Assembly: GCA_902793405.1 (NCBI GenBank) | Contig: CADBDH010000008.1 | Coordinates: 1 to 64,000, forward strand | Source of the DNA: an uncultured Bacteroidales bacterium | GTDB lineage: Bacteria; Bacteroidota; Bacteroidia; Bacteroidales; Muribaculaceae | Reading direction: 5' to 3' | Length of the DNA: 64,000 nucleotides | Shown here: one piece after another, positions 1-64,000 of the stretch | Layout of the letters: each line of letters opens with the position of its first letter | Numbering within the stretch: the first letter of the stretch is position 1 | Notes under the pieces: model-generated | The model's input: the letters and a program-made list of their open reading frames with translations, nothing else | Databases searched by the model: none | Told to the model about the DNA's origin: nothing | Translations under genes and position numbers: made by a program

Positions 1-42
1 CGCCGATGGTACTGCGAAAGTGGGAGAGTAGGTAACCGCCCC
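1..42 (+). rRNA. rrf: 5S ribosomal RNA, 3' end (partial)
   Basis: The first 40 or so bases match the conserved 3' arm of bacterial 5S rRNA (GCCGATGGTACTGC, then GTGGGAGAGTAGGT). The 5' part lies outside the window. A strong terminator follows directly, as expected at the end of an rRNA operon, so 16S and 23S genes probably lie just upstream. The exact 3' end is uncertain by a few bases. Confidence 0.88.
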
Positions 43-46
43 TTAA

Positions 47-86
47 GAGAGGTGATGTCAGCAATGATGTCGCCTCTCGTTTTTTT
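47..86 (+). terminator. rRNA operon terminator
   Basis: A 13-bp stem with some G-T pairs (47-59 with 66-78) and a 6-base loop is followed by a run of seven T (80-86). It sits directly behind the 5S rRNA. Confidence 0.85.
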
Positions 87-2422
<2,336 letters not shown>

Positions 2423-2427
2423 AGAAT

Positions 2428-2451
2428 CGAGTCGCAGTTTACTGCGACTCG
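2428..2451 (+). terminator. Perfect hairpin behind the GH97 gene
   Basis: Ten-base arms (2428-2437 and 2442-2451) enclose a TTTA loop six bases after the stop codon. No T-run follows. Instead a heptamer array begins, and then a second hairpin that does have a T-tract. Confidence 0.6.
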
Positions 2452-2452
2452 A

Positions 2453-2480
2453 GTTTAGGGTTTAGGGTTTAGAGTTTAGA
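2453..2480 (+). repeat. Heptamer array GTTTAGR x4
   Basis: Four exact 7-base units read GTTTAGG, GTTTAGG, GTTTAGA, GTTTAGA. The same order of unit types, with C for the second T in most units, recurs at 63236-63270, also straight after a perfect hairpin behind a stop codon. Confidence 0.85.
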
Positions 2481-2509
2481 GGGGTGCGCTTGCGCGCCCC
2501 TTATATTTT
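2480..2509 (+). terminator. Terminator of the GH97 gene
   Basis: A GC-rich 9-bp stem (2480-2488 with 2493-2501) and CTTG loop is followed by TATATTTTT, a normal intrinsic terminator. Confidence 0.7.
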
Positions 2510-2570
2510 TGGGGTATAAAAAGAATGGGCAACCAGCCGAAGCGTGGTCACCCAAATCCTCTCTCCACTG

Positions 2571-2644
2571 CGGTGTGTACGTGACTCGAACACGCGACCC
2601 CCTGCGTGACAGGCAGGTATTCTAACCAACTGAACTAACACACT
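2571..2644 (-). tRNA. tRNA-Asp (GTC), copy 1
   Basis: The minus strand folds as a 74-nt tRNA with anticodon GTC in the loop CTGTCAC between CCTGC and GCAGG. CCA is not encoded. It is identical to the copy at 43690-43763 except for position 1, which is A here and G there. Acceptor pair 1-72 is therefore an A-C mismatch in this copy. A perfect TTTG-N19-TACCTTTG promoter ends only one base upstream of position 1. Confidence 0.93.
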
Positions 2645-2645
2645 G

Positions 2646-2676
2646 CAAAGGTACAGCAAGTTTTTGAACTGACAAA
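2646..2676 (-). promoter_or_regulatory. Promoter flush with tRNA-Asp copy 1
   Basis: On the minus strand TTTG (2676-2673), 19 bases and TACCTTTG (2653-2646) match the Bacteroidetes consensus exactly. The box ends one base from the mature tRNA, so initiation would fall on or inside the first tRNA bases. Confidence 0.75.
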
Positions 2677-2704
2677 GGATTTTGCCAAAAATTTTTCAAA
2701 AAAT

Positions 2705-2790
2705 TATCACATCATCGATTAATCATCTGTTATACAGCCCAATAGCGGAATCGTCTATTGGTGTTCATCAGATGGCTCGATGATGTGATA
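2705..2790. repeat. Three-tier 86-nt inverted repeat
   Basis: Nested perfect arms: 14 bp (2705-2718 with 2777-2790), 6 bp (2724-2729 with 2769-2774) and 7 bp (2739-2745 with 2755-2761). It lies between tRNA-Asp and the 3' end of the minus-strand receptor gene. It could be a structured RNA, a small MITE-like element or part of the receptor terminator region. Confidence 0.6.
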
Positions 2791-2869
2791 TCGAAAAATG
2801 AAACAGGTTATTCCAATTGTGAATCAAGAAGAAAGAATTCCTAACTCCTCATTCCTAACTCTTGATTAT

Positions 2870-5179
2870 TTACAGTCTTTCCTTCTCGCTGGCGCCGGCA
2901 CCGGTACCCTTATACTTGCTCTGGGCGGCATTGAACTTGTAGCGCACGGTGAATTCCACCTCGCGGACATCGCGGCGCTGGGTCTGGCACATGGTGCGCA
3001 GTCCGTAGCGCAGTTTGTAATGCTCCTGTGAGTCAAGCAGGTTGTGGCCCGTTACCTGGATGGAGAGGCGGTCGTTCAGGAAGGTCTTGGTGGCGCCGAT
3101 GTCGAGCAGATAGAGTGGCTCGGAGATGGTGACGTTTTCCATGTCGCCACGGCTGAGGAAATTGAAGTTGACATTAGCCGTCAGGGTGGGCAGAATCTGG
3201 AAATTGTTGCTAAACTGCACGAGGAAGGCGGGGTTCTTGGGGGATATGAAACCCACTGGTGACGGAATCTTGATCCATTCCTTGATGATGCCCAGCGTCA
3301 ATGACGGCTGATAGAGTCCGAAGCGGGGCGAGAAGGTGAGCATCGCGCGCATGGCATCCTTGTGGTCCACATTCTCGGTGGTCATCAGTGTGGTGGCCTC
3401 GCTGCCGGGTATCTCACGAGCCACGTTGACAATCACGTCACGGTCATGCTTGTAGCCCAGCATCAAGTTGACCCACTTGTACATCGCCATGAGCGACACC
3501 TCGTTGTTGATTGTGGGTTTGAGCAGGGGGTTACCGCTGTCCCACGTGAAACGGTTGGCATAGGTGACACTGCCACGCATCTGCCAGTAGCCTGGACGCT
3601 TGATCTTCATCGCATAGTTCAGCATCAGTTGCACATTGCCCGCACGAGCCATCAGTCCCAAGCTGGGGAAGAAGTGGTGATAATTGCGGCTCTGCTCGGC
3701 CATGCGCACGCCCTGGCTGTAGTAGTCGCTGTTGACGTTCTCGTTGCGCAGGCCCACCTTCAGCTGGCCGAAAGGCAACGGGTGCCCGTACTCGGCAAAG
3801 AAGATGTAGTTGCGCTCCTTCTGCTCGGTGAAGGATGTGGGGACGACCTGCTCAGGATTGATGTAGTCGTCGTTGCGGTGAGTGTGGTCATACTCACTGC
3901 CCACTTGCAAGTTGCCACCCCACAGGGACCACGACAGGACGAGTTTGGCCGCCCACAGCTGGTTGCGGATTACGCTGGTACTGGTCACCGTGCGGCTGTC
4001 CCGTTCCTGGCTCACCTCGTCGTTGAACTGGCTTTTGCGCTCCTTGTGGAAGACGTAATCGGTATTGAAGTCAATCGAGGTCTTGCCCACACGGCCGTTA
4101 TAATAGGCATTGAGGGTGTGGGGCATGTTGAATTTGCTGGACATGTGCATACCATTTTCCAGGTGGTCATAAAACTCGCCGTTGGCCATCACGTCGGCGG
4201 TGAAGGTGCCGCGGGTGCGGTTCAGGAAAAAAGCCTTGGTGTCATAGCGGAAGCCCATCGAGTGGTTGTCGTTGAAGATATAGTTCACGCCCGCCGAGGT
4301 GTAAATCGAGTTATTGTGGCTCTTGATGTCGGAATGCTCATTCATTCGCCAAGTGGTGTCGGCTTGCACGTCAAAAATGAAATCGTCATTTTCCAGGTAC
4401 TTGTCATCGTTGTACCACACGCTGCCGAACACGTCCAGCCCGCGATGGCGGTAGTTCCAGTTGAGGCCCAGTGCCAGGTCGGGTCCCTCGCCCACGTAGT
4501 AACTGGCTTGGGTATTGAAACTGAAGCCCTCGCCCTGGGGCCGCTTGGTCTTGATAAGGATGACCGACTCGACCGTGGCGTCATACTTCGCACCGGGGTT
4601 GGTAATCAGCTCCACGCTCTGGATGTCCTCGCTGCTGATCTGGTCTAGCTCGGTCTGGTTCTGGAGTTTGCGCCCATTGATGTAGATGAGCGGCGTGCCC
4701 TTGCCGAAGACCTCGATGCCGTCCTTCTTGCGCTGTACGCCCGGCAGATTCTCGAGCACAGCCTTGGCGGTGCCCACCTTGCTCAGCAGGGTGTTCTCTA
4801 TCTCGGTCTTGAGGCCCTCGGTCGTCAACTTAAAGGCGGGGCGCTGGCCCTTGACGACCACCTCGCCCAGCATGGTAGCCTCGGGCTCCAGTGCGATGGT
4901 GCCCAAATTACTGCCAGGGGCATCCAGCACCAGCGTTTTGTAACCCAGATAGGAAATCTTGATAATTGGCCTGGCGGCAGCGCCCGTGAGGGTAAATATG
5001 CCGTCACCATCGGTTGTCGTTCCCGCCACAAAGGCACTATCGCTTGCATTGAGCAGCACCACATTGACAAAGGGCGCCGATGCGTTTGTCTCGTCAACCA
5101 CGCGGCCAGTAAACGTGTCGGCGGCTGCCGTCATCACGACCAGCAGCGCCATCATCAGTGTGAAAAAGTATCTATTCAT
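2870..5179 (-). CDS. TonB-dependent-type outer membrane receptor, paralogue 1
   Basis: A 769-residue outer-membrane protein. Signal peptide (about 1-20), then a carboxypeptidase-regulatory-like beta-sandwich (TGRVVDET onward, to about residue 100), a plug-like segment (GEVVVKGQRP, then PGVQRKKDGIEVFGKG and YINGRKL), and a beta-barrel of the OMP_b-brl_3 type. It probably imports or binds a ligand at the cell surface; the ligand is unknown and no SusD is nearby. It is clearly paralogous to the gene at 5790-8102: both end in an SKYKGTGAG-type tail. Its upstream region carries the same bipartite element as its paralogue. The start at 5179 leads straight into the signal peptide. Confidence 0.85.
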   Translation of the reverse strand: MNRYFFTLMMALLVVMTAAADTFTGRVVDETNASAPFVNVVLLNASDSAFVAGTTTDGDGIFTLTGAAARPIIKISYLGYKTLVLDAPGSNLGTIALEPEATMLGEVVVKGQRPAFKLTTEGLKTEIENTLLSKVGTAKAVLENLPGVQRKKDGIEVFGKGTPLIYINGRKLQNQTELDQISSEDIQSVELITNPGAKYDATVESVILIKTKRPQGEGFSFNTQASYYVGEGPDLALGLNWNYRHRGLDVFGSVWYNDDKYLENDDFIFDVQADTTWRMNEHSDIKSHNNSIYTSAGVNYIFNDNHSMGFRYDTKAFFLNRTRGTFTADVMANGEFYDHLENGMHMSSKFNMPHTLNAYYNGRVGKTSIDFNTDYVFHKERKSQFNDEVSQERDSRTVTSTSVIRNQLWAAKLVLSWSLWGGNLQVGSEYDHTHRNDDYINPEQVVPTSFTEQKERNYIFFAEYGHPLPFGQLKVGLRNENVNSDYYSQGVRMAEQSRNYHHFFPSLGLMARAGNVQLMLNYAMKIKRPGYWQMRGSVTYANRFTWDSGNPLLKPTINNEVSLMAMYKWVNLMLGYKHDRDVIVNVAREIPGSEATTLMTTENVDHKDAMRAMLTFSPRFGLYQPSLTLGIIKEWIKIPSPVGFISPKNPAFLVQFSNNFQILPTLTANVNFNFLSRGDMENVTISEPLYLLDIGATKTFLNDRLSIQVTGHNLLDSQEHYKLRYGLRTMCQTQRRDVREVEFTVRYKFNAAQSKYKGTGAGASEKERL

Positions 5180-5218
5180 TTGTCTATAAGTTTTATTGAG
5201 TTATCATTTTACCGGCAG

Positions 5219-5226
5219 CAATAGTA
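5219..5226 (-). promoter_or_regulatory. Probable -7 box of receptor paralogue 1
   Basis: The minus strand reads TACTATTG, one base off TAnnTTTG, about 40 bases ahead of the start codon. No TTTG lies at the -33 position, which suits an activator-dependent promoter. Confidence 0.4.
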
Positions 5227-5262
5227 TCCTACCGTTTTCCCTATAGACGCACACCAGCGGTC

Positions 5263-5320
5263 GAAAAGTTGCAACCTTCAAGAGAAAACTGCACTTTCAC
5301 CCTTTAGTGTGTTAAATGCC
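5263..5320 (-). promoter_or_regulatory. Bipartite element upstream of receptor paralogue 1
   Basis: Part A is GAAAAGTTGCA (5263-5273). Part B is 5291-5320, GCACTTTCAC followed by CCTTTAGTGTGTTAAATGCC. Both parts recur at 8175-8185 and 8205-8235 upstream of the paralogue, at nearly the same distance from the -7 box (36-37 bases) and from each other (28 and 30 bases). Confidence 0.7.
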
Positions 5321-5337
5321 CCGTAAAAAAATAGTGC

Positions 5338-5422
5338 TCCGTAACGGCAAAAAAAATGGCGTTACGGATGGGTAAAATAAAAAATAGGGCTCCGTAACGC
5401 GTTTTTTTAGGCGTTACGGAGC
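5338..5422 (-). terminator. Two tandem hairpins with the same stem sequence
   Basis: Hairpin 1 pairs 5338-5346 with 5360-5368; hairpin 2 pairs 5389-5400 with 5411-5422. Both stems contain CCGTAACG. The loops hold an A8 and a T7 run, so the homopolymer is inside the loop rather than after the stem. They lie behind the 114-residue gene and ahead of receptor 1, where a terminator is expected. Confidence 0.55.
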
Positions 5423-5448
5423 AATTAAAGAATATAAACATCACTTTT

Positions 5449-5793
5449 TTACAATTGATAGACCCGCGTCATGCCATCGAGCTCCAAGGGTGCGAAGGAC
5501 TGTTGTAGCAGCACTATGTAGAAACGTGGCAGGCATTCAACTGGCGGGTGTTCGACGATGTAGCGGTCAATCTTACTGCGGGCGGCTGCACGCAATGTCT
5601 CGTCATCGCAAGGAACCAGCCGCTCTTTTTCTATAAAAGCTATCTGCCAGAAAGCCATATAACCGATAATGTAACGCTCTACTGCTTGCTCTACACTATC
5701 GTCATGGACGAGTTGATCGATAGTGAATGAATCACTCTCGCACATAGCCACGACGGCCCATGATAGGTCAATATATTTCAATTCCTGTTTCAT
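5449..5793 (-). CDS. Unknown small protein coupled to receptor paralogue 2
   Basis: I do not recognise this 114-residue protein. It has no signal peptide or membrane segment and looks mostly helical and acidic at the N-terminus (MKQELKYIDLSWAVVAMCES). Its ATG overlaps the TGA of the upstream receptor gene in an ATGA junction, so it is probably translationally coupled and co-expressed. It may be a cytoplasmic accessory protein; nothing in the sequence says which. Base use resembles the neighbours. Confidence 0.7.
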   Translation of the reverse strand: MKQELKYIDLSWAVVAMCESDSFTIDQLVHDDSVEQAVERYIIGYMAFWQIAFIEKERLVPCDDETLRAAARSKIDRYIVEHPPVECLPRFYIVLLQQSFAPLELDGMTRVYQL

Positions 5794-8102
5794 AGTCTGT
5801 TTTTCTCTTCATTACCGGCGCCAGTACCCTTGTACTTGCTTCGTGTCCAATTGAAGTGGTAGCGCACGGTCACTTCTGCATAGCGGGTTTCGTTAGTGCG
5901 GTGCTGCCACAGGGTCAATTCACCGAAGTGCACCAGCACGTCCTGGCCATTGCGATGAAACAAGTCATGCCCAGCCACCTTGACCGACAAGCGGTCATCC
6001 AGGAACGTCTTGGTCAAACCGATGTACAGGTCAACCTGATGGCTGCAGCTGCTGATGTTCTCGCTGTCACCCTTGCCCTGCCAATCGAGATTGAGCGAAC
6101 CAGTGAATGATGGCATGAATTTAAAGTTGTTGTTCCACTGTGCCATGAAGACGGGCCTTGACGGACTATAAAAGCCATCAGGCATAGGAATCTTCATCCA
6201 CTCTTTCATCATACCGACCGTGAGTTGCGGGTTCCAGATACCAATGTGTGGTGCAGCTGTCACGCTGAGGGTCAACACGTCCTTTTTGTCGATATTCTCT
6301 TGTATGATGAGCGTTGTGGCCTCATGTCCCTCAATTTGGCGTCCCAACTGCAAGACTACATCCTTGAGGTGTGAATAGCTCACGTTAAGAGAGAGAAATT
6401 TCCAAGTGGCATCCAGCGACACATTGTTAATGATGGTGGGTCTCAGGAACGGGTTGCCTGACTGCCAAGTGAAGCGGTTAGAATAATAGGTCTTGTTGCT
6501 GAGTTCAAAATATGTCGGTCGGCGAATTTTCATCGTATAGCCTAACATAGCATTGACGTTGCCCACCTGAGTCGATAACGAGAGGCTGGGAAACAGATGG
6601 TTTTGATGGCGGCTTTGTCCGTCGATGTGAACGCCTTGACTGTAATAGTCGGTGGTGACATATTCGTCACGCAATCCACCGCTCAGCTGTCCGATAGGTG
6701 TCAATCGGCTATACTCGATAAAGGCGCTGTAGTTGCGCTCCTTAACCTCGGTGTAACTTGACGGAACAATCTGCTCGGGGTTGAGGTAATCATCGTTGCG
6801 GTGGGTGTAGTCAATCTCACTGCCCACCGACAGGTTACCGCCCCATAATGGCCATGAGAGCACGAGTTTGCCGGCAAATAGCTCATTTCTCACTGTATTC
6901 ACGCTGGTCACTGTGCGGTCTTCCCACTCCTGGCTCTCCTCAAGGCTACACTCACTCTCACGGTTCTTGGTAAAATAGTAATCGGCATTAAAGTCGATAT
7001 TGGTCTTGCCTACTTCGCCATTGTAATAGAGATTGAGCGAGTGCGGCATGTTGTGCCGTGTTTTATTCTTATTATTGGTTATCAGGTTGTCATAGAAAGC
7101 GCCGTTGGCGGTCACGTCAGCAGCAAAAAAGCCTTTGTCAACATCCTTGAGGCGGATGCTGCTGTTATATTGGATGCCCATCGTATGCTGATCATTAAAC
7201 TGGTAATTGGCTCCAATAACCAAGCGCAAAATGTTGTAATTGCCCTGGCTGCGGCCGTGATTGTCCTGATGCCACAAGGTGTCGGCAGCGACGTCCTGGG
7301 TGATGCGGTATTTCTGCAACCAGCCGTTCTCATAGTCGCTGACTGTACCGAAGACATCCAATTCCCGGTGTCGGTAATTCCACAGGAAGGCATTATAGGT
7401 GCGGGACATTTCGCCCTGGAAGAAACTGCTGCGCAGGTGACCGCCCCATCCTTCACCCTGTGGCTTGCGCGTCTTAATCCGAATCACGCTCTGTACCGAC
7501 GCATCATACTTGGCGCCGGGGGTGTTGATGACCTCGACACTTACGATGTCTTGTGATTTCAATTCGTTGAGTTCCGACGCGTCACGCATCAGTCGGTTAT
7601 TGATGTAAATGAGAGGTTTGCCCTTGCCAAACACCTCAATGCCGCCATCTTTGCTCAAGATACCGGGAACATTTCTCAATACGTCCTCAGCAGTTCCCAA
7701 TTGACTCAAAATCGAACCCTCGATAGTGGTAAGTAACCCCTCCTTGCCTAATTTATGGACGGGACGGTGCCCCTTGACCACTACTTCGCCGAGTATCGCC
7801 GCGTCAGGTTCCATTACGATACTACCCACGTAACCTGGAGTCACGTCAATGCTCAGGGTCTTGTATCCCACGCTGGAAATTTTCAATATACCAGTTTCCA
7901 ACTCTCCAGTAATTGAGAAGGCACCATCTTCACCAGTCACGGTGCCTTGGACAAAAGTGGAATCGGCACTGTTGAGCAATAATACGTTCACATAGGGCAT
8001 CGGCACCTGATTCTCATCCAGCACGCAGCCTGTAACCGTACCTGCAACAGCTGTCAAAGCCACAATAAGTTCTACAATGATGATAATCGTTCTTTCTATC
8101 AT
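5790..8102 (-). CDS. TonB-dependent-type outer membrane receptor, paralogue 2
   Basis: The ORF is open to 8162, but the start at 8102 (MIERTIIIIVELIVALTAVAG) gives a proper signal peptide and lies downstream of a TAATTTTG box at 8137-8130. The protein (770 aa) has the same order as paralogue 1: regulatory-like beta-sandwich, plug-like region (GEVVVKGHRP, GIEVFGKGKPLIYINNR) and a long barrel ending SKYKGTGAG. Ligand unknown. It forms a two-gene unit with the 114-residue ORF, is divergent from a LuxR-type regulator, and shares its upstream element with paralogue 1. Together these suggest a small regulon. Confidence 0.85.
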   Translation of the reverse strand: MIERTIIIIVELIVALTAVAGTVTGCVLDENQVPMPYVNVLLLNSADSTFVQGTVTGEDGAFSITGELETGILKISSVGYKTLSIDVTPGYVGSIVMEPDAAILGEVVVKGHRPVHKLGKEGLLTTIEGSILSQLGTAEDVLRNVPGILSKDGGIEVFGKGKPLIYINNRLMRDASELNELKSQDIVSVEVINTPGAKYDASVQSVIRIKTRKPQGEGWGGHLRSSFFQGEMSRTYNAFLWNYRHRELDVFGTVSDYENGWLQKYRITQDVAADTLWHQDNHGRSQGNYNILRLVIGANYQFNDQHTMGIQYNSSIRLKDVDKGFFAADVTANGAFYDNLITNNKNKTRHNMPHSLNLYYNGEVGKTNIDFNADYYFTKNRESECSLEESQEWEDRTVTSVNTVRNELFAGKLVLSWPLWGGNLSVGSEIDYTHRNDDYLNPEQIVPSSYTEVKERNYSAFIEYSRLTPIGQLSGGLRDEYVTTDYYSQGVHIDGQSRHQNHLFPSLSLSTQVGNVNAMLGYTMKIRRPTYFELSNKTYYSNRFTWQSGNPFLRPTIINNVSLDATWKFLSLNVSYSHLKDVVLQLGRQIEGHEATTLIIQENIDKKDVLTLSVTAAPHIGIWNPQLTVGMMKEWMKIPMPDGFYSPSRPVFMAQWNNNFKFMPSFTGSLNLDWQGKGDSENISSCSHQVDLYIGLTKTFLDDRLSVKVAGHDLFHRNGQDVLVHFGELTLWQHRTNETRYAEVTVRYHFNWTRSKYKGTGAGNEEKNRL

Positions 8103-8129
8103 AATGTCTCTATTTTGGTTGTTCGAGTG

Positions 8130-8137
8130 CAAAATTA
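8130..8137 (-). promoter_or_regulatory. -7 box of receptor paralogue 2
   Basis: The minus strand reads TAATTTTG, a full match to TAnnTTTG, 28 bases ahead of the start codon. No -33 TTTG is present at the usual distance; the shared upstream element begins there instead. Confidence 0.55.
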
Positions 8138-8161
8138 TCGAGGCAAACCTCAATAGAGACA

Positions 8162-8235
8162 CGCACTAAAGGGTGAAAAGTTGCAGTATCGGGGTGCTGA
8201 AATCGCATTTTCACACTTTAGGGTGTTAAATTGCC
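8162..8235 (-). promoter_or_regulatory. Bipartite element between receptor 2 and the LuxR-type gene
   Basis: GAAAAGTTGCA (8175-8185) and 8205-8235 (GCATTTTCAC, then ACTTTAGGGTGTTAAATTGCC) match the element at 5263-5320. An extra CACTAAAGGGTG at 8164-8175 is the inverse of the CACCCTTTAGTG inside part B at 5298-5309. The divergent regulator gene may encode the binding protein. Confidence 0.65.
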
Positions 8236-8284
8236 TTGTGGCATGTTACTACTTCTTAAGGATAAGGCTTTTTAAGTTTCACCA

Positions 8285-8316
8285 TTTGTCGGAATTGGGC
8301 ATTTGGGGTACATTTG
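8285..8316 (+). promoter_or_regulatory. Promoter of the LuxR-type regulator
   Basis: TTTG at 8285-8288, 20 bases, TACATTTG at 8309-8316. It lies inside the longer open frame that begins at 8181, which shows that the real start is downstream, at 8334. Confidence 0.75.
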
Positions 8317-8333
8317 CAAGGCTATTAACCAGC

Positions 8334-9098
8334 ATGACCGATATGGCTAGAATTGAGGATTTCTTCACGTTGACCAACAGTGTAGAGGGCATTGATGATG
8401 AGCAATACTGCCACCTTGAGCCCATGATACGAGCCATCGATGCGATGGCCAATGCGACCTACCAGAGCATTTATGTCATCGACTACCTGAGGCATGGTTT
8501 CCTGCATGTAGCGAGTAATCCGCTATTCCTGTGTGGGCACACGGCCGAGGAGGTGCGCCAGATGGGCTACCGCCTGTATATTGACCACGTCCCTGCCGAG
8601 GAACAGATTATGCTCACTGAAATCAACGAGGTGGGCTTCAAGCGCTTCAACGAGGAGCCCATGACTGAGCGCAGCCGCTGCTTCATGAGCTACGATTTCC
8701 ATATTGTAAATGGCGAAGACTGCTACTTGGTAAACCACAAGATTACACCGTTTGCACTTGCGCCCGACGGACGTGCCTGGCTGGCGATGTGTGTCGTGTC
8801 ATTGTCGCACCACACCACTTCCGGCCACATAGAGTTCCGCAAGAAGGGTCAATCCATTTACTGGGAATATGACTTGGACGTTCACCGCTGGCAGGAACGT
8901 AAAAGCGTGACCCTGCGCGGGCAGGAAAAGCAAGTGCTTATCCTGTCGGCTCAGGGATATACCGTGTCTCAGATAGCCGATAGGATGTGTCGCGCTGTGG
9001 ATACTGTCAAGACTTACAAGCGTGCGCTGTTTGAGCGCTTGGGTGTGCGCAGCATTACCGAGGCCCTGACTGTTGCCACCAATCAGGGGCTATTATAG
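8334..9098 (+). CDS. PAS-like/LuxR-type transcriptional regulator
   Basis: A 254-residue cytoplasmic DNA-binding protein. The N-terminal two thirds resemble a PAS-type sensor fold (YVIDYLRHGFLHVASNP, LFLCGHTAEEVRQMGY). The last 60 residues form a LuxR-type helix-turn-helix (LRGQEKQVLILSAQGYTVSQ, then DTVKTYKRALFERLGVRS). Start 8334 was preferred to 8181 because a promoter lies between them; 8343 (MARIEDFF) is also possible. It is divergent from receptor paralogue 2 and probably controls both receptors through their shared upstream element. That role is inference from position and the conserved sites. Confidence 0.85.
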   Translation: MTDMARIEDFFTLTNSVEGIDDEQYCHLEPMIRAIDAMANATYQSIYVIDYLRHGFLHVASNPLFLCGHTAEEVRQMGYRLYIDHVPAEEQIMLTEINEVGFKRFNEEPMTERSRCFMSYDFHIVNGEDCYLVNHKITPFALAPDGRAWLAMCVVSLSHHTTSGHIEFRKKGQSIYWEYDLDVHRWQERKSVTLRGQEKQVLILSAQGYTVSQIADRMCRAVDTVKTYKRALFERLGVRSITEALTVATNQGLL

Positions 9099-9110
9099 AA
9101 TCTGAGGTAA

Positions 9111-9974
9111 TTACTCCGCTAGGTCGAGGAGTTCCAGGCCGTAGGGGGTGTAGAGCTGTTTTATCTCCTCGGGCTTGAGCAGATGAGGATAGATGGGAGC
9201 GTCGATCATACCCTGGGCGTAGCTGGCAATCTCATAAACCTGATAAACGACATGGAGTGCCGAGCCTTCGATATAAAAGTCTCCCGGCAGGGGCAGCAGA
9301 CCGTTGTCGGGCAGGAAGAGGTCATCCTTGCCGTAGTTGTAGGTAACCGAGATGGATTTGAGTGTGGTTTCACGCAGCAGGGTAGTGTCGGCGACGATCT
9401 CCTCGAGTGAAACGGCCTTCTCGGTCTTGAGGTCGTAGGTGACGTAGTTGTTGGCGTAGATGCCGTGTGCACCGCCGGCCATATAGGAATACGTGCCCAG
9501 GTGGTAGAGGAGCAGGCGGTCGGTCATGCTTTGCATGATCACGTCCACCTCGCTGGTCGATAACTTGCCGTTATCCTTGACCTGGGTGACAGGTGTGAAC
9601 TTGTTGGCGTCGTATTCGGTATAATTGCCGGGATTGAGCAGGAAGTCGGTGACCTTGTCCAGCTGGTTGAGTTCGGCGCTGTCGGTCATGGCGCGGAACA
9701 GGGCTTGCTGCAGGTTGGGGCAGGGCTTGCCATTGATGATCTGGGGCCAGAACGCCGAGAATGAGTTATCAAAATACAGCGTGTCGCCGTCCTCGTCAAT
9801 GTAGGAGAACTGCTTGTCAATGTCAATGTTACTGAACTGGCACAGGGTGCTGTCGGTAACCTTGGGATTGTCAACAGCAGTTGCTGCTGAACCGGTGTTA
9901 CTGTTATTGCTGCAGGACGACCACAGGGCGCAGATGGCCAACAGAGCGAAAAGAAGAGTCTTGTTCATAGTCAT
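9111..9974 (-). CDS. RsiV-like (DUF3298) lipoprotein
   Basis: A 287-residue exported protein with a lipoprotein signal (lipobox near LWSSC, residues about 17-21). The body has the DUF4163/DUF3298 pattern, with YSYMAGGAHGIYANNYVTYD typical of the RsiV family. In Bacillus RsiV is an anti-sigma factor that binds lysozyme. Bacteroidetes versions are usually free-standing envelope proteins of unknown function, and no sigma factor is next to this one. It has its own TAACTTTG box at 10005-9998 on the minus strand. The third codon (ATG at 9968) is an equally good start. Confidence 0.8.
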   Translation of the reverse strand: MTMNKTLLFALLAICALWSSCSNNSNTGSAATAVDNPKVTDSTLCQFSNIDIDKQFSYIDEDGDTLYFDNSFSAFWPQIINGKPCPNLQQALFRAMTDSAELNQLDKVTDFLLNPGNYTEYDANKFTPVTQVKDNGKLSTSEVDVIMQSMTDRLLLYHLGTYSYMAGGAHGIYANNYVTYDLKTEKAVSLEEIVADTTLLRETTLKSISVTYNYGKDDLFLPDNGLLPLPGDFYIEGSALHVVYQVYEIASYAQGMIDAPIYPHLLKPEEIKQLYTPYGLELLDLAE

Positions 9975-10038
9975 TAATTTGTTTAGTTTTGTTTCGGCAA
10001 AGTTATATAATATTCTGATACTCCGTTCCTATAGGGGC

Positions 10039-10200
10039 AAAAAAAATCCTCGACTCACGTCGGGGATTGCTTAACTAATTAACCTTCTAATACCATTAAC
10101 ATAAACCTTTAAACAATCTTTCTTGTTTCTGTACTGAAAAGACAACTGCCTCGCGGCACCTGAAATCTCATAACCTTAAAAACTAATACCATGAAAAACC
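10039..10200 (-). ncRNA. Candidate small RNA with own promoter and terminator
   Basis: On the minus strand TACTTTTG (10212-10205) with a TTG about 20 bases upstream forms a promoter. About 130 bases later a 10-bp hairpin (10045-10054 with 10059-10068) is followed by a T-run (A10044-10039 on the plus strand). The transcript would be about 160 nt. It contains ATGGTATTAG twice, each followed by AAGGTTA, and no convincing ORF. It sits between two terminated minus-strand genes. No known RNA family was recognised. On the plus strand a 19-codon ORF (10191-10250) overlaps the promoter, but I consider it chance. Confidence 0.5.
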
Positions 10201-10265
10201 AATGCAAAAGTAGTGCAAAATATGTTTTACAACATAATTTTAAGACATAAAACGGCCATAAATTA

Positions 10266-10303
10266 ACAAAAATTTGCAGTAAATACACCATTTACTGCAA
10301 ATT
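10266..10303 (-). terminator. Terminator of the DUF1573-meaB-NUDIX operon
   Basis: A perfect 14-bp stem (10303-10290 with 10284-10271) and 5-base loop is followed on the minus strand by TTTTT. It starts 26 bases behind the NUDIX stop codon. Confidence 0.85.
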
Positions 10304-10329
10304 ATACATATTTTAACAAATCTGCTGAC

Positions 10330-10854
10330 TTACCGATTGGTGAGCGTTGCAAAGTAGATCATGTCGATTTCCTCGTAGGAGAAGTCGCCGCTGAAGAAAT
10401 TGCCGGTTTTGAGTTTGAGGCAGTCGGACAAGCGCTGCAGCGCCTGCTCAAACATCTGCTGGTGGTCAAAGGCCAACGGTGGCAACTGGCTGATGGGGAA
10501 CCAGCGGGCGGTGCGCGCATCGTCGGCACCCAGGACCTCCTGCACGCGTGTGAGCGTGAAGAAGGCGATGGAGATGACGCGCTCGCGCGGGTCGCGGTCG
10601 GGCTTGGTAAAGGCGCCCAACTGCTCGATGTTGGCCACTTGCAGGCCGGTTTCCTCCTTCAGTTCGCGGCGTGCGCCGTCGGGGGCATCCTCGTTGATGT
10701 TGAGGAAACCGCCCGGGAAAGCCCAGCAGCCGATGTACGGCTCGCCGCCGCGCTCGATGAGCAGCACGTTCAGGCGCAGGCCATCATAACCAAAGACAAC
10801 GCAGTCGGTAGTGACTGCAGGATGCGGATATCGGTAACAGTAATTTCCTTCCAT
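10330..10854 (-). CDS. NUDIX hydrolase
   Basis: A 174-residue cytoplasmic pyrophosphohydrolase of a nucleoside-diphosphate-linked substrate. The Nudix box is complete: GGFLNINEDAPDGARREL followed by KEETGL, matching GX5EX7REUXEEXGU. A following PDRDPRERVISIAFFTL segment resembles ADP-ribose-type family members, but the substrate cannot be fixed. The frame is open to 10926; ATG 10854 (MEGNYCYRYPHPAVTTD) was chosen because it starts the conserved fold and leaves a four-base gap to the preceding gene. It is the last gene of a five-gene operon ending at the hairpin at 10303-10271. Confidence 0.9.
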   Translation of the reverse strand: MEGNYCYRYPHPAVTTDCVVFGYDGLRLNVLLIERGGEPYIGCWAFPGGFLNINEDAPDGARRELKEETGLQVANIEQLGAFTKPDRDPRERVISIAFFTLTRVQEVLGADDARTARWFPISQLPPLAFDHQQMFEQALQRLSDCLKLKTGNFFSGDFSYEEIDMIYFATLTNR

Positions 10855-10858
10855 GACT

Positions 10859-11329
10859 TTATTCCTCAATATAGAAAACGCGGGCGTGTTGTGTATTCTC
10901 TGCCCGTTCGAGAGCGATAGCGGCAAAGGGCACCAGCGTGTAGCTCGTTTTGTGCCCCCTGTTCACCTGATAATAGAAAATGATGTTTCCGGGACTCTCT
11001 TTCACCTTCAAGGGGGTAACCATCGTGGCCTTGTTGGTCTCGGGAAGCAGGATGGCGATGACAAACTGGTGTTTCCAGTTGATGTCGGTAGGAGCGCTTC
11101 CCATGAGAGGGGCCGGGCCAAAGTACTTGTTGAAAGTCTCCTCGTTGTCGATGATGAGCTGCTGTGCCTTGCTGCAATCGACATCGTTGCGCACGTGGTA
11201 GTTCTTCAGCACCACGAATGGCGCCTCTACGGCCCCTTTCTTGGCTTTCTTCAAGGGGTTGGCAGCATCACAGTGGCAACTGAACACGGCCACGGCGACC
11301 AGAGCAAGAATCAATGCTATCCTTTTCAT
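10859..11329 (-). CDS. Small exported protein of unknown function
   Basis: A 156-residue protein with an N-terminal export signal (MKRIALILALVAVAVFSCHC). The Cys at residue 18 could be a lipidation site, so it may be a lipoprotein. The rest is a compact alpha/beta domain with NYHVRNDVDCSKAQQLIIDN and FNKYFGPA. I do not recognise the family; a loose similarity to PrcB-type domains is possible. Its ATG overlaps the end of meaB by four bases (ATGA), and the NUDIX gene follows four bases later, so translation is probably coupled. Confidence 0.7.
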   Translation of the reverse strand: MKRIALILALVAVAVFSCHCDAANPLKKAKKGAVEAPFVVLKNYHVRNDVDCSKAQQLIIDNEETFNKYFGPAPLMGSAPTDINWKHQFVIAILLPETNKATMVTPLKVKESPGNIIFYYQVNRGHKTSYTLVPFAAIALERAENTQHARVFYIEE

Positions 11330-12480
11330 GACTTGGTGCGCTCGTTAATGATTTTTTCGTAGTAGAAATTGAGTACATCGCTGGCAGCGACAAACGATGT
11401 CTGCTTGCCCGCGAGCACGGTCTCCTCCTTGATATTGAGCAGGCGCTCGATCTCGGGGTCGAAGTAGAAGCGGGCCAGCAACTGCTCGTTGATGGTCTCG
11501 CGCATCCAGTAGCGCTCCTGCTCGTGGCGCTTGTCGTCAAAATAGCCATTCGCCTTGACGTGGGCAAAGTAGCGGTCAATCATGTCCCACACCTTGTCGA
11601 TGTCCAGGTCGTAGTAGCCCGAATAGGTGATGACCTCGGGCAGGAAACCGCTGGGGGGCAGGGGATAGAGGTGGAGGGCGTTGCGGAACTGTGCAGCCGC
11701 CAGCTTGGCGCGCTCAACGTTGTCGCCGTCACACTTGTTGATGACGATGCCGTCGGCCATCTCCATGATGCCGCGCTTGATACCTTGCAGTTCATCTCCC
11801 GTGCCGGCGAGCTGGATGAGCAGGAAGTAGTCCACCATCGAGTGGACGGCGATCTCGCTCTGTCCCACGCCGACGGTCTCGACAAAGATGGTGTCGTAGC
11901 CCGCTGCCTCACACAGCACGATGGTCTCGCGCGTCTTGCGTGCCACGCCGCCCAGCGAACCGGCCGAGGGGGAAGGGCGGATAAACACGTCGGGCTCGAT
12001 GGCCAGGCGCTCCATGCGCGTTTTGTCGCCCAGGATGGAACCTTTGGAACGCTCGCTGCTGGGGTCGATGGCCAGCACGGCCAGTTTGTGGCCCTGCTTG
12101 ATAACGTGCATGCCGAACGAGTCGATCGACGTGCTCTTGCCGGCACCGGGCACGCCAGTGATACCGATGCGGCGCGAGTTGCCCGTGTAGGGCAGGCACT
12201 TCTCAATCACCTCCTGGGCGATGATCTGGTGCTCGGCGTTGCGGCTCTCGACCAGCGTCACGGCCTGACCCAGCACGGCGCGGTTGCCCTTGCGGATGCC
12301 CTCGACATACTCGGCGGGCGTCAATTGCGGCTTGCGCTTGCGCTTCAGGTAGGGGTTGACGATGGGCGGCTGTTCGACGCCGCTGTTGACCTGCAGCCCG
12401 GCGAACTGTTCGTCATTCTCGGGATGCTGCTGGCTGGGACACTCTTCGGTGTGCTGTATGATTCTTGATTTATCTGCCAT
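11326..12480 (-). CDS. meaB: MeaB/ArgK-type GTPase
   Basis: A 384-residue G3E-type GTPase that, in known systems, protects and reactivates adenosylcobalamin-dependent methylmalonyl-CoA mutase. The Walker A motif GVPGAGKST is at residues 109-117; VVAILAIDPSS-like and VETVGVGQSE segments follow, and NKCD supplies base recognition. The first 50 residues (PSQQHPENDEQFAG, PYLKRKRKPQ) are a charged extension. No mutase subunit is in the window, so the partner must be elsewhere. It lies in an operon between DUF1573 proteins and a small exported protein, an odd setting for a cobalamin chaperone. Confidence 0.92.
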   Translation of the reverse strand: MADKSRIIQHTEECPSQQHPENDEQFAGLQVNSGVEQPPIVNPYLKRKRKPQLTPAEYVEGIRKGNRAVLGQAVTLVESRNAEHQIIAQEVIEKCLPYTGNSRRIGITGVPGAGKSTSIDSFGMHVIKQGHKLAVLAIDPSSERSKGSILGDKTRMERLAIEPDVFIRPSPSAGSLGGVARKTRETIVLCEAAGYDTIFVETVGVGQSEIAVHSMVDYFLLIQLAGTGDELQGIKRGIMEMADGIVINKCDGDNVERAKLAAAQFRNALHLYPLPPSGFLPEVITYSGYYDLDIDKVWDMIDRYFAHVKANGYFDDKRHEQERYWMRETINEQLLARFYFDPEIERLLNIKEETVLAGKQTSFVAASDVLNFYYEKIINERTKS

Positions 12481-12493
12481 GTATTGTATTGAG

Positions 12494-13594
12494 TTATTTT
12501 TTGTCGATAATGCCCACGAGGCGCACGGTGGAGCGTGGCTTCTCGGGGTCGTTGGTCATCAGTGTGAGCGGCACGTTGAGCATGTTGCCGCGCTGCTTGG
12601 CTGTATCTACCGTGACGGTGACGGTGGCCGTTTTTCCCCGCTTGATTTCCTGCTTGTTGACTTGCACGGTGATGCCCTCGCCATCGGGCACCCACAGGCG
12701 GCGGATGGCGAGCCGGTCTTTGCCCTTGTTGGTGATGCTAAAAGACCGCTTGACGGTCAGGCCCGCTACCATGGTGCCGAAGTCTAGCCGGTCACCGCAA
12801 TCCACGCCTAGGACAGGCGCATCGGCGCGTTGCTGGTCGGTGAGACCGTCAAATGATTCGATGACCTGTGCCATCACATGGATGTCGGCCGTTCCGGCAG
12901 TGGCCGATGCGGTTTCTCTCATCGGCTGGCAAGACAGCGATAGCGTGTCGGTATTCAGCCCCCACAAGGGCGCATGGCCCGACAGGTAATGTACCGTGAG
13001 TGCAGTGACGCGGGCAGGCGGCACCGTGTCGGGGACGAAGACGGGCCTGATGTGGGGTTGTTCGCCCGTTACCCTGACGATGATGGTGTCGGTCGACGCG
13101 TTATAGGCGCTCAGATATTCCGTCTTGTTCTTGCCCTTGACGATTTCGCCCAGGGGGATGTCCCGCTGGCTGATGCGCAGCGAGCCCGCTTGCAGCGGGT
13201 ACTGATTGTCGAGCGTCTCGGGGGTGGGGATGACGTTGCCCGTGATTTCCAGCACGGTGCGCTTGGGCGTCGTGTTGGTGAAAATCAGCACCTGCTTGGT
13301 GAACTGACCAGGGCGGCCCGACGGATTGTAGGTGATGCCCACAGCCGCGGTGTCTCCGGGCTCGATGGGCGTCTCGGGATAGGTGACGGCAGTGCAGCCG
13401 CAGCCGGCTTGTGCCTTGACGATGAGCAATGGCTCGGTACCCGTGTTCAGCACGCGCATGTGGCAAGTGACCTTGCCGTCCTGCTCCATGAACACGCCCA
13501 AGTCATGCTGCCGCTCCAGCCAGGTGGCTTCGGGTTGTGCCGCTGCGGTCATGGCCATGATGGCCAGCAATGCTATGGTCAGCGCTTGTCTCAC
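12494..13594 (-). CDS. DUF1573-repeat exported protein
   Basis: A 366-residue protein with a signal peptide (MRQALTIALLAIMAMTAAAQ). The first domain is a clear DUF1573 Ig-like fold with the AGCGCTAVTYPETPIEPGD signature. A second copy near residues 250-366 is weaker and lacks the CGC cluster (VDCGDRLDFGTMVAGL, FSITNKGKDRLAIRRL). DUF1573 proteins are abundant in Bacteroidetes envelopes; their role is unknown. The ATG abuts the stop of the preceding DUF1573 gene, so the two are probably coupled. Confidence 0.85.
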   Translation of the reverse strand: MRQALTIALLAIMAMTAAAQPEATWLERQHDLGVFMEQDGKVTCHMRVLNTGTEPLLIVKAQAGCGCTAVTYPETPIEPGDTAAVGITYNPSGRPGQFTKQVLIFTNTTPKRTVLEITGNVIPTPETLDNQYPLQAGSLRISQRDIPLGEIVKGKNKTEYLSAYNASTDTIIVRVTGEQPHIRPVFVPDTVPPARVTALTVHYLSGHAPLWGLNTDTLSLSCQPMRETASATAGTADIHVMAQVIESFDGLTDQQRADAPVLGVDCGDRLDFGTMVAGLTVKRSFSITNKGKDRLAIRRLWVPDGEGITVQVNKQEIKRGKTATVTVTVDTAKQRGNMLNVPLTLMTNDPEKPRSTVRLVGIIDKK

Positions 13595-13993
13595 TTATTT
13601 CTTGGGGATGACGGTGCCCTCGATGCGCAAGGTGGTGGTGCGTTCCTTGCCGTTGGTCTTGATCTTGACGGTCTTCTTGAAGGCGCCAGGACGGCCGATG
13701 GGACTGTAGGTCACCTTGATTTTGCCCTTCTTGCCCGGCTTGATGGGCTTGGTGGGGTATTCGGGGCGGGTGCAGCCGCACGAGGCCGTGGCGTCGATGA
13801 TGAGCAGCGGCTTGTCGCCCGTGTTGGTGAATTCAAAGGTACAAGACACGGGGCCATTAGCCTCTTTAATCGTGCCGAAGTCATGACTTTTGACCTCGAA
13901 CGTTGCCTTGGCAAAACTGTCGTCGGCCACTGCGCCGATGGTCACCAGGCACACCGCGAATAATGCTATTATAAACCGTTTAGTCATTGTCAT
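13595..13993 (-). CDS. Single-domain DUF1573 protein
   Basis: A 132-residue exported protein: signal peptide (about 1-23) and one DUF1573 domain with TASCGCTRPEYPTKPIKPGK and YSPIGRPGAFKKTVKI. It opens a five-gene minus-strand operon (DUF1573, DUF1573, meaB, unknown, NUDIX) with gaps of 13 bases or less and two short overlaps. A perfect promoter lies 25 bases upstream. ATG 13987 (MTKRF) is an equally plausible start. Confidence 0.87.
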   Translation of the reverse strand: MTMTKRFIIALFAVCLVTIGAVADDSFAKATFEVKSHDFGTIKEANGPVSCTFEFTNTGDKPLLIIDATASCGCTRPEYPTKPIKPGKKGKIKVTYSPIGRPGAFKKTVKIKTNGKERTTTLRIEGTVIPKK

Positions 13994-14018
13994 ATTATGT
14001 TTCTTGTGGTTTAACCTG

Positions 14019-14049
14019 CAAAATTAGGAACATTTTTTGGTGGGACAAA
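14019..14049 (-). promoter_or_regulatory. Promoter of the DUF1573-meaB-NUDIX operon
   Basis: On the minus strand TTTG (14049-14046), 19 bases, TAATTTTG (14026-14019): a full consensus match. Confidence 0.8.
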
Positions 14050-14106
14050 CTCAACGCGGGGAATTTAATATTATTTTATGATTATGGGCCGAAAAAGCGT
14101 TCAGTA

Positions 14107-14138
14107 TTTGTATGTTTTGATAATCTTGTTTATCTTTG
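14107..14138 (+). promoter_or_regulatory. Promoter of the secreted 313-residue protein
   Basis: TTTG (14107-14110), 20 bases, TATCTTTG (14131-14138). The implied leader is about 45-50 bases long. Confidence 0.78.
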
Positions 14139-14188
14139 CAAAATAGAATTGAAACTCATAAATATCTAAATAAACCTAATAAAAAACG

Positions 14189-15130
14189 ATGATTATGAAA
14201 AAAACAAGATTACTCATTGCCCTGCTGGTGATGCTGGTTGCCGCTAGCGGCTATGCCCAGGACAGCTACCGCCAGGCTGTAAAGGATTACGTGGCAGCTA
14301 TTGGCCAATTTGAAAAGGAAAAGGCGTACATCTCAACTATGAGTATGATGTTTGATAGGAGTGGTAACGTGGACATTGACCAGTTGACACAACGCTATCT
14401 CGATGAACGCTATGAGGATGACATGATTGACTGCTATGCCTTAGCCTGGAAAGAACAAGGCATGACCGAGGCCGATTTGAGAGAATTGTCATCACTGTTC
14501 TCCACTCCACAATATAAGGTATTTGACGCCCATTGCAAAGAATGGATGGTGGGATTCGTCTCCTGTATGCTGGAGCCGCTCATGGAATCCATGAGGAATA
14601 TGGAAGAGCAGTTGGAAAGCGGTGAATACAAGTACAAGGAATCAGAATACTTGTCTCGTATGGAGTCGCCCATTCAGCCCAATGCCGAAATAGATGCCGA
14701 GTATGCCGAGAAATTCAATATTGTTATGATGAAGTCGTCTTTAGTAAAGACCATGACAGATGCGATGTTCAAGAGGATGGATGAGGGGATGGACTGCGTA
14801 TCCATCGATGAGCCCATTAGGAAAGAGTCTCAAGAGAAAGTTAAAGATTGGATGACTAAGAGTTTGCCCGCAATGTTGCTGAATAATGCTTACGGCAATT
14901 TAACCCTTGAAGACCTTGACTATGCTGCCAAACTCTTTGCCAACGAGACCTTTTGTAAATTCCAAAACTACGATCCGAGCAAAACCGACATGGAATCTTT
15001 AAAAAATGCACATGCTATTTCCAAATACATGGAATGGATGGAGGAGCAGGGCGCAAAGAAAAGCGAAGACCCTAAAGCCTTCATGAAATTCGTTGAGTCG
15101 CTTTTTGAATCTATCAACCCGAATAATTGA
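14189..15130 (+). CDS. Exported protein of unknown function
   Basis: A 313-residue, largely helical protein with a signal peptide ending near SGYAQ (residue 23). ATG 14195 (MKKTRLL) may be the true start. Two related segments are visible, LRELSSLFSTPQYKVFDAHC and LDYAAKLFANETFCKFQNYD, each built like the F-x-TP-x-x-x-K/F stretch of DUF2059 proteins. A duplicated DUF2059-like fold is therefore possible but unproven. The gene is monocistronic, with its own promoter and a hairpin 59 bases behind the stop. It is more AT-rich than its neighbours. Confidence 0.75.
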   Translation: MIMKKTRLLIALLVMLVAASGYAQDSYRQAVKDYVAAIGQFEKEKAYISTMSMMFDRSGNVDIDQLTQRYLDERYEDDMIDCYALAWKEQGMTEADLRELSSLFSTPQYKVFDAHCKEWMVGFVSCMLEPLMESMRNMEEQLESGEYKYKESEYLSRMESPIQPNAEIDAEYAEKFNIVMMKSSLVKTMTDAMFKRMDEGMDCVSIDEPIRKESQEKVKDWMTKSLPAMLLNNAYGNLTLEDLDYAAKLFANETFCKFQNYDPSKTDMESLKNAHAISKYMEWMEEQGAKKSEDPKAFMKFVESLFESINPNN

Positions 15131-15188
15131 AGATATTAACACTTAGGGATTAAAATCCTGACGAGTGATGCCGTCACTTATAATACCC

Positions 15189-15225
15189 ATCAGCCGCTGT
15201 CCGTGTCATCGAAACAGCGGCTGAT
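15189..15225 (+). terminator. Perfect 12-bp hairpin
   Basis: Arms 15189-15200 and 15214-15225 (ATCAGCCGCTGT and its complement) with a 13-base loop. There is no T-run behind it, so termination would be imperfect. Confidence 0.5.
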
Positions 15226-15294
15226 GTCATATAGATGCATACAGTTTTTTTAGCGTTTTTCTGCGAGAAAAAGGTAGTGTAATGGCTTTTTTTG

Positions 15295-15302
15295 TAAATT
15301 TG
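15295..15302 (+). promoter_or_regulatory. -7 box of the S41 protease gene
   Basis: TAAATTTG 31 bases ahead of the ATG. No good TTTG is seen at the -33 position. Confidence 0.5.
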
Positions 15303-15333
15303 CAAGATTAAACCCAACATAAACTGAGTCAAG

Positions 15334-18300
15334 ATGAAGAGAATCCTGCTTTTTCTCGCCGTGCTGACGGCAATGACCGCGATGGCCGACACGCCGTTGT
15401 GGATGCGTTATGCGAGCATTTCGCCTGACGGTAACAAGATTGCGTTCTGCTACAAGGGCGACATCTATGTGGTGCCCTCAACAGGCGGACAGGCTGTGCA
15501 GCTGACCTCACAGTCGAGTTATGAATCCCAGCCCGTATGGTCCCCCGACGGCACGACAATCGCCTTTGCCAGCGACCGTAAGGGCAACAATGACATCTTT
15601 GTCATGCCTGCCGACGGCGGACAACCCAAGCAACTTACACGCAACAGCGCTGCCGAGACGCCGTGGACCTTCAGCCCCGACGGCAAGTACATCTACTTCA
15701 GCGCCGCGATTCAGGACCCTGCCAGCAGCATGCTGTTTCCCAGCGGCCGCTTGACCGAGGTCTATAAGGTTCCCGTCGAGGGTGGCCGTGCTACCCGTGA
15801 ATTGGGCACCCCTGCCGAGTACATCTGCTGGAACAAGACCGGTGACTACTTCGTCTATCAGGACCGCAAGGGCGGTGAGGACGAGTACCGCAAGCACCAC
15901 ACCTCGTCGATTACCCGCGACATCTGGTGCTATGACGCCAAGACCGGTCATCACACCAATCTGACCAACATCGGCGGCGAGGACCGCAATCCCGTCCTCA
16001 GCCCCGACGGCAAGACCGTTTATTTCCTGAGCGAGCGCAACGGCGGTTCGATGAACGTCTATTCAATGCCGCTGGACCATCCCAGCCAGTTGAAGGCCAT
16101 GACCAGTTTCACCGTCAACCCCGTGCGTTTCCTCTCCATCGACAATAAGGGCACCTTGTGCTTCACCCAGGACGGCGAACTCTACACCATGCGTCCCGGC
16201 GGCCAGCCCAGCAAGGTGAACATCAGCCTGTGGCATGACGACAGCGACCAGATCCAGAACCTGTCGTTCACCCGCGGCGCTACCGATGCTGCCGTGTCGC
16301 CCGATGGCAAGATGGTGGCCTTTGTAGTGCGCGGCGAGGTCTTTGTGACCTCGGTGGAATACAGCACCACCAAGCGCATCACCAATACCCCCGAGGCCGA
16401 GAATTGGGTATCGTGGGGCGCCGACAACCGCACGCTGGCCTATGCCACCGAGCGCAACGGCAACTGGGAACTCGTCCTGGCCACTATCGAGCGCAAGGAT
16501 GACCCCAATTTCCCCAATGCCACCCTCATCAAGGAAGAAATCCTGCTGCCCTCGACCACGGTCGAGCGCATGTATCCCTGTCTGTCGCCCGATGGCAAGA
16601 AACTGGCCTTCATCGAGGATCGTATCTACCTCAAGGTGCTTGACCTCAAGACCAAGCAGGTGACCCAGGTGACCGACGGCTCAACCTGGTATGAGACCAA
16701 CGGCGGCTTTGACTACAGCTGGTCGCCCGACGGCAAGTGGTTTGCCCTCGAGTTCATCGGCAACCAGCGCGACCCCTATACCGACATCGGTATCGTGTCG
16801 GCCAACGGTGGCCCCATCACCAACATCACCGGCAGCGCCTACATCAGCGAGGGTCCCCGCTGGGTGATGGAGGGCAACGCCATCATGTTCCGCAGCAACC
16901 GTTACGGTATGCGCAGCCACGCCTCGTGGGGCTCGCAGGATGACGTATTCCTGGCCTTCGTCAATCAGGAGGCACTCGACCGCTACAACCTCAACAAGGA
17001 GGACTATGAACTGCTGACCGAGGCCGAGAAGGAGGCCAAGAAGGCCGAAGACAAGAAAGCCGAGGCTGCCAAGGACAGCAAGAAGAAAGGCAAAGCCGCT
17101 CCTGCCGCCAAGGCCGAGGACAAGGGCCTGAAGGTGGAACTCGACGGTATCGAGGACCGCATCGTGCGCCTGACGCCCAACTCGAGCAACATCTCGGGCT
17201 GCATGGTCACCCCCGACGGCGAGTCGCTCTATTACCTGTCAGCCTTTGAGAAAGGCTATGACCTGTGGAAGATGGACCTGCGCAAGCACGAGACCAAGCT
17301 GTTGAACAAGATGGGTGGCGGTGGTGCCGACATCCAGGCCAGTAAGGACGGCAAGACGCTGTTTGTGCTGGGCGGCAGCAGGATGCAGAAGCTCACCGTG
17401 GCCAGTGACAAGCTCACGGGCATCGACTACAAGGCCGACATGAAGATGGACCTGTTTGCCGAGCGCGAGTACATGTTCAACCACGTGGACAAGCAGATTT
17501 CTAAGCGCTTCTACAACCTCAACTACCACGGCTGTGACTGGAAGGCTAATGTGGAGACCTATCGCAAGTTCTTGCCCCACATCAACAACAACCAGGATTT
17601 CGCCAACCTGTTGAGCGAACTGCTGGGCGAGCTGAACGCTTCACACACCGGTGGCCGCTTCTATCCCACCAGCGGCGAGGCTACCTCCGACCTGGGCCTC
17701 ATCTACGACTGGAGCTATACCGGCAACGGCCTCAAGGTGGACGAGGTGATTGCCGACGGCCCGCTGGCCAAGGCCAAGAGCCAGATCAAGCCCGGTACCA
17801 TCCTCGAGAAGATCAATGGCGTGGCCATCGACCTGGACAACGACTATACCGAGCTGCTCAACGGCCAGGCCGGCAAGAAGACCCTGCTCTCGCTCTACAA
17901 CCCCAAGACCGGCAAGCGCTGGGAAGAGGTGGTGAAGCCCATCACCAAGGGCGCCCTCAACGACCTGCTGTACAAGCGTTGGGTAAAACGCAACGCCCAC
18001 ATCGTCGACAGTCTGTCAAATGGCCGACTGGGTTATGTGCACCTGGAGTCGATGAACGACGCCAGCTACCGCGACATCTACAGCGATGTGCTGGGTAAAT
18101 ACAACAAGCGCGACGGTATCGTCATCGACACCCGCTTCAACGGCGGTGGCCGTCTGCACGAGGACATCGAGGTGCTCTTCAGCGGCAAGAAGTACTTCAC
18201 CCAGGTCATCCGCGGCCGTGAGGCTTGCGACATGCCCAGCCGCCGCTGGAACAAGCCCAGCATCATGCTGCAGTGCGAGGCCAACTACAGTAACGCCCAC

Positions 18301-18582
18301 GGCACGCCATGGGTTTACAGCCACGACAAGTTAGGCAAGCTGGTGGGTATGCCGGTTCCCGGCACCATGACGAGTGTGTCGTGGGAACGCCTGCAAGACT
18401 CATCGCTCGTGTTCGGTATTCCCATCATCGGCTACCTGCTGCCCGAGGGCAATTACCTCGAGAACACGCAACTGGAACCCGATATCAAGATAGCCAATAA
18501 CCCCGAGACCGTCATCAACGGCGAGGACCTGCAGCTCAAGGCTGCCGTCGAAGAGTTGATGCGCGAGTGCGGCCTAAAATGA
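15334..18582 (+). CDS. Tricorn-like S41 family protease
   Basis: A 1082-residue exported protease. Signal peptide (1-18), two sets of PD40 beta-propeller blades (repeats such as YASISPDGNKIAF, PVWSPDGTTIAF), a Lys/Ala-rich linker at about residues 563-600, a PDZ-like domain (about 770-860) and a C-terminal S41 core. The core has DTRFNGGGR and NYSNAHGTPW, where S986 is the likely nucleophile. ELNASHTGGRF (near 767-777) matches the Ser-His pair of tricorn. It probably trims peptides in the periplasm, with the propellers guiding substrate entry. It is not in an operon with the flanking genes. Confidence 0.9.
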   Translation: MKRILLFLAVLTAMTAMADTPLWMRYASISPDGNKIAFCYKGDIYVVPSTGGQAVQLTSQSSYESQPVWSPDGTTIAFASDRKGNNDIFVMPADGGQPKQLTRNSAAETPWTFSPDGKYIYFSAAIQDPASSMLFPSGRLTEVYKVPVEGGRATRELGTPAEYICWNKTGDYFVYQDRKGGEDEYRKHHTSSITRDIWCYDAKTGHHTNLTNIGGEDRNPVLSPDGKTVYFLSERNGGSMNVYSMPLDHPSQLKAMTSFTVNPVRFLSIDNKGTLCFTQDGELYTMRPGGQPSKVNISLWHDDSDQIQNLSFTRGATDAAVSPDGKMVAFVVRGEVFVTSVEYSTTKRITNTPEAENWVSWGADNRTLAYATERNGNWELVLATIERKDDPNFPNATLIKEEILLPSTTVERMYPCLSPDGKKLAFIEDRIYLKVLDLKTKQVTQVTDGSTWYETNGGFDYSWSPDGKWFALEFIGNQRDPYTDIGIVSANGGPITNITGSAYISEGPRWVMEGNAIMFRSNRYGMRSHASWGSQDDVFLAFVNQEALDRYNLNKEDYELLTEAEKEAKKAEDKKAEAAKDSKKKGKAAPAAKAEDKGLKVELDGIEDRIVRLTPNSSNISGCMVTPDGESLYYLSAFEKGYDLWKMDLRKHETKLLNKMGGGGADIQASKDGKTLFVLGGSRMQKLTVASDKLTGIDYKADMKMDLFAEREYMFNHVDKQISKRFYNLNYHGCDWKANVETYRKFLPHINNNQDFANLLSELLGELNASHTGGRFYPTSGEATSDLGLIYDWSYTGNGLKVDEVIADGPLAKAKSQIKPGTILEKINGVAIDLDNDYTELLNGQAGKKTLLSLYNPKTGKRWEEVVKPITKGALNDLLYKRWVKRNAHIVDSLSNGRLGYVHLESMNDASYRDIYSDVLGKYNKRDGIVIDTRFNGGGRLHEDIEVLFSGKKYFTQVIRGREACDMPSRRWNKPSIMLQCEANYSNAHGTPWVYSHDKLGKLVGMPVPGTMTSVSWERLQDSSLVFGIPIIGYLLPEGNYLENTQLEPDIKIANNPETVINGEDLQLKAAVEELMRECGLK

Positions 18583-18616
18583 TGATTTATTAAATTAGGT
18601 TAAAGACAAAAATCAA

Positions 18617-18649
18617 TTGAGGCTACATGGTGGAATTGTTGTACTTTTG
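18617..18649 (+). promoter_or_regulatory. Promoter of a short transcription unit
   Basis: TTGA at 18617-18620 and TACTTTTG at 18642-18649, about 22 bases apart. It lies between the S41 gene and the terminator at 18778-18805. Confidence 0.5.
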
Positions 18650-18669
18650 TGGGCAAAATTTGAGAGAAG

Positions 18670-18774
18670 ATGTTAAACGTGAGCAAAATATTCGATCAGA
18701 TTATGCGTAATACGCGGCTCTTTTCTGTGCCTTTCCTGTCCAAGAAATTCCACAATACGAAGATAATAATGTGA
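18670..18774 (+). CDS. Possible 34-codon small gene
   Basis: ATG at 18670 opens a 34-codon frame (MLNVSKIFDQIMRNTRLFSV, then PFLSKKFHNTKIIM). It has a promoter box 21 bases upstream and a strong terminator three bases behind its stop, so promoter, ORF and terminator fit into 190 bases. The peptide is basic and weakly amphipathic and matches nothing I know. The same unit could instead be a small RNA. Start and function are uncertain. Confidence 0.35.
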   Translation: MLNVSKIFDQIMRNTRLFSVPFLSKKFHNTKIIM

Positions 18775-18777
18775 CTC

Positions 18778-18805
18778 AATGGGACCCGAAAACGGGTCCC
18801 ATTTT
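18778..18805 (+). terminator. Terminator of the short unit (and of read-through from S41)
   Basis: An 11-bp perfect stem (18778-18788 with 18793-18803, core TGGGACCCG), AAAA loop, then TT. Confidence 0.75.
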
Positions 18806-18861
18806 GCATATATGATATAAAGTATCAAGACCAAATATAAACTGTATTAGTACGACTTGTT

Positions 18862-19149
18862 ATGACGGAATTCATTACTACTCACTTGACCGACATCATC
18901 GGTTACACAGCGTCAATTTGCCTGGTTTTGGGTTACATGCCCCAGGCAATCTATACTATCCGCACCCATGATACCGATGGTATTGCCCTTCCCACCTTCT
19001 TGATGATGGGCTTGGGTGGCATCTTCTTTGCCATCCAGGGCCTGTTGCTCAAGAACTGGCCCCTGTTCATCACCAACGTGATTACCACTGTCTCGAGCGC
19101 CATCGTGTTTGGCATCAAGATGTATAATGACTATTTCAAGAAAAAATAA
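18862..19149 (+). CDS. SemiSWEET-type sugar transporter
   Basis: A 95-residue inner-membrane protein with three predicted helices (about 9-30, 39-61, 67-88) and the PQ motif (GYMPQAI, residues 24-30) of the MtN3/PQ-loop family. Bacterial SemiSWEETs dimerise to move sugars, mostly mono- or disaccharides, by facilitated diffusion. Length is typical. It lies between two terminated units; a promoter for the next gene starts 14 bases behind its stop, so it is probably a single gene. Confidence 0.9.
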   Translation: MTEFITTHLTDIIGYTASICLVLGYMPQAIYTIRTHDTDGIALPTFLMMGLGGIFFAIQGLLLKNWPLFITNVITTVSSAIVFGIKMYNDYFKKK

Positions 19150-19164
19150 AAAGCAAGGTTTTTC

Positions 19165-19195
19165 TTGGAAGGGTCGGGAAAATAACGTACCTTTG
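19165..19195 (+). promoter_or_regulatory. Promoter of the TonB receptor-nuclease operon
   Basis: TTG at 19165-19167 (context CTTGG), 20 bases, TACCTTTG at 19188-19195, giving a leader of about 105 bases. A second TACTTTTG at 19296-19303 lies only five bases ahead of the ATG and would give an almost leaderless message. Confidence 0.6.
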
Positions 19196-19308
19196 AAAAA
19201 ATTTTATTGAACGGTCTGAGACCCTAAAGGGTTTTTCATTAAATTAACTAAAAAAGTATCTATTTGAGAAACTGGAAGGACTAATAACGATTTTATACTT
19301 TTGTTTTT

Positions 19309-22071
19309 ATGAGACTTAAACTGTTTTTGCTTTTAGCACTCTTTGCTACCCTGCCGCTGCTGGCGCAGCACACGGGTGTGCGGGGCGTGGTGATGGACGC
19401 CAAGAGCGGCCTGCCCGTCGTGGGTGCTACAGTCATGCTTGACAATCAGGGCATCACGGCGACCACCGATGTCAGGGGTCAATTCCTGATTGACGAGGCC
19501 CATCAGGGCAATGACGAACTGTTGGTCCTGTGCTACGGCTTCAAGGACTGGATGCAGCCAGTGACCATTATCGACGACGTCGTTGAGGACTTGGGTTCCA
19601 TCGAGTTGGAACCACTGTCCTTTGAGACTGCCGAGGTGCTGGAGTACCGCAATTCCATGGCCGACATGGCCCTCTCGGAGTCGCAACTCGAGGACGAGGA
19701 AGGCAACACCCAGGAGGTTGCACTGCTGAGCGGTGCCACCGACAACCCCTTCTATCAGGCTTCGAGTTACACTTTTAGCACTGCACGTTTCCGCATTCGC
19801 GGTTATGAGAACCAGAAGACCGAGACCTACATCAACGGCATCCCGTTCAACGATGCTATCCGCTTCTCGTTCAATTACTCGATGACGGGTGGCCTGAACC
19901 AGGCCTTCAGGAACAAGACCATCGGTATGGGTCTGGAGGACAACACCTACGGCTTTGGTGGTATTGGCGGTGCCAACAACATCAAGACCTTTGCCTCTGA
20001 CTATGCTCCCGGTACCCGCCTGAGCCTTGCCTACACCAACGGTAACTACCGCTGGCGTGGCATGGTGACTCACGCCACTGGCTTGAACAAGCATGGATGG
20101 GCAATGACAGTTTCGGCTGTGGCCCGTTATGCCGACGAGGGTGTATATCCTGGCTCGTTCTACAACAGTTGGGGATACTTCCTTTCACTTGAAAAGGTCT
20201 TTAACCTGCAGCATTCCCTGTCGCTGACCACCTTTGGCGCACCGACCAAGCGCGCCGCCAACTCGGCCATCTATGAGGAGTGTGCTCAGCTGGTGGGCAG
20301 CAACATGTACAGTCCCGATTGGGGTTGGCAGGAAGGCAAGAAGCGCAACTCCAAGGTGGTCGAGTCGTTTGACCCCACCGTCATCCTCAACTGGTTGTGG
20401 AAGCCCAGCAAAAACGCTTCACTCAACACGGGTTTAGCCTATCACAAGTCCTTCTACAGCAAGGCAGCGCTCAACTGGTACAGGGCAGCCGATCCCCGTC
20501 CCGACTATTACCGCTATCTGCCGTCCTACTTCACCGATGATTTGTCCAAGGAACTCTACACCGACCTGTGGACCAGCGAGAGTGACATCACGCAAATCCG
20601 CTGGGACAACCTGTATCAGTCCAACTATCTGAATAACCAGATTGCCGACCAGACGGGTGTGGAACAGGGTTCGACCTACATTCTTGAGAATCGTCACAGC
20701 AACCAGTCGAGCTTCACGCTGTCGTCGGTATTCAACAAGCATTTCTCCAACAGATTGTCAATGCAGACCGGTGCCAATGCCAACTATTCGGTATCGTCCT
20801 ACTACAAGACCATCAAGGACCTGCTGGGTGGCCGCTATTGGCTGGATATCGACAACTTTGCCGAGCGCGACTTCCCCGATTCTCCCGAGATGGCACAGAA
20901 CGATATGGAGAACCCCAACCGCCATGTACTCAAGGGTGACCGTTTCGGTTATGACTACAACATCCTTACCTTCAAGGCCGAGCTGTGGCACCAGTGGGTG
21001 CTCAACCTGGCCAAGTGGGAGATGTTTGCCAGCGTCAAGGGTAACTACTTCCAGTTCCAGCGCGACGGTAAGATGCGCAACGGCCGTGCTCCCGAGAATT
21101 CCTACGGCAAGGGTGACACTCACCGCTTCTTGACCTATGGCGCCAAGGCCGGTATCACCTACAAGCTCGACGGCCGCAACAGCTTCGTCGGCCATGCCTT
21201 CTATGGCACCGAGGCTCCGCGTCCCTATGACGCTTATATCTCATCGCGCACCAAGGACGATGTGATCGACCTCAAGGTGGAGAAGATCTTCTCGGCCGAC
21301 CTGAGCTATGTGATGAGTTTCCGCAACTTCAAGGGTATCTTCACCGCATTCTATACCGATCAGCGCGACAACACCGAGCGCAACTCCTTCTATGATGATG
21401 TGCGCAGCACATTTATGAACTTTGCGCTCACGGGTGTCCACAAGCAGTACAAGGGCGTCGAGGTGGGCCTCAGCTACAAGCTGTCTCCCTCGTTGACCGT
21501 GAGTGCTGCCGCCAACATTGCCCGTTATCAGTACAAGAACCGCCCCCTCGGCACCCGCAGCTATGAGAATGGTTCTAACCCCGATGTGACTTCGGTCATC
21601 TATCTCAAGAACTTCTATGTGGCCGGTACGCCCCAGGAATGCTACTCACTGGCCTTCAACTGGGCAGGTCCCAAGAACTGGTACGTCGAACTGAATGGCG
21701 CCTGGATGAACCGCTCCTATGTGAGCATCTCGCCCATCCGCCACGAGGCCATTTCCAACCTGTACGAGTTGGCCGAGAGCGAGGAGCACTTGCAGCAGAT
21801 CATCAAGGACCTGAGCGTTCAGGAGAAACTCAACGAGGCTTTAGTCATCAATGCCAGCATCGGTCATGTGATTTATATCAACCGCTCGGCATCGTTTAAC
21901 ATCAACTTGAACTTGAACAATATTCTTGATAACAAGGACATCCAGACCGGTGGTTACCAGCAGGGTCGTATCGACACCAAGGATATCACCAACACTGCCA
22001 ACAAGTTCCCCAACAAGTACTACTATGCACAGGGATTCAAGGTGTTCCTTAACTTGGGTCTGAAGTTCTAA
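19309..22071 (+). CDS. TonB-dependent receptor of the DUF5689/nuclease operon
   Basis: A 920-residue outer-membrane receptor. Signal peptide (1-19), carboxypeptidase-regulatory-like domain (GVRGVVMDAKSGLPVVGATV, to about residue 100), a plug (RFRIRGYENQKTETYINGIP) and a barrel ending FKVFLNLGLKF. It should carry a substrate across the outer membrane using TonB energy. The two genes behind it encode a DUF5689 lipoprotein and a secreted EEP-family nuclease/phosphatase, so nucleic acid or a phosphoester is the likely substrate. That assignment is inference; no SusD is present. Confidence 0.88.
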   Translation: MRLKLFLLLALFATLPLLAQHTGVRGVVMDAKSGLPVVGATVMLDNQGITATTDVRGQFLIDEAHQGNDELLVLCYGFKDWMQPVTIIDDVVEDLGSIELEPLSFETAEVLEYRNSMADMALSESQLEDEEGNTQEVALLSGATDNPFYQASSYTFSTARFRIRGYENQKTETYINGIPFNDAIRFSFNYSMTGGLNQAFRNKTIGMGLEDNTYGFGGIGGANNIKTFASDYAPGTRLSLAYTNGNYRWRGMVTHATGLNKHGWAMTVSAVARYADEGVYPGSFYNSWGYFLSLEKVFNLQHSLSLTTFGAPTKRAANSAIYEECAQLVGSNMYSPDWGWQEGKKRNSKVVESFDPTVILNWLWKPSKNASLNTGLAYHKSFYSKAALNWYRAADPRPDYYRYLPSYFTDDLSKELYTDLWTSESDITQIRWDNLYQSNYLNNQIADQTGVEQGSTYILENRHSNQSSFTLSSVFNKHFSNRLSMQTGANANYSVSSYYKTIKDLLGGRYWLDIDNFAERDFPDSPEMAQNDMENPNRHVLKGDRFGYDYNILTFKAELWHQWVLNLAKWEMFASVKGNYFQFQRDGKMRNGRAPENSYGKGDTHRFLTYGAKAGITYKLDGRNSFVGHAFYGTEAPRPYDAYISSRTKDDVIDLKVEKIFSADLSYVMSFRNFKGIFTAFYTDQRDNTERNSFYDDVRSTFMNFALTGVHKQYKGVEVGLSYKLSPSLTVSAAANIARYQYKNRPLGTRSYENGSNPDVTSVIYLKNFYVAGTPQECYSLAFNWAGPKNWYVELNGAWMNRSYVSISPIRHEAISNLYELAESEEHLQQIIKDLSVQEKLNEALVINASIGHVIYINRSASFNINLNLNNILDNKDIQTGGYQQGRIDTKDITNTANKFPNKYYYAQGFKVFLNLGLKF

Positions 22072-22132
22072 TCAAGCAATCAATTTCAATAATCAAACAG
22101 ATAACAATAAAACAAACAATACAATCGACATT

Positions 22133-24373
22133 ATGAAACGTTTTAATTTTTATCTCAGCCTGATGCTTCTGTTGGTGTTCACCGCTGCCTGCAGTGATGA
22201 GTTTGACCAGCCGCCCATGGTGATCCCCACTGCCGAGCACACTGCCAACATGACCATCGCTGAATTTAAAGCCAAGCATTGGCAAGATGACAGGAATTAC
22301 ATCGACACCGTTAAGGAGGACGAGGTGATTCATGGCTGGATTACCAGCAGCGACGAGGACGGTAATATCTACAAGCAGCTTTACATCAGTGATGGAACTG
22401 CTGGCTTGACGGTTTCTATCGACCAGAGCAGTATCTATACCAAGTACCGCATTGGCCAGGAGGTTGTCATTCCCATGAAGGGTTATTTCATTGGCAAATT
22501 CAACGGCCTGTTGTGCCTGGGTGTTCCCTATTGGTATTCAGCCCAGGGCGTTTGGGAGTCTAACCGTATGCCCATGGAGCTGTGGGAAACGATGGCCGAA
22601 ATCAATGGCCTGCCCGATGTCTCCAAAGTGGACACTACCGAGATCGAACTGAGCGAGATCAAGGGTTCGGACCGCGAGACGTTATTGAAGTACATGAGCC
22701 GCTTGGTTCGCATCAACAGTGTTACGTTTAACGATGCCGGCCAGCCCTTCTCGGCAGCCGACAACAGCACCGATCGTGAAATCACCGACGAGTCGGGCAA
22801 CACGCTCGTCGTGAGCAACAGCAACTACGCATCGTTCCGTGCCGACACCCTGCCCAAGGGCACCGTGGATGTCGTGGGCCAGTTGAGCTATACTGCCAGC
22901 AAGGGCTTCTTCCTGCTGCTGCGCAGTGCCAGCGACGTGATCACCAATGCTTCACCGGGTAGCAAGACCAATCCCTATACCGTCGCAGCTGCTATCGCAG
23001 CACAGAACCATGGCTCTAAGGGTTGGGTTACCGGTTATGTAGTGGGTGCTGTAGCTCCCGAGGTTACCAGTGTCAGCGGCAATGGCGACATCGAGTGGAA
23101 GGCTCCTACCACGCTCGAAAATACCCTTGTCCTGGCCGATGATCCCGAGTGCAAGGACTACACCAAGTGCATTATCATTCCTCTGGCTCAGGGTTCACCT
23201 TTCCGCGCCGAGGGTAACCTCAGCGATAATCCTTTGCTCTACAAGAAGCAAATCAAGGCCAAAGGTGTCTTGGCTACCTATATGGGTGCTGCCGGCATCA
23301 CGGGCAACACGGGCTCCAAGGGTGAATATGAATTGCCTCTCCTGCCGCCCAGCAGTGGCCTGACCAAGTACTTAGAAACATTTGACACCGAGATCCCCAA
23401 CACGTGGACCATCATCACTCCTAAGGGTGACAAGCCTTGGTTCTGGTATTCCTATCCCAGCAATAGTCCCACCGACTTCTTTGCTTCGGCTAGCGGTTAT
23501 CAGGGCAAGAATCCTCCCTATGACACTTGGCTGCTGACCCCGGCACTCGACATCAAGAATGCCAAGAGCAAGATTCTCACCTTCGACACCAACATGAACC
23601 CGTATAACGGCACGACCGACAAGTTTGAGGTTTATATCCTCAATCTGAAGGATCCCGAGAAGGCTACTGTCAAGGAGAAACTCAATCCTAATTTGCCCAA
23701 GAACACGAGCGGTTGGAGTGAGTGGCAGTCGTCGGGTGATGTTGACCTGAGTGCATGGGACGATGGTTGCTATTACATCGGTTTCCACTACACCGCCGAC
23801 AACTGTCCTTCGGGATATGCTACCTGGCGTCTCGACAACGTCGCCTTCGGTTATGGCGATGTAGTGCCCTCGACCCGCGCTGACTTCGAGACGATGGGTA
23901 CTCCCTCGGGTCAGATCGGTACCCACACCTCGACCAAGGGATGGGTGGCAACTAACAGCTACCTCTTCTGCGGCGATGCTACCGACCACAATCCTTGGTT
24001 CCAGTTCATCGGCTTCATGACCGGTTCCGAGACTAAGTATGCTATGGCTCCGACGCTCAATGGTAAGACCAATGGCGTGGGCACCATCGTGTCGCCGGTT
24101 CTCAAGGGTGGTATGAAGAAACTCACCTTCAGCTACGGTGCTCCGTTTACCGACAAGAACCTCTCCTTCCGCGTCGATGTGAAGCAGAACGGCAGCGTGG
24201 TGAAGTCGTGGACTGAGACCAGGACCGACGCCGTGAAGTTTATGGTATACACCTTCGAGCAGACTTGCGACATCAAGGGTGACTTTACCATCGAGATCAC
24301 CAACCTGTGCCCGTCTAACTCGACGAGCAACAAGGACCGTGTATCGATCTGGAACCTGGTTTGGGAACAGTAA
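22133..24373 (+). CDS. DUF5689 surface lipoprotein with choice-of-anchor-J domains
   Basis: A 746-residue lipoprotein (lipobox FTAAC, Cys 20). Residues about 35-270 fit DUF5689, an OB-fold-rich region (GWITSSDEDGNIYKQLYISD, then VVIPMKGYFIGKFNGL). A second OB-like region follows (GWVTGYVVGAVAPEV), then two jelly-roll, choice-of-anchor-J type domains (WLLTPALDIKNAKSKILTFD; LRKG-like WVATNSYLFCGD). It is probably the surface-exposed binding partner of the preceding receptor, in the position a SusD would take. Gaps are 61 bases upstream and 30 downstream, so it is the middle gene of a three-gene operon. Confidence 0.85.
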   Translation: MKRFNFYLSLMLLLVFTAACSDEFDQPPMVIPTAEHTANMTIAEFKAKHWQDDRNYIDTVKEDEVIHGWITSSDEDGNIYKQLYISDGTAGLTVSIDQSSIYTKYRIGQEVVIPMKGYFIGKFNGLLCLGVPYWYSAQGVWESNRMPMELWETMAEINGLPDVSKVDTTEIELSEIKGSDRETLLKYMSRLVRINSVTFNDAGQPFSAADNSTDREITDESGNTLVVSNSNYASFRADTLPKGTVDVVGQLSYTASKGFFLLLRSASDVITNASPGSKTNPYTVAAAIAAQNHGSKGWVTGYVVGAVAPEVTSVSGNGDIEWKAPTTLENTLVLADDPECKDYTKCIIIPLAQGSPFRAEGNLSDNPLLYKKQIKAKGVLATYMGAAGITGNTGSKGEYELPLLPPSSGLTKYLETFDTEIPNTWTIITPKGDKPWFWYSYPSNSPTDFFASASGYQGKNPPYDTWLLTPALDIKNAKSKILTFDTNMNPYNGTTDKFEVYILNLKDPEKATVKEKLNPNLPKNTSGWSEWQSSGDVDLSAWDDGCYYIGFHYTADNCPSGYATWRLDNVAFGYGDVVPSTRADFETMGTPSGQIGTHTSTKGWVATNSYLFCGDATDHNPWFQFIGFMTGSETKYAMAPTLNGKTNGVGTIVSPVLKGGMKKLTFSYGAPFTDKNLSFRVDVKQNGSVVKSWTETRTDAVKFMVYTFEQTCDIKGDFTIEITNLCPSNSTSNKDRVSIWNLVWEQ

Positions 24374-24403
24374 TCAATCCTGACCGCTAAAAACGAAATC
24401 ATT

Positions 24404-25498
24404 ATGATGAAGAAAGCATTATGGATGGCCTTGGCGCTGGTGGCATTGCTGCCGGCGCTGGCAGTGGCCCAAGATGAAAACCAGGAGCAGCCCGAACAGG
24501 ATCGCCGCTACCTGATGTATGGCGTCATGTTCTATAACTTGGAGAACCTGTTCGACACCATCAACAACAATGGCGTCTATGACAAGGAATTCTCGCCCGA
24601 AGGCGCTCGCCAGTGGAATGGTACCAAGTATTGGCAAAAACAGCACAACATGGCCTATGCCATCAGCCAGATGGAAGTCAAGGGCTCGCCTGCCGAGGGT
24701 CCCGTCCTCATCGGCGTCAGTGAGATTGAGAACATCACCGTGCTGCAAGACCTCGTGCGTCAGCCCGAACTGAAAGATCGCCGCTATCAGATTGTGCACC
24801 ACGACAGCCCCGACCGTCGTGGCGTGGATGTAGGTTTGCTCTACAACCCCCGTTTCTTCAAGGTGCTCAATGTCACCAACCAGAGCATCAACAAGTATCT
24901 GCCTGACTATCCCGAGTTCCGCTCGCGTGATCAGTTGTGCGTTACCGGTATGCTCGCTGGAGAGAAGGTGTCGGTGATTGTCAATCACTGGCCCTCACGC
25001 CTGGGTGGCGAGGAACAGTCAAGTTACCTGCGCGAGGCAGCCGGCCGCATGGCCCGTGCTACCATGGACTCGTTGCTGCTCGATGACCCCAACCAGGGCA
25101 TCATCTTCATGGGCGACTTGAACGACGACCCGCAGAACAAGTCCTGCAGCGAGGCCATTGGTGCCAAGAAGGAAATCAAGGACTGCCCGGGCGACGGCAC
25201 CTGCTTCAACCCGTGGTGGAACATCCTCAACAGGGGCATCGGTACCCTGGGTTACAAGGGCAACTGGAACCTGTTCGACCAGATCATCTTCACCGACTAC
25301 TTCTTGAAGAACTACGATAGCAAGGACAAGCCCACCTTGACCTTCTCGCGTGCCGAGGTGCTCAACCGCAAGTTCTTGCGCAGCAACGAGGGCGACCGCC
25401 AGGGTTATCCCCTGCGCACCTTCTCGGCCGGTGTCTTCCTGAACGGTTACAGCGACCACTTCCCCACCATGATTTACCTGGTCAAGGAAATCAAGTAA
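24404..25498 (+). CDS. Secreted endonuclease/exonuclease/phosphatase family enzyme
   Basis: A 364-residue EEP-fold phosphodiesterase or nuclease with a signal peptide (about 1-22). All catalytic motifs are present: FYNLENLFDT (metal-site Asn), GVSEIEN (catalytic Glu), NHWPSR (His), MGDLNDDPQN (Asp/Asn) and SDHFPT (final Asp-His). Export and the company of a TonB receptor and DUF5689 lipoprotein suggest it cuts extracellular nucleic acid or another phosphodiester to feed the receptor. Sphingomyelinase- or phosphatase-like activity cannot be excluded. It is the last gene of the operon, before a strong terminator. Confidence 0.9.
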   Translation: MMKKALWMALALVALLPALAVAQDENQEQPEQDRRYLMYGVMFYNLENLFDTINNNGVYDKEFSPEGARQWNGTKYWQKQHNMAYAISQMEVKGSPAEGPVLIGVSEIENITVLQDLVRQPELKDRRYQIVHHDSPDRRGVDVGLLYNPRFFKVLNVTNQSINKYLPDYPEFRSRDQLCVTGMLAGEKVSVIVNHWPSRLGGEEQSSYLREAAGRMARATMDSLLLDDPNQGIIFMGDLNDDPQNKSCSEAIGAKKEIKDCPGDGTCFNPWWNILNRGIGTLGYKGNWNLFDQIIFTDYFLKNYDSKDKPTLTFSRAEVLNRKFLRSNEGDRQGYPLRTFSAGVFLNGYSDHFPTMIYLVKEIK

Positions 25499-25519
25499 CC
25501 CGTTCATCAACCCATCAAC

Positions 25520-25558
25520 AAAGGGGCAGCCGCCATTACAGCGGCTGCCCCTTTATTA
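25520..25558 (+). terminator. Terminator of the receptor-nuclease operon
   Basis: A perfect 14-bp stem (25520-25533 with 25541-25554, AAAGGGGCAGCCGC) with a 7-base loop, running into TTTATTAT. Confidence 0.9.
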
Positions 25559-25618
25559 TCGTAAGTTCGACTAAATTCTATTCTAGATTTCAGCGAGTTA
25601 GCTACCAGATACCCAGTA

Positions 25619-25693
25619 GAGACGCAAAATTTTGCGTCTCAAAACGTTAAACATTACCAAATGACGCCCAGAGACGCAAGATTTTGCGTCTCT
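25619..25693. repeat. Pair of 22-base palindromes (REP-like)
   Basis: GAGACGCAAAATTTTGCGTCTC (25619-25640) is written here only as its 11-base arm GAGACGCAAAA and complement; the near copy is at 25671-25692 with one centre change. The palindromes have no loop and are 52 bases apart, in the gap between two convergent genes. This is typical of dispersed REP-like repeats. Confidence 0.7.
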
Positions 25694-25739
25694 ACATAGC
25701 GAATGGATTGAGCATCATTGAATTATGACACAGCGGCTG

Positions 25740-26933
25740 TTACAGGCCAGTGATGCGGACTACGGGGCCCAGGGGCTTGAGGTTATCCTCATTGCCGCCT
25801 TGAGTGGTAAGGATCCAGGCTAGGGGTTTGTGGCGCTTGTCGTCGGGCAGCTTGGGGATGGCGGCGTAGCCGTCGGTCAGGAAGACCAGGCCGTCATATT
25901 CCTCGTGCTCGTAGTAGAAGTCGATGGCGGGCTGGAAATTGGTGCCCCCACGGCCGGTCACACGTATGGTTTTGGATGCCTGTTTGAGCTGGATGGGCTG
26001 CTCGGTGGTGATTTTGCTGTCAAACTCGATGACCTCGATGCTCTCGATGCCCTGCTTGAAGAAGCGGTTGATGACGGCGAGGAACTTGCGGATGTCCTCG
26101 TCGGGCACACTGCCGCTCACGTCCACTGCGACGAGCAGGCGGGTGCTGTAGGCATACTGGCTGCCCATGGCGTCGAAGCCGTAGCGGCGGTTGGGACGCA
26201 TGCGCGTCAGGTGGCGCTTGGTGCTCAGGATGCTGGCACGGAACTGGCTGAGGATGGCCCTGAAGTTCTGCTTGCTCACCAAGGTGCTCTCGATGAGCGC
26301 CTTGAGGTCTCCGCTCAGCGAGCCCCACTGGTTGCACCGCTGAGCGGTTTCAATCTCGTGGTTGACCTTCTCGCTCATCAGTTCGTCTTCTTCCCACAGC
26401 GAGGCTCCCGCGTCGGCTGCCAGCAGGTCGTCGGTCAGATTCTTGCTATCGCCTTGCATGCTGCTGGGCATGTTCATGTCGATGGGGATACCGTCGCTGT
26501 CGGCATTTTGCTCGAGTTGAATGACCTGGCCCGCCATGAGCGAGTAATACTGCTCAAAGGCCTGGTCACGCTCAATGTTAAAAATGCGCGGCGGTTCCAG
26601 CCCGATGGTGTCCATGCCCTCCAGGTTGTCGCAAAGTGTCAGGTCGCTCGACAGGCGCATCACGTCGCGGCGCGGGTTGTAGGGCTGTCGCTGGTAGGGG
26701 TGCTTGAGGATGATGCGCACCACCTCGGCCTTGAGGCGCAGTGCCAGCTGGTTGTCATCGAAGTGCTCCAACCGCTCGGGGTTATACTCGATGACGCCCT
26801 TGCCGCACCGCATGTCGCAGCCCATGTTGTCGTTGCGTTTCAGGGCATGGGTGCACAGCACGGCAAACAGGAGCGGCTCGGTGAGGAACCAGTCTTGCGA
26901 GAGGGTTTTTATGCGTTCGCCGACGGTCATCAC
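25740..26933 (-). CDS. VWA-domain protein with metallopeptidase-like N-terminus
   Basis: A 397-residue cytoplasmic protein. The N-terminal half fits the DUF2201_N putative metallopeptidase-like domain, although no HExxH is visible. The C-terminal half is a VWA-like fold with the MIDAS motif VAVDVSGSVPDED and a later FLTDGYA. Such proteins work as a pair with a MoxR-type AAA ATPase, whose gene lies just upstream and overlaps by four bases. The complex is thought to act as a chaperone or metal-insertion device; the client is unknown. It is the last gene of the operon. Confidence 0.88.
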   Translation of the reverse strand: MMTVGERIKTLSQDWFLTEPLLFAVLCTHALKRNDNMGCDMRCGKGVIEYNPERLEHFDDNQLALRLKAEVVRIILKHPYQRQPYNPRRDVMRLSSDLTLCDNLEGMDTIGLEPPRIFNIERDQAFEQYYSLMAGQVIQLEQNADSDGIPIDMNMPSSMQGDSKNLTDDLLAADAGASLWEEDELMSEKVNHEIETAQRCNQWGSLSGDLKALIESTLVSKQNFRAILSQFRASILSTKRHLTRMRPNRRYGFDAMGSQYAYSTRLLVAVDVSGSVPDEDIRKFLAVINRFFKQGIESIEVIEFDSKITTEQPIQLKQASKTIRVTGRGGTNFQPAIDFYYEHEEYDGLVFLTDGYAAIPKLPDDKRHKPLAWILTTQGGNEDNLKPLGPVVRITGL

Positions 26934-28000
26934 AGGTCGTTGATCATCTGGTTAATCAACGTCAGCGCGTCGCGGCAGTCCATCATGATGTAGGCGTTGG
27001 CGTTGGGATAGGTTGCGTTCTCAAAGAACGAGGCGAAGTGGGCAATCGCCTCCTGGCGTCCGTTGCCCAGCATCCAGTGGATGTAGCGCACCAGGTTGCG
27101 GCCAACGGTTTCGCTGTCCTCCTTGTTTACACCCAGTTCCAGTACCTGGTAGATGCCCTCGTTGATGATGGCAATCTGGGGCATGGTATAGGTGGCCAGC
27201 TCGTTCTGGCACGAGATGAAGTCTTGCAGTACCTCGCGGGCACTGAGCATGCGCGACTGGTTGAGCGACTGCATGAACATCGATGCCGAACGGGCACCGA
27301 TCACGCCGGTAATCATCTTGGCCAGGCGGTTCATGTCGGTGATGTTGCCGCACGACTGCAGCAACCCCGACACGCGCACCCACGCACGACGGTCGGGCGT
27401 CTTGTCAAAGGTGCCCTTGTTGATATCCACGTTCTTCTCGAGTTCGTCGGGATGTTCCTCGATAAAGGTAATCACGCGCTGGTCGATGCCGTTCTGCTTG
27501 GCCCAGAAGAGCCACTCGCCCACCGTGGGGCTGAAGAAGTACACGTTGAATCGCGACACCAGGGCGGGGTCCAGATCGGTCAGCTGATATTCTTCACCAT
27601 CGTTCACGGCGGCGATGACGCGGCTGCCGGGGGGCAGTGAACGTCCCGCCAGCTTACGGTTGAGCGACAGGTCCATGACCGATTGCAGGATTTCGGGGCG
27701 CGCACGGTTCATCTCGTCCAGGAACAGTACCACGGGTTTGTCATCCATGGGGAACCAGTAGGGCGGCATGAACTCGGTCTTGCCGGTCGCTTCGTCCTTG
27801 TTGGGCAGGCCGATGAGGTCGCCCGGGTCACTCATCTGTCCCAAGAACAGGGCGATGACGGGAATGCCCTGGTCCTCGAAGTGGCGGGTAATGATTTCAC
27901 TCTTTCCAATGCCGTGTTTACCCACGAGCAGGATGTTCTGTGTCGATGGCGTGGTCTCGAGAATGGTCTTGAGGTCGCCGGTGTTGATGGTGATAGCCAT
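26930..28000 (-). CDS. MoxR-type AAA ATPase
   Basis: A 356-residue AAA+ ATPase. Walker A is GKHGIGKS (residues 27-34), Walker B is VVLFLDEMNRA, and sensor 1 is RVIAAVNDG. It forms a classic MoxR-VWA pair with the following gene (ATGA overlap) and should remodel or activate a client protein using ATP. A long heptamer array ends one base before its ATG. The preceding gene, an internally duplicated unknown, may be the third member of the system. Confidence 0.9.
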   Translation of the reverse strand: MAITINTGDLKTILETTPSTQNILLVGKHGIGKSEIITRHFEDQGIPVIALFLGQMSDPGDLIGLPNKDEATGKTEFMPPYWFPMDDKPVVLFLDEMNRARPEILQSVMDLSLNRKLAGRSLPPGSRVIAAVNDGEEYQLTDLDPALVSRFNVYFFSPTVGEWLFWAKQNGIDQRVITFIEEHPDELEKNVDINKGTFDKTPDRRAWVRVSGLLQSCGNITDMNRLAKMITGVIGARSASMFMQSLNQSRMLSAREVLQDFISCQNELATYTMPQIAIINEGIYQVLELGVNKEDSETVGRNLVRYIHWMLGNGRQEAIAHFASFFENATYPNANAYIMMDCRDALTLINQMINDL

Positions 28001-28078
28001 ATTTAGTTTTTAGTTGTTAGTTTCTAGTCCTTAGTTTCTAGTCCTTAGTTTTTAGTCCTTAGTTTTTAGTTGTTTCTA
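28001..28078 (-). repeat. Heptamer array CTARNNN before moxR
   Basis: Read on the minus strand, ten 7-base units (CTAAAAA, CTAAGGA, CTAGAAA, CTAACAA types) run directly into the MoxR start codon, after an initial CTAGAAACAA. Confidence 0.9.
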
Positions 28079-28089
28079 GACTGCGGGCA

Positions 28090-29241
28090 CTATTGTTCGC
28101 TTTTGGCGGTGATCCACTCTGCCTTCTTGAGGGGGCCGACCAGGCGATAGGGGAACATATCGCCGAGTTCAATCAGGCGGGGTATGTAGCCCAGGTCGTG
28201 CTGTAGCCGTTTCTCGAGGTTGTCGGCCTGCTTCAAGTCGATGACCATGGCACGGCCGTGGTTCAGGCGGATGTGCAGCAGGCACTGGCCGGTCTCTTCG
28301 TCCTCGGTGAGGTGGTACTGGATGCGCTTGCCCTGGAAATACTCGTCGATGCTGCGTTGCAACGGTGATTTGACCGTCTGGACGGTCTTGTCACCGCTGT
28401 TGCTGCCGTCTAGCATCCGCTTCAGCCAGCCTTTGACGCCGTGGGGGCGCGGTTGTTCAACGGTGGGCTCGTTGCTCGGTGCAGGGGCCGTTTGCCAGTC
28501 GTCACGCACCTCGCCACGCACGGTGAAACGTCCGTCGCGGGCCATATAGGCAAACTCCACCATGTGGGGTTTGACCAGGTCCAGATGGTTGATGAAATCG
28601 TCGTGGGGAATGGGCAGGTCCAGCGTCTTGTAGGCGTTCAGGCGCACCCACAGGTGCGACTTGTGGCCGTCGACGTGCCGTTTGTCGAAATAATAGGTGA
28701 TGCCCGTACCGTCGAAGTAGCGTGCCAGGTAGGCGTCCATGTTGTTCATTGCCATGTTGCGCATCTTCACGCCCTTGCTGTCGGCCTTAAAGGCTGCGGC
28801 AATCTGTTCGCGCCACTGGGCGGCATGTTCCAGAAACACTTGGCTCGCCTCGACCAGGCGGCTGCGGTCGATGACCTCCATCGGGGCGCCAGTCCACTGC
28901 TGGTGGTAGTGCATATCTTCGATATTAAGGCTTGTGGTGACGGCATTGCCTTGCACGGCATGACATAATGTCAGTCCGCATGGGGATTTTACATTCATCC
29001 CCACGCCATAATTGCCATTGTCGACCAGCTGAACCATATCGTCGGTCACGATACCATTGACGAGTGCGCGATGTGCTGCTTCATACTCTTGTAACATGCG
29101 TGCGCTCAGGCGTGGACCCGTGCCTTGACGGCCGCTCACTCCTGGCCTGTCGCCAAATGCGGGTTTCATCACATGATCAATCTCGCCAGCCACGCGTTGT
29201 GACTCGCTTCCTTCAACGTCGGTATAGGTGTAGATAAACAT
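28090..29241 (-). CDS. Unknown protein with an internal duplication
   Basis: I do not recognise this 383-residue cytoplasmic protein. The open frame starts with TTG at 29259; ATG 29241 (MFIYTYTDVEGSE) is the better start. Two related segments are visible: about 168-216 (AYLARYFDGTGITYYFDKR, then LWVRLNAYKTLDLPI) and about 287-345 (SIDEYFQGKRIQYHLTED, then LLHIRLNHGRAMVIDL). A low-complexity linker (APAPSNEPTVEQPRPHG) joins them. It precedes moxR by 89 bases on the same strand, so it is probably part of the MoxR-VWA operon and could be a client or adaptor. Confidence 0.75.
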   Translation of the reverse strand: MFIYTYTDVEGSESQRVAGEIDHVMKPAFGDRPGVSGRQGTGPRLSARMLQEYEAAHRALVNGIVTDDMVQLVDNGNYGVGMNVKSPCGLTLCHAVQGNAVTTSLNIEDMHYHQQWTGAPMEVIDRSRLVEASQVFLEHAAQWREQIAAAFKADSKGVKMRNMAMNNMDAYLARYFDGTGITYYFDKRHVDGHKSHLWVRLNAYKTLDLPIPHDDFINHLDLVKPHMVEFAYMARDGRFTVRGEVRDDWQTAPAPSNEPTVEQPRPHGVKGWLKRMLDGSNSGDKTVQTVKSPLQRSIDEYFQGKRIQYHLTEDEETGQCLLHIRLNHGRAMVIDLKQADNLEKRLQHDLGYIPRLIELGDMFPYRLVGPLKKAEWITAKSEQ

Positions 29242-29285
29242 CACCCTAGCAAAACGCAAAAACCGTGCCTACTGCCACACGCCGG

Positions 29286-29327
29286 CTAAAAACTAACAAC
29301 TAAGAACTAACAACTAAAAACTATTTA
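29286..29327 (+). repeat. Heptamer array before the MBOAT gene
   Basis: Six units in exact 7-base register (CTAAAAA, CTAACAA, CTAAGAA, CTAACAA, CTAAAAA, CTATTTA). The next unit, at 29328, is the promoter box itself (C followed by TACCTTTG, 29329-29336). Here the array occupies the promoter's upstream half rather than the leader. Confidence 0.85.
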
Positions 29328-29346
29328 CTACCTTTGCGACCGAGTT

Positions 29347-30744
29347 ATGCAATTCGACACTTACACATACGCGCTGTTCCTGCCCCTGGTGTTTTTCATC
29401 TACTGGGGCTTGCGTCGCCATCTTAAGTGGCAGAACCTGTTCCTGCTGATTGCCAGTTACGTTTTCTACGGCTGGTGGGACTGGAAAATGCTGGGCCTGA
29501 TTGTGCTCACGTCGGTGTCCACCTTTGGCACGGCGCTGATGATGCGCGGCGACCGTTCGCGCCATGACCGCTCCTGGACCGCGGCCAACATCGTGCTCAA
29601 CCTGGGCATCCTGGCCGTGTTCAAGTATCTGAACTTCATGCGGGACAGCTTTGTGCACCTGCTGGGGCTCTTCGGGATAAACCCCGACTGGCCCACCTTG
29701 CACATCCTGTTGCCCGTGGGCATCTCGTTCTATACCTTCCAGGCCATCAGCTATACCATCGACGTGTATCGTGGCGAGGTCAAGCCCACGCGCGACGCGG
29801 TGGCCTTCGGTGTTTTCATCGCCTTTTTCCCGCAGCTGGTGGCCGGCCCTATCGAGCGGGCAACCAATCTGCTGCCCCAGTTCTTGAGAAAGAAGGAGTT
29901 TGACTATGACACGGCCGTCATCGGTATGCGTCAGATTCTGTGGGGCCTTGCCAAGAAAGTCATCGTGGCCGACAGTGTGGGCTACTATGTGGACCAGCTG
30001 CTGTACAACCCCTATTACTATGCCGCGCCCAGCATGATTTGGGCCGGCATCCTGTTTGCCGTGCAGATTTATGCCGACTTCTCGGGTTACAGCGACATCG
30101 CCATCGGCTCGGCGCGCCTGCTCAACATCAAGTTGCAGCCCAACTTCCGCTACCCGTTTTTCTCCCGCAACATGAAGGAGCTGTGGCAGCGGTGGCACAT
30201 CTCGTTGATGACGTGGTTCCGCCATTATGTCTATTTCCCCTTGGGCGGTTCACGCTGCAGCAAGTGGCGCACGGCGCTCAATGTGATGATCGTGTTTGCG
30301 CTCTCTGGCCTGTGGCATGGTGCCGACTGGACTTTCGTCATCTGGGGCACGGTCAATGGCCTGTTGCTGTTGCCCTTTGTATTCCTGCCCCGCAAGCGGC
30401 TGAGCGAACACGCCACGTGGCGCGAACTGCCGCAGTGCCTGTTGACGTTCTTCTTGTTTGCCATGGTATTCATCGCCTTCCGTGCCAACGGCATCACCCA
30501 CCTGGGCGAGATTTGTGACGTGATTGTTAACGGCTCGTGGCGCCAGCGTCCCGTCTTCGGGCAGCCCATTTTCTACATCGTGCCGTTCTTCATCATCGAG
30601 TGGCTGGGCCGCAAGCAGGAATTCCCGTTGAAGCGGCTCCCGTTCCCCACTGTGGTGCGTTGGATTATCTATTGGGGCCTACTGGCCGGTATTTCCATTG
30701 CCAGCCTTGACCGCAACATGCAGTTCATCTATTTCCAGTTCTAG
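29347..30744 (+). CDS. MBOAT-family O-acyltransferase (AlgI-like)
   Basis: A 465-residue polytopic inner-membrane protein with about ten helices. Family motifs are clear: LPVGISFYTFQAISYTIDVY, FFPQLVAGPIERA, YADFSGYSDIAIG and SGLWHGADWTFVIWG with the invariant His. Such enzymes pass acyl groups, usually acetyl, across the membrane to an extracytoplasmic polysaccharide or other acceptor, together with an SGNH/DltD/AlgX-like partner. That partner is the next gene, four bases away. The acceptor is not known; no polysaccharide cluster is adjacent. Confidence 0.93.
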   Translation: MQFDTYTYALFLPLVFFIYWGLRRHLKWQNLFLLIASYVFYGWWDWKMLGLIVLTSVSTFGTALMMRGDRSRHDRSWTAANIVLNLGILAVFKYLNFMRDSFVHLLGLFGINPDWPTLHILLPVGISFYTFQAISYTIDVYRGEVKPTRDAVAFGVFIAFFPQLVAGPIERATNLLPQFLRKKEFDYDTAVIGMRQILWGLAKKVIVADSVGYYVDQLLYNPYYYAAPSMIWAGILFAVQIYADFSGYSDIAIGSARLLNIKLQPNFRYPFFSRNMKELWQRWHISLMTWFRHYVYFPLGGSRCSKWRTALNVMIVFALSGLWHGADWTFVIWGTVNGLLLLPFVFLPRKRLSEHATWRELPQCLLTFFLFAMVFIAFRANGITHLGEICDVIVNGSWRQRPVFGQPIFYIVPFFIIEWLGRKQEFPLKRLPFPTVVRWIIYWGLLAGISIASLDRNMQFIYFQF

Positions 30745-30748
30745 CGTT

Positions 30749-31798
30749 ATGGGTAGGCAACCGGGCATCAAGAAGTTTGTGTGTCGTTCGTTGCTGGCAT
30801 TGCTGCCGGTGGCGCTATTCGCCGTGATTTACCTTGTGGTGGACCCGTTCAAGGTGGTGCACCCCTATGACGGCATTTCGATTGCCCCCGGCGAGACCCT
30901 TGAGCGCATGCCCAACAAGCGCTATGTCGCTGTCGAGGGCTTGAAGTATTATAATCCCACGCGGCATTACGACTCATTCATCTTCGGGTCGTCGATTTCG
31001 TCCAATTTCACCGCAGCTGCCTGGGCCAAGCACCTGCCCGACAGTGCCAGCATCTACCACTTCACCGCCGGTGCTGAGACCTTGTCGGGTATCCGTGACG
31101 AGTTGCGCTACCTCATCGACCATGACATTCCTGTGCGCCATGCACTCATGATCATGGAGGAGGAGATGTTCAGCCGTCCCAAGCGCTACGAGGAGATGCC
31201 TTTTGTGCCGCACTACGACGTGTCGCCTGCCATCACACGTCTGCATTTCCACCGTCTGCACTTTAACGCCTTCCGCGACCCTTACCTCTTCCTGTATAAG
31301 CTGTGGCCCACCCAGGGCCTGGCCGACAAGTTGGTCGAGGACGGCAAGATGTCCACCATTCCCAGCGGCCGTGACGAACTGATTAACGAGGATTCCAGCC
31401 GCGGACTGGATTCTCTCATCCTGGGAAACCCCGAGCAGTACTACGGCGAGAGGATGTGGCTGGTGGAGATGGTGCCCACACCCGACCCCAAGCCGTTGAG
31501 CATCGGCGATGAGGCGCAGCAGACGCTGCGTGAGATAGCCGATTTGGTGAACAGCCACCACATCGACTGTGTGATTATCGTCCCGCCTCAATTCCGCAAA
31601 TCGGCGCTCTCGGCCATCGATCATGCCGTCCTGTGCGAAATCATAGGAGAGGACAGGGTCAATGACTTCAGCGGTGACGATGAGCTCGTCCACGACCTGC
31701 ACAGCTATTACGACGGCGTGCACATCCTCACTTACCGCTGCTCGCAGCTCATCGACCGATGCTATTCCCGCCGCCAGTTGCCCGCAATCCTGCGATAA
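30749..31798 (+). CDS. SGNH-like membrane-anchored partner of the MBOAT enzyme
   Basis: A 349-residue protein with one N-terminal membrane segment (about 12-35, LLALLPVALFAVIYLVVD) and an outer-face domain. FIFGSSIS (block I Ser region) and YYDGVHILTY (Asp-x-x-His block V) give an SGNH-hydrolase-like fold as in AlgJ/AlgX/DltD-type partners. The frame is open from 30698, but ATG 30749 comes straight after the MBOAT stop and begins the membrane anchor. It probably completes acyl transfer to the acceptor. The Ser-His pairing is my reading, not proven. Confidence 0.82.
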   Translation: MGRQPGIKKFVCRSLLALLPVALFAVIYLVVDPFKVVHPYDGISIAPGETLERMPNKRYVAVEGLKYYNPTRHYDSFIFGSSISSNFTAAAWAKHLPDSASIYHFTAGAETLSGIRDELRYLIDHDIPVRHALMIMEEEMFSRPKRYEEMPFVPHYDVSPAITRLHFHRLHFNAFRDPYLFLYKLWPTQGLADKLVEDGKMSTIPSGRDELINEDSSRGLDSLILGNPEQYYGERMWLVEMVPTPDPKPLSIGDEAQQTLREIADLVNSHHIDCVIIVPPQFRKSALSAIDHAVLCEIIGEDRVNDFSGDDELVHDLHSYYDGVHILTYRCSQLIDRCYSRRQLPAILR

Positions 31799-31817
31799 TC
31801 TTTATCGAGTAATCATA

Positions 31818-31851
31818 ACGAGGGCGCGCCAATCATGTGGCGCGCCCTCGT
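31818..31851. terminator. Bidirectional terminator
   Basis: A 14-bp GC-rich stem (31818-31831 with 31838-31851) and 6-base loop between convergent genes. The flanking T content is weak on both sides, so efficiency is uncertain. Confidence 0.65.
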
Positions 31852-31876
31852 CATTTACTTGTCGGCTTGTGATGGA

Positions 31877-34800
31877 TTACCAGGCCCCGGAGAGCAGGTA
31901 GTCGACCAGCGTTGCAACATCGGTGATGTTGATTTCGCCATCAATATGGCAGTCGGCGGCATCAAAGTCGATGGTCACCGCACTGTTGTCGTGCAGGTAG
32001 TCGATCAGTGTCGTCACATCCGAGATGGTGACAACGCCGTCCATGTTCACATCACCGGGCAGGCTGCTGGGAACATCCTCGGCATTCTCGTCGAGGATAA
32101 TCTGCAACTGGGTGGCAGCGCTCGTCTTGACATTGTTGGCATAGGCCTCAAATGCGTTGACTGTACCCTGGGCGGCCTTCACAAAGTGGCTGCCGGCAGC
32201 GTTCAGGAAGAACGCGTTCTCGATGGCCTTTTGGGTGAACTCACCCACAACCATGTGGTGCGTGCCACTGGTGATAGAGGTGGGATTGGGCTTCACGATT
32301 ACATCGTTGGCGCTGAAGACGAAGGTCTTGCCGCGCATGTCGGTACCGTGTGCGCCGTCATAGGGGGCTACGAAGTAGGGCACGTTGGCCTCAAGCTCAT
32401 TGCCCATGTAGCTGGCCATCAGCTGGGCATCGTCCATGGTGTCTTCTTCCTGAGCAAAGTTGCAAACCCACAGACCCTTGGCGTCGTCCTTGCCGTGCAT
32501 CCAGTCGATGGCTTCGCCATCGGCGGTAACGTTAGTGGCGGCAAAGGGCAGTACCATGGTGCTCCAGCCACCCGGCTGACCGGCATGACGGCCGTGGGTG
32601 AAGGTGCGCTCATAGCTGATGTTGGCGGCACTGAAGCGGTAGGGAGCGTAGAAATCATAGCCGTGCAGGAGCACGATGTCGGTCTGTGCGACATTGTTCT
32701 TGATGACATTCCTGGCCTCAAGACCTGCGGGAATGTATCTCTCGCCGTTGCCGATGTAGTACAGTGCATTGGGGTTGTCGTTGGGGATGATAGAGGTCAG
32801 GTTGAGACCTTCGAGACTTACCGCTGCGGCATTCTCGGGAACGCGGATGCCGTTATAGGGCTTGTAACCCACACGGTTGCCGTTGCCGTCCCAAACTACC
32901 ATACCTCGGTTGATGGTATAGAACTTGGACTCACCGGGTTTCACAAGGTTCTTGGTGGAGTCGTTCTCGTTGCGGCCGAAGATGTTGAGTGCATAGATCG
33001 AGCCGAAGGCCAGGTTGTCGAATTCGAAGAAGAACGTCTGCGTCTCGCCTGCGGGGATGACCACGTTGCGGCTCAGGTAGGTCACCATTGTGCCATGACC
33101 GTTCTCGTCAACGATGAACAGGGGAGCCAGGATATAGCGGTTGTACTCGCCCTCGGTGTTGTTGTTGGTCACATCGACCTTGAACTTGATATGGCTGTCA
33201 TAGATGTTCATGTCCTCGTCGGCGTTCAGGGCATTGATGTCCACACTCAGGTTCATCGGGTAGGTTACCGAGCCGGCGATGTTTACCGAGCCCGTACCGG
33301 GAATAGCAGGATTCCAAGAGGTGTCATAAGATGAAATGTGAGCGCTCTTGGTGCCGGCGTTCTTCGGAGTGAAGTTGAAGGTCACCACCTTGGTGCCGCC
33401 AGCGGGAATCTCGGCCTCGACGACAGTGGTATATTCGCCATACTCGTCGATGGGCTCATTGTCCACAAAGAGGAACAACCTGCCGCTATAACGGTCGGTA
33501 CTGTTGTTCTTTACAGTCACATGGCACTGCTCGGCCAGTCCAACCTTCTCGCCACCGGTGAACTCAAAGTTGGTGGCTTGGAGGTCGACAACGGGGTGGT
33601 CGGCCATCGTAATCCAGTCGCCGTTGATGGTAGCCTCGATGTAGTAACGGTCGCTCTCGATCATGGGATCCCACACGTTGCTGCCGGGAATGCTGCTCAC
33701 AGGAACAATCTTGTAGCTGCCGTTAGGAAGATTTTGGCCGAAGGGGTAGGTAACTGAGCTCTGGGTATCGGGCCAGCTGTCGGTAATGGAGAGGAAACTT
33801 GAACCATAATATGTCTGGGCAATGATGTCGATGAAATTGTCATTGCTGTCATACAAAGCAATACCGCGCAGGTACTTCGTGCCATCGTCGATATGGTCCT
33901 CGGCAGTAACCTTGATATAGCGGCGCTTATTGAGCTTGAACGAGCCGTCGTCGCTGCGCTCAAAGGTGCGGGTGCCCGTGTAGTACATGTTCCAGACGGT
34001 CAGGCGGTGGTCAACCTCTTCGGGTACACCGCTGTAACCTGGCTGGATACCGATGACGGCCGTCTGGTCGATGTTGTAGCCTTCCAGACTGGTCGTGGAA
34101 CCGATGCCACCGGCATAGGGATTGAGCACCGACAGCACAAAGTAGCCGTCACCCAGGCCACCCCAGCCCCAGTTGATGTGGAACAGGTCACCGTAGGCAT
34201 AGCCGTCGCACACAAACGAGTGTCCGCCGCCCGTGCCGGCACGGCCGTTGTAAATCATGGGACGGCCCTCGGCCAACTCGTTGTAAATCAGGTCTTCCCA
34301 GTCACCCTGCTCATAGTCGCTGCGGTAAACCAGCTTGGCGTCATAGTTGAAGTAATCGTTCAGGGCTGTGGGAATGTAGGGGTCGCTGGTGCTCGATGCG
34401 TTCAAGCCATACTGCATGTGGGCAGCACAGCCGGCATAGAGCATGAGCCATGCTACAGCATCCCTCTCGGCCTGAGTCTCGGCACCGGTATAGTTGTCGC
34501 GCATGTTGTCCCAGTCAAACATGATGGGATGGAGCGGGTCGGTATCGAATGCACCGTACTCTTCTTGCCAATAGAAGGTGACAACATAGGACGGAATCGT
34601 CTGGCTGCAATAGAGCGGGTGCTTGTAATAGTTCATGATTTGGGCCATCGACGTGGCTACACAGCCCGTGTAGGCCAGTTCACCAACGGTGTCGCCGTCC
34701 TCGGTAACATCCATGAACTCGGGGCAGTGCTCCCAATAGGGTGCGCCCTGGTCCCAGTGGCTGGTGATCAGCGGCGAGATACTGTTGCGTGTGGGCTTCA

Positions 34801-35197
34801 TGGCAAAGCTGGCCTCATAGGTCTCGGTCACGCCCAGTGCGTCGAGGGACGCAATCTGCTCGCTGTAGTTCTCCAGCCAGGCTTGCATGTTCGAGGGCAC
34901 ATGGTTGGGGTCGAACGAGCCCTTGTCGATATAGCCCAGGATGGGGACAGTGCGGTCGTCACCCGAAACGATGACATAACCCTTGTTGCCCTCGGTATTG
35001 AAGATGTAATAACTTGGCGTCTGTTGGCCGTTGCTTCTCATTTGGGGAGTGCTGGCAGGGGTGGACTTTACTGCTACACCAGGACGGTGTTGACGCAGAA
35101 AATGGCCTGCTGACTGTAGTGCCTTGCTCGGCAACACAGGCGCGGCAAATGCTGTTGCCGCCACCAGCAATGATGCTACAATAGCGATTTTTCTCAT
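31877..35197 (-). CDS. C10 (streptopain-type) cysteine peptidase with dockerin-like tail
   Basis: A 1106-residue secreted protease. Signal peptide (1-18), an inhibitory-propeptide-like region (about 20-140), then a C10 catalytic domain with C179 in AYTGCVATSMAQIMNYY, H326 in GGGHSFVCDGY and a supporting WGWGG stretch. Beta-sandwich domains occupy the middle (about 420-800). The last 60 residues hold two EF-hand-like dockerin repeats (DVNMDGVVTISDVTTLIDYL and CHIDGEINITDVATLVDYLL). Bacteroidales C10 enzymes cut host or dietary proteins. The tail resembles those of three other proteins in this window. Confidence 0.92.
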   Translation of the reverse strand: MRKIAIVASLLVAATAFAAPVLPSKALQSAGHFLRQHRPGVAVKSTPASTPQMRSNGQQTPSYYIFNTEGNKGYVIVSGDDRTVPILGYIDKGSFDPNHVPSNMQAWLENYSEQIASLDALGVTETYEASFAMKPTRNSISPLITSHWDQGAPYWEHCPEFMDVTEDGDTVGELAYTGCVATSMAQIMNYYKHPLYCSQTIPSYVVTFYWQEEYGAFDTDPLHPIMFDWDNMRDNYTGAETQAERDAVAWLMLYAGCAAHMQYGLNASSTSDPYIPTALNDYFNYDAKLVYRSDYEQGDWEDLIYNELAEGRPMIYNGRAGTGGGHSFVCDGYAYGDLFHINWGWGGLGDGYFVLSVLNPYAGGIGSTTSLEGYNIDQTAVIGIQPGYSGVPEEVDHRLTVWNMYYTGTRTFERSDDGSFKLNKRRYIKVTAEDHIDDGTKYLRGIALYDSNDNFIDIIAQTYYGSSFLSITDSWPDTQSSVTYPFGQNLPNGSYKIVPVSSIPGSNVWDPMIESDRYYIEATINGDWITMADHPVVDLQATNFEFTGGEKVGLAEQCHVTVKNNSTDRYSGRLFLFVDNEPIDEYGEYTTVVEAEIPAGGTKVVTFNFTPKNAGTKSAHISSYDTSWNPAIPGTGSVNIAGSVTYPMNLSVDINALNADEDMNIYDSHIKFKVDVTNNNTEGEYNRYILAPLFIVDENGHGTMVTYLSRNVVIPAGETQTFFFEFDNLAFGSIYALNIFGRNENDSTKNLVKPGESKFYTINRGMVVWDGNGNRVGYKPYNGIRVPENAAAVSLEGLNLTSIIPNDNPNALYYIGNGERYIPAGLEARNVIKNNVAQTDIVLLHGYDFYAPYRFSAANISYERTFTHGRHAGQPGGWSTMVLPFAATNVTADGEAIDWMHGKDDAKGLWVCNFAQEEDTMDDAQLMASYMGNELEANVPYFVAPYDGAHGTDMRGKTFVFSANDVIVKPNPTSITSGTHHMVVGEFTQKAIENAFFLNAAGSHFVKAAQGTVNAFEAYANNVKTSAATQLQIILDENAEDVPSSLPGDVNMDGVVTISDVTTLIDYLHDNSAVTIDFDAADCHIDGEINITDVATLVDYLLSGAW

Positions 35198-35287
35198 GTC
35201 AAAAATTAGTCTAAATGTTTAATGTTATGGTAGGTAGTTGATGTTTTAAAAGATGCTTCAAGTAAACAGTAGAGTACGAAAAGCGTG

Positions 35288-35318
35288 CAAAAATATTAAT
35301 TTTTTTACAAATATACAA
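35288..35318 (-). promoter_or_regulatory. Promoter of the C10 peptidase gene
   Basis: Minus strand TTG (35318-35316), 20 bases, TATTTTTG (35295-35288); the leader would be about 85 bases. Confidence 0.6.
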
Positions 35319-35358
35319 TTTTAGGCACGAAAATTGTTCTTCGTGCCTAAAATTTTTT
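35317..35358. terminator. Terminator between yitT-like and C10 genes
   Basis: A perfect 14-bp stem (35317-35330 with 35341-35354), 10-base loop. The stem ends in A/T runs, so it can act in either direction; here it should stop yitT transcription. It touches the -33 region of the C10 promoter. Confidence 0.75.
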
Positions 35359-35403
35359 GATTATGGTAGCAAAATGAGCTAAAAATCTTGTTTTTTGTTA
35401 CTC

Positions 35404-36339
35404 TTATTCAACCTCGTTTTGTGTGGTGATTTCGTTTTTGGTATTGGTATCCGATTTCTTGTTGTGAACACGCACTTTGAGCTCGTCGAAGCCGAAGCCG
35501 TAAACGCCGTTGACGTTGCTCTGGGTGATGATGGCCTCGCGGTCGGTCTCCTTGATGATGCGGAAGATGTTCACGCTCTCGTGCTTGCGGCACATGACCA
35601 TGACGATCTTGACTGCATCCTTGGTGTACCAGCCGATACCGTCCAGGATGGTGCAACCGCGGTGCGCCACATTATTAATATTATCAGCAATCTCTTCCCA
35701 CTTCTTACTGATGATGAGGAATTGCACGCTCTGGCGTGTGTTGTTGATCACGCGGTCGGCAGCCACCGAGTAGATGACCATGAAGATGAGACCGTATACA
35801 ATCTTGTCAATCGAGTGGAACAGTAGATAGGACGAGCAGATGATGAGCACATCGCAGTACATCATGGTACGGCCAAAGGAGATGGTGCTGTGTTTGGCGA
35901 CCATTGCAGCAATGATGTCGGTGCCACCGGTACTGCCGCCATGAGTGAACACCACGCCCAGGCCCAATCCGCACAGCACAGCGCCCAGAATGACGTTCAT
36001 AAAGGTCTGTTGCTCAACAATGGGTTGGGGAAACATGGGCTGCAACACGCCAATGAAGAGTGTGCTGATGCTGGCACCGATGATGGTGCGCAACACAAAC
36101 TGCTTGCCCACGCTGCGGAAGGCTATGCACAGCAGGATAATGTTGATGGCATAGTAGGTGAGTGCCACGTTCCAGCCTACCCAGTAGTGGATCAATGAGG
36201 ACAAACCGGTCACGCTGCCAATCACAATCTTCTCGGGAAGGATGAAGGCGGTGAAACCGAAGGCGTAGGTAAACAGACCCAAGGTAATCATGACATAATC
36301 CTGGGCCAACTTGATGTATTTTTTCGTCGAGTCAGTCAT
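35404..36339 (-). CDS. YitT family membrane protein
   Basis: A 311-residue inner-membrane protein: five to six helices forming the DUF161 region (residues about 15-205, with FTHGGSTGGTDIIA typical of the family), then a cytoplasmic DUF2179 domain (about 215-295, ending NGVYGFGFDELKV). The function of the family is not established. It is a single gene with a TAATTTTG box at 36369-36362 on the minus strand. Confidence 0.9.
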   Translation of the reverse strand: MTDSTKKYIKLAQDYVMITLGLFTYAFGFTAFILPEKIVIGSVTGLSSLIHYWVGWNVALTYYAINIILLCIAFRSVGKQFVLRTIIGASISTLFIGVLQPMFPQPIVEQQTFMNVILGAVLCGLGLGVVFTHGGSTGGTDIIAAMVAKHSTISFGRTMMYCDVLIICSSYLLFHSIDKIVYGLIFMVIYSVAADRVINNTRQSVQFLIISKKWEEIADNINNVAHRGCTILDGIGWYTKDAVKIVMVMCRKHESVNIFRIIKETDREAIITQSNVNGVYGFGFDELKVRVHNKKSDTNTKNEITTQNEVE

Positions 36340-36470
36340 AATGAATAGTAGTTATTTGCTGCAAAATTACTTCTTTTTTCAGTATCCCCGTTGATTTTAA
36401 CCGATTAATGATGTGCGGGTATGGAAAAAATTGTACCTTTAGCGTGCCTTTTTGCTCTAAAGGCCAACAA

Positions 36471-36519
36471 CTAAGGACTAAGGACTAACAACTAAAAACT
36501 AAAAACTAAAAACTAAAAT
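36471..36519 (+). repeat. Heptamer array before the holin-like gene
   Basis: Exactly seven 7-base units: CTAAGGA x2, CTAACAA, CTAAAAA x3, CTAAAAT. The ATG follows without a gap. Confidence 0.95.
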
Positions 36520-36861
36520 ATGCTTACTAGACTTCTTATTTCTGCTCTTGCTGTACTCATCACGTCGTTCACACTCGATGGCGTGACGGTTGACCCATGG
36601 TGGTGGGCAGTGATTGTCGCTATCGTGCTCGGGTTTATCAATTCATGGATTCGTCCGCTGGTCAAGCTGCTGGCATTGCCCATCAATATCCTGACGCTGG
36701 GCCTCTTCACCTTTGTCATCAATGCCCTGATGGTACTGCTGTGTTCATGGATCATCGGCCCGCACTTTGTGGTGCAGAGCATCTGGTGGGCTATGGGATT
36801 CAGTATTGTGTTGACTCTGGTGAGCTGGGCGCTGCACTTGCTTTTCCCGCCCAAGAGCTGA
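36520..36861 (+). CDS. Small membrane protein, Phage_holin_4_2 family
   Basis: A 113-residue protein with four predicted helices, matching the PF04020 family (GFINSWIRPLVKLLALPIN, then LTLGLFTFVINALMVLL). Despite the name, these are chromosomal inner-membrane proteins of unknown function found in many bacteria, and nothing here suggests a phage. It is preceded by an exact heptamer array. Confidence 0.88.
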   Translation: MLTRLLISALAVLITSFTLDGVTVDPWWWAVIVAIVLGFINSWIRPLVKLLALPINILTLGLFTFVINALMVLLCSWIIGPHFVVQSIWWAMGFSIVLTLVSWALHLLFPPKS

Positions 36862-36873
36862 CAACAGGCAACG

Positions 36874-37503
36874 TTATTCGTCCTCAAACTTGATGGCGCC
36901 ACGGCTGGTGCTCTCGATGCGGCGGTTGCGCCAGCATCGGCGGCACAGTGACACGTATTTGTCGTCGCCGCCAATCTCGACCTGGCTGCCCTCGGTGACG
37001 ATGTTGCCGCTCGAGTCGATGCGCGCGTTGATGATGGTTTTGCGTCCGCAGGAGCAGGTGGACTTGATTTCCTCGATGGTGTCGGCCAGCTCGAACAGGC
37101 GGCGGGAACCTTCAAACAAGTGGGACTGGAAGTCGGTGCGCAGGCCGTAGCACACCACGTTCACGCCGTAGTCATCGACGATGCGTGCCAGCTGGTCGAT
37201 TTGTGAGGCCGACAGGAACTGCGCCTCATCGATGAGGATCCAATCCTTGACCACCAGCGTTCTCTCAAACATCTCCTTGAGCATCTCGTACAGGTCGCTC
37301 TCGGGGTATATCCACGAGCACTTGCGCTCGATGCCGATGCGTGAGCGAATCACGTTGTCCTTCTCACGGTCGTCAATGATGGGCTTCATGCACAGGTACT
37401 GCATGCCGCGCTCCTCAAAGTTGTAGGCCTGAGTGAGCAGCATTGCCGTCTTGGCCGAGCCCATCGTGCCATACTTGAAATATAATTTTCCCACTCCGTT
37501 CAT
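36874..37503 (-). CDS. tdk: Thymidine kinase
   Basis: A 209-residue type II thymidine kinase that phosphorylates thymidine in the pyrimidine salvage pathway. P-loop GTMGSAKT, Walker B-like ILIDEAQFLS, a lasso region and zinc ligands (CSCGRK near 157, CRRCWRNRR near 188) are all present. The open frame starts with TTG at 37533; ATG 37503 (MNGVGKLYFKYG) fits the family length better. A TAACTTTG box lies at 37581-37574 on the minus strand. Its 3' end faces the holin-like gene, 12 bases away. Confidence 0.95.
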   Translation of the reverse strand: MNGVGKLYFKYGTMGSAKTAMLLTQAYNFEERGMQYLCMKPIIDDREKDNVIRSRIGIERKCSWIYPESDLYEMLKEMFERTLVVKDWILIDEAQFLSASQIDQLARIVDDYGVNVVCYGLRTDFQSHLFEGSRRLFELADTIEEIKSTCSCGRKTIINARIDSSGNIVTEGSQVEIGGDDKYVSLCRRCWRNRRIESTSRGAIKFEDE

Positions 37504-37573
37504 GTTCGTTGTCGGTAAGATGCTAATTAGCAAGTTGATATATCCCGGCTGCCAGTTGCAGCAAGGCCGACAA

Positions 37574-37581
37574 CAAAGTTA
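37574..37581 (-). promoter_or_regulatory. -7 box of tdk
   Basis: Minus strand TAACTTTG, about 70 bases ahead of the ATG. No clear -33 TTTG. Confidence 0.5.
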
Positions 37582-37717
37582 CAGTTTTCCCGCCACTCCA
37601 CCACACAAATTCTCCCAAAAAAGTTATTAACAAACACACCGCCCGCGCTTTTGCCCGTTAACCAGCAGAATAACACAATTTAAGGATATTTCACGCGGGG
37701 ATGTCGGGCAAATAGAT

Positions 37718-37725
37718 TATCTTTG
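37718..37725 (+). promoter_or_regulatory. -7 box of the DUF4491-trmD operon
   Basis: TATCTTTG 61 bases ahead of the DUF4491 start. A small hairpin (GTCAGGG with CCCTGAC, about 37738-37762) lies in the leader. Confidence 0.5.
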
Positions 37726-37786
37726 CAGGACATTTTCGGTCAGGGTGCTGTAATGGCCCTGACGTGCGGCAAAAATCACATAGCGA

Positions 37787-38119
37787 ATGATGGATTTTCT
37801 ATCGACATATCACCTGCAAGGCCTGGTGTTGGGCCTCTGCTCGTTCTTAATCATCGGCATCTGCCACCCCATCGTCATCAAGGGTGAGTACCACTACGGG
37901 CAGCCCTTCAAGTGGGTGTTCCTGCTGGCGGGCGTGCTGTTGTGCATCGGCTCGTTGCTGGTGGACAATGTGCTGCTGTCGGCGCTGATGGGAGTGGGGG
38001 CGTTCTCGTGCTTTTGGGGCATCAAGGAGATGCGTGAACAGCAGGAACGCGTGCGCAAGGGCTGGTTCCCGCGCAACCCCAAGCGCACCTATCCGTGGGA
38101 CGAGAATAATATGGAATAA
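37787..38119 (+). CDS. DUF4491 membrane protein
   Basis: A 110-residue inner-membrane protein with three helices (about 10-28, 40-58, 62-78) and a basic tail ending PRNPKRTYPWDENN, the DUF4491 pattern. The family is widespread in Bacteroidales, with no known function. ATG 37790 is equally possible as the start. It precedes trmD on the same strand and may share its transcript. Confidence 0.85.
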   Translation: MMDFLSTYHLQGLVLGLCSFLIIGICHPIVIKGEYHYGQPFKWVFLLAGVLLCIGSLLVDNVLLSALMGVGAFSCFWGIKEMREQQERVRKGWFPRNPKRTYPWDENNME

Positions 38120-38145
38120 GGAATTAAATATCTGATTCCCAGTAA

Positions 38146-38184
38146 CTAGCAACTAACAACTAAAAACTAACAACTGATAGCTAA
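38146..38184 (+). repeat. Heptamer array before trmD
   Basis: CTAGCAA, CTAACAA, CTAAAAA, CTAACAA, CTGATAG and CTAA end exactly at the trmD ATG. Confidence 0.9.
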
Positions 38185-38862
38185 ATGCGAATCGATATAC
38201 TGACAGTAATGCCCGACGCACTCGAGTCGCCGTTGCACACCTCCATCCTGCAACGGGCCCAGGACAAGGGCCTAGTGGAGATTCACGTGCACAACCTGCG
38301 CGACTGGAGCCTGCGCAAGCACCGCAAGGTGGACGATTACCCCTTTGGCGGCGAGGCGGGCATGGTGATGCAGATTGAGCCCGTGTGGCGTTGCATGGAG
38401 GAGCTGAAGAGCCAGCGCGAGTATGATGAAATCATCTTTACCTCGCCCGACGGTGAGCAGCTCGACCAACCCATGGCCAATGCCCTGTCGCTCAAGGAGA
38501 ACATCATGATCCTGTGCGGCCACTACAAGGGTGTGGATTACCGCATCCGCGAGCACCTGATTACCAAGGAAATCACCATTGGCGACTATGTGCTCACGGG
38601 CGGCGAACTGCCGGCCGCGGTCATCGCCGATGCCGTGGTGCGTCTGCTGCCCGGAGCCATCGGTGACGAGCAGAGCGCACTGAGCGACTCCTTCCAGGAC
38701 GGACTCATCGAGGCGCCCGTCTATACCCGCCCCGAGGTGTTCAACGGCTGGCACGTCCCCGAAATCCTGCTCAGCGGCCACCAGGCCAAAATCGCCGAGT
38801 GGAAGATGCAGCAGTCGCTCGAACGCACCCGCCGTCTGCGTCCCAACCTGCTGAAAGACTAA
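38185..38862 (+). CDS. trmD: tRNA (guanine37-N1)-methyltransferase
   Basis: A 225-residue SPOUT-class enzyme that methylates G37 next to the anticodon with S-adenosylmethionine, preventing frameshifts. Conserved blocks: [45 protein letters not shown] (knot), [12 protein letters not shown] and [26 protein letters not shown]. The length is normal. Usual rpsP/rplS neighbours are absent. It is flanked on both sides by heptamer arrays. Confidence 0.97.
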
Positions 38863-38908
38863 CTAACAACTAACTAAAAACTAACAACTAACAACTAGCA
38901 ACTAAAAT
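38863..38908 (+). repeat. Heptamer array between trmD and the FtsB/DivIC gene
   Basis: The whole gap from the trmD stop to the next ATG is built of CTAA and CTAACAA/CTAAAAA/CTAGCAA units, seven-base spaced except for two 4-base steps. Confidence 0.9.
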
Positions 38909-39217
38909 ATGTCTCCTTTCAAATTTCAACGTCCCAAGTGGATACCGCGCTGGCTCAACATCCCACTGCTGATTTTCGTCGGCTTTGTGGTAGTGCTGTT
39001 GTTCTTCGGCGACAACAATTACATGCGCATCAGCAAGTACCGCTCGCAAATCAATGACCTCAAGAGCCAGATCAAGAACAACGAGGACTCGGCAGCCCTC
39101 TACGATGCCAAGGTCAACGAGCTGAATACCGACAACGAGACGCTCGAGCGACTCGTTCGTGAGAAGTACGGCATGAAGCGTGTCAACGAGGAAGTTTACA
39201 TCACCGATATTCCCTGA
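38909..39217 (+). CDS. FtsB/DivIC-type septum protein
   Basis: A 102-residue bitopic inner-membrane protein: short basic N-terminus, one membrane helix (about 16-35) and a periplasmic coiled coil (about 40-85) followed by LVREKYGMKRVNEEVYI, the FtsB/DivIC signature. It would help recruit septal peptidoglycan synthases at division. The next gene starts six bases after its stop. Confidence 0.9.
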   Translation: MSPFKFQRPKWIPRWLNIPLLIFVGFVVVLLFFGDNNYMRISKYRSQINDLKSQIKNNEDSAALYDAKVNELNTDNETLERLVREKYGMKRVNEEVYITDIP

Positions 39218-39223
39218 TAGACA

Positions 39224-39595
39224 ATGGCAACACAAGACAATAACCGCAGCAACTTATCCAACATTCTGGTACTCATCGGGTTGCTCATCATGGCAGTGAT
39301 GGCATTACTGCCCCTGCTCAATATCAACCACGAGTGGATGCGATGGGCATTTGCCGTGGGTGCCGTCCTCGTGCTTGTGGCACGCATCCTGGGCATTTAC
39401 CGTGGCCCGTCGTTGCGCGTCAAGCGCCTGCACCGCATCCTCATCTCCAGCGGCATCCTGTACTGCGCCAGTGCGCTGATGATGTTCATCTCGAGTGGCA
39501 CCAACGACTGGATTGCCTTCCTGCTGGCCGGTCTCGTGATGCAGATTTATGCCAGTTGGATGATTGACCGCGAAACCGAGAAAACTGATAAATAA
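39224..39595 (+). CDS. Four-helix membrane protein of unknown function
   Basis: A 123-residue protein with four hydrophobic segments (about 13-32, 37-57, 70-87, 92-110) and short charged ends. It follows the FtsB/DivIC gene by six bases and precedes coaX; this neighbourhood is common in Bacteroidales, but no function is established. No motif beyond the helices was recognised. Confidence 0.75.
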   Translation: MATQDNNRSNLSNILVLIGLLIMAVMALLPLLNINHEWMRWAFAVGAVLVLVARILGIYRGPSLRVKRLHRILISSGILYCASALMMFISSGTNDWIAFLLAGLVMQIYASWMIDRETEKTDK

Positions 39596-39616
39596 TCTTA
39601 ACCCGATGAATCGTTG

Positions 39617-39646
39617 TTTGTAATTGCCAAATTTTAAGTAATTTTG
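39617..39646 (+). promoter_or_regulatory. Promoter of coaX
   Basis: TTTG (39617-39620), 18 bases, TAATTTTG (39639-39646), seven bases ahead of the ATG; the message would be nearly leaderless. Confidence 0.65.
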
Positions 39647-39653
39647 CAGGTTA

Positions 39654-40418
39654 ATGAAAGGAAATCTCACCATAGATAACGGAAACACCTCGGTCAAGGT
39701 GGCTTTTTTCATCGGCCCTCAGATCGTGGCAACCAACCGTTTTGTACGCCGTGATGTGCGCTTGCTGCAGCGTTTCATCAGCACTTACAAACCCGATACA
39801 GCCATTGTGTGCAGCACAGCATCAAGCCCTGCCAGCCAGCGCATCGAGCAACTGGTCGACGAGCGTTGCCGTCGTGTGATTCATCTCACCCACGAGACCC
39901 CCATGCCCATCAGGCTGGGTTACCGCACGCCCCAAACGCTGGGTCGTGACCGCATTGCCACCGCAGTGGGCGCATGGACGATTGCACAGCGGCTGGACAA
40001 TGCCTGTGACGTGCTGGTCATCGATGCCGGTACGGCCATCACCTATGATTTGATCACGAGCGACGGCTGCTTTGTGGGCGGCAACATCGCCCCCGGACTG
40101 GCGTTGCGCTTCAAGTCATTGCATGAACACACCGGTCTGTTACCCCTTGTCCAGGCCGACGGTGATGCCCCGGTGGTGGGCTACGACACCGAAACGGCCA
40201 TCCGCAGCGGCGTGCTGCTGGGTCTGCTGGGCGAGGTCAAGAGCTACATTGCCGACCTGAAACTCTCTCATCCCAATCTCATGGTGTTTATCACCGGTGG
40301 TGACGGCCGTCTGCTGCACAACCGCCTGGGACAAGAGGATTTCATTTTCAACGAACACCTTGCGGCTGAAGGTCTCAACCGCATCCAACTCTATAACCAA
40401 GCTAATGAAAATAAGTAA
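39654..40418 (+). CDS. coaX: Type III pantothenate kinase
   Basis: A 254-residue kinase for the first step of coenzyme A synthesis. The ASKHA-fold motifs are clear: DNGNTSVK (phosphate-binding), TLGRDRIATAVGAW (substrate loop), VIDAGTAITYD and ITGGDG. Length is usual. It overlaps the next gene by 14 bases, so it opens an envelope operon (outer-membrane protein, lptC, GldE-like) with its own promoter. Confidence 0.95.
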   Translation: MKGNLTIDNGNTSVKVAFFIGPQIVATNRFVRRDVRLLQRFISTYKPDTAIVCSTASSPASQRIEQLVDERCRRVIHLTHETPMPIRLGYRTPQTLGRDRIATAVGAWTIAQRLDNACDVLVIDAGTAITYDLITSDGCFVGGNIAPGLALRFKSLHEHTGLLPLVQADGDAPVVGYDTETAIRSGVLLGLLGEVKSYIADLKLSHPNLMVFITGGDGRLLHNRLGQEDFIFNEHLAAEGLNRIQLYNQANENK

Positions 40419-41646
40419 AAAGATATCGTTATTGTTCATCGCCATGGCCCTGGGTTGTGGCGCTGCAATGGCCCAAATCGTGACCACCCCCTATTCCAAG
40501 ATGGGCTACGGCATGCTCAGCGACAACGTGTCGAGCATCCAGCGCTCGATGGGTGGCGTGGGTTATGCGATGAAGGGCGGCCGCATCGTCAATGTGATGA
40601 ATCCCGCTTCCTATGCCGACGTGGACTCGTTGACTTTCCTGTGGGATGTAGGCATTGACCTCACCAACCTGTGGAGTAAAGAGAACGGCAAGGAGGGTTA
40701 CAACTTTGGCGGCGGATTAGACTACCTGACGGGCCATTTCAAGGTGGCCAAGGGTCTGGGCGCATCGTTCGGCCTCTTGCCATACTCGTCGGTGGGTTAT
40801 GCCTACGGTGGCACCATCGAGGGCGGCAGCGAAGCGCGCAGTGGCAGCGGTGGTTTGAATCAGCTGTATTTGGGTGTTGGCTATCAGCCGTTTAAGAGCT
40901 TCAATGTGGGCGTGAACTTTGCTTACCTGTTTGGCACCACGTCCAACCTGACGCTCATCACCTCAAATTCGACCAGCTACTTCTCACGCAACATGCGGCT
41001 TCGCGACTGGAACGCCCAGGTGGGTATCCAGTACAGTTTGCCATTGGTCAACGGACGCGACTTGATCACCCTGGGCGCTACTTTCCAACCCAAGAAATCT
41101 TTCCACGGCGACACCTGGGGCACCAGCTATGACAGCCAGGACACCAAGGTGGACACCGTCGGTTTCACGTCGATGAAAGGCAAGTATGAGCAGCCGGTGT
41201 CTATCGGCGTGGGCTTGAGCTACAACATCAATCGCAAGCTTACCCTCGAGGCCGACTACACTTATCAGAAGTGGAGTAAGGCCAAGTACCAGCCCATCGA
41301 CGGATTTGAGCCCCAGAACATGAAGTTTGACGACCGCTGGAAGGTGGCTGCAGGCTTGCAGTTCACTCCCAACAAGCGTGGCAGTTATTTCGGTGCCATG
41401 GCCTTCCGTGCAGGTGTGTTCTATAACCACGACTATTTGAACTACAACGGTAATAATGTGCGTGATTACGGTGCCAGCATCGGTGTGGGCCTTCCCGCCC
41501 CCAATGGCAAGACCACGGTGAACCTGGGTGTGGAGTGGCGCCATCGCGAGACCAGCCCCACGCAACTCATTACCGAGAATTACCTGAATATCACGTTAGG
41601 CGTGAACTTCAATGAGTTGTGGTTCTGGAAGAGCCGCATCCGCTAA
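40405..41646 (+). CDS. Outer membrane barrel protein
   Basis: A 413-residue protein with a signal peptide (MKISKKISLLFIAMALGCGA). Repeated amphipathic strands and the terminal Trp/Phe pattern fit an outer-membrane beta-barrel, loosely FadL/PorV-like (GYGMLSDNVSSIQRSMGGVG near the N-terminus). The frame is open from 40297; ATG 40405 starts the signal peptide and overlaps coaX by 14 bases. lptC follows three bases after the stop. The substrate is unknown; the place between coaX and lptC is commonly conserved in the order. Confidence 0.82.
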   Translation: MKISKKISLLFIAMALGCGAAMAQIVTTPYSKMGYGMLSDNVSSIQRSMGGVGYAMKGGRIVNVMNPASYADVDSLTFLWDVGIDLTNLWSKENGKEGYNFGGGLDYLTGHFKVAKGLGASFGLLPYSSVGYAYGGTIEGGSEARSGSGGLNQLYLGVGYQPFKSFNVGVNFAYLFGTTSNLTLITSNSTSYFSRNMRLRDWNAQVGIQYSLPLVNGRDLITLGATFQPKKSFHGDTWGTSYDSQDTKVDTVGFTSMKGKYEQPVSIGVGLSYNINRKLTLEADYTYQKWSKAKYQPIDGFEPQNMKFDDRWKVAAGLQFTPNKRGSYFGAMAFRAGVFYNHDYLNYNGNNVRDYGASIGVGLPAPNGKTTVNLGVEWRHRETSPTQLITENYLNITLGVNFNELWFWKSRIR

Positions 41647-41649
41647 CCG

Positions 41650-42249
41650 GTGAGACAACTGCTCAACATAGCATTTGCCTTGACGATGGTGATGGCCGTG
41701 ATTTCCTGCAAGGAGAGCTCGACCACTATCGAGGATCACGCTACTGATCCCGAAGTGGTGCCCACAATGACCACGACCGACGTCCAGACGGTCATCAGTG
41801 ACTCGGGCCACACGCGTTACCGCATTGCCGCCAAGTTGTGGAACATGTATGAAGAGGCCCAAGAGCCGCATTGGACATTCCCCAAAGGGGTGACCTGTGA
41901 GGAACTGGATGCCAACTTCAACACGATGTCCACCATCAAGTGCGACTCGGCCTATTTCGATAAGGATAAATCCCTGTGGACCCTCACCGGCAACGTGCGC
42001 ATGACCACTGCAACGGGCGACGTCGTGCTGACCGACGAGCTGATGTGGGACCAGCATGCCCACCGGCTCTACAGTGACGCCTTTATCCACATCGAGAAAC
42101 AGGGCCGCATCATTGAGGGATATGGTTATGAATCCAACGAGCAGCTCACAACCTATGAATTGAGGCAGGTCGAGGCGATTTTCCCCATCGACGAGCGACG
42201 CATGCCACACCCGGGAAGCGGCAATCGCGCACCGATGACCATGCAATAG
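41650..42249 (+). CDS. lptC: LPS export protein LptC
   Basis: A 199-residue lipoprotein (lipobox VISC, Cys 20) with the OstA/LptC-like beta-jellyroll (YFDKDKSLWTLTGNVRMTTA, VLTDELMWDQHAHRLYSDAF). It would take lipopolysaccharide from the inner-membrane LptBFG and pass it to LptA. The start is GTG at 41650, three bases after the preceding stop. In Bacteroidetes LptC is often a lipoprotein of this size. Confidence 0.9.
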   Translation: MRQLLNIAFALTMVMAVISCKESSTTIEDHATDPEVVPTMTTTDVQTVISDSGHTRYRIAAKLWNMYEEAQEPHWTFPKGVTCEELDANFNTMSTIKCDSAYFDKDKSLWTLTGNVRMTTATGDVVLTDELMWDQHAHRLYSDAFIHIEKQGRIIEGYGYESNEQLTTYELRQVEAIFPIDERRMPHPGSGNRAPMTMQ

Positions 42250-42279
42250 AGTTAACAATAGCTTGATCAATATAGTATT

Positions 42280-43569
42280 TTGGATCCGATATATACAACA
42301 CCATTGATTATAGCGCTCATCGCGCTGCTGTGCTCGGCATTCTTCTCGGGCCTGGAGATTGCGTTTGTCTCTTCCAACAAGGTGCGTGCCGAGATTGAGA
42401 TGGCCCGCGGCGGCATCATCAACCGCATCCTCAACATCTACTACAGCAACCGCGAGATGTTCATCTCCACGCTGCTCATCGGCAACAATATCGCCAACAT
42501 CGTCTATTCGATGGCCATGGCCAAGCTGCTGACCATCCCCTTGCAGCAGTGGATACACAACGAGGCGCTGCTCCTGCTGGCACAGACGCTCATTGCCACG
42601 TTGATTATCCTCATCTTTGGTGAGTTTGTCCCCAAGTCGATCTTCCGCATCAATCCCAATGCATCGCTGCGCACGGCGTCGATACCGCTTTTCATGGTTT
42701 ACTGTGTGCTGTATCCCATCTCGCGTTTCACCGAGTGGATGTCGGCCATGCTGATGAAGCTGTTCGGCATCAAGATCGACACGACCAGGATGCGCCTGCT
42801 CACCGTCGATGAGCTTGACGCCTACCTGCAGGAGAACATCGACAAGCGCGAGGACGAGAACAAGACCGTGGAGCGCGAGGTCAAGATATTTGAGAACGCC
42901 CTGGACTTCAGCGACACGCGCCTGCGTGACTGCATGGTGCCCCGCAACGAGATTGTCGCAGTCGATGTCGAGGATACCACCCGCGACGACCTGGTGAAAC
43001 TGTTCACCCGCTCGGGCTTGTCCAAGATTGTCGTCTATAAGGGCAGCATCGATGATGTGATCGGTTTCATCCAGGTGAGTGAGCTATTCATTACCACGGT
43101 AGACTGGAAGACGAGGCTCAAACCCGTCGTGTTCGCCCCCGAGGCCCTGCTGGCCCGCAAGATGATGCAGCAGCTCATGGACGAGAAACGCTCGATGGCT
43201 ATCGTCATCGATGAGTTTGGTGGCACGAGCGGCATGGTCACCCTCGAGGACCTGGTAGAGGAAATCTTCGGCGAAATCGAGGACGAGCACGACCGCAACC
43301 GCCTTGTCGCCAAGCAGCTGGACGAGAAGACCTACGAGTTCTCGGGCCGCATGGAAATTGAGGAAATCAACGAGCGTTTCCACCTCGACTTGCCCGAGAG
43401 CGACGACTACCAGACACTGGCAGGCTATCTGCTGGCCGAGGAAGAGGCTATCCCCAACGTGGGCGACGTCATCGACCTGGAACCTTACCGTTTCACCATC
43501 GAGCGCAAGACGGCTGCACGCATCGAACTCATCCGCATGGAGATTATGGGCCAGGATGATAAGAAATAG
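42280..43569 (+). CDS. CNNM/CorC-type membrane protein (GldE-like)
   Basis: A 429-residue protein: DUF21 membrane domain with three to four helices (1-180), a CBS pair (about 205-330; LRDCMVPRNEIVAVDVED and DEFGGTSGMVTLEDLVEEIF) and a C-terminal CorC/HlyC domain (about 345-425). Family members export or regulate divalent cations; the Bacteroidetes branch includes GldE. It starts with TTG at 42280, 30 bases after lptC; no ATG fits the N-terminus of the first helix. It is the last gene of the coaX-lptC operon. Confidence 0.9.
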   Translation: MDPIYTTPLIIALIALLCSAFFSGLEIAFVSSNKVRAEIEMARGGIINRILNIYYSNREMFISTLLIGNNIANIVYSMAMAKLLTIPLQQWIHNEALLLLAQTLIATLIILIFGEFVPKSIFRINPNASLRTASIPLFMVYCVLYPISRFTEWMSAMLMKLFGIKIDTTRMRLLTVDELDAYLQENIDKREDENKTVEREVKIFENALDFSDTRLRDCMVPRNEIVAVDVEDTTRDDLVKLFTRSGLSKIVVYKGSIDDVIGFIQVSELFITTVDWKTRLKPVVFAPEALLARKMMQQLMDEKRSMAIVIDEFGGTSGMVTLEDLVEEIFGEIEDEHDRNRLVAKQLDEKTYEFSGRMEIEEINERFHLDLPESDDYQTLAGYLLAEEEAIPNVGDVIDLEPYRFTIERKTAARIELIRMEIMGQDDKK

Positions 43570-43630
43570 GCCATAGCAGTCCCCAAAAAGACAAAAAAAT
43601 AACCCTTTGGGTGAAAAAAATGACGAAATA

Positions 43631-43663
43631 TTTGCAAGATTGGAAACTTTTGCACTATCTTTG
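43631..43663 (+). promoter_or_regulatory. Promoter of tRNA-Asp copy 2
   Basis: TTTG (43631-43634), 21 bases, TATCTTTG (43656-43663), leaving a leader of about 20 bases before the tRNA. Confidence 0.75.
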
Positions 43664-43689
43664 CACCGCATTTCGCAAAAATGCTAACT

Positions 43690-43763
43690 GGTGTGTTAGT
43701 TCAGTTGGTTAGAATACCTGCCTGTCACGCAGGGGGTCGCGTGTTCGAGTCACGTACACACCG
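43690..43763 (+). tRNA. tRNA-Asp (GTC), copy 2
   Basis: A 74-nt tRNA with a fully paired acceptor stem (GGTGTGT with ACACACC), discriminator G and anticodon GTC. CCA is not encoded. It is identical to copy 1 (2571-2644) apart from G at position 1. Confidence 0.97.
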
Positions 43764-43767
43764 CACG

Positions 43768-43801
43768 GGAGATGTCCGCAAGGATGTCTCCTGTTGTTTT
43801 A
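43768..43801 (+). terminator. Terminator of tRNA-Asp copy 2
   Basis: A 10-bp stem with G-T pairs (43768-43777 with 43782-43791), GCAA loop, then TGTTGTTTT. Confidence 0.75.
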
Positions 43802-43826
43802 TACCCCAAAAGCCTTGACCAGACAG

Positions 43827-43874
43827 AATAAGGGCAACGAGACTGCGGCGCGCAGTTGCTCATTTGCCCTTATT
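43827..43874. terminator. Hairpin behind the minus-strand dockerin gene
   Basis: An 11-bp stem (43827-43837 with 43864-43874, AATAAGGGCAA) around a GC-rich inner hairpin. It lies 44 bases behind the stop at 43918. On the plus strand A-rich, on the minus strand no T-run; a weak terminator. Confidence 0.45.
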
Positions 43875-43917
43875 AAAAACCGGTTTGCCTAGCGTGGCTC
43901 CTACTACAGGCGCATGC

Positions 43918-44742
43918 TCAATCCTGCTGTTTCATCAAGATGTCGATGAGTGCTGTAACGTCTTCTATGTTTACCGAGCCATCCTTATTCACATCTCCTG
44001 TACCGATGAGGAGCAATTCGTTCATCATCATGTCGACGAGTGAGGTCAAATCATCGACGGCCACATTGCCATCGTGGTTCACGTCTCCTGTAATGTAGTA
44101 ATCTACGCTGGGCACTTCAATATAAGCGCTCAACACATCGCCTTCGCAGTTGGCCTCAATGACATAGGTGCCGGCCTCGGTAAAAGGTAGGGGCTCGGTA
44201 TAGAGGCGCCAGCTGTTCCATGCACCGTCGTCATAGTGCCTCCAGCGGTAATAGATATCATAACCTAACGGAGAGGTCAGCGAAACATTGTAACCCCTTT
44301 GACCGACGGGCATCATTGAGATGCCAGGGGCTGTAGTCATGCCCAGGTAATCGACCTTGAAGGATGCCTTGATCATCGAACTTCTATCCTTTCCTATTGC
44401 TTCGGCAAAGGCCTCAAGGACGTATCTGCCGGGGGTGGTATATGAAATCACGCCATCATAATCGCGCCATTTTGTCCATAAACCTTCTCCTTCGCCATTC
44501 TCATCGAGGTGCCCCCAGCGCACAAAGGCCATGCCCTCTCGTGGAATGAGTGTGAGGTCATAGGCCACCACCATCAGGCTCATGTCGTTTCGAGGCATGA
44601 GAATCATGCCTGGAGCTGCCGTGTGGTACACCAATTCAGGCTCCGTTTCAGTTACATTGTAATTTCTTCCTTCGTTCAATAGACTTGCCTCTGCCGACAA
44701 CGTCAATAATGCGGCAGTGATAACAGTAAATAAGACTTTCAT
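43918..44742 (-). CDS. Secreted protein with dockerin-like tail
   Basis: A 274-residue exported protein. The start at 44742 (MKVLFTVITAALLTLSAEAS) gives a signal peptide; the longer frame from 44784 begins inside the promoter. Two similar beta-sandwich repeats contain YDLTLIPREGMAFVRWGHLD and YNVSLTSPLGYDIYYRWRHY, each preceded by an AAPGMILMP- or TAPGISMMP-type motif. Two EF-hand-like dockerin repeats close it (DVNHDGNVAVDDLTSLVDMM; DVNKDGSVNIEDVTALIDIL). Function unknown; it may bind glycan or protein at the surface. Confidence 0.78.
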   Translation of the reverse strand: MKVLFTVITAALLTLSAEASLLNEGRNYNVTETEPELVYHTAAPGMILMPRNDMSLMVVAYDLTLIPREGMAFVRWGHLDENGEGEGLWTKWRDYDGVISYTTPGRYVLEAFAEAIGKDRSSMIKASFKVDYLGMTTAPGISMMPVGQRGYNVSLTSPLGYDIYYRWRHYDDGAWNSWRLYTEPLPFTEAGTYVIEANCEGDVLSAYIEVPSVDYYITGDVNHDGNVAVDDLTSLVDMMMNELLLIGTGDVNKDGSVNIEDVTALIDILMKQQD

Positions 44743-44781
44743 AACACTTAAGTTGGAATATACATTTTCATAATTCGGGTG

Positions 44782-44789
44782 CAAAGGTA
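44782..44789 (-). promoter_or_regulatory. -7 box of the 274-residue dockerin gene
   Basis: Minus strand TACCTTTG, 39 bases ahead of ATG 44742, which supports that start. Confidence 0.55.
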
Positions 44790-44998
44790 AGAATAATTCC
44801 TAGGGTGAACTATTGGTATCCCATAAAATGCATGCTTTTGTTCTTGTTGTTGATGCTCTGTTATTGAAACTCAGGTAACGGGAGTCTCAGGCCCTCAACA
44901 ACGGGATTTGTTAAATGCTTTCGGTCTCAAGCGGGTTTTACTTGACACCAATATAAAAAAAAAGTGCTATAATGCTTTCATTTATCACTGAAATGGAC
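44790..44998. other. Intergenic stretch between divergent dockerin genes
   Basis: No ORF or RNA gene is visible here. The left edge belongs to the minus-strand promoter and the right edge leads to TACATTTG at 44999-45006. Confidence 0.5.
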
Positions 44999-45006
44999 TA
45001 CATTTG
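44999..45006 (+). promoter_or_regulatory. -7 box of the first Omp28-type gene
   Basis: TACATTTG 85 bases ahead of the ATG; the -33 region reads CTTTCA, a partial match. Confidence 0.5.
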
Positions 45007-45091
45007 CCAAAACATTTAACCGAAATTCGTTTCTTATAGACTAAATATTTCACAATCAAACATTTATTCATCATTTAACCATTATTCAACA

Positions 45092-47047
45092 ATGAAAAAA
45101 GCTTTATTACTTACCTTAGTCGCCTTATTGCTCCCATTTGCAATAGGCTCCCAATTGCTTGGCTCCCAAGAGTTAAAATTCCATCATGCTCCCTATGCCC
45201 TCAAGACCTTTAACCATCGCATGATGGCTCCTGCACGTGTCGATTTGGGCGAGAACCAGATGATTATGGGCCATTATGACACCGATGATTTGGCCTCCAG
45301 TGACGGGGGACTTGGCATTACCGGATTGCCCGGGGTGATTTCTATCGGCACCATTATCACGCCCAGCGAGCTCGCCATGTTCCAGGGCGGAAAGATTGTT
45401 AAGTACCGTGTGGGCTTGGCACAGGCAACCGCTATCTCGCGCGTATTTCTTGCTCCTGTTACCGCTACGGGTAGCATAGGCCCCATGACCGAGTGGACTT
45501 GCAGCTCAAACATGGCAGGCTGGAACGAGATTGAACTCCCTACGCCTTTCGACATCAATCTGGGCGAGGGCATCTCGCTGTTGATCGGATTTGACTATCA
45601 GCAGACCAGCAGCAACTATCCCATCTCGGCGGTAGAGGTGGGTGACATCTATCCCTCATATATCTTATATAATGGTTCATGGCAAGATGTGGGTCTGTCC
45701 TCCTACGGTAACTTGAGCCTCCAGTGTGTGGTTGAGAATGAATCCTTCCCCGATTACATGGTTACGGTCAGCAATGTCCGCACCAAGAATTACGTTAAGA
45801 CGGGTGATGACATCAACTACTCGTTCCTCTCTCGCAATAGGGGTGTTGCCCCTGTTACGGCAGGCGCTTGCACCTACGACGTGCTCATCGACGGCGAGGT
45901 TGTTGAGACCATTACCAACCCCAGTGCCCTGAGCAGCAGCGATGTGGCAATCACGGGTGCCATTTCTTCGGCTGGCTTGGAACCTGGCAAGCACACCATC
46001 ACCGTTACCGTCAACGCTATCAACGGTGAGCCTGTCGATGTGCCCATGTCTTCCAGCTACACCTTCACCATTTATGTGAACGGTTTCCCCCACCAGATGC
46101 ACCTTATCGAGCAGTTCACCTCGACCTATTGCACCTACTGCCCGTTGGGCACCTCCATGCTCACGATTCTCACGGGCCTGCGTGATGACCTCGTCTGGGT
46201 AGGTATCCACGGCAACATGAGTGGCACCGATCCCATGAGAACCTTGCAATGTGACACCATTATGTCTTATCAGGGTAGTGATTCCTATCCTTCGGGTTCG
46301 TTTGATCGTGCTACAGGATTGGCTTCGGACGATGCGATTATTATCGGTCTGGGATACGATGAGGCCTATCACCAGTTGATAGCCGAGGAAATCAGCGGCT
46401 TCTTTGACGAGATGGACGAGGCTCCCGCCTTCTCGACCGTCAACATCAACAGTACCATCGACCCCGATACCCGCAAGGCTGTGATCACCATCGATGGCGA
46501 ACTGACGCCCGACTTTGACCAGATGTTGGGTGCCGACAGCAAACTCACCGTTTACATTACCGAGGATGGTGTTTCGGCCCGTCAGCTCAACAATGGTCGC
46601 TGGATTAACGGTTATATCCACAACGGCGTCATGCGCAGGGCTCTCAACTCGGCCTTGGGCAACGACTTGAACCGTGACGGCAACACCTATAAGAACGAGT
46701 ACACCTATACTATTCCCAGCGCTTGGAACATCGATAACCTCAATGTGGTGGCCTTCATCAGCCGTCCCTTGAAGAATGGTGCAAGCGGTGTGTACACCGA
46801 CCTGTACGTTGACCAGGCCAACAAGCGCAAACTGGGTGAGTTTGACGAGGTTACCGTACTGCGTGGCGATGCCAACGGCGACGAACTCGTTTCCATCGAG
46901 GATGTAGCCGGATTGATTGATGCCCTGATCCAAGGCACCGATCCCGTTAACCCCGAGGGTGCCGATTGCAACATGGACGGCTTGATTACAATCGAGGACT
47001 TGGCCATGCTCATCGACTACCTGTTGAGTGGCGTTTGGTCCGAGTAA
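45092..47047 (+). CDS. Omp28-related protein with thioredoxin-like CxxC and dockerin tail, copy 1
   Basis: A 651-residue exported protein. Signal peptide (about 1-20), an N-terminal beta-sandwich (about 45-220), an Ig-like linker domain (about 225-340), then an Omp28-related thioredoxin-like domain with HLIEQFTSTYCTYCPLGTSM (CTYC near residues 347-350), a further beta domain, and two dockerin-like EF-hand repeats (DANGDELVSIEDVAGLIDAL; CNMDGLITIEDLAMLIDYLL). Omp28-type proteins are outer-surface antigens and adhesins in Porphyromonas. It is a tandem paralogue of the next gene. Redox activity is possible from CxxC but unproven. Confidence 0.85.
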   Translation: MKKALLLTLVALLLPFAIGSQLLGSQELKFHHAPYALKTFNHRMMAPARVDLGENQMIMGHYDTDDLASSDGGLGITGLPGVISIGTIITPSELAMFQGGKIVKYRVGLAQATAISRVFLAPVTATGSIGPMTEWTCSSNMAGWNEIELPTPFDINLGEGISLLIGFDYQQTSSNYPISAVEVGDIYPSYILYNGSWQDVGLSSYGNLSLQCVVENESFPDYMVTVSNVRTKNYVKTGDDINYSFLSRNRGVAPVTAGACTYDVLIDGEVVETITNPSALSSSDVAITGAISSAGLEPGKHTITVTVNAINGEPVDVPMSSSYTFTIYVNGFPHQMHLIEQFTSTYCTYCPLGTSMLTILTGLRDDLVWVGIHGNMSGTDPMRTLQCDTIMSYQGSDSYPSGSFDRATGLASDDAIIIGLGYDEAYHQLIAEEISGFFDEMDEAPAFSTVNINSTIDPDTRKAVITIDGELTPDFDQMLGADSKLTVYITEDGVSARQLNNGRWINGYIHNGVMRRALNSALGNDLNRDGNTYKNEYTYTIPSAWNIDNLNVVAFISRPLKNGASGVYTDLYVDQANKRKLGEFDEVTVLRGDANGDELVSIEDVAGLIDALIQGTDPVNPEGADCNMDGLITIEDLAMLIDYLLSGVWSE

Positions 47048-47074
47048 TGGGTTGATTCATTAGCACTATCAATG

Positions 47075-47109
47075 GGCAGGATTTCCATGCACGGAAATCC
47101 TGCCTTTTA
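47075..47109 (+). terminator. Terminator of Omp28-type gene copy 1
   Basis: A perfect 12-bp stem (47075-47086 with 47093-47104), 6-base loop, then TTTTA. Confidence 0.85.
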
Positions 47110-47255
47110 TAATTGCTGTCATTAATCGTGAAAAATAATAGTTTAATGATGCTTTTTCTGAAAAAATGACTATTTTTGCCTGTCGTTTGAGACGAATCCA
47201 CAAAATCGAACATTGACTACTTAATTCATATTATTTAATTTATCATGTCATCGTT

Positions 47256-49106
47256 ATGAAGAAATTGTTATCACTTTTAATGGCAGCCATGATGCTGCCG
47301 CTGGCATCGGGTGCTGTGGACCTTGCTCCCAACCAGATGCTCATGGGTCACTATGTGTCCGATGCTTTGGCTACGTCGGGCTGGGGTTATCCCAACCTCA
47401 TGGGAGTTGCCACTGTAGCCACCGACTTCACTACCGACCAACTCGCTCTATACCAGGATGGTGATATTGTCGCTTTCAGGATTGGTCTGTTTGAGGCAAC
47501 GACGATCAGTCGCATGTTTGTTATCCCGGTCGATCCCAATGGCAACGTGTTGTGGAGTGACATCACCGAATGGCCTTGCGACATTGAGGCCAATGCCGGC
47601 TGGAACATGATCGAATTGGAGACACCCTACAGGATTGAAGCCCCCGATGGCTATAGGCTCAGAATCGGCTTTGACTATGAGCAGCCTACCAAATCGTCCA
47701 AGACACTGTCGGTCGTTAAAGAGGGCGTGACCTGCCCCACCTACCACTATCTGGATGGCACCTGGAAGGCTTTGATTTTTAGCTCCAAGGGCAACCTGAG
47801 CATGCAGTTGGTTGTTCAGAACGACCACTTCCCCAAGTATCCCATCTGGGTGCGCAACATCACCCTGAATGAGTTCACGCAGACGGGTACCGACATTCCT
47901 TACACTTTCGAGACCTGCAACCTGGGCTCGATTGAGGTGGGAGCTGGCAATTGCACCTATGAGGTCTCTGTTGATGGACAGCTCATCGAGACCCTGACCA
48001 ACCCTGTTGACTTGTCCAACAATTACATCACGATGAATGGTGTGATTGCTACTACCGGCATGAGCCCGGGCAAGCACACGTTGACTATCAGCCCTGTCAT
48101 GGCCAATGGAGAAGCCATCGAGAATCCTAGGGTGTTCACTGCCGAGTTCAAGACCTATGACCAAGGTTTCGAGCGCCAGATGCACCTGGTGGAGCAGTTC
48201 ACCTCGACAGGCTGCACCTGGTGCCCTGTAGGCTCGGCCAATCTGCAGAACCTGATCACAATGCGTAACGACGTCGCTTGGGTGGGTGTGCATGTGTTGT
48301 TTGGCAGCCCCGTAGATCCATTTGCCACTGTACAGAATGACTCGATTTCTGCTTATCAGGGCATTGACGGTTATCCCGAAGGCACATTCGACAGGAGTAT
48401 GGGCATCGGCAATGCCGGAGAGTTGTTCACTGTCCTGTCAGGAACTGAAGCGTCAACGATGAGCGCCTTCTTTGACTACCTTGATGCGAAAGAACCCTCT
48501 TGGGCCTCGGTAAATGTGAACAGCCGCTTTGATGCCGAGACACGCGATGCTGTCATTACCATTGACGGCAAGTTGGCGTCCCACTATGAGGACTTCATGG
48601 GTGGTGACAGCAGGCTCACTGTATATATTACCGAGGACAACTTGGTGGCACCTCAGATCAACCAGGGTAATATAGAGTACGACTATGTCCACAACGGTGT
48701 CCTGCGCACGGCGCTCGTTTCGGTCAAGGGTGTTGCCCTCAACAAGGATGGTGACACTTATAAGAACGAGTTCACCTACACCATCCCCGAGAACTGGAAT
48801 GCCGACAAATTGAACGTTGTTGCCTTCATCAGCCGTCCCCTGCGTCCCAACTCGATAAGGGACCTCTATGTCACCAACGCCAATAAGCGCAAACTGGGTG
48901 AGTTTGACGAGCCCGCATTTGTGATCGGTGATGTTGACGGTGATGGCGAGGTTACCATTGCCGATGTGGCCCGTCTTGTCGATTACCTGCTCACCGATGG
49001 CTCGACGAGCGGTAACCCCGAGGCTGCCGACTGCGACAGTGATGGCATTGTCACCATCTCGGATGTCGCCCTCCTCATCGACTACCTGTTGAAAGGAACC
49101 TGGTAA
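47256..49106 (+). CDS. Omp28-related protein with CxxC and dockerin tail, copy 2
   Basis: A 616-residue paralogue of the preceding gene with the same order: signal peptide (about 1-19), beta-sandwich, Ig-like domain, Omp28/thioredoxin-like domain with HLVEQFTSTGCTWCPVGSAN, beta domain and dockerin-like tail (DVDGDGEVTIADVARLVDYL; CDSDGIVTISDVALLIDYLL, ending KGTW). The extra N-terminal stretch of copy 1 is absent. Both keep NKRKLGEFDE just before the tail. The genes have separate promoters and a terminator between them. Function unknown. Confidence 0.85.
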   Translation: MKKLLSLLMAAMMLPLASGAVDLAPNQMLMGHYVSDALATSGWGYPNLMGVATVATDFTTDQLALYQDGDIVAFRIGLFEATTISRMFVIPVDPNGNVLWSDITEWPCDIEANAGWNMIELETPYRIEAPDGYRLRIGFDYEQPTKSSKTLSVVKEGVTCPTYHYLDGTWKALIFSSKGNLSMQLVVQNDHFPKYPIWVRNITLNEFTQTGTDIPYTFETCNLGSIEVGAGNCTYEVSVDGQLIETLTNPVDLSNNYITMNGVIATTGMSPGKHTLTISPVMANGEAIENPRVFTAEFKTYDQGFERQMHLVEQFTSTGCTWCPVGSANLQNLITMRNDVAWVGVHVLFGSPVDPFATVQNDSISAYQGIDGYPEGTFDRSMGIGNAGELFTVLSGTEASTMSAFFDYLDAKEPSWASVNVNSRFDAETRDAVITIDGKLASHYEDFMGGDSRLTVYITEDNLVAPQINQGNIEYDYVHNGVLRTALVSVKGVALNKDGDTYKNEFTYTIPENWNADKLNVVAFISRPLRPNSIRDLYVTNANKRKLGEFDEPAFVIGDVDGDGEVTIADVARLVDYLLTDGSTSGNPEAADCDSDGIVTISDVALLIDYLLKGTW

Positions 49107-49131
49107 GTTCAAGGAGTGACTGACTAAAAGA

Positions 49132-49170
49132 CAGCGGGACCAAACATCTCTTGATGAATTGGTCCCGCTG
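49132..49170. terminator. Terminator between Omp28 copy 2 and tRNA-Pro
   Basis: An 11-bp GC-rich stem (49132-49142 with 49160-49170) with a small inner stem. It serves the plus-strand gene and probably the convergent tRNA-Pro. Confidence 0.65.
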
Positions 49171-49201
49171 CTGTTGCAACATAGTGTGTGTTATCGTTTT
49201 G

Positions 49202-49276
49202 TCGGGGTACCTGGATTCGAACCAGGGACCTCCTGCTCCCAAAGCAGGCGCGCTAACCGGACTGCGCTACACCCCG
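49202..49276 (-). tRNA. tRNA-Pro (TGG)
   Basis: The minus strand gives a 75-nt tRNA: acceptor CGGGGTG with TACCCCG, anticodon TGG in the loop TTTGGGA between CCTGC and GCAGG, T-arm GGTTCGAATCC. CCA is not encoded. Confidence 0.96.
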
Positions 49277-49297
49277 ATGCTCTCGTTTTGAGCGGTG

Positions 49298-49328
49298 CAA
49301 AGGTACATCATTTTTTAGATATGACAAG
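49298..49328 (-). promoter_or_regulatory. Promoter of tRNA-Pro
   Basis: Minus strand CTTG (49328-49325), 19 bases, TACCTTTG (49305-49298), leaving a normal leader of about 20 bases. Confidence 0.7.
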
Positions 49329-49390
49329 TCAAAACCGATGATTTTCATATTTTTTTGGCATGACGCACTGCATTTGTGGCAAGAATGTAG

Positions 49391-49398
49391 TAACTTTG
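49391..49398 (+). promoter_or_regulatory. -7 box of aspS
   Basis: TAACTTTG 51 bases ahead of the aspS ATG; the -33 element is not clear. Confidence 0.5.
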
Positions 49399-49449
49399 TA
49401 TGTTTAAAACGACAATAACGATAAAACAACCAATTCAATACTACAACAA

Positions 49450-51231
49450 ATGTACAGAACCAAGACTAATGGCGAACTTCGCTTGGCCAATGTGGGCGAA
49501 GTCGTGACGCTGGCAGGATGGGTGCAGCGCACCCGCAAGATGGGTGGTATGACCTTTGTGGACCTGCGTGACCGCTATGGCATCACCCAAATCGTGTTTA
49601 ACAATGAGGTTAACGCCGAGCTCTGTGAGCAGGCCAACCACCTGGGTCGTGAATTCGTTATCCAGGTCAAGGGTACCGTGGCCGAGCGTTCCAGCAAGAA
49701 CGCCAACATGCCCACAGGCGATATCGAGATTATTGCCAGTGAGTTGAATATCCTGAGCGAGAGCATCACTCCGCCGTTCACCATCGAGGACAACACCGAC
49801 GGTGGCGACGACCTGAGGATGAAATACCGCTATCTGGACTTGCGCCGCAATGTCGTTCGCAAGAATCTGGAATTGCGCCATGACATGGCCATTCTCATCC
49901 GCAATTATTTGGATGATAAGGGCTTCCTGGAGGTCGAGACGCCTATCCTTATCGGCTCCACCCCCGAGGGCGCACGCGACTTTATCGTGCCTTCGCGCAT
50001 GAATCCCGGTCAATTCTATGCCCTGCCGCAGAGCCCGCAGACGCTTAAGCAGCTGCTGATGGTGGCCGGCTTTGACCGTTATTTCCAGATTGCCAAGTGT
50101 TTCCGCGACGAGGACCTGCGTGCCGACCGTCAGCCCGAGTTCACCCAGATCGACTGCGAGATGAGCTTCGTGGACCAGGAGGATGTGCTCGAGGTGTTTG
50201 AGGGACTGGCCCGTCACCTGTTCAAGAAGGTGCGCAACGTGGACCTGCCCGAGAAGCTGGAGCAGATGACCTGGCACGACGCGATGCGTCTGTATGGTAG
50301 CGATAAGCCTGACCGCCGTTTCGGCATGACCTTTGTCGAGGTCGACGATGTGCTCAAGGGCACCGGCACCTTCCCCGTGTTCAACGAGGCCAACTACATC
50401 GGCGCCATCTGCGCTCCCGGCTGTGCCGACTACACCCGCAAGCAGCTCGACGGCCTGGTAGACTTCGTCAAGCGTCCGCAGGTGGGTGCCAAGGGCTTGG
50501 TATATGTCAAGTTCAATGCCGACGGTACCGTCAAGAGCAGCATCGACAAGTTCTATGAGCCCGCCCTTTGGCAGCAGCTCAAGGAGAAGATGGGTGCCAA
50601 CGATGGCGACCTCGTGCTCATCATGAGCGGCGACAACGCCAACAAGACGCGCGTGCAGCTGTGCACCCTGCGTCTGGAGATGGGCGAGCGTCTGGGCCTC
50701 AGGGACAAGAACAAGTTCGAGTGCCTGTGGATTGTGGACTTCCCGCTGTTTGAGTGGAGCGACGAGGAGCAGCGCCTGATGGCGACACACCATCCCTTCA
50801 CCATGCCCAACCCCGACGATATCCCCTTGCTCGACGAGCATCCCGAGAAGGTGCGCGCCGTGGCCTATGACTTTGTGTGCAACGGCATCGAGGTGGGTGG
50901 CGGTAGCCTGCGTATCCACGACGGCAAGCTGCAGGCCAAGATGTTCGACATCCTGGGCTTCACCCCCGAGCGCGCTATGGCTCAGTTCGGCTTCCTGATC
51001 AATGCCTTCAAGTACGGTGCACCTCCCCACGCCGGTCTGGCCTTCGGTTTCGACCGCTTCGTGTCCATCATGGCCGGTTTGGACAGCATCCGTGACTGCA
51101 TCGCCTATCCCAAGAACAACAGTGGCCGCGACGTCATGCTCGACGCTCCCAGCCCCGTGGACCAGAGCCAGCTCGACGAACTCTACATCAACGTGGACCG
51201 CGAGCGCCTCAAAGCCGAGAACAAAATTTAA
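49450..51231 (+). CDS. aspS: Aspartyl-tRNA synthetase
   Basis: A 593-residue class IIb synthetase charging tRNA-Asp. OB-fold anticodon domain (1-110; [20 protein letters not shown]), motif 2 ([19 protein letters not shown]), bacterial GAD insertion (about 290-420) and motif 3 ([20 protein letters not shown]). The length is normal for the bacterial type. The window also holds two tRNA-Asp genes, but they are far away. An inverted pair of heptamer arrays separates it from the next gene. Confidence 0.98.
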
Positions 51232-51240
51232 TAGTAAAGT

Positions 51241-51269
51241 TTTAAGTTGTTAGTTTTTAGTTCTTAGTA
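51241..51269 (+). repeat. Reverse-oriented heptamer array behind aspS
   Basis: TTAAGTTG, TTAGTTT, TTAGTTC and TTAG follow the aspS stop in the TTAG orientation. They can pair with the CTAA array at 51311-51338. Confidence 0.8.
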
Positions 51270-51310
51270 TAATTACCTCTGCCTCGCCTTTTCAGGCGGC
51301 TGTAATCGCA

Positions 51311-51338
51311 CTAACAACTAAAAACTAACAACTATCAA
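51311..51338 (+). repeat. Heptamer array before the Nif3-like gene
   Basis: CTAACAA, CTAAAAA, CTAACAA, CTATCAA, ending eight bases before the ATG. Confidence 0.85.
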
Positions 51339-51346
51339 CCTCAACC

Positions 51347-52147
51347 ATGCAAATCAAGGAAATCACCGACGCCATCGAGCAATACGCTCCCTTGCGCTTG
51401 CAGGAGGAGTGGGACAATGCGGGCATCCAGGTGGGTGACCCCGAGGCCCAGGTCACGGGCGTCCTGCTCTGCACCGATGCTACCGAGGCCGTTGTGGCCG
51501 AGGCCATTGAGCGTGGCTACAACCTGGTCATCTCGCATCATCCGCTCATCTTTCGCGGTCTCAAGAAGATCATGGGCCGCACATCCGTTGAGCGCGCCGT
51601 GGCTATGGCCATCAAGCACGACATCACCATCTACAGCGCCCACACCAACATGGACAGCGCCTGGCAGGGTGTATCGTTCCACATGGCCGGGAAAATAGGG
51701 ATGACCAATGTGGAGTTTCTCGACGCCAACGCTGTGGAGCCCTATGGCGCCCAGGGCAGCACCACTGCGGGCTGCGGCGTCGTCGGCGACATTGAGCCGG
51801 CACCGGCCAGCGAAGTGCTCAAGCGCGTCAAGCAGGCCTTTGAGGTGGGCGCAGTGCGCTACAGTGGCGACGGCAACCGCATGGTGAGCCGTGTGGCCCT
51901 GTGTGGCGGCGCCGGCGGCTTCCTGCTCGACAAGGCCGTTGCAGCAGGCGCCCAGCTCTATGTCACGGCCGATATGCGTTACCATGATTTCCTGGACAAT
52001 AGCCAGCGCATTGTCGTGGCCGATATCGGGCACTATGAGAGCGAGCATTACACAAAAGAGATTTTTTTAGAGATTATTCAGAAAAAAAGTCCTACCTTTG
52101 CAGTCGCTTTCGCAAAAAATGAAACTAATCAAGTGAATTATTTATAA
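51347..52147 (+). CDS. Nif3-like dinuclear metal centre protein
   Basis: A 266-residue member of the Nif3/YbgI (DUF34) family, which forms hexameric toroids with a two-metal site in each subunit. Metal-binding segments are VISHHPLIFRGLKKI (His pair), SAHTNMDSAWQGV and, near the end, ADIGHYESEHYTKEIF. The biochemical role is unsettled; GTP cyclohydrolase-like activity and a part in NAD-related repair have been proposed for relatives. Its last 60 bases hold the promoter of the next gene. Confidence 0.93.
   Translation: MQIKEITDAIEQYAPLRLQEEWDNAGIQVGDPEAQVTGVLLCTDATEAVVAEAIERGYNLVISHHPLIFRGLKKIMGRTSVERAVAMAIKHDITIYSAHTNMDSAWQGVSFHMAGKIGMTNVEFLDANAVEPYGAQGSTTAGCGVVGDIEPAPASEVLKRVKQAFEVGAVRYSGDGNRMVSRVALCGGAGGFLLDKAVAAGAQLYVTADMRYHDFLDNSQRIVVADIGHYESEHYTKEIFLEIIQKKSPTFAVAFAKNETNQVNYL
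52093..52100 (+). promoter_or_regulatory. -7 box inside the end of the Nif3-like gene
   Basis: TACCTTTG 58 bases ahead of the zinc-ribbon gene start, with TTTAG near -33. The codon context is AT-rich compared with the rest of the gene. Confidence 0.55.
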
Positions 52148-52158
52148 ATCAAAAGGTT

Positions 52159-52929
52159 ATGGCAACACAGAAGAAAGAACTCACCGTTGAAGAGAAACTC
52201 AAGGCCCTCTATGACTTGCAGCAGAAACTCTCCGAAATCGACGCCATCAAGACCCTGAGGGGTGAACTCCCCCAGGAGGTTCAGGACCTGGAAGACGAAA
52301 TCGCCGGTCTGCACACACGCGTATCGAAGTTTGAGGACGAGGTGGCCATGCAGCAGGACGAACTGGCCCGCAACCGCGACATCAAGGCCAAGGCCGAGGA
52401 ACTGATCGACAAGTACACCAACGACCAGGACAACGTTCGCAACAACCGTGAGTATGACTACCTGACCAAGGAGATCGAATACCAGACCCTTAACATCGAA
52501 CTCGCCGAGAAGAAGATGAACGAGGCCGCACGTCGCGCCGAGGCCCTCAAGGCCGAAATCGACAAGGCCAGGGAGCAGTGCACCGACCGTGAGCACGCCC
52601 TCGAGGAGAAGAAGAGCGAGTTGAACGAGATCGTCTCCGAGAACAAGCAGAAGGAGGAGACCTTGCGTGAAAAGGCCAAGAAGCAGGAGAACAAGATCGA
52701 AGAGCGCCTGCTCACCGCCTTCAAGCGCATCCGCAAGAACACCCGCAACGGTCTGGGTATTGTGGTCGTTCAGCGCAACGCCTGTGGTGGCTGCTTCAAC
52801 CGCATTCCCGCCCAGCGTCAGATGGAGATCAAGATGCACAAGAAGGTCATCGTCTGCGAGTATTGCGGACGCATCCTCATCGATCCCGAGCTGGTAGGCA
52901 TCGCCCCCGACGAGGCAAAGAACAAATAA
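52159..52929 (+). CDS. Coiled-coil protein with C4 zinc ribbon (PF02591 type)
   Basis: A 256-residue cytoplasmic protein: a long antiparallel coiled coil (about 5-180) followed by a zinc ribbon with NACGGCFNRIP and IVCEYCGRILIDPEL (two CxxC). The architecture matches the CT398/HP0958 family. Members bind nucleic acid or flagellar/secretion factors in other phyla; the role in Bacteroidetes is unknown. The start is 11 bases after the Nif3 stop. Confidence 0.9.
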   Translation: MATQKKELTVEEKLKALYDLQQKLSEIDAIKTLRGELPQEVQDLEDEIAGLHTRVSKFEDEVAMQQDELARNRDIKAKAEELIDKYTNDQDNVRNNREYDYLTKEIEYQTLNIELAEKKMNEAARRAEALKAEIDKAREQCTDREHALEEKKSELNEIVSENKQKEETLREKAKKQENKIEERLLTAFKRIRKNTRNGLGIVVVQRNACGGCFNRIPAQRQMEIKMHKKVIVCEYCGRILIDPELVGIAPDEAKNK

Positions 52930-53085
52930 CATTCGGGCCCAAAGGCCTGAAACCGGCGTACAAGACTCAGAAGCCCACGGGCTTTAGTATCGGGACACCG
53001 TCCGCCGTAAGAAACCGCAATGGCAGCGCGCCCCGTGTGGCACGCTGCCATTGTCTAGTTTTATCGTTGATGTAGGGTAGGGTGA

Positions 53086-53898
53086 TTACCAGCTGCCGCC
53101 GCCACCGCCACCGCCGAACGAGCCGCCGCCGAAGCCTCCCCAGCCACCGCCGCCACTCCAGCCGCCACCGCCGCCGCTCCATGACGAGCCGCCGCGGCCC
53201 CAATCGTGGCCAGTGGTGAAGATGATGGGTCCGCCCCAAGTGCCGGTGTCACCGTTGTTGCGGTGGCCACCGCCATTATTGTTCTGGTTGCTCTTGTGGG
53301 CCAGGAACATGAAGAAGGCGAAGATGAAGATGAACAGGATGAGGGCCAACAAGGCGTCATCGCCGTCCTGCTGGGCATAGTCCTCCTCGTTAAATTCGCC
53401 CGTGGCCAGGTCGCGCACGACCTTGGCTCCAGCCCACACGCCACCCAGGTAGTCGTTGTCCTTGAAGTAAGGAATCATCTCCTGGTTGACGATGCGAGTG
53501 CTGGTGGCATCGGTGATGGCGCCTTCCAGGCCATATCCCGGAGCGATAAAGGCTTCGCCCTTGCTGTCCTCGGTCTTGGGCTTGATAAGGATGACAACAC
53601 CGTTGTTGTTTCCCTTCTTGCCCACGCCCCATTTTTCGCCGATGCTGTATGCCATCCACGCTTTGTCATAAGCGCCAAAGTCGTTCATGGTGACCACGCA
53701 AATCTGGTTGCTGGTCTCCATGGCAATGCGCTCCAGCGAGTCTTCGAGCCACTGGCAATCGCCCAAGATGCCGGCAAAGTCGTTGACCAGCCGTGGCGGG
53801 TTGGGGCGCTCGGGCACCTGCGCCATGGCTGCCAGCGTGGTAACGCACAGCAACAGCGCCACTGTCATGAGCCGTCGGGCCTTATTCCATATTGCCAT
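53086..53898 (-). CDS. TPM-domain membrane protein with Gly-rich tail
   Basis: A 270-residue protein. Start 53898 (MAIWNKARRLMTVALLLCVT) gives a signal peptide; the open frame runs to 53949. The TPM (TPM_phosphatase) domain follows (about 28-165; RLVNDFAGILGDCQWLEDSL, then GVVILIKPKTEDSKGEAFIA), then one membrane helix (ALILFIFIFAFFMFLAH) and a Gly/Trp/Ser-rich tail. The family includes Rv-like and plant photosystem-repair phosphatases. It follows a second TPM gene with a 17-base overlap and a LemA gene, a frequently seen trio. Confidence 0.88.
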   Translation of the reverse strand: MAIWNKARRLMTVALLLCVTTLAAMAQVPERPNPPRLVNDFAGILGDCQWLEDSLERIAMETSNQICVVTMNDFGAYDKAWMAYSIGEKWGVGKKGNNNGVVILIKPKTEDSKGEAFIAPGYGLEGAITDATSTRIVNQEMIPYFKDNDYLGGVWAGAKVVRDLATGEFNEEDYAQQDGDDALLALILFIFIFAFFMFLAHKSNQNNNGGGHRNNGDTGTWGGPIIFTTGHDWGRGGSSWSGGGGGWSGGGGWGGFGGGSFGGGGGGGSW

Positions 53899-54376
53899 AG
53901 TCTTCGTCATGGGCATCTTCTGTTTCATCGGCATCGTCAAGGTCATCATAGGTGACCTCGTTGCTCAATTCGTTCTCGTCGTCGCGTTCGCCGGGGAAGT
54001 ATTGTGACAGGCGCTCGCCCATGCGGGCGATGATGGCGCACAGGCCGTCAACGGGCCTGCCAGCCTTCAGGTAACGCGTCAGCTCTTCCACTTCGCCGTC
54101 CCAGAACCCCTGGGGCACTGCATTGTTGATTCCCGTGTCGCCCAGGATGGCCAGTTTGCGGTCGTCGTAGGCGATGAAAATCAATACCGCGTTGCGGCGT
54201 TTGGTGGTGTACAGGTGCAGCCTGTTAAAGGTCTTGACGGCACGCTTCATCACATCGCCGCGACACCGTGGCGTCACATGGACACAGATTTCTCCGGTCG
54301 TGTGACGCTCGGCATCGGTAATGGCGTCGGCTATGCGCCGTTGGCCCTCACTGGGGATGAAATCGGCCAGTGCCAT
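53882..54376 (-). CDS. TPM-domain protein, soluble
   Basis: A 164-residue protein with a single TPM domain (residues about 5-125; IPSEGQRRIADAITDAERHT, VLIFIAYDDRKLAILGDTGI) and a strongly acidic tail (DDLDDADETEDAHDEDYG). No signal peptide is seen. It lies three bases behind lemA and overlaps the next TPM gene, so the three are one operon. The biochemical role in bacteria is unknown. Confidence 0.87.
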   Translation of the reverse strand: MALADFIPSEGQRRIADAITDAERHTTGEICVHVTPRCRGDVMKRAVKTFNRLHLYTTKRRNAVLIFIAYDDRKLAILGDTGINNAVPQGFWDGEVEELTRYLKAGRPVDGLCAIIARMGERLSQYFPGERDDENELSNEVTYDDLDDADETEDAHDEDYGNME

Positions 54377-54379
54377 CGG

Positions 54380-54988
54380 TTACTTGCCCTCGCTGGTTCC
54401 AAAGTCCACCTTGGGAGCCTTGTCGGCACCCTCTTGTGCCTGGAAGTAAGGCTTGTCGCCAAAGCCGAAGATGCCGGCGATGATGTTGGTGGGGAAGGTG
54501 CGACGCTTGGTGTTGTAGTTGCGGGCTACCTCGTTGAACTTGTTGCGCTCAACGGCAATGCGGTTCTCGGTGCCTTCGAGCTGGTTCTGGAGTTCCAGGA
54601 AGTTCTGGTTGGCTTTCAGGTCGGGATAGTTCTCGGCCACGGCGATGAGTCGGCTCAGTGCGTTGGTCACATCGCCCTGGGCAGCCTGGTACTTCTGCAG
54701 GTCCTCAGGAGTCATGTTGGTGGGGTCGATGGTCACCTTGGTGGCGTTGGCGCGAGCCTCGATAACGCCTTCCAGGGTCTCCTGCTCGTGCTTGGCATAG
54801 CCCTTAACGGTCTCTACCAGGTTGGGAATCAGGTCAGCGCGGCGCTGATACACGTTCTCCACTTGAGCCCATGCGGTCTCAACGCTCTCTTGGTCGGCAA
54901 CGAGTCCGTTATAGCTGCTCTTTACCCATCCAAATAACGCGAGGGCAATCACGCCCAGGACAATCAGTCCAATACATCCTTTTTTCAT
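54380..54988 (-). CDS. lemA: LemA family protein
   Basis: A 202-residue protein with one N-terminal membrane helix (CIGLIVLGVIALALFGW, about 5-21) and a four-helix-bundle LemA domain (SYNGLVADQESVETAWAQVE, YQRRADLIPNLVETVKGYAK, NYPDLKANQNFLELQNQLEG). The domain faces the periplasm. Function unknown. Start 54988 was chosen since upstream codons in the open frame are AT-rich and contain the promoter. It opens the lemA-TPM-TPM operon. Confidence 0.93.
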   Translation of the reverse strand: MKKGCIGLIVLGVIALALFGWVKSSYNGLVADQESVETAWAQVENVYQRRADLIPNLVETVKGYAKHEQETLEGVIEARANATKVTIDPTNMTPEDLQKYQAAQGDVTNALSRLIAVAENYPDLKANQNFLELQNQLEGTENRIAVERNKFNEVARNYNTKRRTFPTNIIAGIFGFGDKPYFQAQEGADKAPKVDFGTSEGK

Positions 54989-55032
54989 TGTTCTTCTAAA
55001 TATTTTAAGGTGAATAGATGTTATACAAAACG

Positions 55033-55065
55033 CAAATTTACGAATTACTTGCTGAACATCTGCAA
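55033..55065 (-). promoter_or_regulatory. Promoter of lemA operon
   Basis: Minus strand TTG (55065-55063), 22 bases, TAAATTTG (55040-55033). It lies back to back with the histidine-kinase promoter. Confidence 0.55.
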
Positions 55066-55138
55066 CATTTGTGCCATTTTTTGAAAAAAACAGGTGAAAA
55101 CTTTTTTGTCGAGGCGAAGTGTCTTTTTGTCTATAATA

Positions 55139-55170
55139 TTTGTTGATGCACGAATAGTTGATTATCTTTG
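55139..55170 (+). promoter_or_regulatory. Promoter of the LytS-type kinase operon
   Basis: TTTG (55139-55142), 20 bases, TATCTTTG (55163-55170), 29 bases ahead of the start: a consensus promoter. Confidence 0.8.
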
Positions 55171-55199
55171 CGATACATAAACATAAAACTAATGTTGTC

Positions 55200-56267
55200 A
55201 TGTCAAGCGAATTAGATAGATCCAAACCCAAATACCGGTACCTGATTCTTCATCTGTTGTGCTGGTCGGTACTCATCATCGTTCCCTTGTTCTTTCACAA
55301 CACTGCCGAGGATTGGCTGGTGGTGAGAAACCGCTATTTGAGGTGGCTCGGGTCGCCGTTGTCCTATATACTGGTGTTTTACCTGAACTATCTGTGGTTG
55401 GTGCCGCACTTCCTGCTCAAGAAGAGTGACTGGAAGCTGTTTGTCCTTGCCAACCTGTTGGTTATCACGGCAGGGCTGTTTCTCATGGATGTTTGGCACT
55501 GGTTCTCGATACAGATTTGGCCCGAGATAAACAGCAATGGCCCCAAAAGGCCGTTTATCAAGTTCCCGCGTTACTTCTGGGCCGTGATGACGCTTATCCT
55601 GATTATTGCGCTTGCGGTGGCAGTGCGCATGATACAACGGTGGCAGCACATCGAGGAAGCGCGCAAGGAGGCCGAGGCCGCCCGTGCCGAGGCCGAGCTG
55701 AGCAACCTGCGCAACCAGTTGAATCCCCATTTCCTGTTGAACACGTTGAACAACATCTATGCCCTCATCGCCTTCGACCAGGACAAGGCGCAGACCGCTG
55801 TGGGCGAGTTGAGCAAGCTGCTGCGACATGTGCTCTACGAGAACCAGCAGGACTTTGTCCCCCTGTGCAAGGAAGCCGACTTCATGCGCAACTATATCGA
55901 GCTGATGAAGATTCGCGTGACCGATAACGTGAAAATCAACACCAACATCAACATTCAGCCCAACGACTCGACGCCAGTGGCTCCGCTCATCTTCATCTCG
56001 CTCATCGAGAATGCCTTCAAGCACGGCATCTCGCCGCAGGGCAAGGGCGAAATCTCCATCGACCTCAATCAGGTGGATGGCGACATCACATGCGAGATTC
56101 ACAACACCTGCTACCCCAAGCGCGAGAACGACAAGAGCGGCTCGGGCATCGGTCTTGACCAGGTGAGCCGTCGGCTGGAACTCATGTACCCCGACCGTTA
56201 TACCTGGGAGAAGGGTAAGACCCCCGATGGGCAGCAGTATTATTCTAAAATCATTATCAAGAAGTAG
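55200..56267 (+). CDS. LytS/YehU-type sensor histidine kinase
   Basis: A 355-residue inner-membrane kinase. Four membrane helices fill residues about 12-150, a short coiled coil follows (EEARKEAEAARAEAELSN), then a His_kinase domain with phospho-acceptor H177 in LNPHFLLNTLNN and an ATPase lobe (LIENAFKHGIS, GSGIGLDQVSRRLELMYP). The start at 55200 lies downstream of the promoter; the longer frame overlaps it. It forms a two-component system with the next gene, five bases away. The signal is unknown. Confidence 0.94.
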   Translation: MSSELDRSKPKYRYLILHLLCWSVLIIVPLFFHNTAEDWLVVRNRYLRWLGSPLSYILVFYLNYLWLVPHFLLKKSDWKLFVLANLLVITAGLFLMDVWHWFSIQIWPEINSNGPKRPFIKFPRYFWAVMTLILIIALAVAVRMIQRWQHIEEARKEAEAARAEAELSNLRNQLNPHFLLNTLNNIYALIAFDQDKAQTAVGELSKLLRHVLYENQQDFVPLCKEADFMRNYIELMKIRVTDNVKINTNINIQPNDSTPVAPLIFISLIENAFKHGISPQGKGEISIDLNQVDGDITCEIHNTCYPKRENDKSGSGIGLDQVSRRLELMYPDRYTWEKGKTPDGQQYYSKIIIKK

Positions 56268-56272
56268 GAATC

Positions 56273-56998
56273 ATGATCATCAAGTGTGCAATCGTTGACG
56301 ACGAGCCGTTGGCAGTGAACCTGCTGGCGAGCTATGTGGAAAAAATACCGTTCCTGGAACTGTGTGGCAAGTACAATAATGCTACCGACGCCCTGCATGG
56401 CATCGGCGAGCAGCCTGTCGACCTGCTCTTCCTCGATATCCAGATGCCTGAGCTCAACGGCTTGGAGCTGAGCAAGATGGTTTCGGAGAACACGCGCATC
56501 GTGTTCACCACCGCCTTCGACCAGTATGCCGTGGACGGTTTTCGTGCCAACGCGCTCGACTATCTGCTCAAGCCCATCAGCTATGCCGACTTCATGGAGG
56601 CCTGCAACAAGGCCCTGCAGTGGTTCCAGCTGGTGCAGCAGAGCGAGCAGCAGCCTGCCGCCGCATCCAGCGCCGAGGAGCCGCGCAGCATCTTCGTCAA
56701 GAGCGAGTACAAGCTGCTGCAGATCAACCTCGACGACATCCGTTACATCGAGGGCCTGAAGGACTATGTGAAGATTTACACCGAGCAGTCGCCGCATCCC
56801 ATCCTGTCGCTCATGAACATGAAGGCCATCGAGCAGATGCTGCCCGCCTCGCGCTTCATCAGGGTGCACCGCTCCTTCATCGTCCAGAAGAGCAAAATCC
56901 GCGAGATCGAGCGCAACCGCATCGTATTTGGCGACGTCTATATCCCCATCGGCGACAGCTACAAGCAAGCCTTCCAGGACTTCATCAACAACAAATAG
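56273..56998 (+). CDS. LytTR-type response regulator
   Basis: A 241-residue regulator. Receiver domain (1-118) with acidic pocket DDE, phospho-acceptor D55 in FLDIQMPELNG, the conserved Thr/Ala of VFTTAFDQ and Lys in YLLKPI. LytTR DNA-binding domain (about 140-238; FVKSEYKLLQINLDDIRYIE, ASRFIRVHRSFIVQ). It is the partner of the preceding kinase. Targets are unknown; the divergent lemA-TPM operon shares their intergenic region and is a candidate. Confidence 0.95.
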   Translation: MIIKCAIVDDEPLAVNLLASYVEKIPFLELCGKYNNATDALHGIGEQPVDLLFLDIQMPELNGLELSKMVSENTRIVFTTAFDQYAVDGFRANALDYLLKPISYADFMEACNKALQWFQLVQQSEQQPAAASSAEEPRSIFVKSEYKLLQINLDDIRYIEGLKDYVKIYTEQSPHPILSLMNMKAIEQMLPASRFIRVHRSFIVQKSKIREIERNRIVFGDVYIPIGDSYKQAFQDFINNK

Positions 56999-57030
56999 AG
57001 AAAGGACTTGCTTGACGAGTGATATAGTGG

Positions 57031-57066
57031 ACGGGTTGGACTTAATGTCGCAGCCCGTTTTTTTTT
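57031..57066 (+). terminator. Terminator of the LytS/LytTR operon
   Basis: An 8-bp stem (57031-57038 with 57051-57058) with a small inner GAC/GTC pair, then T9. Confidence 0.85.
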
Positions 57067-57078
57067 CGATTCCAATTA

Positions 57079-57634
57079 ATGGTGATTCATGGATATTTTT
57101 GGTCATTCGTGTTTTTCATTTAACATGAATGTCCATGAATACCCACGAATGGTCATGAATATTTTTATTAATGATGATTCATGGCCATTTCTGTTCATTC
57201 GTGTTTTCCATTTCACATGAATGGCCATGAATACCCACGAATGGTCATGAATATTTTTATTAATGATAATTCATGGCCATTTCTGTTCATTCGTGTTTCC
57301 AATTAACATGAATGTCCATGAATACCCACGAATGGTCATGAATATTTTTATTAATGATAATTCATGGCCATTTCTGATCATTCGTGTTTCCATTTAACAT
57401 GAATGGCCATGAATACCCGCGAATGGTCATGAATATTTTTATTAATGATAATTCATGGATATTTTTGGCCATTCGTGTTTTTCATTTAACGTGAATGTCC
57501 ATGAATACCCACGAATGGTCATGAATATTTTTATTAATGATGATTCATGGTCATTTCTGTTCATTCGTGTTTTCCATTTAACGTGAATGTCCATGAATAC
57601 CCACGAATGGTCATGTATATTTTTATTATAAGTC
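57079..57634. repeat. 92-bp tandem repeat, six copies
   Basis: ATTCATGG marks the units at 57085, 57177, 57269, 57360, 57451 and 57543, so the period is 91-92 bases. Each unit contains inverted words: ATTCATGGNNAT pairs with ATNNCCATGAAT, and CATTCGTG with CACGAATG. It can therefore fold as a compound hairpin. Units differ by a few bases (TGGCCATTTCTG or TGGATATTTTTG variants). No ORF crosses it. Confidence 0.95.
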
Positions 57635-57706
57635 TATCGGAAGAAGGGTGAGGATGAAAAAATATTTCCAAAGATTTGCGTAATTAAAAAAATATTACGT
57701 AATTTG

Positions 57707-57727
57707 CATTATTAAAATTTAATAATG
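57707..57727. promoter_or_regulatory. AT-rich palindrome before the AAA ATPase
   Basis: Ten-base arms (57707-57716 and 57718-57727, CATTATTAAA) around one base, 18 bases ahead of the ATG. Just upstream, GCGTAAT and ATTACGT (57679-57700) form another inverted pair. Possible operator sites. Confidence 0.45.
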
Positions 57728-57744
57728 GATTTTCGATAATATAT

Positions 57745-58890
57745 ATGGCAAATAAAAAGTCATTAAAACCAAAGAATCCTTTTGTGTCCCAGGGGTATAT
57801 CAGTCCTGAGTACTTCTGCGACCGTGAGCGGGAGACTGAATTGATGCTCAGTCATTTCGCGAATGGACGCAATATCACTTTGGTTTCACCACGCAGAATC
57901 GGGAAAACAGGCCTTATTAAGAACCTGTTTTATCATATAGAAGGGCAGGACAAGAATGCCATTTGCCTGTATTTGGACATCTATGCGACCAAAAACCTGC
58001 AGGATTTTACCGAGATGTTCGGCTCGGTAGTCTTCAATGGCTTTGCCCGCAAGGAGAAGTCGTTCATGCAGAAGGCGGCGACCCTGTTGGGCAGCCTGCG
58101 ACCGGTCTTCAGCACCGACCCCTATACGGGTATGCCCAAGATGATGATAACCGTCGATCCTTCGCGCTCCCAACTGACCATCCAGCAGATTTTTGACCTG
58201 TTGTCCCAAAGCCGGCGTGAAATTTACATCGCCATCGACGAGTTCCAGCAGATCGCTAACTACCCCGAGAGCGGCACCGAAGCCATGCTGCGGTCGCACA
58301 TCCAGTTTGCCACCAACGTGCATTTCATCTTTGCCGGCAGCAAGTACCGCCTCATGGCCGAGATGTTCGGATCACCGCAGCGCCCCTTCTTCCAGAGCAC
58401 CGAGATGATGGACCTCCAGCCACTGGACAAGGATGTGTACTATGCGTTTGCCAACCGCTTTTTTGAGAAAAAACGGGGCAGCCTGGACCGCGACACCTTC
58501 ATGGAACTGTATGACCGTTTCGAGGGGCACACCTGGTATATCCAGAGCGTGTTGAACCGTCTGTATGACACCTGCCTGCATGTTAAAGGCATCAAGGAGG
58601 TAAACCGCGAGACGGTGAACCTGGTGGAGTCGCGCTCGCCGCAATACGAGAGTCTGGCGCAGTTCCTGTCCTCCAACCAGTTCAATCTGCTCAAGGCCAT
58701 CGCCATCGAGGGCATCGTCAAGGAACCTACTGGCGCGCGCTTCATCCGCGAACACAACATGGCCAGCGCGAGCATCGTCCAGTCGGCCCTGCGCGCCCTG
58801 GTCGAGAAAGAGATTGTCTATCGCACGCCGCGTGGCTACATCGTCTATGACCGCTTCATGAGCATCTGGCTGGCGCGCACCTTTGGATAA
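57745..58890 (+). CDS. AAA ATPase, archaeal-ATPase (PF01637) type
   Basis: A 381-residue cytoplasmic ATPase. PFVSQGYISPEYFCDRERE precedes Walker A (VSPRRIGKT, residues about 47-55); Walker B is IYIAIDEFQQI; sensor-like IFAGSKYRLM follows. The C-terminal third is a winged-helix-like domain (FNLLKAIAIEGIVKEPTGAR, YRTPRGYIVYDRFMSIWL). The family is common in Bacteroidetes and archaea, often with DUF234 tails, and is suspected in defence or chromosome functions, but no role is proven. It stands alone behind the 92-bp repeat array. Confidence 0.87.
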   Translation: MANKKSLKPKNPFVSQGYISPEYFCDRERETELMLSHFANGRNITLVSPRRIGKTGLIKNLFYHIEGQDKNAICLYLDIYATKNLQDFTEMFGSVVFNGFARKEKSFMQKAATLLGSLRPVFSTDPYTGMPKMMITVDPSRSQLTIQQIFDLLSQSRREIYIAIDEFQQIANYPESGTEAMLRSHIQFATNVHFIFAGSKYRLMAEMFGSPQRPFFQSTEMMDLQPLDKDVYYAFANRFFEKKRGSLDRDTFMELYDRFEGHTWYIQSVLNRLYDTCLHVKGIKEVNRETVNLVESRSPQYESLAQFLSSNQFNLLKAIAIEGIVKEPTGARFIREHNMASASIVQSALRALVEKEIVYRTPRGYIVYDRFMSIWLARTFG

Positions 58891-58941
58891 CCTGCTGCTG
58901 GCATGGTTTTTGTAATTGAGCCATATAAAAGCAGATTCCAA

Positions 58942-58995
58942 CTAATAACTAAGGACTAGAAACTAGAAACTAAATACTAACAACTAGAAACTAAA
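58942..58995 (+). repeat. Heptamer array before the GYF-domain gene
   Basis: CTAATAA, CTAAGGA, CTAGAAA x2, CTAAATA, CTAACAA, CTAGAAA and CTAAA run in exact 7-base register into the ATG at 58996. Confidence 0.95.
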
Positions 58996-59940
58996 ATGGA
59001 ATTTCATCTGATTAGAAACGGAAAACAGGAAGGTCCGTTTACCGTCGAAGAATTGTCGCAGCAGGGGATTACCCCCGAGAGCGAAGTGTGGGCTCCCGGC
59101 ATGGCCGACTGGATGCAGGCCGGCGACGTGCCCGAGCTGACCGCCGTGCTGCAGCGTGCCGAGTTTGAGGCCTCGCAGCAGGCCGCCCGTGCCGCCGAGA
59201 ACCAGGCGACCATGGGCCAGCCCTATGACCCCGTGGTGCCTCCCACCCAGGCGCCGCCTCAAGTGCCGCCCCGCATGCCCGTGCAGGACGAGGTGAAGAA
59301 GAAAAGCGGCTGTACGCCGTGGCTCATCGCCGCCCTGGTACTGGCCATCTTGTTTGCCACGATGGTGTTCACCTGCCCCAACCGTCAAGACCATGAGACA
59401 GCCATCCAGGAGGTCACCAAGGCTTGGGTGGGCGACAAGGTGGACGAGAACCTGGGTAGCATCACCGGCGTTGGTGGCGTGTTTGGAGACCTCATCAACA
59501 AGGCCCTCAAGCAGTTGACGGGTTTTGGCACCGACCAGGTGATCTCCAACTACCTCGACGTCAAGAACTACGTCGTGTGCTCGGTGGGCCGCATGAGCAT
59601 CGGCGACAACGAGGAGAAGATGGTGTCGCTGGGTGTCTTTGGCCATGTGTTCACCTTCGGTAAGGAGGATATCGAGAAGGCCTGGACCCGTGCGATGGAC
59701 GACTATGAGGCCAACCATCACATCACTCCGCCTCCTGCACCCGCTCCCCAGGCCGATGAGGACACCGATGCCGATGTGCAGGACGAAGAGGCAGCTACCG
59801 ACCCGCGTATGCTTCCCGATAGCGTCATGGGCATCGAGATTCCCGAGGGCATGGATTCCATGGTCAACCAGATGGCCAACGAGGCCATACGCATGGCCAA
59901 GGAGTGGGCCAAGCAGCAAATCGACAAACTGGGCAATTAA
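58996..59940 (+). CDS. GYF-domain membrane protein
   Basis: A 314-residue protein. Residues 1-55 are a GYF_2 domain (FHLIRNGKQEGPFTVEELSQ, then WAPGMADWMQAGD), a fold that binds proline-rich peptides. A Pro-rich linker (VVPPTQAPPQVPPRMP), one membrane helix (about 105-128, LIAALVLAILFATMVF) and an unrecognised outer domain (about 130-245) follow. The tail is acidic and ends in a helix (MDSMVNQMANEAIRMAKEWA). Its function is unknown. The Pro-rich linker could be a ligand for its own GYF domain. Confidence 0.82.
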   Translation: MEFHLIRNGKQEGPFTVEELSQQGITPESEVWAPGMADWMQAGDVPELTAVLQRAEFEASQQAARAAENQATMGQPYDPVVPPTQAPPQVPPRMPVQDEVKKKSGCTPWLIAALVLAILFATMVFTCPNRQDHETAIQEVTKAWVGDKVDENLGSITGVGGVFGDLINKALKQLTGFGTDQVISNYLDVKNYVVCSVGRMSIGDNEEKMVSLGVFGHVFTFGKEDIEKAWTRAMDDYEANHHITPPPAPAPQADEDTDADVQDEEAATDPRMLPDSVMGIEIPEGMDSMVNQMANEAIRMAKEWAKQQIDKLGN

Positions 59941-59960
59941 GACCCGGTCGTCACAACAAA

Positions 59961-60004
59961 ACAATCAAGGGCTTGCAGAATGTTGCAGGCCCTTGATTGT
60001 TTTA
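59961..60004. terminator. Terminator between convergent GYF and zinc-ribbon genes
   Basis: A perfect 12-bp stem (59961-59972 with 59989-60000, ACAATCAAGGGC) followed by TTTT; usable from both sides. Confidence 0.85.
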
Positions 60005-60041
60005 ACTCGGTCGGGTTGAGAATGATGGTCAGAAGATAGCC

Positions 60042-60722
60042 TTAGCCGCCACAAGCCTTGATCAGGAACATGACGAGCATGGCAATCAGTACGGCGGTCA
60101 GGCAACTGAACCTGCGCGGCTGCGGGCGGGGACTTGAACTTGGATCAGAGCCTACCTGGCCCGAATCTGGCCCGTAGGGGTTGGGGATCGTGTACAAGCC
60201 GCGGTGGGGAATGAGAATCTGGCGGGGGCCGCCGTTGTTATAGGGGCCGATGACACCGCCGGCTTCGAGTTGGCGGATGAGTTCGGCTGCACGCTCGTTG
60301 CTGATCTGGAAATGGTCGCGCAACATCATGGGGGTGATCGACGTGCAGGTCATCAGGAACTGTATCGCATCGTTGTAGAGCGGGTCGCTGTTGGGCAGGG
60401 GCGGCGGCAGCACGGTCACGTCCTCGGGAGCCGTATCAACAGCCGTTGTCGGCGGGGTGGGGGCGGTATCGAAGCTGGCACCGCAGTTGGGACAGAAGTG
60501 GGCATTGCTGTTGGCCTCGTGTCCGCACTTGGGGCAGCTGATGGTGTGTGACGGCTCAACGCTGGTGTCCAGCTCAAGCGAGTCGTGCGGGATGTAAGCA
60601 TAGTCGCCCACAATCTGCAGTTCACACAGGCACTGGGGGCAGATGACCTTGTAGTTGCTGTTGATGAGCACCTCGGTGCTCAGGTCCATCTTTTTACCGC
60701 ATTTGGGACATGTATAGTTCAT
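60042..60722 (-). CDS. Zinc-ribbon, FtsK-gamma-like, tail-anchored protein
   Basis: A 226-residue protein with an unusual domain order. Two zinc ribbons come first (C5/C8 with C28/C31, and C63/C66 with C77/C80). After a Pro/Thr-rich linker, residues about 112-170 match the FtsK gamma winged helix (DPLYNDAIQFLMTCTSITPM, LRDHFQISNERAAELIRQLE, then AGGVIGPYNNGGP). A single C-terminal membrane helix (about 206-222) ends the chain. FtsK gamma domains read KOPS DNA motifs during chromosome segregation; here the motor is absent. Whether it binds DNA is inference. Confidence 0.8.
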   Translation of the reverse strand: MNYTCPKCGKKMDLSTEVLINSNYKVICPQCLCELQIVGDYAYIPHDSLELDTSVEPSHTISCPKCGHEANSNAHFCPNCGASFDTAPTPPTTAVDTAPEDVTVLPPPLPNSDPLYNDAIQFLMTCTSITPMMLRDHFQISNERAAELIRQLEAGGVIGPYNNGGPRQILIPHRGLYTIPNPYGPDSGQVGSDPSSSPRPQPRRFSCLTAVLIAMLVMFLIKACGG

Positions 60723-60857
60723 ATCGTTGTCTTGTTGGGTTACAAAGGTAGTGCAATTTAGTCCAAAGCTTGCAAAAACCGTGCCTATTTATTATGAAAA
60801 AAACGATATCTGATTTGGCAAAATGACGGATTATTTTAGATTTTTTAAGAAAGATGC

Positions 60858-60887
60858 TTGTATTTTTTGATTTTATCAGTATTTTTG
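60858..60887 (+). promoter_or_regulatory. Promoter of the porin operon
   Basis: TTG (60858-60860, context CTTG), 19 bases, TATTTTTG (60880-60887), 77 bases ahead of the ATG. Confidence 0.7.
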
Positions 60888-60964
60888 CAATCATTTTGTC
60901 GGAAGACAAGCGATAGCAGGCATATAACATTTAATGATTTTATAAACCTTTTAAACAACTAGTT

Positions 60965-62338
60965 ATGAGCAAGAAATTACTGACATTGATGATTGGACTT
61001 GCCATTTCCCTAACGGGAAGTGTGTGGGCCCAGGACACCGAAGAGGAAGAGGTGACCTACAATCAGTATGGTGTTCGTGTCGATCGTGAGGCACTCCACG
61101 CCGAGCAGCGCAACAACATCCTGGTGCTGGAATCCAAGAGCAAGAAGTACAAGGTGTGGTTTGATAACCGTGTCCAGGTGGATGGTGCCACCTTCTTCGG
61201 CAAGAACCACTCTGACTACAATCCCATCGGTAACGGTGTGTCCATCAGGCGTGCACGTTTTGCCGTCAAGGCACAAGTGACTCCCGACTGGTATGGAGAG
61301 ATTGATATGGATATGGCCGACGGCGTGTTCGAACTCAAGGACGCTATCATCGAGTATGACGGTCTGGAGCACTTCGCCTTCAAGGCAGGTAACTTCAAGG
61401 AGGACTTCTCGATGGAGCAGACCACGACGTCACGTTACCTGACCTTTATGGAACGCCCCATGCTGTGTAAGGCACTGGTGCCCTCGCGCCACATCGGTAT
61501 CCAGGGCGAATACCTGCTTGACCACTTCAGGGCATCGCTGGGTATGTTCTTCCAGACGGTTGCCGGCTCTGAAGAAGTGACCAACGTGCAGGACAACAAC
61601 AAGGACTTTGGCCGCAGCCAGGGCTACTCGTTCACCGGTAAGGTGGGCTATATGCCCTACAGCAAGGACCGCTACTGGGGTCTGTACCTGGGTGGTAAGG
61701 GTTCATACCGCACGCCCAAGACCGACATGGCCACCAATGAGTATGGCGGCATCCGCTACAGCACGCGCAATGCCACGAGCATCAACCGCAAGAAATACCT
61801 CGACACCGATGTGATTACCGATGTGAATCATGAGTGGCTGTATGGTCTCGAAGGCGCTGCCTATTTCGGCCCTGCCCGCATCCAGAGTGAGTGGGTCGGC
61901 AGCCATGTGAGCGCTGCAAAGAACAGCTACAACTTTGGTGGCTGGTATGTTGCTGCAACCTACCTGCTGCTGGGTGGCCAGCAACGCTTCAACGTTGCCG
62001 AGGGCGAGTTCACACAGCCTTCGACGGGCCGCAAGTGGGGCGACATCGAGTTGGCCCTGCGCTACGACTATCTGGACCTGAACAATCGCGACATCTACGG
62101 CGGTTCGGGCGAGAACTACACCGCCGGTCTGAACTTCTACCTGGGCAACTCGGTAAAGATTGTCCTCAACTACCAGTACAGCAACAATGACCGCTATGCC
62201 AACGGCAAGGGCAAACTCTTCATCGGCCACGATGCCACCGGCGCCCCCACCACCGACTACACCAAGGCTGTAGAGGGCAAGGGCAAAGGCGGTGTGAGCT
62301 ACCACATGCTGGGCCTGCGTTTCGAGATTGACTTCTAA
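60965..62338 (+). CDS. Phosphate-selective porin O/P family protein
   Basis: A 457-residue outer-membrane porin. Signal peptide (about 1-22), a short acidic N-terminus and a beta-barrel with family stretches SIRRARFAVKAQVTPDWYGE, FAFKAGNFKEDFSMEQTTTS and LALRYDYLDLNNRDIYGGSG, ending in FEIDF with the terminal aromatic residue typical of porins. It should pass phosphate or polyphosphate-type anions. The next gene, a lipoprotein, starts 29 bases later. Confidence 0.92.
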   Translation: MSKKLLTLMIGLAISLTGSVWAQDTEEEEVTYNQYGVRVDREALHAEQRNNILVLESKSKKYKVWFDNRVQVDGATFFGKNHSDYNPIGNGVSIRRARFAVKAQVTPDWYGEIDMDMADGVFELKDAIIEYDGLEHFAFKAGNFKEDFSMEQTTTSRYLTFMERPMLCKALVPSRHIGIQGEYLLDHFRASLGMFFQTVAGSEEVTNVQDNNKDFGRSQGYSFTGKVGYMPYSKDRYWGLYLGGKGSYRTPKTDMATNEYGGIRYSTRNATSINRKKYLDTDVITDVNHEWLYGLEGAAYFGPARIQSEWVGSHVSAAKNSYNFGGWYVAATYLLLGGQQRFNVAEGEFTQPSTGRKWGDIELALRYDYLDLNNRDIYGGSGENYTAGLNFYLGNSVKIVLNYQYSNNDRYANGKGKLFIGHDATGAPTTDYTKAVEGKGKGGVSYHMLGLRFEIDF

Positions 62339-62367
62339 TGGACAACCACTTTAAAGACATTACAACA

Positions 62368-63207
62368 ATGAAAAAGATACAATTAGCATTCATGCTGCTG
62401 GCAGTGGTATTGCTGGCCTCGTGTGTAAAAGATAACGTGTATGAAGGCCCGTCCAAAATCGATGCCGTCTCCATGTCGCCCGAGGCTCCGACCTCGTTCG
62501 ACGACGTTGTGGTTACTGTAACCGTTTCGGGCCTTCAGGCAGTGAAAACCGCTACGCTGAATTATAAAGCAGGTACAACGTCAGGTAGCCTGCCCATGGC
62601 CGGCAGTGGCAATACCTATACGGCCGCGATTCCCGCCCAGCCCGATGGCACCAAGGTGACTTATACCGTTACAGTAGTCAATGAGGCCGGTTACACCACC
62701 GTTTCGCCCGAGAAGGAGTTTACCGTGGGCGACAAACCCTCGGACTTCACCAAGCTGGTACTCAACGAACTCTATGGCGCTGCCGACGCTGATGCCGATA
62801 AGTTCATCGAACTCTACAACAACGGCGACGATCCCATCAAGCTGAAGGGTGTTGTCATCAAGAAGGATGAGGAAGAGACCTGGAGGGGCCTGGAAGGCGA
62901 AGTCATCATGGGTCACAGCTTCTTCACCATCGTGGGTGCCAAGGGTACCACCCCGCGCGGTTTCTCCAGCGGTTTCTCCAGCAAGAAGAGCGTGCTTGTC
63001 GAGATTTATGATCCCAACAACAATCTGGTGGATAAATTCCAGCGCGGCGAGAAGGAAGACGCTTGGGGCAACCAGTCGCTGGCCAAGGTGTCCGGTTCAT
63101 GGAGCCGCTGTCCCAACGGCACCGGCAAGTTCATGATTACCGACACGCCCACCCTGGGTGCAAAGAATCCCGACACCGGTACCGAGGATCCCACTGTAGT
63201 ACAGTAA
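62368..63207 (+). CDS. Lamin-tail-domain lipoprotein
   Basis: A 279-residue lipoprotein (lipobox LASC, Cys 18). An Ig/FN3-like domain (about 30-130; AVSMSPEAPTSFDDVVVTVT) precedes a lamin-tail (LTD) beta-sandwich (about 135-265; KLVLNELYGAADADADKFIE, LVDKFQRGEKEDAWGN). LTD domains occur in secreted nucleases and surface proteins as binding modules. The longer frame from 62338 overlaps the porin stop; ATG 62368 starts the signal peptide. It is the second gene of the porin operon; a role in substrate capture is inference. Confidence 0.86.
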   Translation: MKKIQLAFMLLAVVLLASCVKDNVYEGPSKIDAVSMSPEAPTSFDDVVVTVTVSGLQAVKTATLNYKAGTTSGSLPMAGSGNTYTAAIPAQPDGTKVTYTVTVVNEAGYTTVSPEKEFTVGDKPSDFTKLVLNELYGAADADADKFIELYNNGDDPIKLKGVVIKKDEEETWRGLEGEVIMGHSFFTIVGAKGTTPRGFSSGFSSKKSVLVEIYDPNNNLVDKFQRGEKEDAWGNQSLAKVSGSWSRCPNGTGKFMITDTPTLGAKNPDTGTEDPTVVQ

Positions 63208-63235
63208 TTCAAGTTTCACCCATGTGAAACTTGAA
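63208..63235 (+). terminator. Perfect hairpin behind the LTD lipoprotein
   Basis: Twelve-base arms (63208-63219 and 63224-63235, TTCAAGTTTCAC) with a CCAT loop, starting at the stop codon. No T-run; a heptamer array follows directly. Confidence 0.65.
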
Positions 63236-63270
63236 GTCTAGGGTCTAGGGTCTAGAGTCTAGAGTTTAGA
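63236..63270 (+). repeat. Heptamer array GTYTAGR x5
   Basis: GTCTAGG x2, GTCTAGA x2, GTTTAGA: the same order of unit types as at 2453-2480, and the same place directly behind a perfect hairpin. Confidence 0.9.
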
Positions 63271-63362
63271 GACTCTCTCCACCTTTGGCATCTATTCGCC
63301 CTAAACAACGAGAAGTAATTATTTAATAACCATAAATCACTTAATCAAACCAAGAAAACAAA

Positions 63363-64000
63363 ATGGCAAAAGAAGAATTGAAGATTGGTGAAATCTCAAA
63401 GCCCCGCTTTGAGTTCCGCAGTTTCGGACGTTGTTTCTGCGAGGCCGGCAAGCGTATGGCCCGCCTGAGTGTTCCCGTGCCCGAGAAGGTGTGGGAGCGC
63501 CACAGCACCGAGACCTATATCGTGAGCCGCACCAATGACGTGAACAACACCAAAATCCGCAACGGCAAGATGGACATCAAGACCTATGTCCAGACCGTCG
63601 ACGGGCTGGAGCAGTGGAATCCCCTGATGAAGGGCGAGTTCCCCATTGCTGCCCAGGTGCTGCGCGACGAGGTGTTCCCCGCCTTTAAGGTGGACGGCAT
63701 GCCCGAATTGACCAAGGACACCTACACTCTGGAGGAATTCCTGGAGATGATCGATGCACATCCCGACCTGCAGGCCGTGAGCGTGGAGAAAATCCGCTAT
63801 GGCTACATGGTTAACGACACCATCTGCGAGACGGGCGACGTCTATATCAACGGTGCCCTGGTCAGGACCATCAACTCTGAATCGACCGAGGTCGAGGACA
63901 TCAAGAAGACCCTGGCCGACCTGGGTCTGGAGGGCGTTGAGAACATCAACTACCTGCAGGCCATCAAGCGTGTGATTGGCATGATTAACAAACCCTTAGC
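63363..64000 (+). CDS. Unrecognised protein, cut by the window end
   Basis: ATG 63363 opens a frame that runs to the window end without a stop (at least 212 residues). It has no signal peptide. The start MAKEELKIGEISKPRFEFRS is followed by ETYIVSRTNDVNNTKIRNGK, MDIKTYVQ and LEQWNPLMKGEFP. The FEFRSF start and the run of short strands with conserved Lys/Arg recall triphosphate-tunnel (CYTH-like) folds, but this is only a guess. The 5' flank has no clear promoter; it may follow the porin and LTD genes or stand alone. Confidence 0.7.
   Translation, partial: MAKEELKIGEISKPRFEFRSFGRCFCEAGKRMARLSVPVPEKVWERHSTETYIVSRTNDVNNTKIRNGKMDIKTYVQTVDGLEQWNPLMKGEFPIAAQVLRDEVFPAFKVDGMPELTKDTYTLEEFLEMIDAHPDLQAVSVEKIRYGYMVNDTICETGDVYINGALVRTINSESTEVEDIKKTLADLGLEGVENINYLQAIKRVIGMINKPL

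Follow-up and report, generated by a model that had tools for sequence, protein, structure and literature searches.

Introduction

Tandem repeats with a unit of seven nucleotides have been described near genes in several groups of bacteria. In marine Beggiatoaceae, the cited sections of MacGregor 2015 (PMC4679880) describe 169 sets of TAACTGA repeats, mostly in the forward orientation and with 12 of 170 reading toward a stop; the largest class ends 1 nt before a start codon, and a role in translation was proposed. According to the same sections, that system has few recognisable ribosome-binding sites, includes essential genes, and was also noted in five Bacteroidetes. The GGGAATC/GGGGAYT heptads of Xanthomonas and Nostoc, as set out in the cited part of Rehm 2015 (PMC4692102), are ~90% intergenic and mostly between co-directional genes; their average distance is 28 nt to the upstream gene but 160 nt to the downstream one. 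For prokaryotic heptanucleotide repeats as a whole, polymerase slippage has been proposed as the origin (Mrazek 2007, via PMC4679880 and PMC4692102), and the passages of these two papers that cite that work mention no orientation rule or leader function. Lastly, A at positions -3, -6, -12 and -13, together with mRNA structure, tunes initiation in Flavobacterium johnsoniae (PMC6847099); in the cited part of that study, the Kozak-like region is a property of ordinary leaders, not of repeats.

Here, we describe arrays of CTARNNN heptads in an uncultured bacterium of the Muribaculaceae and in related gut bacteria, starting from a stretch of 64,000 nt (contig CADBDH010000008.1, positions 1 to 64,000; hereafter, the window). 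Like the TAACTGA repeats in the cited sections of PMC4679880, their closest published counterpart, they are stop-bearing tandem heptamers that are mostly intergenic, forward and near a start. Unlike those repeats, the units here are CTARNNN rather than TAACTGA. Moreover, the same sections report one favored heptamer, with related heptamers rarely repeated in a given genome, whereas here the unit alphabet is genome-specific, one genome has several unit families, arrays after stops are mostly reversed, some junctions have a middle element, and orthologous junctions carry differing units. The arrays resemble the heptads in the cited part of PMC4692102 in being degenerate around a fixed core, in lying outside genes and mostly between co-directional ones, in forming paired inverted arrays and in differing in length between close species; those heptads are, however, G-rich and quadruplex-forming, whereas G runs in each unit are absent here. 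With prokaryotic and cyanobacterial heptanucleotide repeats, as summarized in the citing passages of PMC4679880 and PMC4692102, the arrays share an excess of period 7, a location outside genes and a patchy distribution among lineages. With the Kozak-like regions in the cited part of PMC6847099, they share A-rich leaders that lack Shine-Dalgarno sequences, and a presumed dependence of initiation on structure.

The feature is real, strongly non-random and wider than first noted, and its kind, heptanucleotide repeats near starts, is known. Relative to the parts of the literature compared, what is apparently new is the two-sided orientation, the genome-specific alphabet and the presence of different units at orthologous junctions. 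Among the matches listed in a search of the open literature, which leaves most subscription papers outside, none describes such arrays in Muribaculaceae or a two-sided orientation rule.

Arrays before start codons in the window

A sequence-only reading of the window had described CTARNNN arrays directly before seven unrelated genes. We found all seven at the positions given, each reading toward its gene, and Pfam bears out the gene assignments: AAA_5 (MoxR-like), MBOAT, Phage_holin_4_2, tRNA_m1G_MT (trmD), DivIC, DUF34_NIF3 and GYF_2. The arrays, and a box associated with one of them, are as follows.

28001–28078, - strand: CTARNNN array of 9–10 units, reaching the ATG of the MoxR-like AAA_5 gene (26930–28000)
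29286–29327, + strand: CTARNNN array with 5 exact units, in the divergent gap before MBOAT (29347–30744)
29329–29336, + strand: TACCTTTG box, fitting TAnnTTTG, promoter-like, between the array and MBOAT
36471–36519, + strand: CTARNNN array of 7 units, with the ATG of the Phage_holin_4_2 gene (36520–36861) as the next base
38146–38184, + strand: CTARNNN array with one CTGA unit, reaching the ATG of trmD (38185–38862)
38863–38908, + strand: CTARNNN array that makes up the entire gap from the trmD stop to the ATG of the DivIC/FtsB-like gene (38909–39217)
51311–51338, + strand: CTARNNN array ahead of the NIF3 gene (51347–52147)
58942–58995, + strand: CTARNNN array of 8 units, with the ATG of the GYF_2 gene (58996–59940) as the next base

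The same-strand gene upstream of the moxR array ends at 28090. The arrays had been said to run into start codons, and five of the seven do so if the last partial unit is counted (moxR, holin-like, trmD, DivIC and GYF). The other two stop short: the Nif3 array lies 8 nt from its ATG, and the MBOAT array lies 19 nt from its ATG when measured from position 29327, or 26 nt when measured from the last exact unit. The arrays had also been called exact, which is not true of those before trmD (CTGATAG/CTAA at the end) and DivIC (a 4-nt slip). A fixed register relative to the ATG is not borne out either: the position of the C modulo 7 was not significantly uneven across 91 near-start arrays from the window's genome and related genomes (p 0.21), and 44 of these 91 arrays end between -4 and +3 nt of the ATG.

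The stretch before MBOAT that contains TACCTTTG is also present in two relatives (L031 and L041). We take TAnnTTTG to be the Bacteroidota -7 box. Because this promoter-like sequence sits between the array and the start, the MBOAT array is probably outside the mRNA leader of that gene. A TAnnTTTG box separates the array from the ATG in 9 of 105 sense arrays, and the window, L031 and L041 each contribute one of these nine with the MBOAT-type leader. The distance from the repeat end to the first base of the box is 8 nt in all but one of them. Given the box between array and start, any action of these nine arrays would probably be at the level of DNA.

The 7 nt spacing is far from random. Over both strands of the window, CTAR recurs at this spacing in 11 chains of at least three units at 10 distinct places (array 63235–63269 is counted on both strands), against a mean of 0.043 and a maximum of 1 in 300 local shuffles. 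Spacing 14, a multiple of 7, yields 10 chains, and each other spacing from 4 to 15 yields 0 or 1. No Rfam family matched at the arrays; at gathering scores, the window gives only three tRNAs.

Placement and orientation of arrays between genes

For a scan that is blind to the repeat unit, we used autocorrelation at periods 4–16 over 1.9 Mb from the window's genome and 80 related loci, which are the best 80 of 558 loci ranked by trmD. Among the matches listed, the closest trmD relatives are metagenome-assembled Muribaculaceae, Prevotellaceae, Porphyromonadaceae or Bacteroidales, many of them linked to ruminants or the RUG series, presumably rumen genomes. The scan was divided into 464 kb from the window's genome (the window plus 400 kb), 672 kb from close relatives (L030–L064) and 769 kb from further relatives (L065–L109). 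Some of the stretches analyzed may belong to species already represented among the named trmD loci. An array threshold of 14 was applied in the period scan, in array-poor genomes, for units lacking a stop, for stop content near starts and stops, and in the clean orientation set; a threshold of 10 or 11 was applied for species turnover, the G+T check, folding, gap counts, leader openness and trmD-ftsB openness. All counts pool related genomes, and arrays of one genome are not independent.

Period 7 gave 43, 73 and 55 arrays in the three sets, and period 14, its multiple, gave 25, 51 and 35; all other periods from 4 to 16 gave 0 to 17 arrays each. Arrays are not found equally inside genes. Rather, the midpoint lies outside called genes for all 171 period-7 arrays, with genes and starts called by a simple codon-usage caller that trimmed or missed some genes; DNA outside called genes makes up 12–19% of the scanned sets. 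The arrangement of the flanking genes also matters. When gaps of 50–200 nt are pooled over all sets, arrays occupy 147 of 678 co-directional gaps, as compared with 3 of 78 convergent gaps (p 3.5e-5) and 4 of 39 divergent gaps (p 0.11).

The view that arrays belong to starts alone proved too narrow, since the window also has one inverted array and two arrays downstream of stops.

2452–2479, + strand: 3'-side RGTYTAG array adjoining a hairpin of 11 bp, past a gene whose end is at 2422
51247–51267, - strand: inverted array of the same family as the CTARNNN start arrays, 15 nt past the stop of the tRNA-synt_2 gene (49450–51231)
63235–63269, + strand: 3'-side RGTYTAG array adjoining a hairpin of 12 bp, past a gene whose end is at 63207

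Both RGTYTAG arrays are of the CTAAACC/CTAGACC type. The CTAAACC-type unit (2452–2479; also G000:C2:144552–144611) is shared with the plant telomere repeat TTTAGGG, probably by coincidence.

The orientation of an array differs with the gene end that it adjoins. In a sample of 51 rows from the window's genome (one CTAAYCN row and five leftover rows are the other strand of listed arrays), a start lies ahead of 24 of the 25 CTARNNA rows. Rows of CTARRCN (10 of 11), CTAAYCN (5 of 5) and CTARNRC (5 of 5) instead point at the stop of an opposite-strand gene, which in the sense of that gene is NNNYTAG after the stop. The claim that arrays before starts keep one sense relative to the gene was upheld in the clean pooled set: of 48 start-side arrays, 32 contain more CTAA than TTAG, none contains more TTAG, and 16 are ties. 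On the stop side, TTAG outnumbers CTAA in 45 of 76 arrays, with 11 reversed and 20 ties. Composition follows suit, with A+C above 0.55 in 41 of the 48 start-side arrays and below 0.45 in none, and with 9% G in arrays nearest a start as compared with 23% in those nearest a stop. We considered base composition as the cause of this orientation and rejected it: array-less gaps in the window's genome have no excess of G/T after stops (G+T 0.45).

Predicted openness of array leaders

The arrays had been described as G-poor and unstructured in a way that could help initiation, and folding predictions agree. From -20 to +3, the predicted unpaired probability is 0.73 for 45 array leaders, chosen for at least three sense C-stop cores, and 0.51 for array-less co-directional leaders, of which 200 of 450 were sampled. 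Reverse-complementing the 50 nt upstream lowered the value for array leaders to 0.48 and shuffling lowered it to 0.66. Array leaders are thus predicted to be unusually unpaired only in the orientation observed, and composition supplies much of this openness. The bases nearest the start are also those of a Kozak-like open leader (A at -3 and -6, low structure): A occupies position -3 at 58% of 65 array starts as compared with 38% of 966 others, with G at 12% as compared with 30%, and A occupies position -6 at 58% as compared with 38%.

We rejected the idea that openness is peculiar to leaders with arrays. At the trmD-ftsB junction, leaders from 19 genomes without an array have a value of 0.76, as compared with 0.80 in 17 genomes with one (p 0.15). 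Because array-less orthologues are equally open there, the array is not needed at this junction, and we regard it as one route to an open leader rather than as a switch that the gene could not do without. Nor are whole junctions with one array folded less than shuffles would predict: their mean folding z is -1.96, with 47 of 121 below -2, as compared with -1.19 and 26 of 80 for sampled array-less junctions. This, too, speaks against the arrays being required for openness.

We favor, as a model whose chances we see as evenly balanced, lineage-specific heptanucleotide repeats that act as open leaders: units would multiply by duplication, and initiation would decide which arrays persist. On this model, heptads would change by whole units, perhaps through slippage, and would draw on a small genome-wide alphabet. 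Selection would admit arrays almost solely outside genes, chiefly in co-directional and probably co-transcribed gaps. Before a start, arrays with units of the form C-stop-N-N-A, or of comparable A/C-rich make-up, would be retained because that strand is A/C-rich, G-poor and single-stranded. Bacteroidota ribosomes initiate independently of Shine-Dalgarno pairing and need adenines and little structure ahead of the start codon, and for that reason an array would be a ready-made open leader, with selection for openness and a possible effect on expression. After a stop, arrays start with the stop codon itself or next to a hairpin and are mostly in the reverse sense; leader openness gives no explanation for this 3'-side orientation (45 vs 11, 20 ties). 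Frame closure between genes would be a by-product or a secondary benefit.

Closure of reading frames

The sequence-only reading emphasized that a 7 nt unit containing a stop codon closes all three frames and so stops any incoming ribosome. Closure itself is plain to see. All seven window arrays close the three sense frames, and all seven close the three antisense frames too. In the larger set, every sense frame is closed within 50 nt in 42 of 45 array leaders, as compared with 117 of 450 array-less leaders, and every antisense frame in 34 of 45 as compared with 110 of 450.

Could the arrays be translational insulators, with a 7-base stop-bearing unit selected to close all frames, so that a ribosome that slips or reads through does not arrive at the next start in the wrong frame? 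We consider this unlikely, despite several observations that are consistent with it. In most units, the core consists of a C followed by a stop codon, and all three stop codons serve in this role. Among 466 units that read toward a start and are flanked by C-stop units, the cores are CTAA (227), CTGA (83), CTAG (55) and CTTA (20), followed by CCAA (11), CTAT (8), CTCA (7) and a scattered remainder. Toward a stop, where CTGA has no stop in the gene sense, CTGA accounts for only 8 of 257 flanked units, the others including CTAA (162), CTAG (25) and TTAG (13). For both counts, two sets were summed, and units within one array are not independent. The consensus unit contains a sense stop in 82 of 94 arrays near starts and 109 of 121 near stops, as compared with averages of ~50 and ~74 for permuted units. 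In the clean set, the corresponding figures are 45 of 48 on the start side and 73 of 76 on the stop side, and stops confined to one strand are in the sense strand in 20 arrays and in the antisense strand in 5.

Nonetheless, arrays on the stop side often include the gene's own stop, making a sense stop trivial. Near starts, the strand bias is weak: antisense stops occur in 80 of the 94 arrays, and sense-only arrays stand against antisense-only arrays at 11 to 9 among the 94 and at 7 to 3 in the clean set; sense-specific selection of stops is not established there. Antisense closure of array leaders nearly matches sense closure, and units that lack a sense stop, such as CTTACAA and CTATTCT, form arrays too. 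Hence, the claim of closed frames stands, but closure as a selected property near starts is not established, since antisense stops are almost equally common. In an open-leader repeat, the stop codons might bring an additional, secondary advantage.

Unit alphabet and turnover between species

Arrays are abundant throughout the window's genome (3.19 Mb in 72 contigs), with 688 matches, overlapping ones counted, to four phased CTAR units, as compared with 34 to the backward pattern, a control that can match heptads of another phase (CTAATCN). The CTAR pattern is present in 20 of 24 same-genus relatives, with counts from 0 to 626 (1 to 626 where present), in 50 of 149 genomes of a family sample and in 109 of 296 genomes of a phylum sample, mostly at low counts; the family and phylum samples each include the window's genome, which has the highest count in the genus, family and phylum searches. 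Of two array-poor genomes of the genus, one has 2 period-7 arrays over 134 kb and the other has none over 54 kb. Other Bacteroidota are rich in heptads (G321, G365, G180, G052 and G096); in G321 and G180, counts of the backward pattern are high too, which suggests other unit alphabets elsewhere in the phylum.

The arrays of a genome share their units. Of 24 arrays of the window's genome (one being the 3'-side array 63235–63269 read from the opposite strand), 19 have units whose final four letters are AAAA, 17 have ACAA there, 11 AGGA, 10 GAAA, 6 GGGA and 4 AGAA, and the alphabet comprises CTAAAAA, CTAACAA, CTAAGGA, CTAGAAA and CTAGGGA. Across 105 arrays, unit sharing is 0.35 within genomes and 0.16 between them, a difference that none of 2000 permutations equaled. 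We rejected the copying of multi-unit blocks between loci of the window's genome: neither shared pairs (p 0.39) nor shared triples (p 0.076) significantly exceed those in shuffled order. This raises the question of how loci come to share units, perhaps by exchange, but not unit order.

Between species, the same junction carries different units. Between trmD and ftsB, the window has CTAACAA-type units, and relatives have CTTAAAA (L031), AGGCTTT (L033), CTAAGGA (L034), CTAAACT (L038), CTAATCA (L041), CTGAAAA (L051), CTATTCT (L049) or no array. Unit number, which was suspected to vary, does differ between species, with one genome compared per species: before the holin-like gene there are 7 units in the window, ~5 in L031 and 0 in L030. 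One orthologous junction is 203 nt long in L051 and 56 nt long in its relative L063, and the difference is mostly units. The gene ahead of trmD seems to have been replaced in several relatives (such as L042, L043 and L047), with a short, array-less gap; the replacing gene ends in an Asp/Asn-rich motif that we assume to be dockerin-like.

A doubtful alternative is passive slippage, in which heptads, reflecting the polymerase footprint, expand wherever they do no harm and have no function. Indeed, heptamers are the commonest long simple repeats in most of the prokaryote genomes surveyed (Mrazek 2007, as related in the citing passages of PMC4679880 and PMC4692102), the distribution among relatives is patchy, and the leaders of array-less orthologues are equally open. 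However, convergent gaps, which should be the most tolerant sites, are nearly empty. The dependence of orientation on gene end also argues against slippage alone, as does the sharing of a unit alphabet among loci, which is unlike the outcome of independent slippage.

The arrays might also be a genome-wide punctuation: a private alphabet of about six heptads at gene borders, reversed between the ends and the starts of genes, copied in trans and read as a standard leader. We view this with the same doubt as passive slippage, and the proposed details with no less doubt, namely a dedicated factor or template switching over short patches as the means of copying, and reading by the ribosome or an RNA-binding protein. 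If it were true, the whole set of operon junctions would change unit type together in evolution.

Junctions with two arrays

Some junctions carry one array after the upstream stop and another before the downstream start. The window arrays at 51247–51267 and 51311–51338 are predicted to pair, and the junction that contains them (51231–51346) has a folding z of -9.0. Such junctions might be intercistronic hairpins or protein-binding elements, with the post-stop and pre-start arrays as the arms of a single RNA element whose middle often holds GCATCCGC or GCGGATGC and which would protect, cleave or regulate the operon mRNA; we judge this very improbable. In favor of such elements, co-directional junctions with two arrays have a mean folding z of -2.76, with 15 of 30 below -2. 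Moreover, GCATCCGC is the commonest intergenic 8-mer with at least 5 G/C in the array-rich sets, and it or its complement sits between both arrays of two-armed junctions in several genomes. It occurs 31 times in 115 kb of intergenic DNA and 119 times in 1,440 kb of coding DNA; one gene that the caller missed in several relatives lies beyond the gap limit of this count. Nonetheless, just 30 of the 151 array-bearing junctions in the folding set have two arrays, and only one of the three in our sample from the window's genome is strongly folded (z -9.0, 1.3 and -2.0). Array-less junctions fold as well (mean z -1.19; 26 of 80, sampled from 671, below -2). We rejected a general intercistronic hairpin, which holds for some two-array junctions only.

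Hairpins of at least 6 bp do adjoin 7 of 17 RGTYTAG arrays, as compared with 94 of 1858 intergenic places picked at random. No hairpin excess is seen in the remaining unit families tested (0 of 7, 0 of 3 and 5 of 64). In two relatives, long intergenic gaps (L140 6482–6760 and L129 1800–1901) hold repeated modules, ~76 bp apart in L140, of a hairpin-like stretch, an RGTTTAG array and GCATCCGC, like a composite repeated element. The window has a separate intergenic repeat at 57075–57628, six tandem copies of a 92-bp unit made up of ATTCATG/CATGAAT-like phrases; similar phrases occur in a long gap of the relative L051.

Phase variation, with unit number setting the level of expression, would fit the differences at the holin-like gene (7, ~5 and 0 units in the window, L031 and L030) and at the 203 and 56 nt junctions of L051 and L063, but is highly implausible: arrays precede housekeeping genes (trmD, DivIC and NIF3), their heterogeneous units should slow slippage, and unit number leaves the frame unchanged because the arrays are untranslated.

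Significance

The arrays extend a little-studied kind of repeat. They also provide a natural set of matched leaders for asking how ribosomes that ignore Shine-Dalgarno sequences find starts inside operons. One and the same gene is preceded by CTAACAA, CTTAAAA, CTGAAAA, CTAAACT or no array, depending on the species. Because related species carry different units, or none, at the same gene, the effects of orientation, of stop content and of openness could be told apart.
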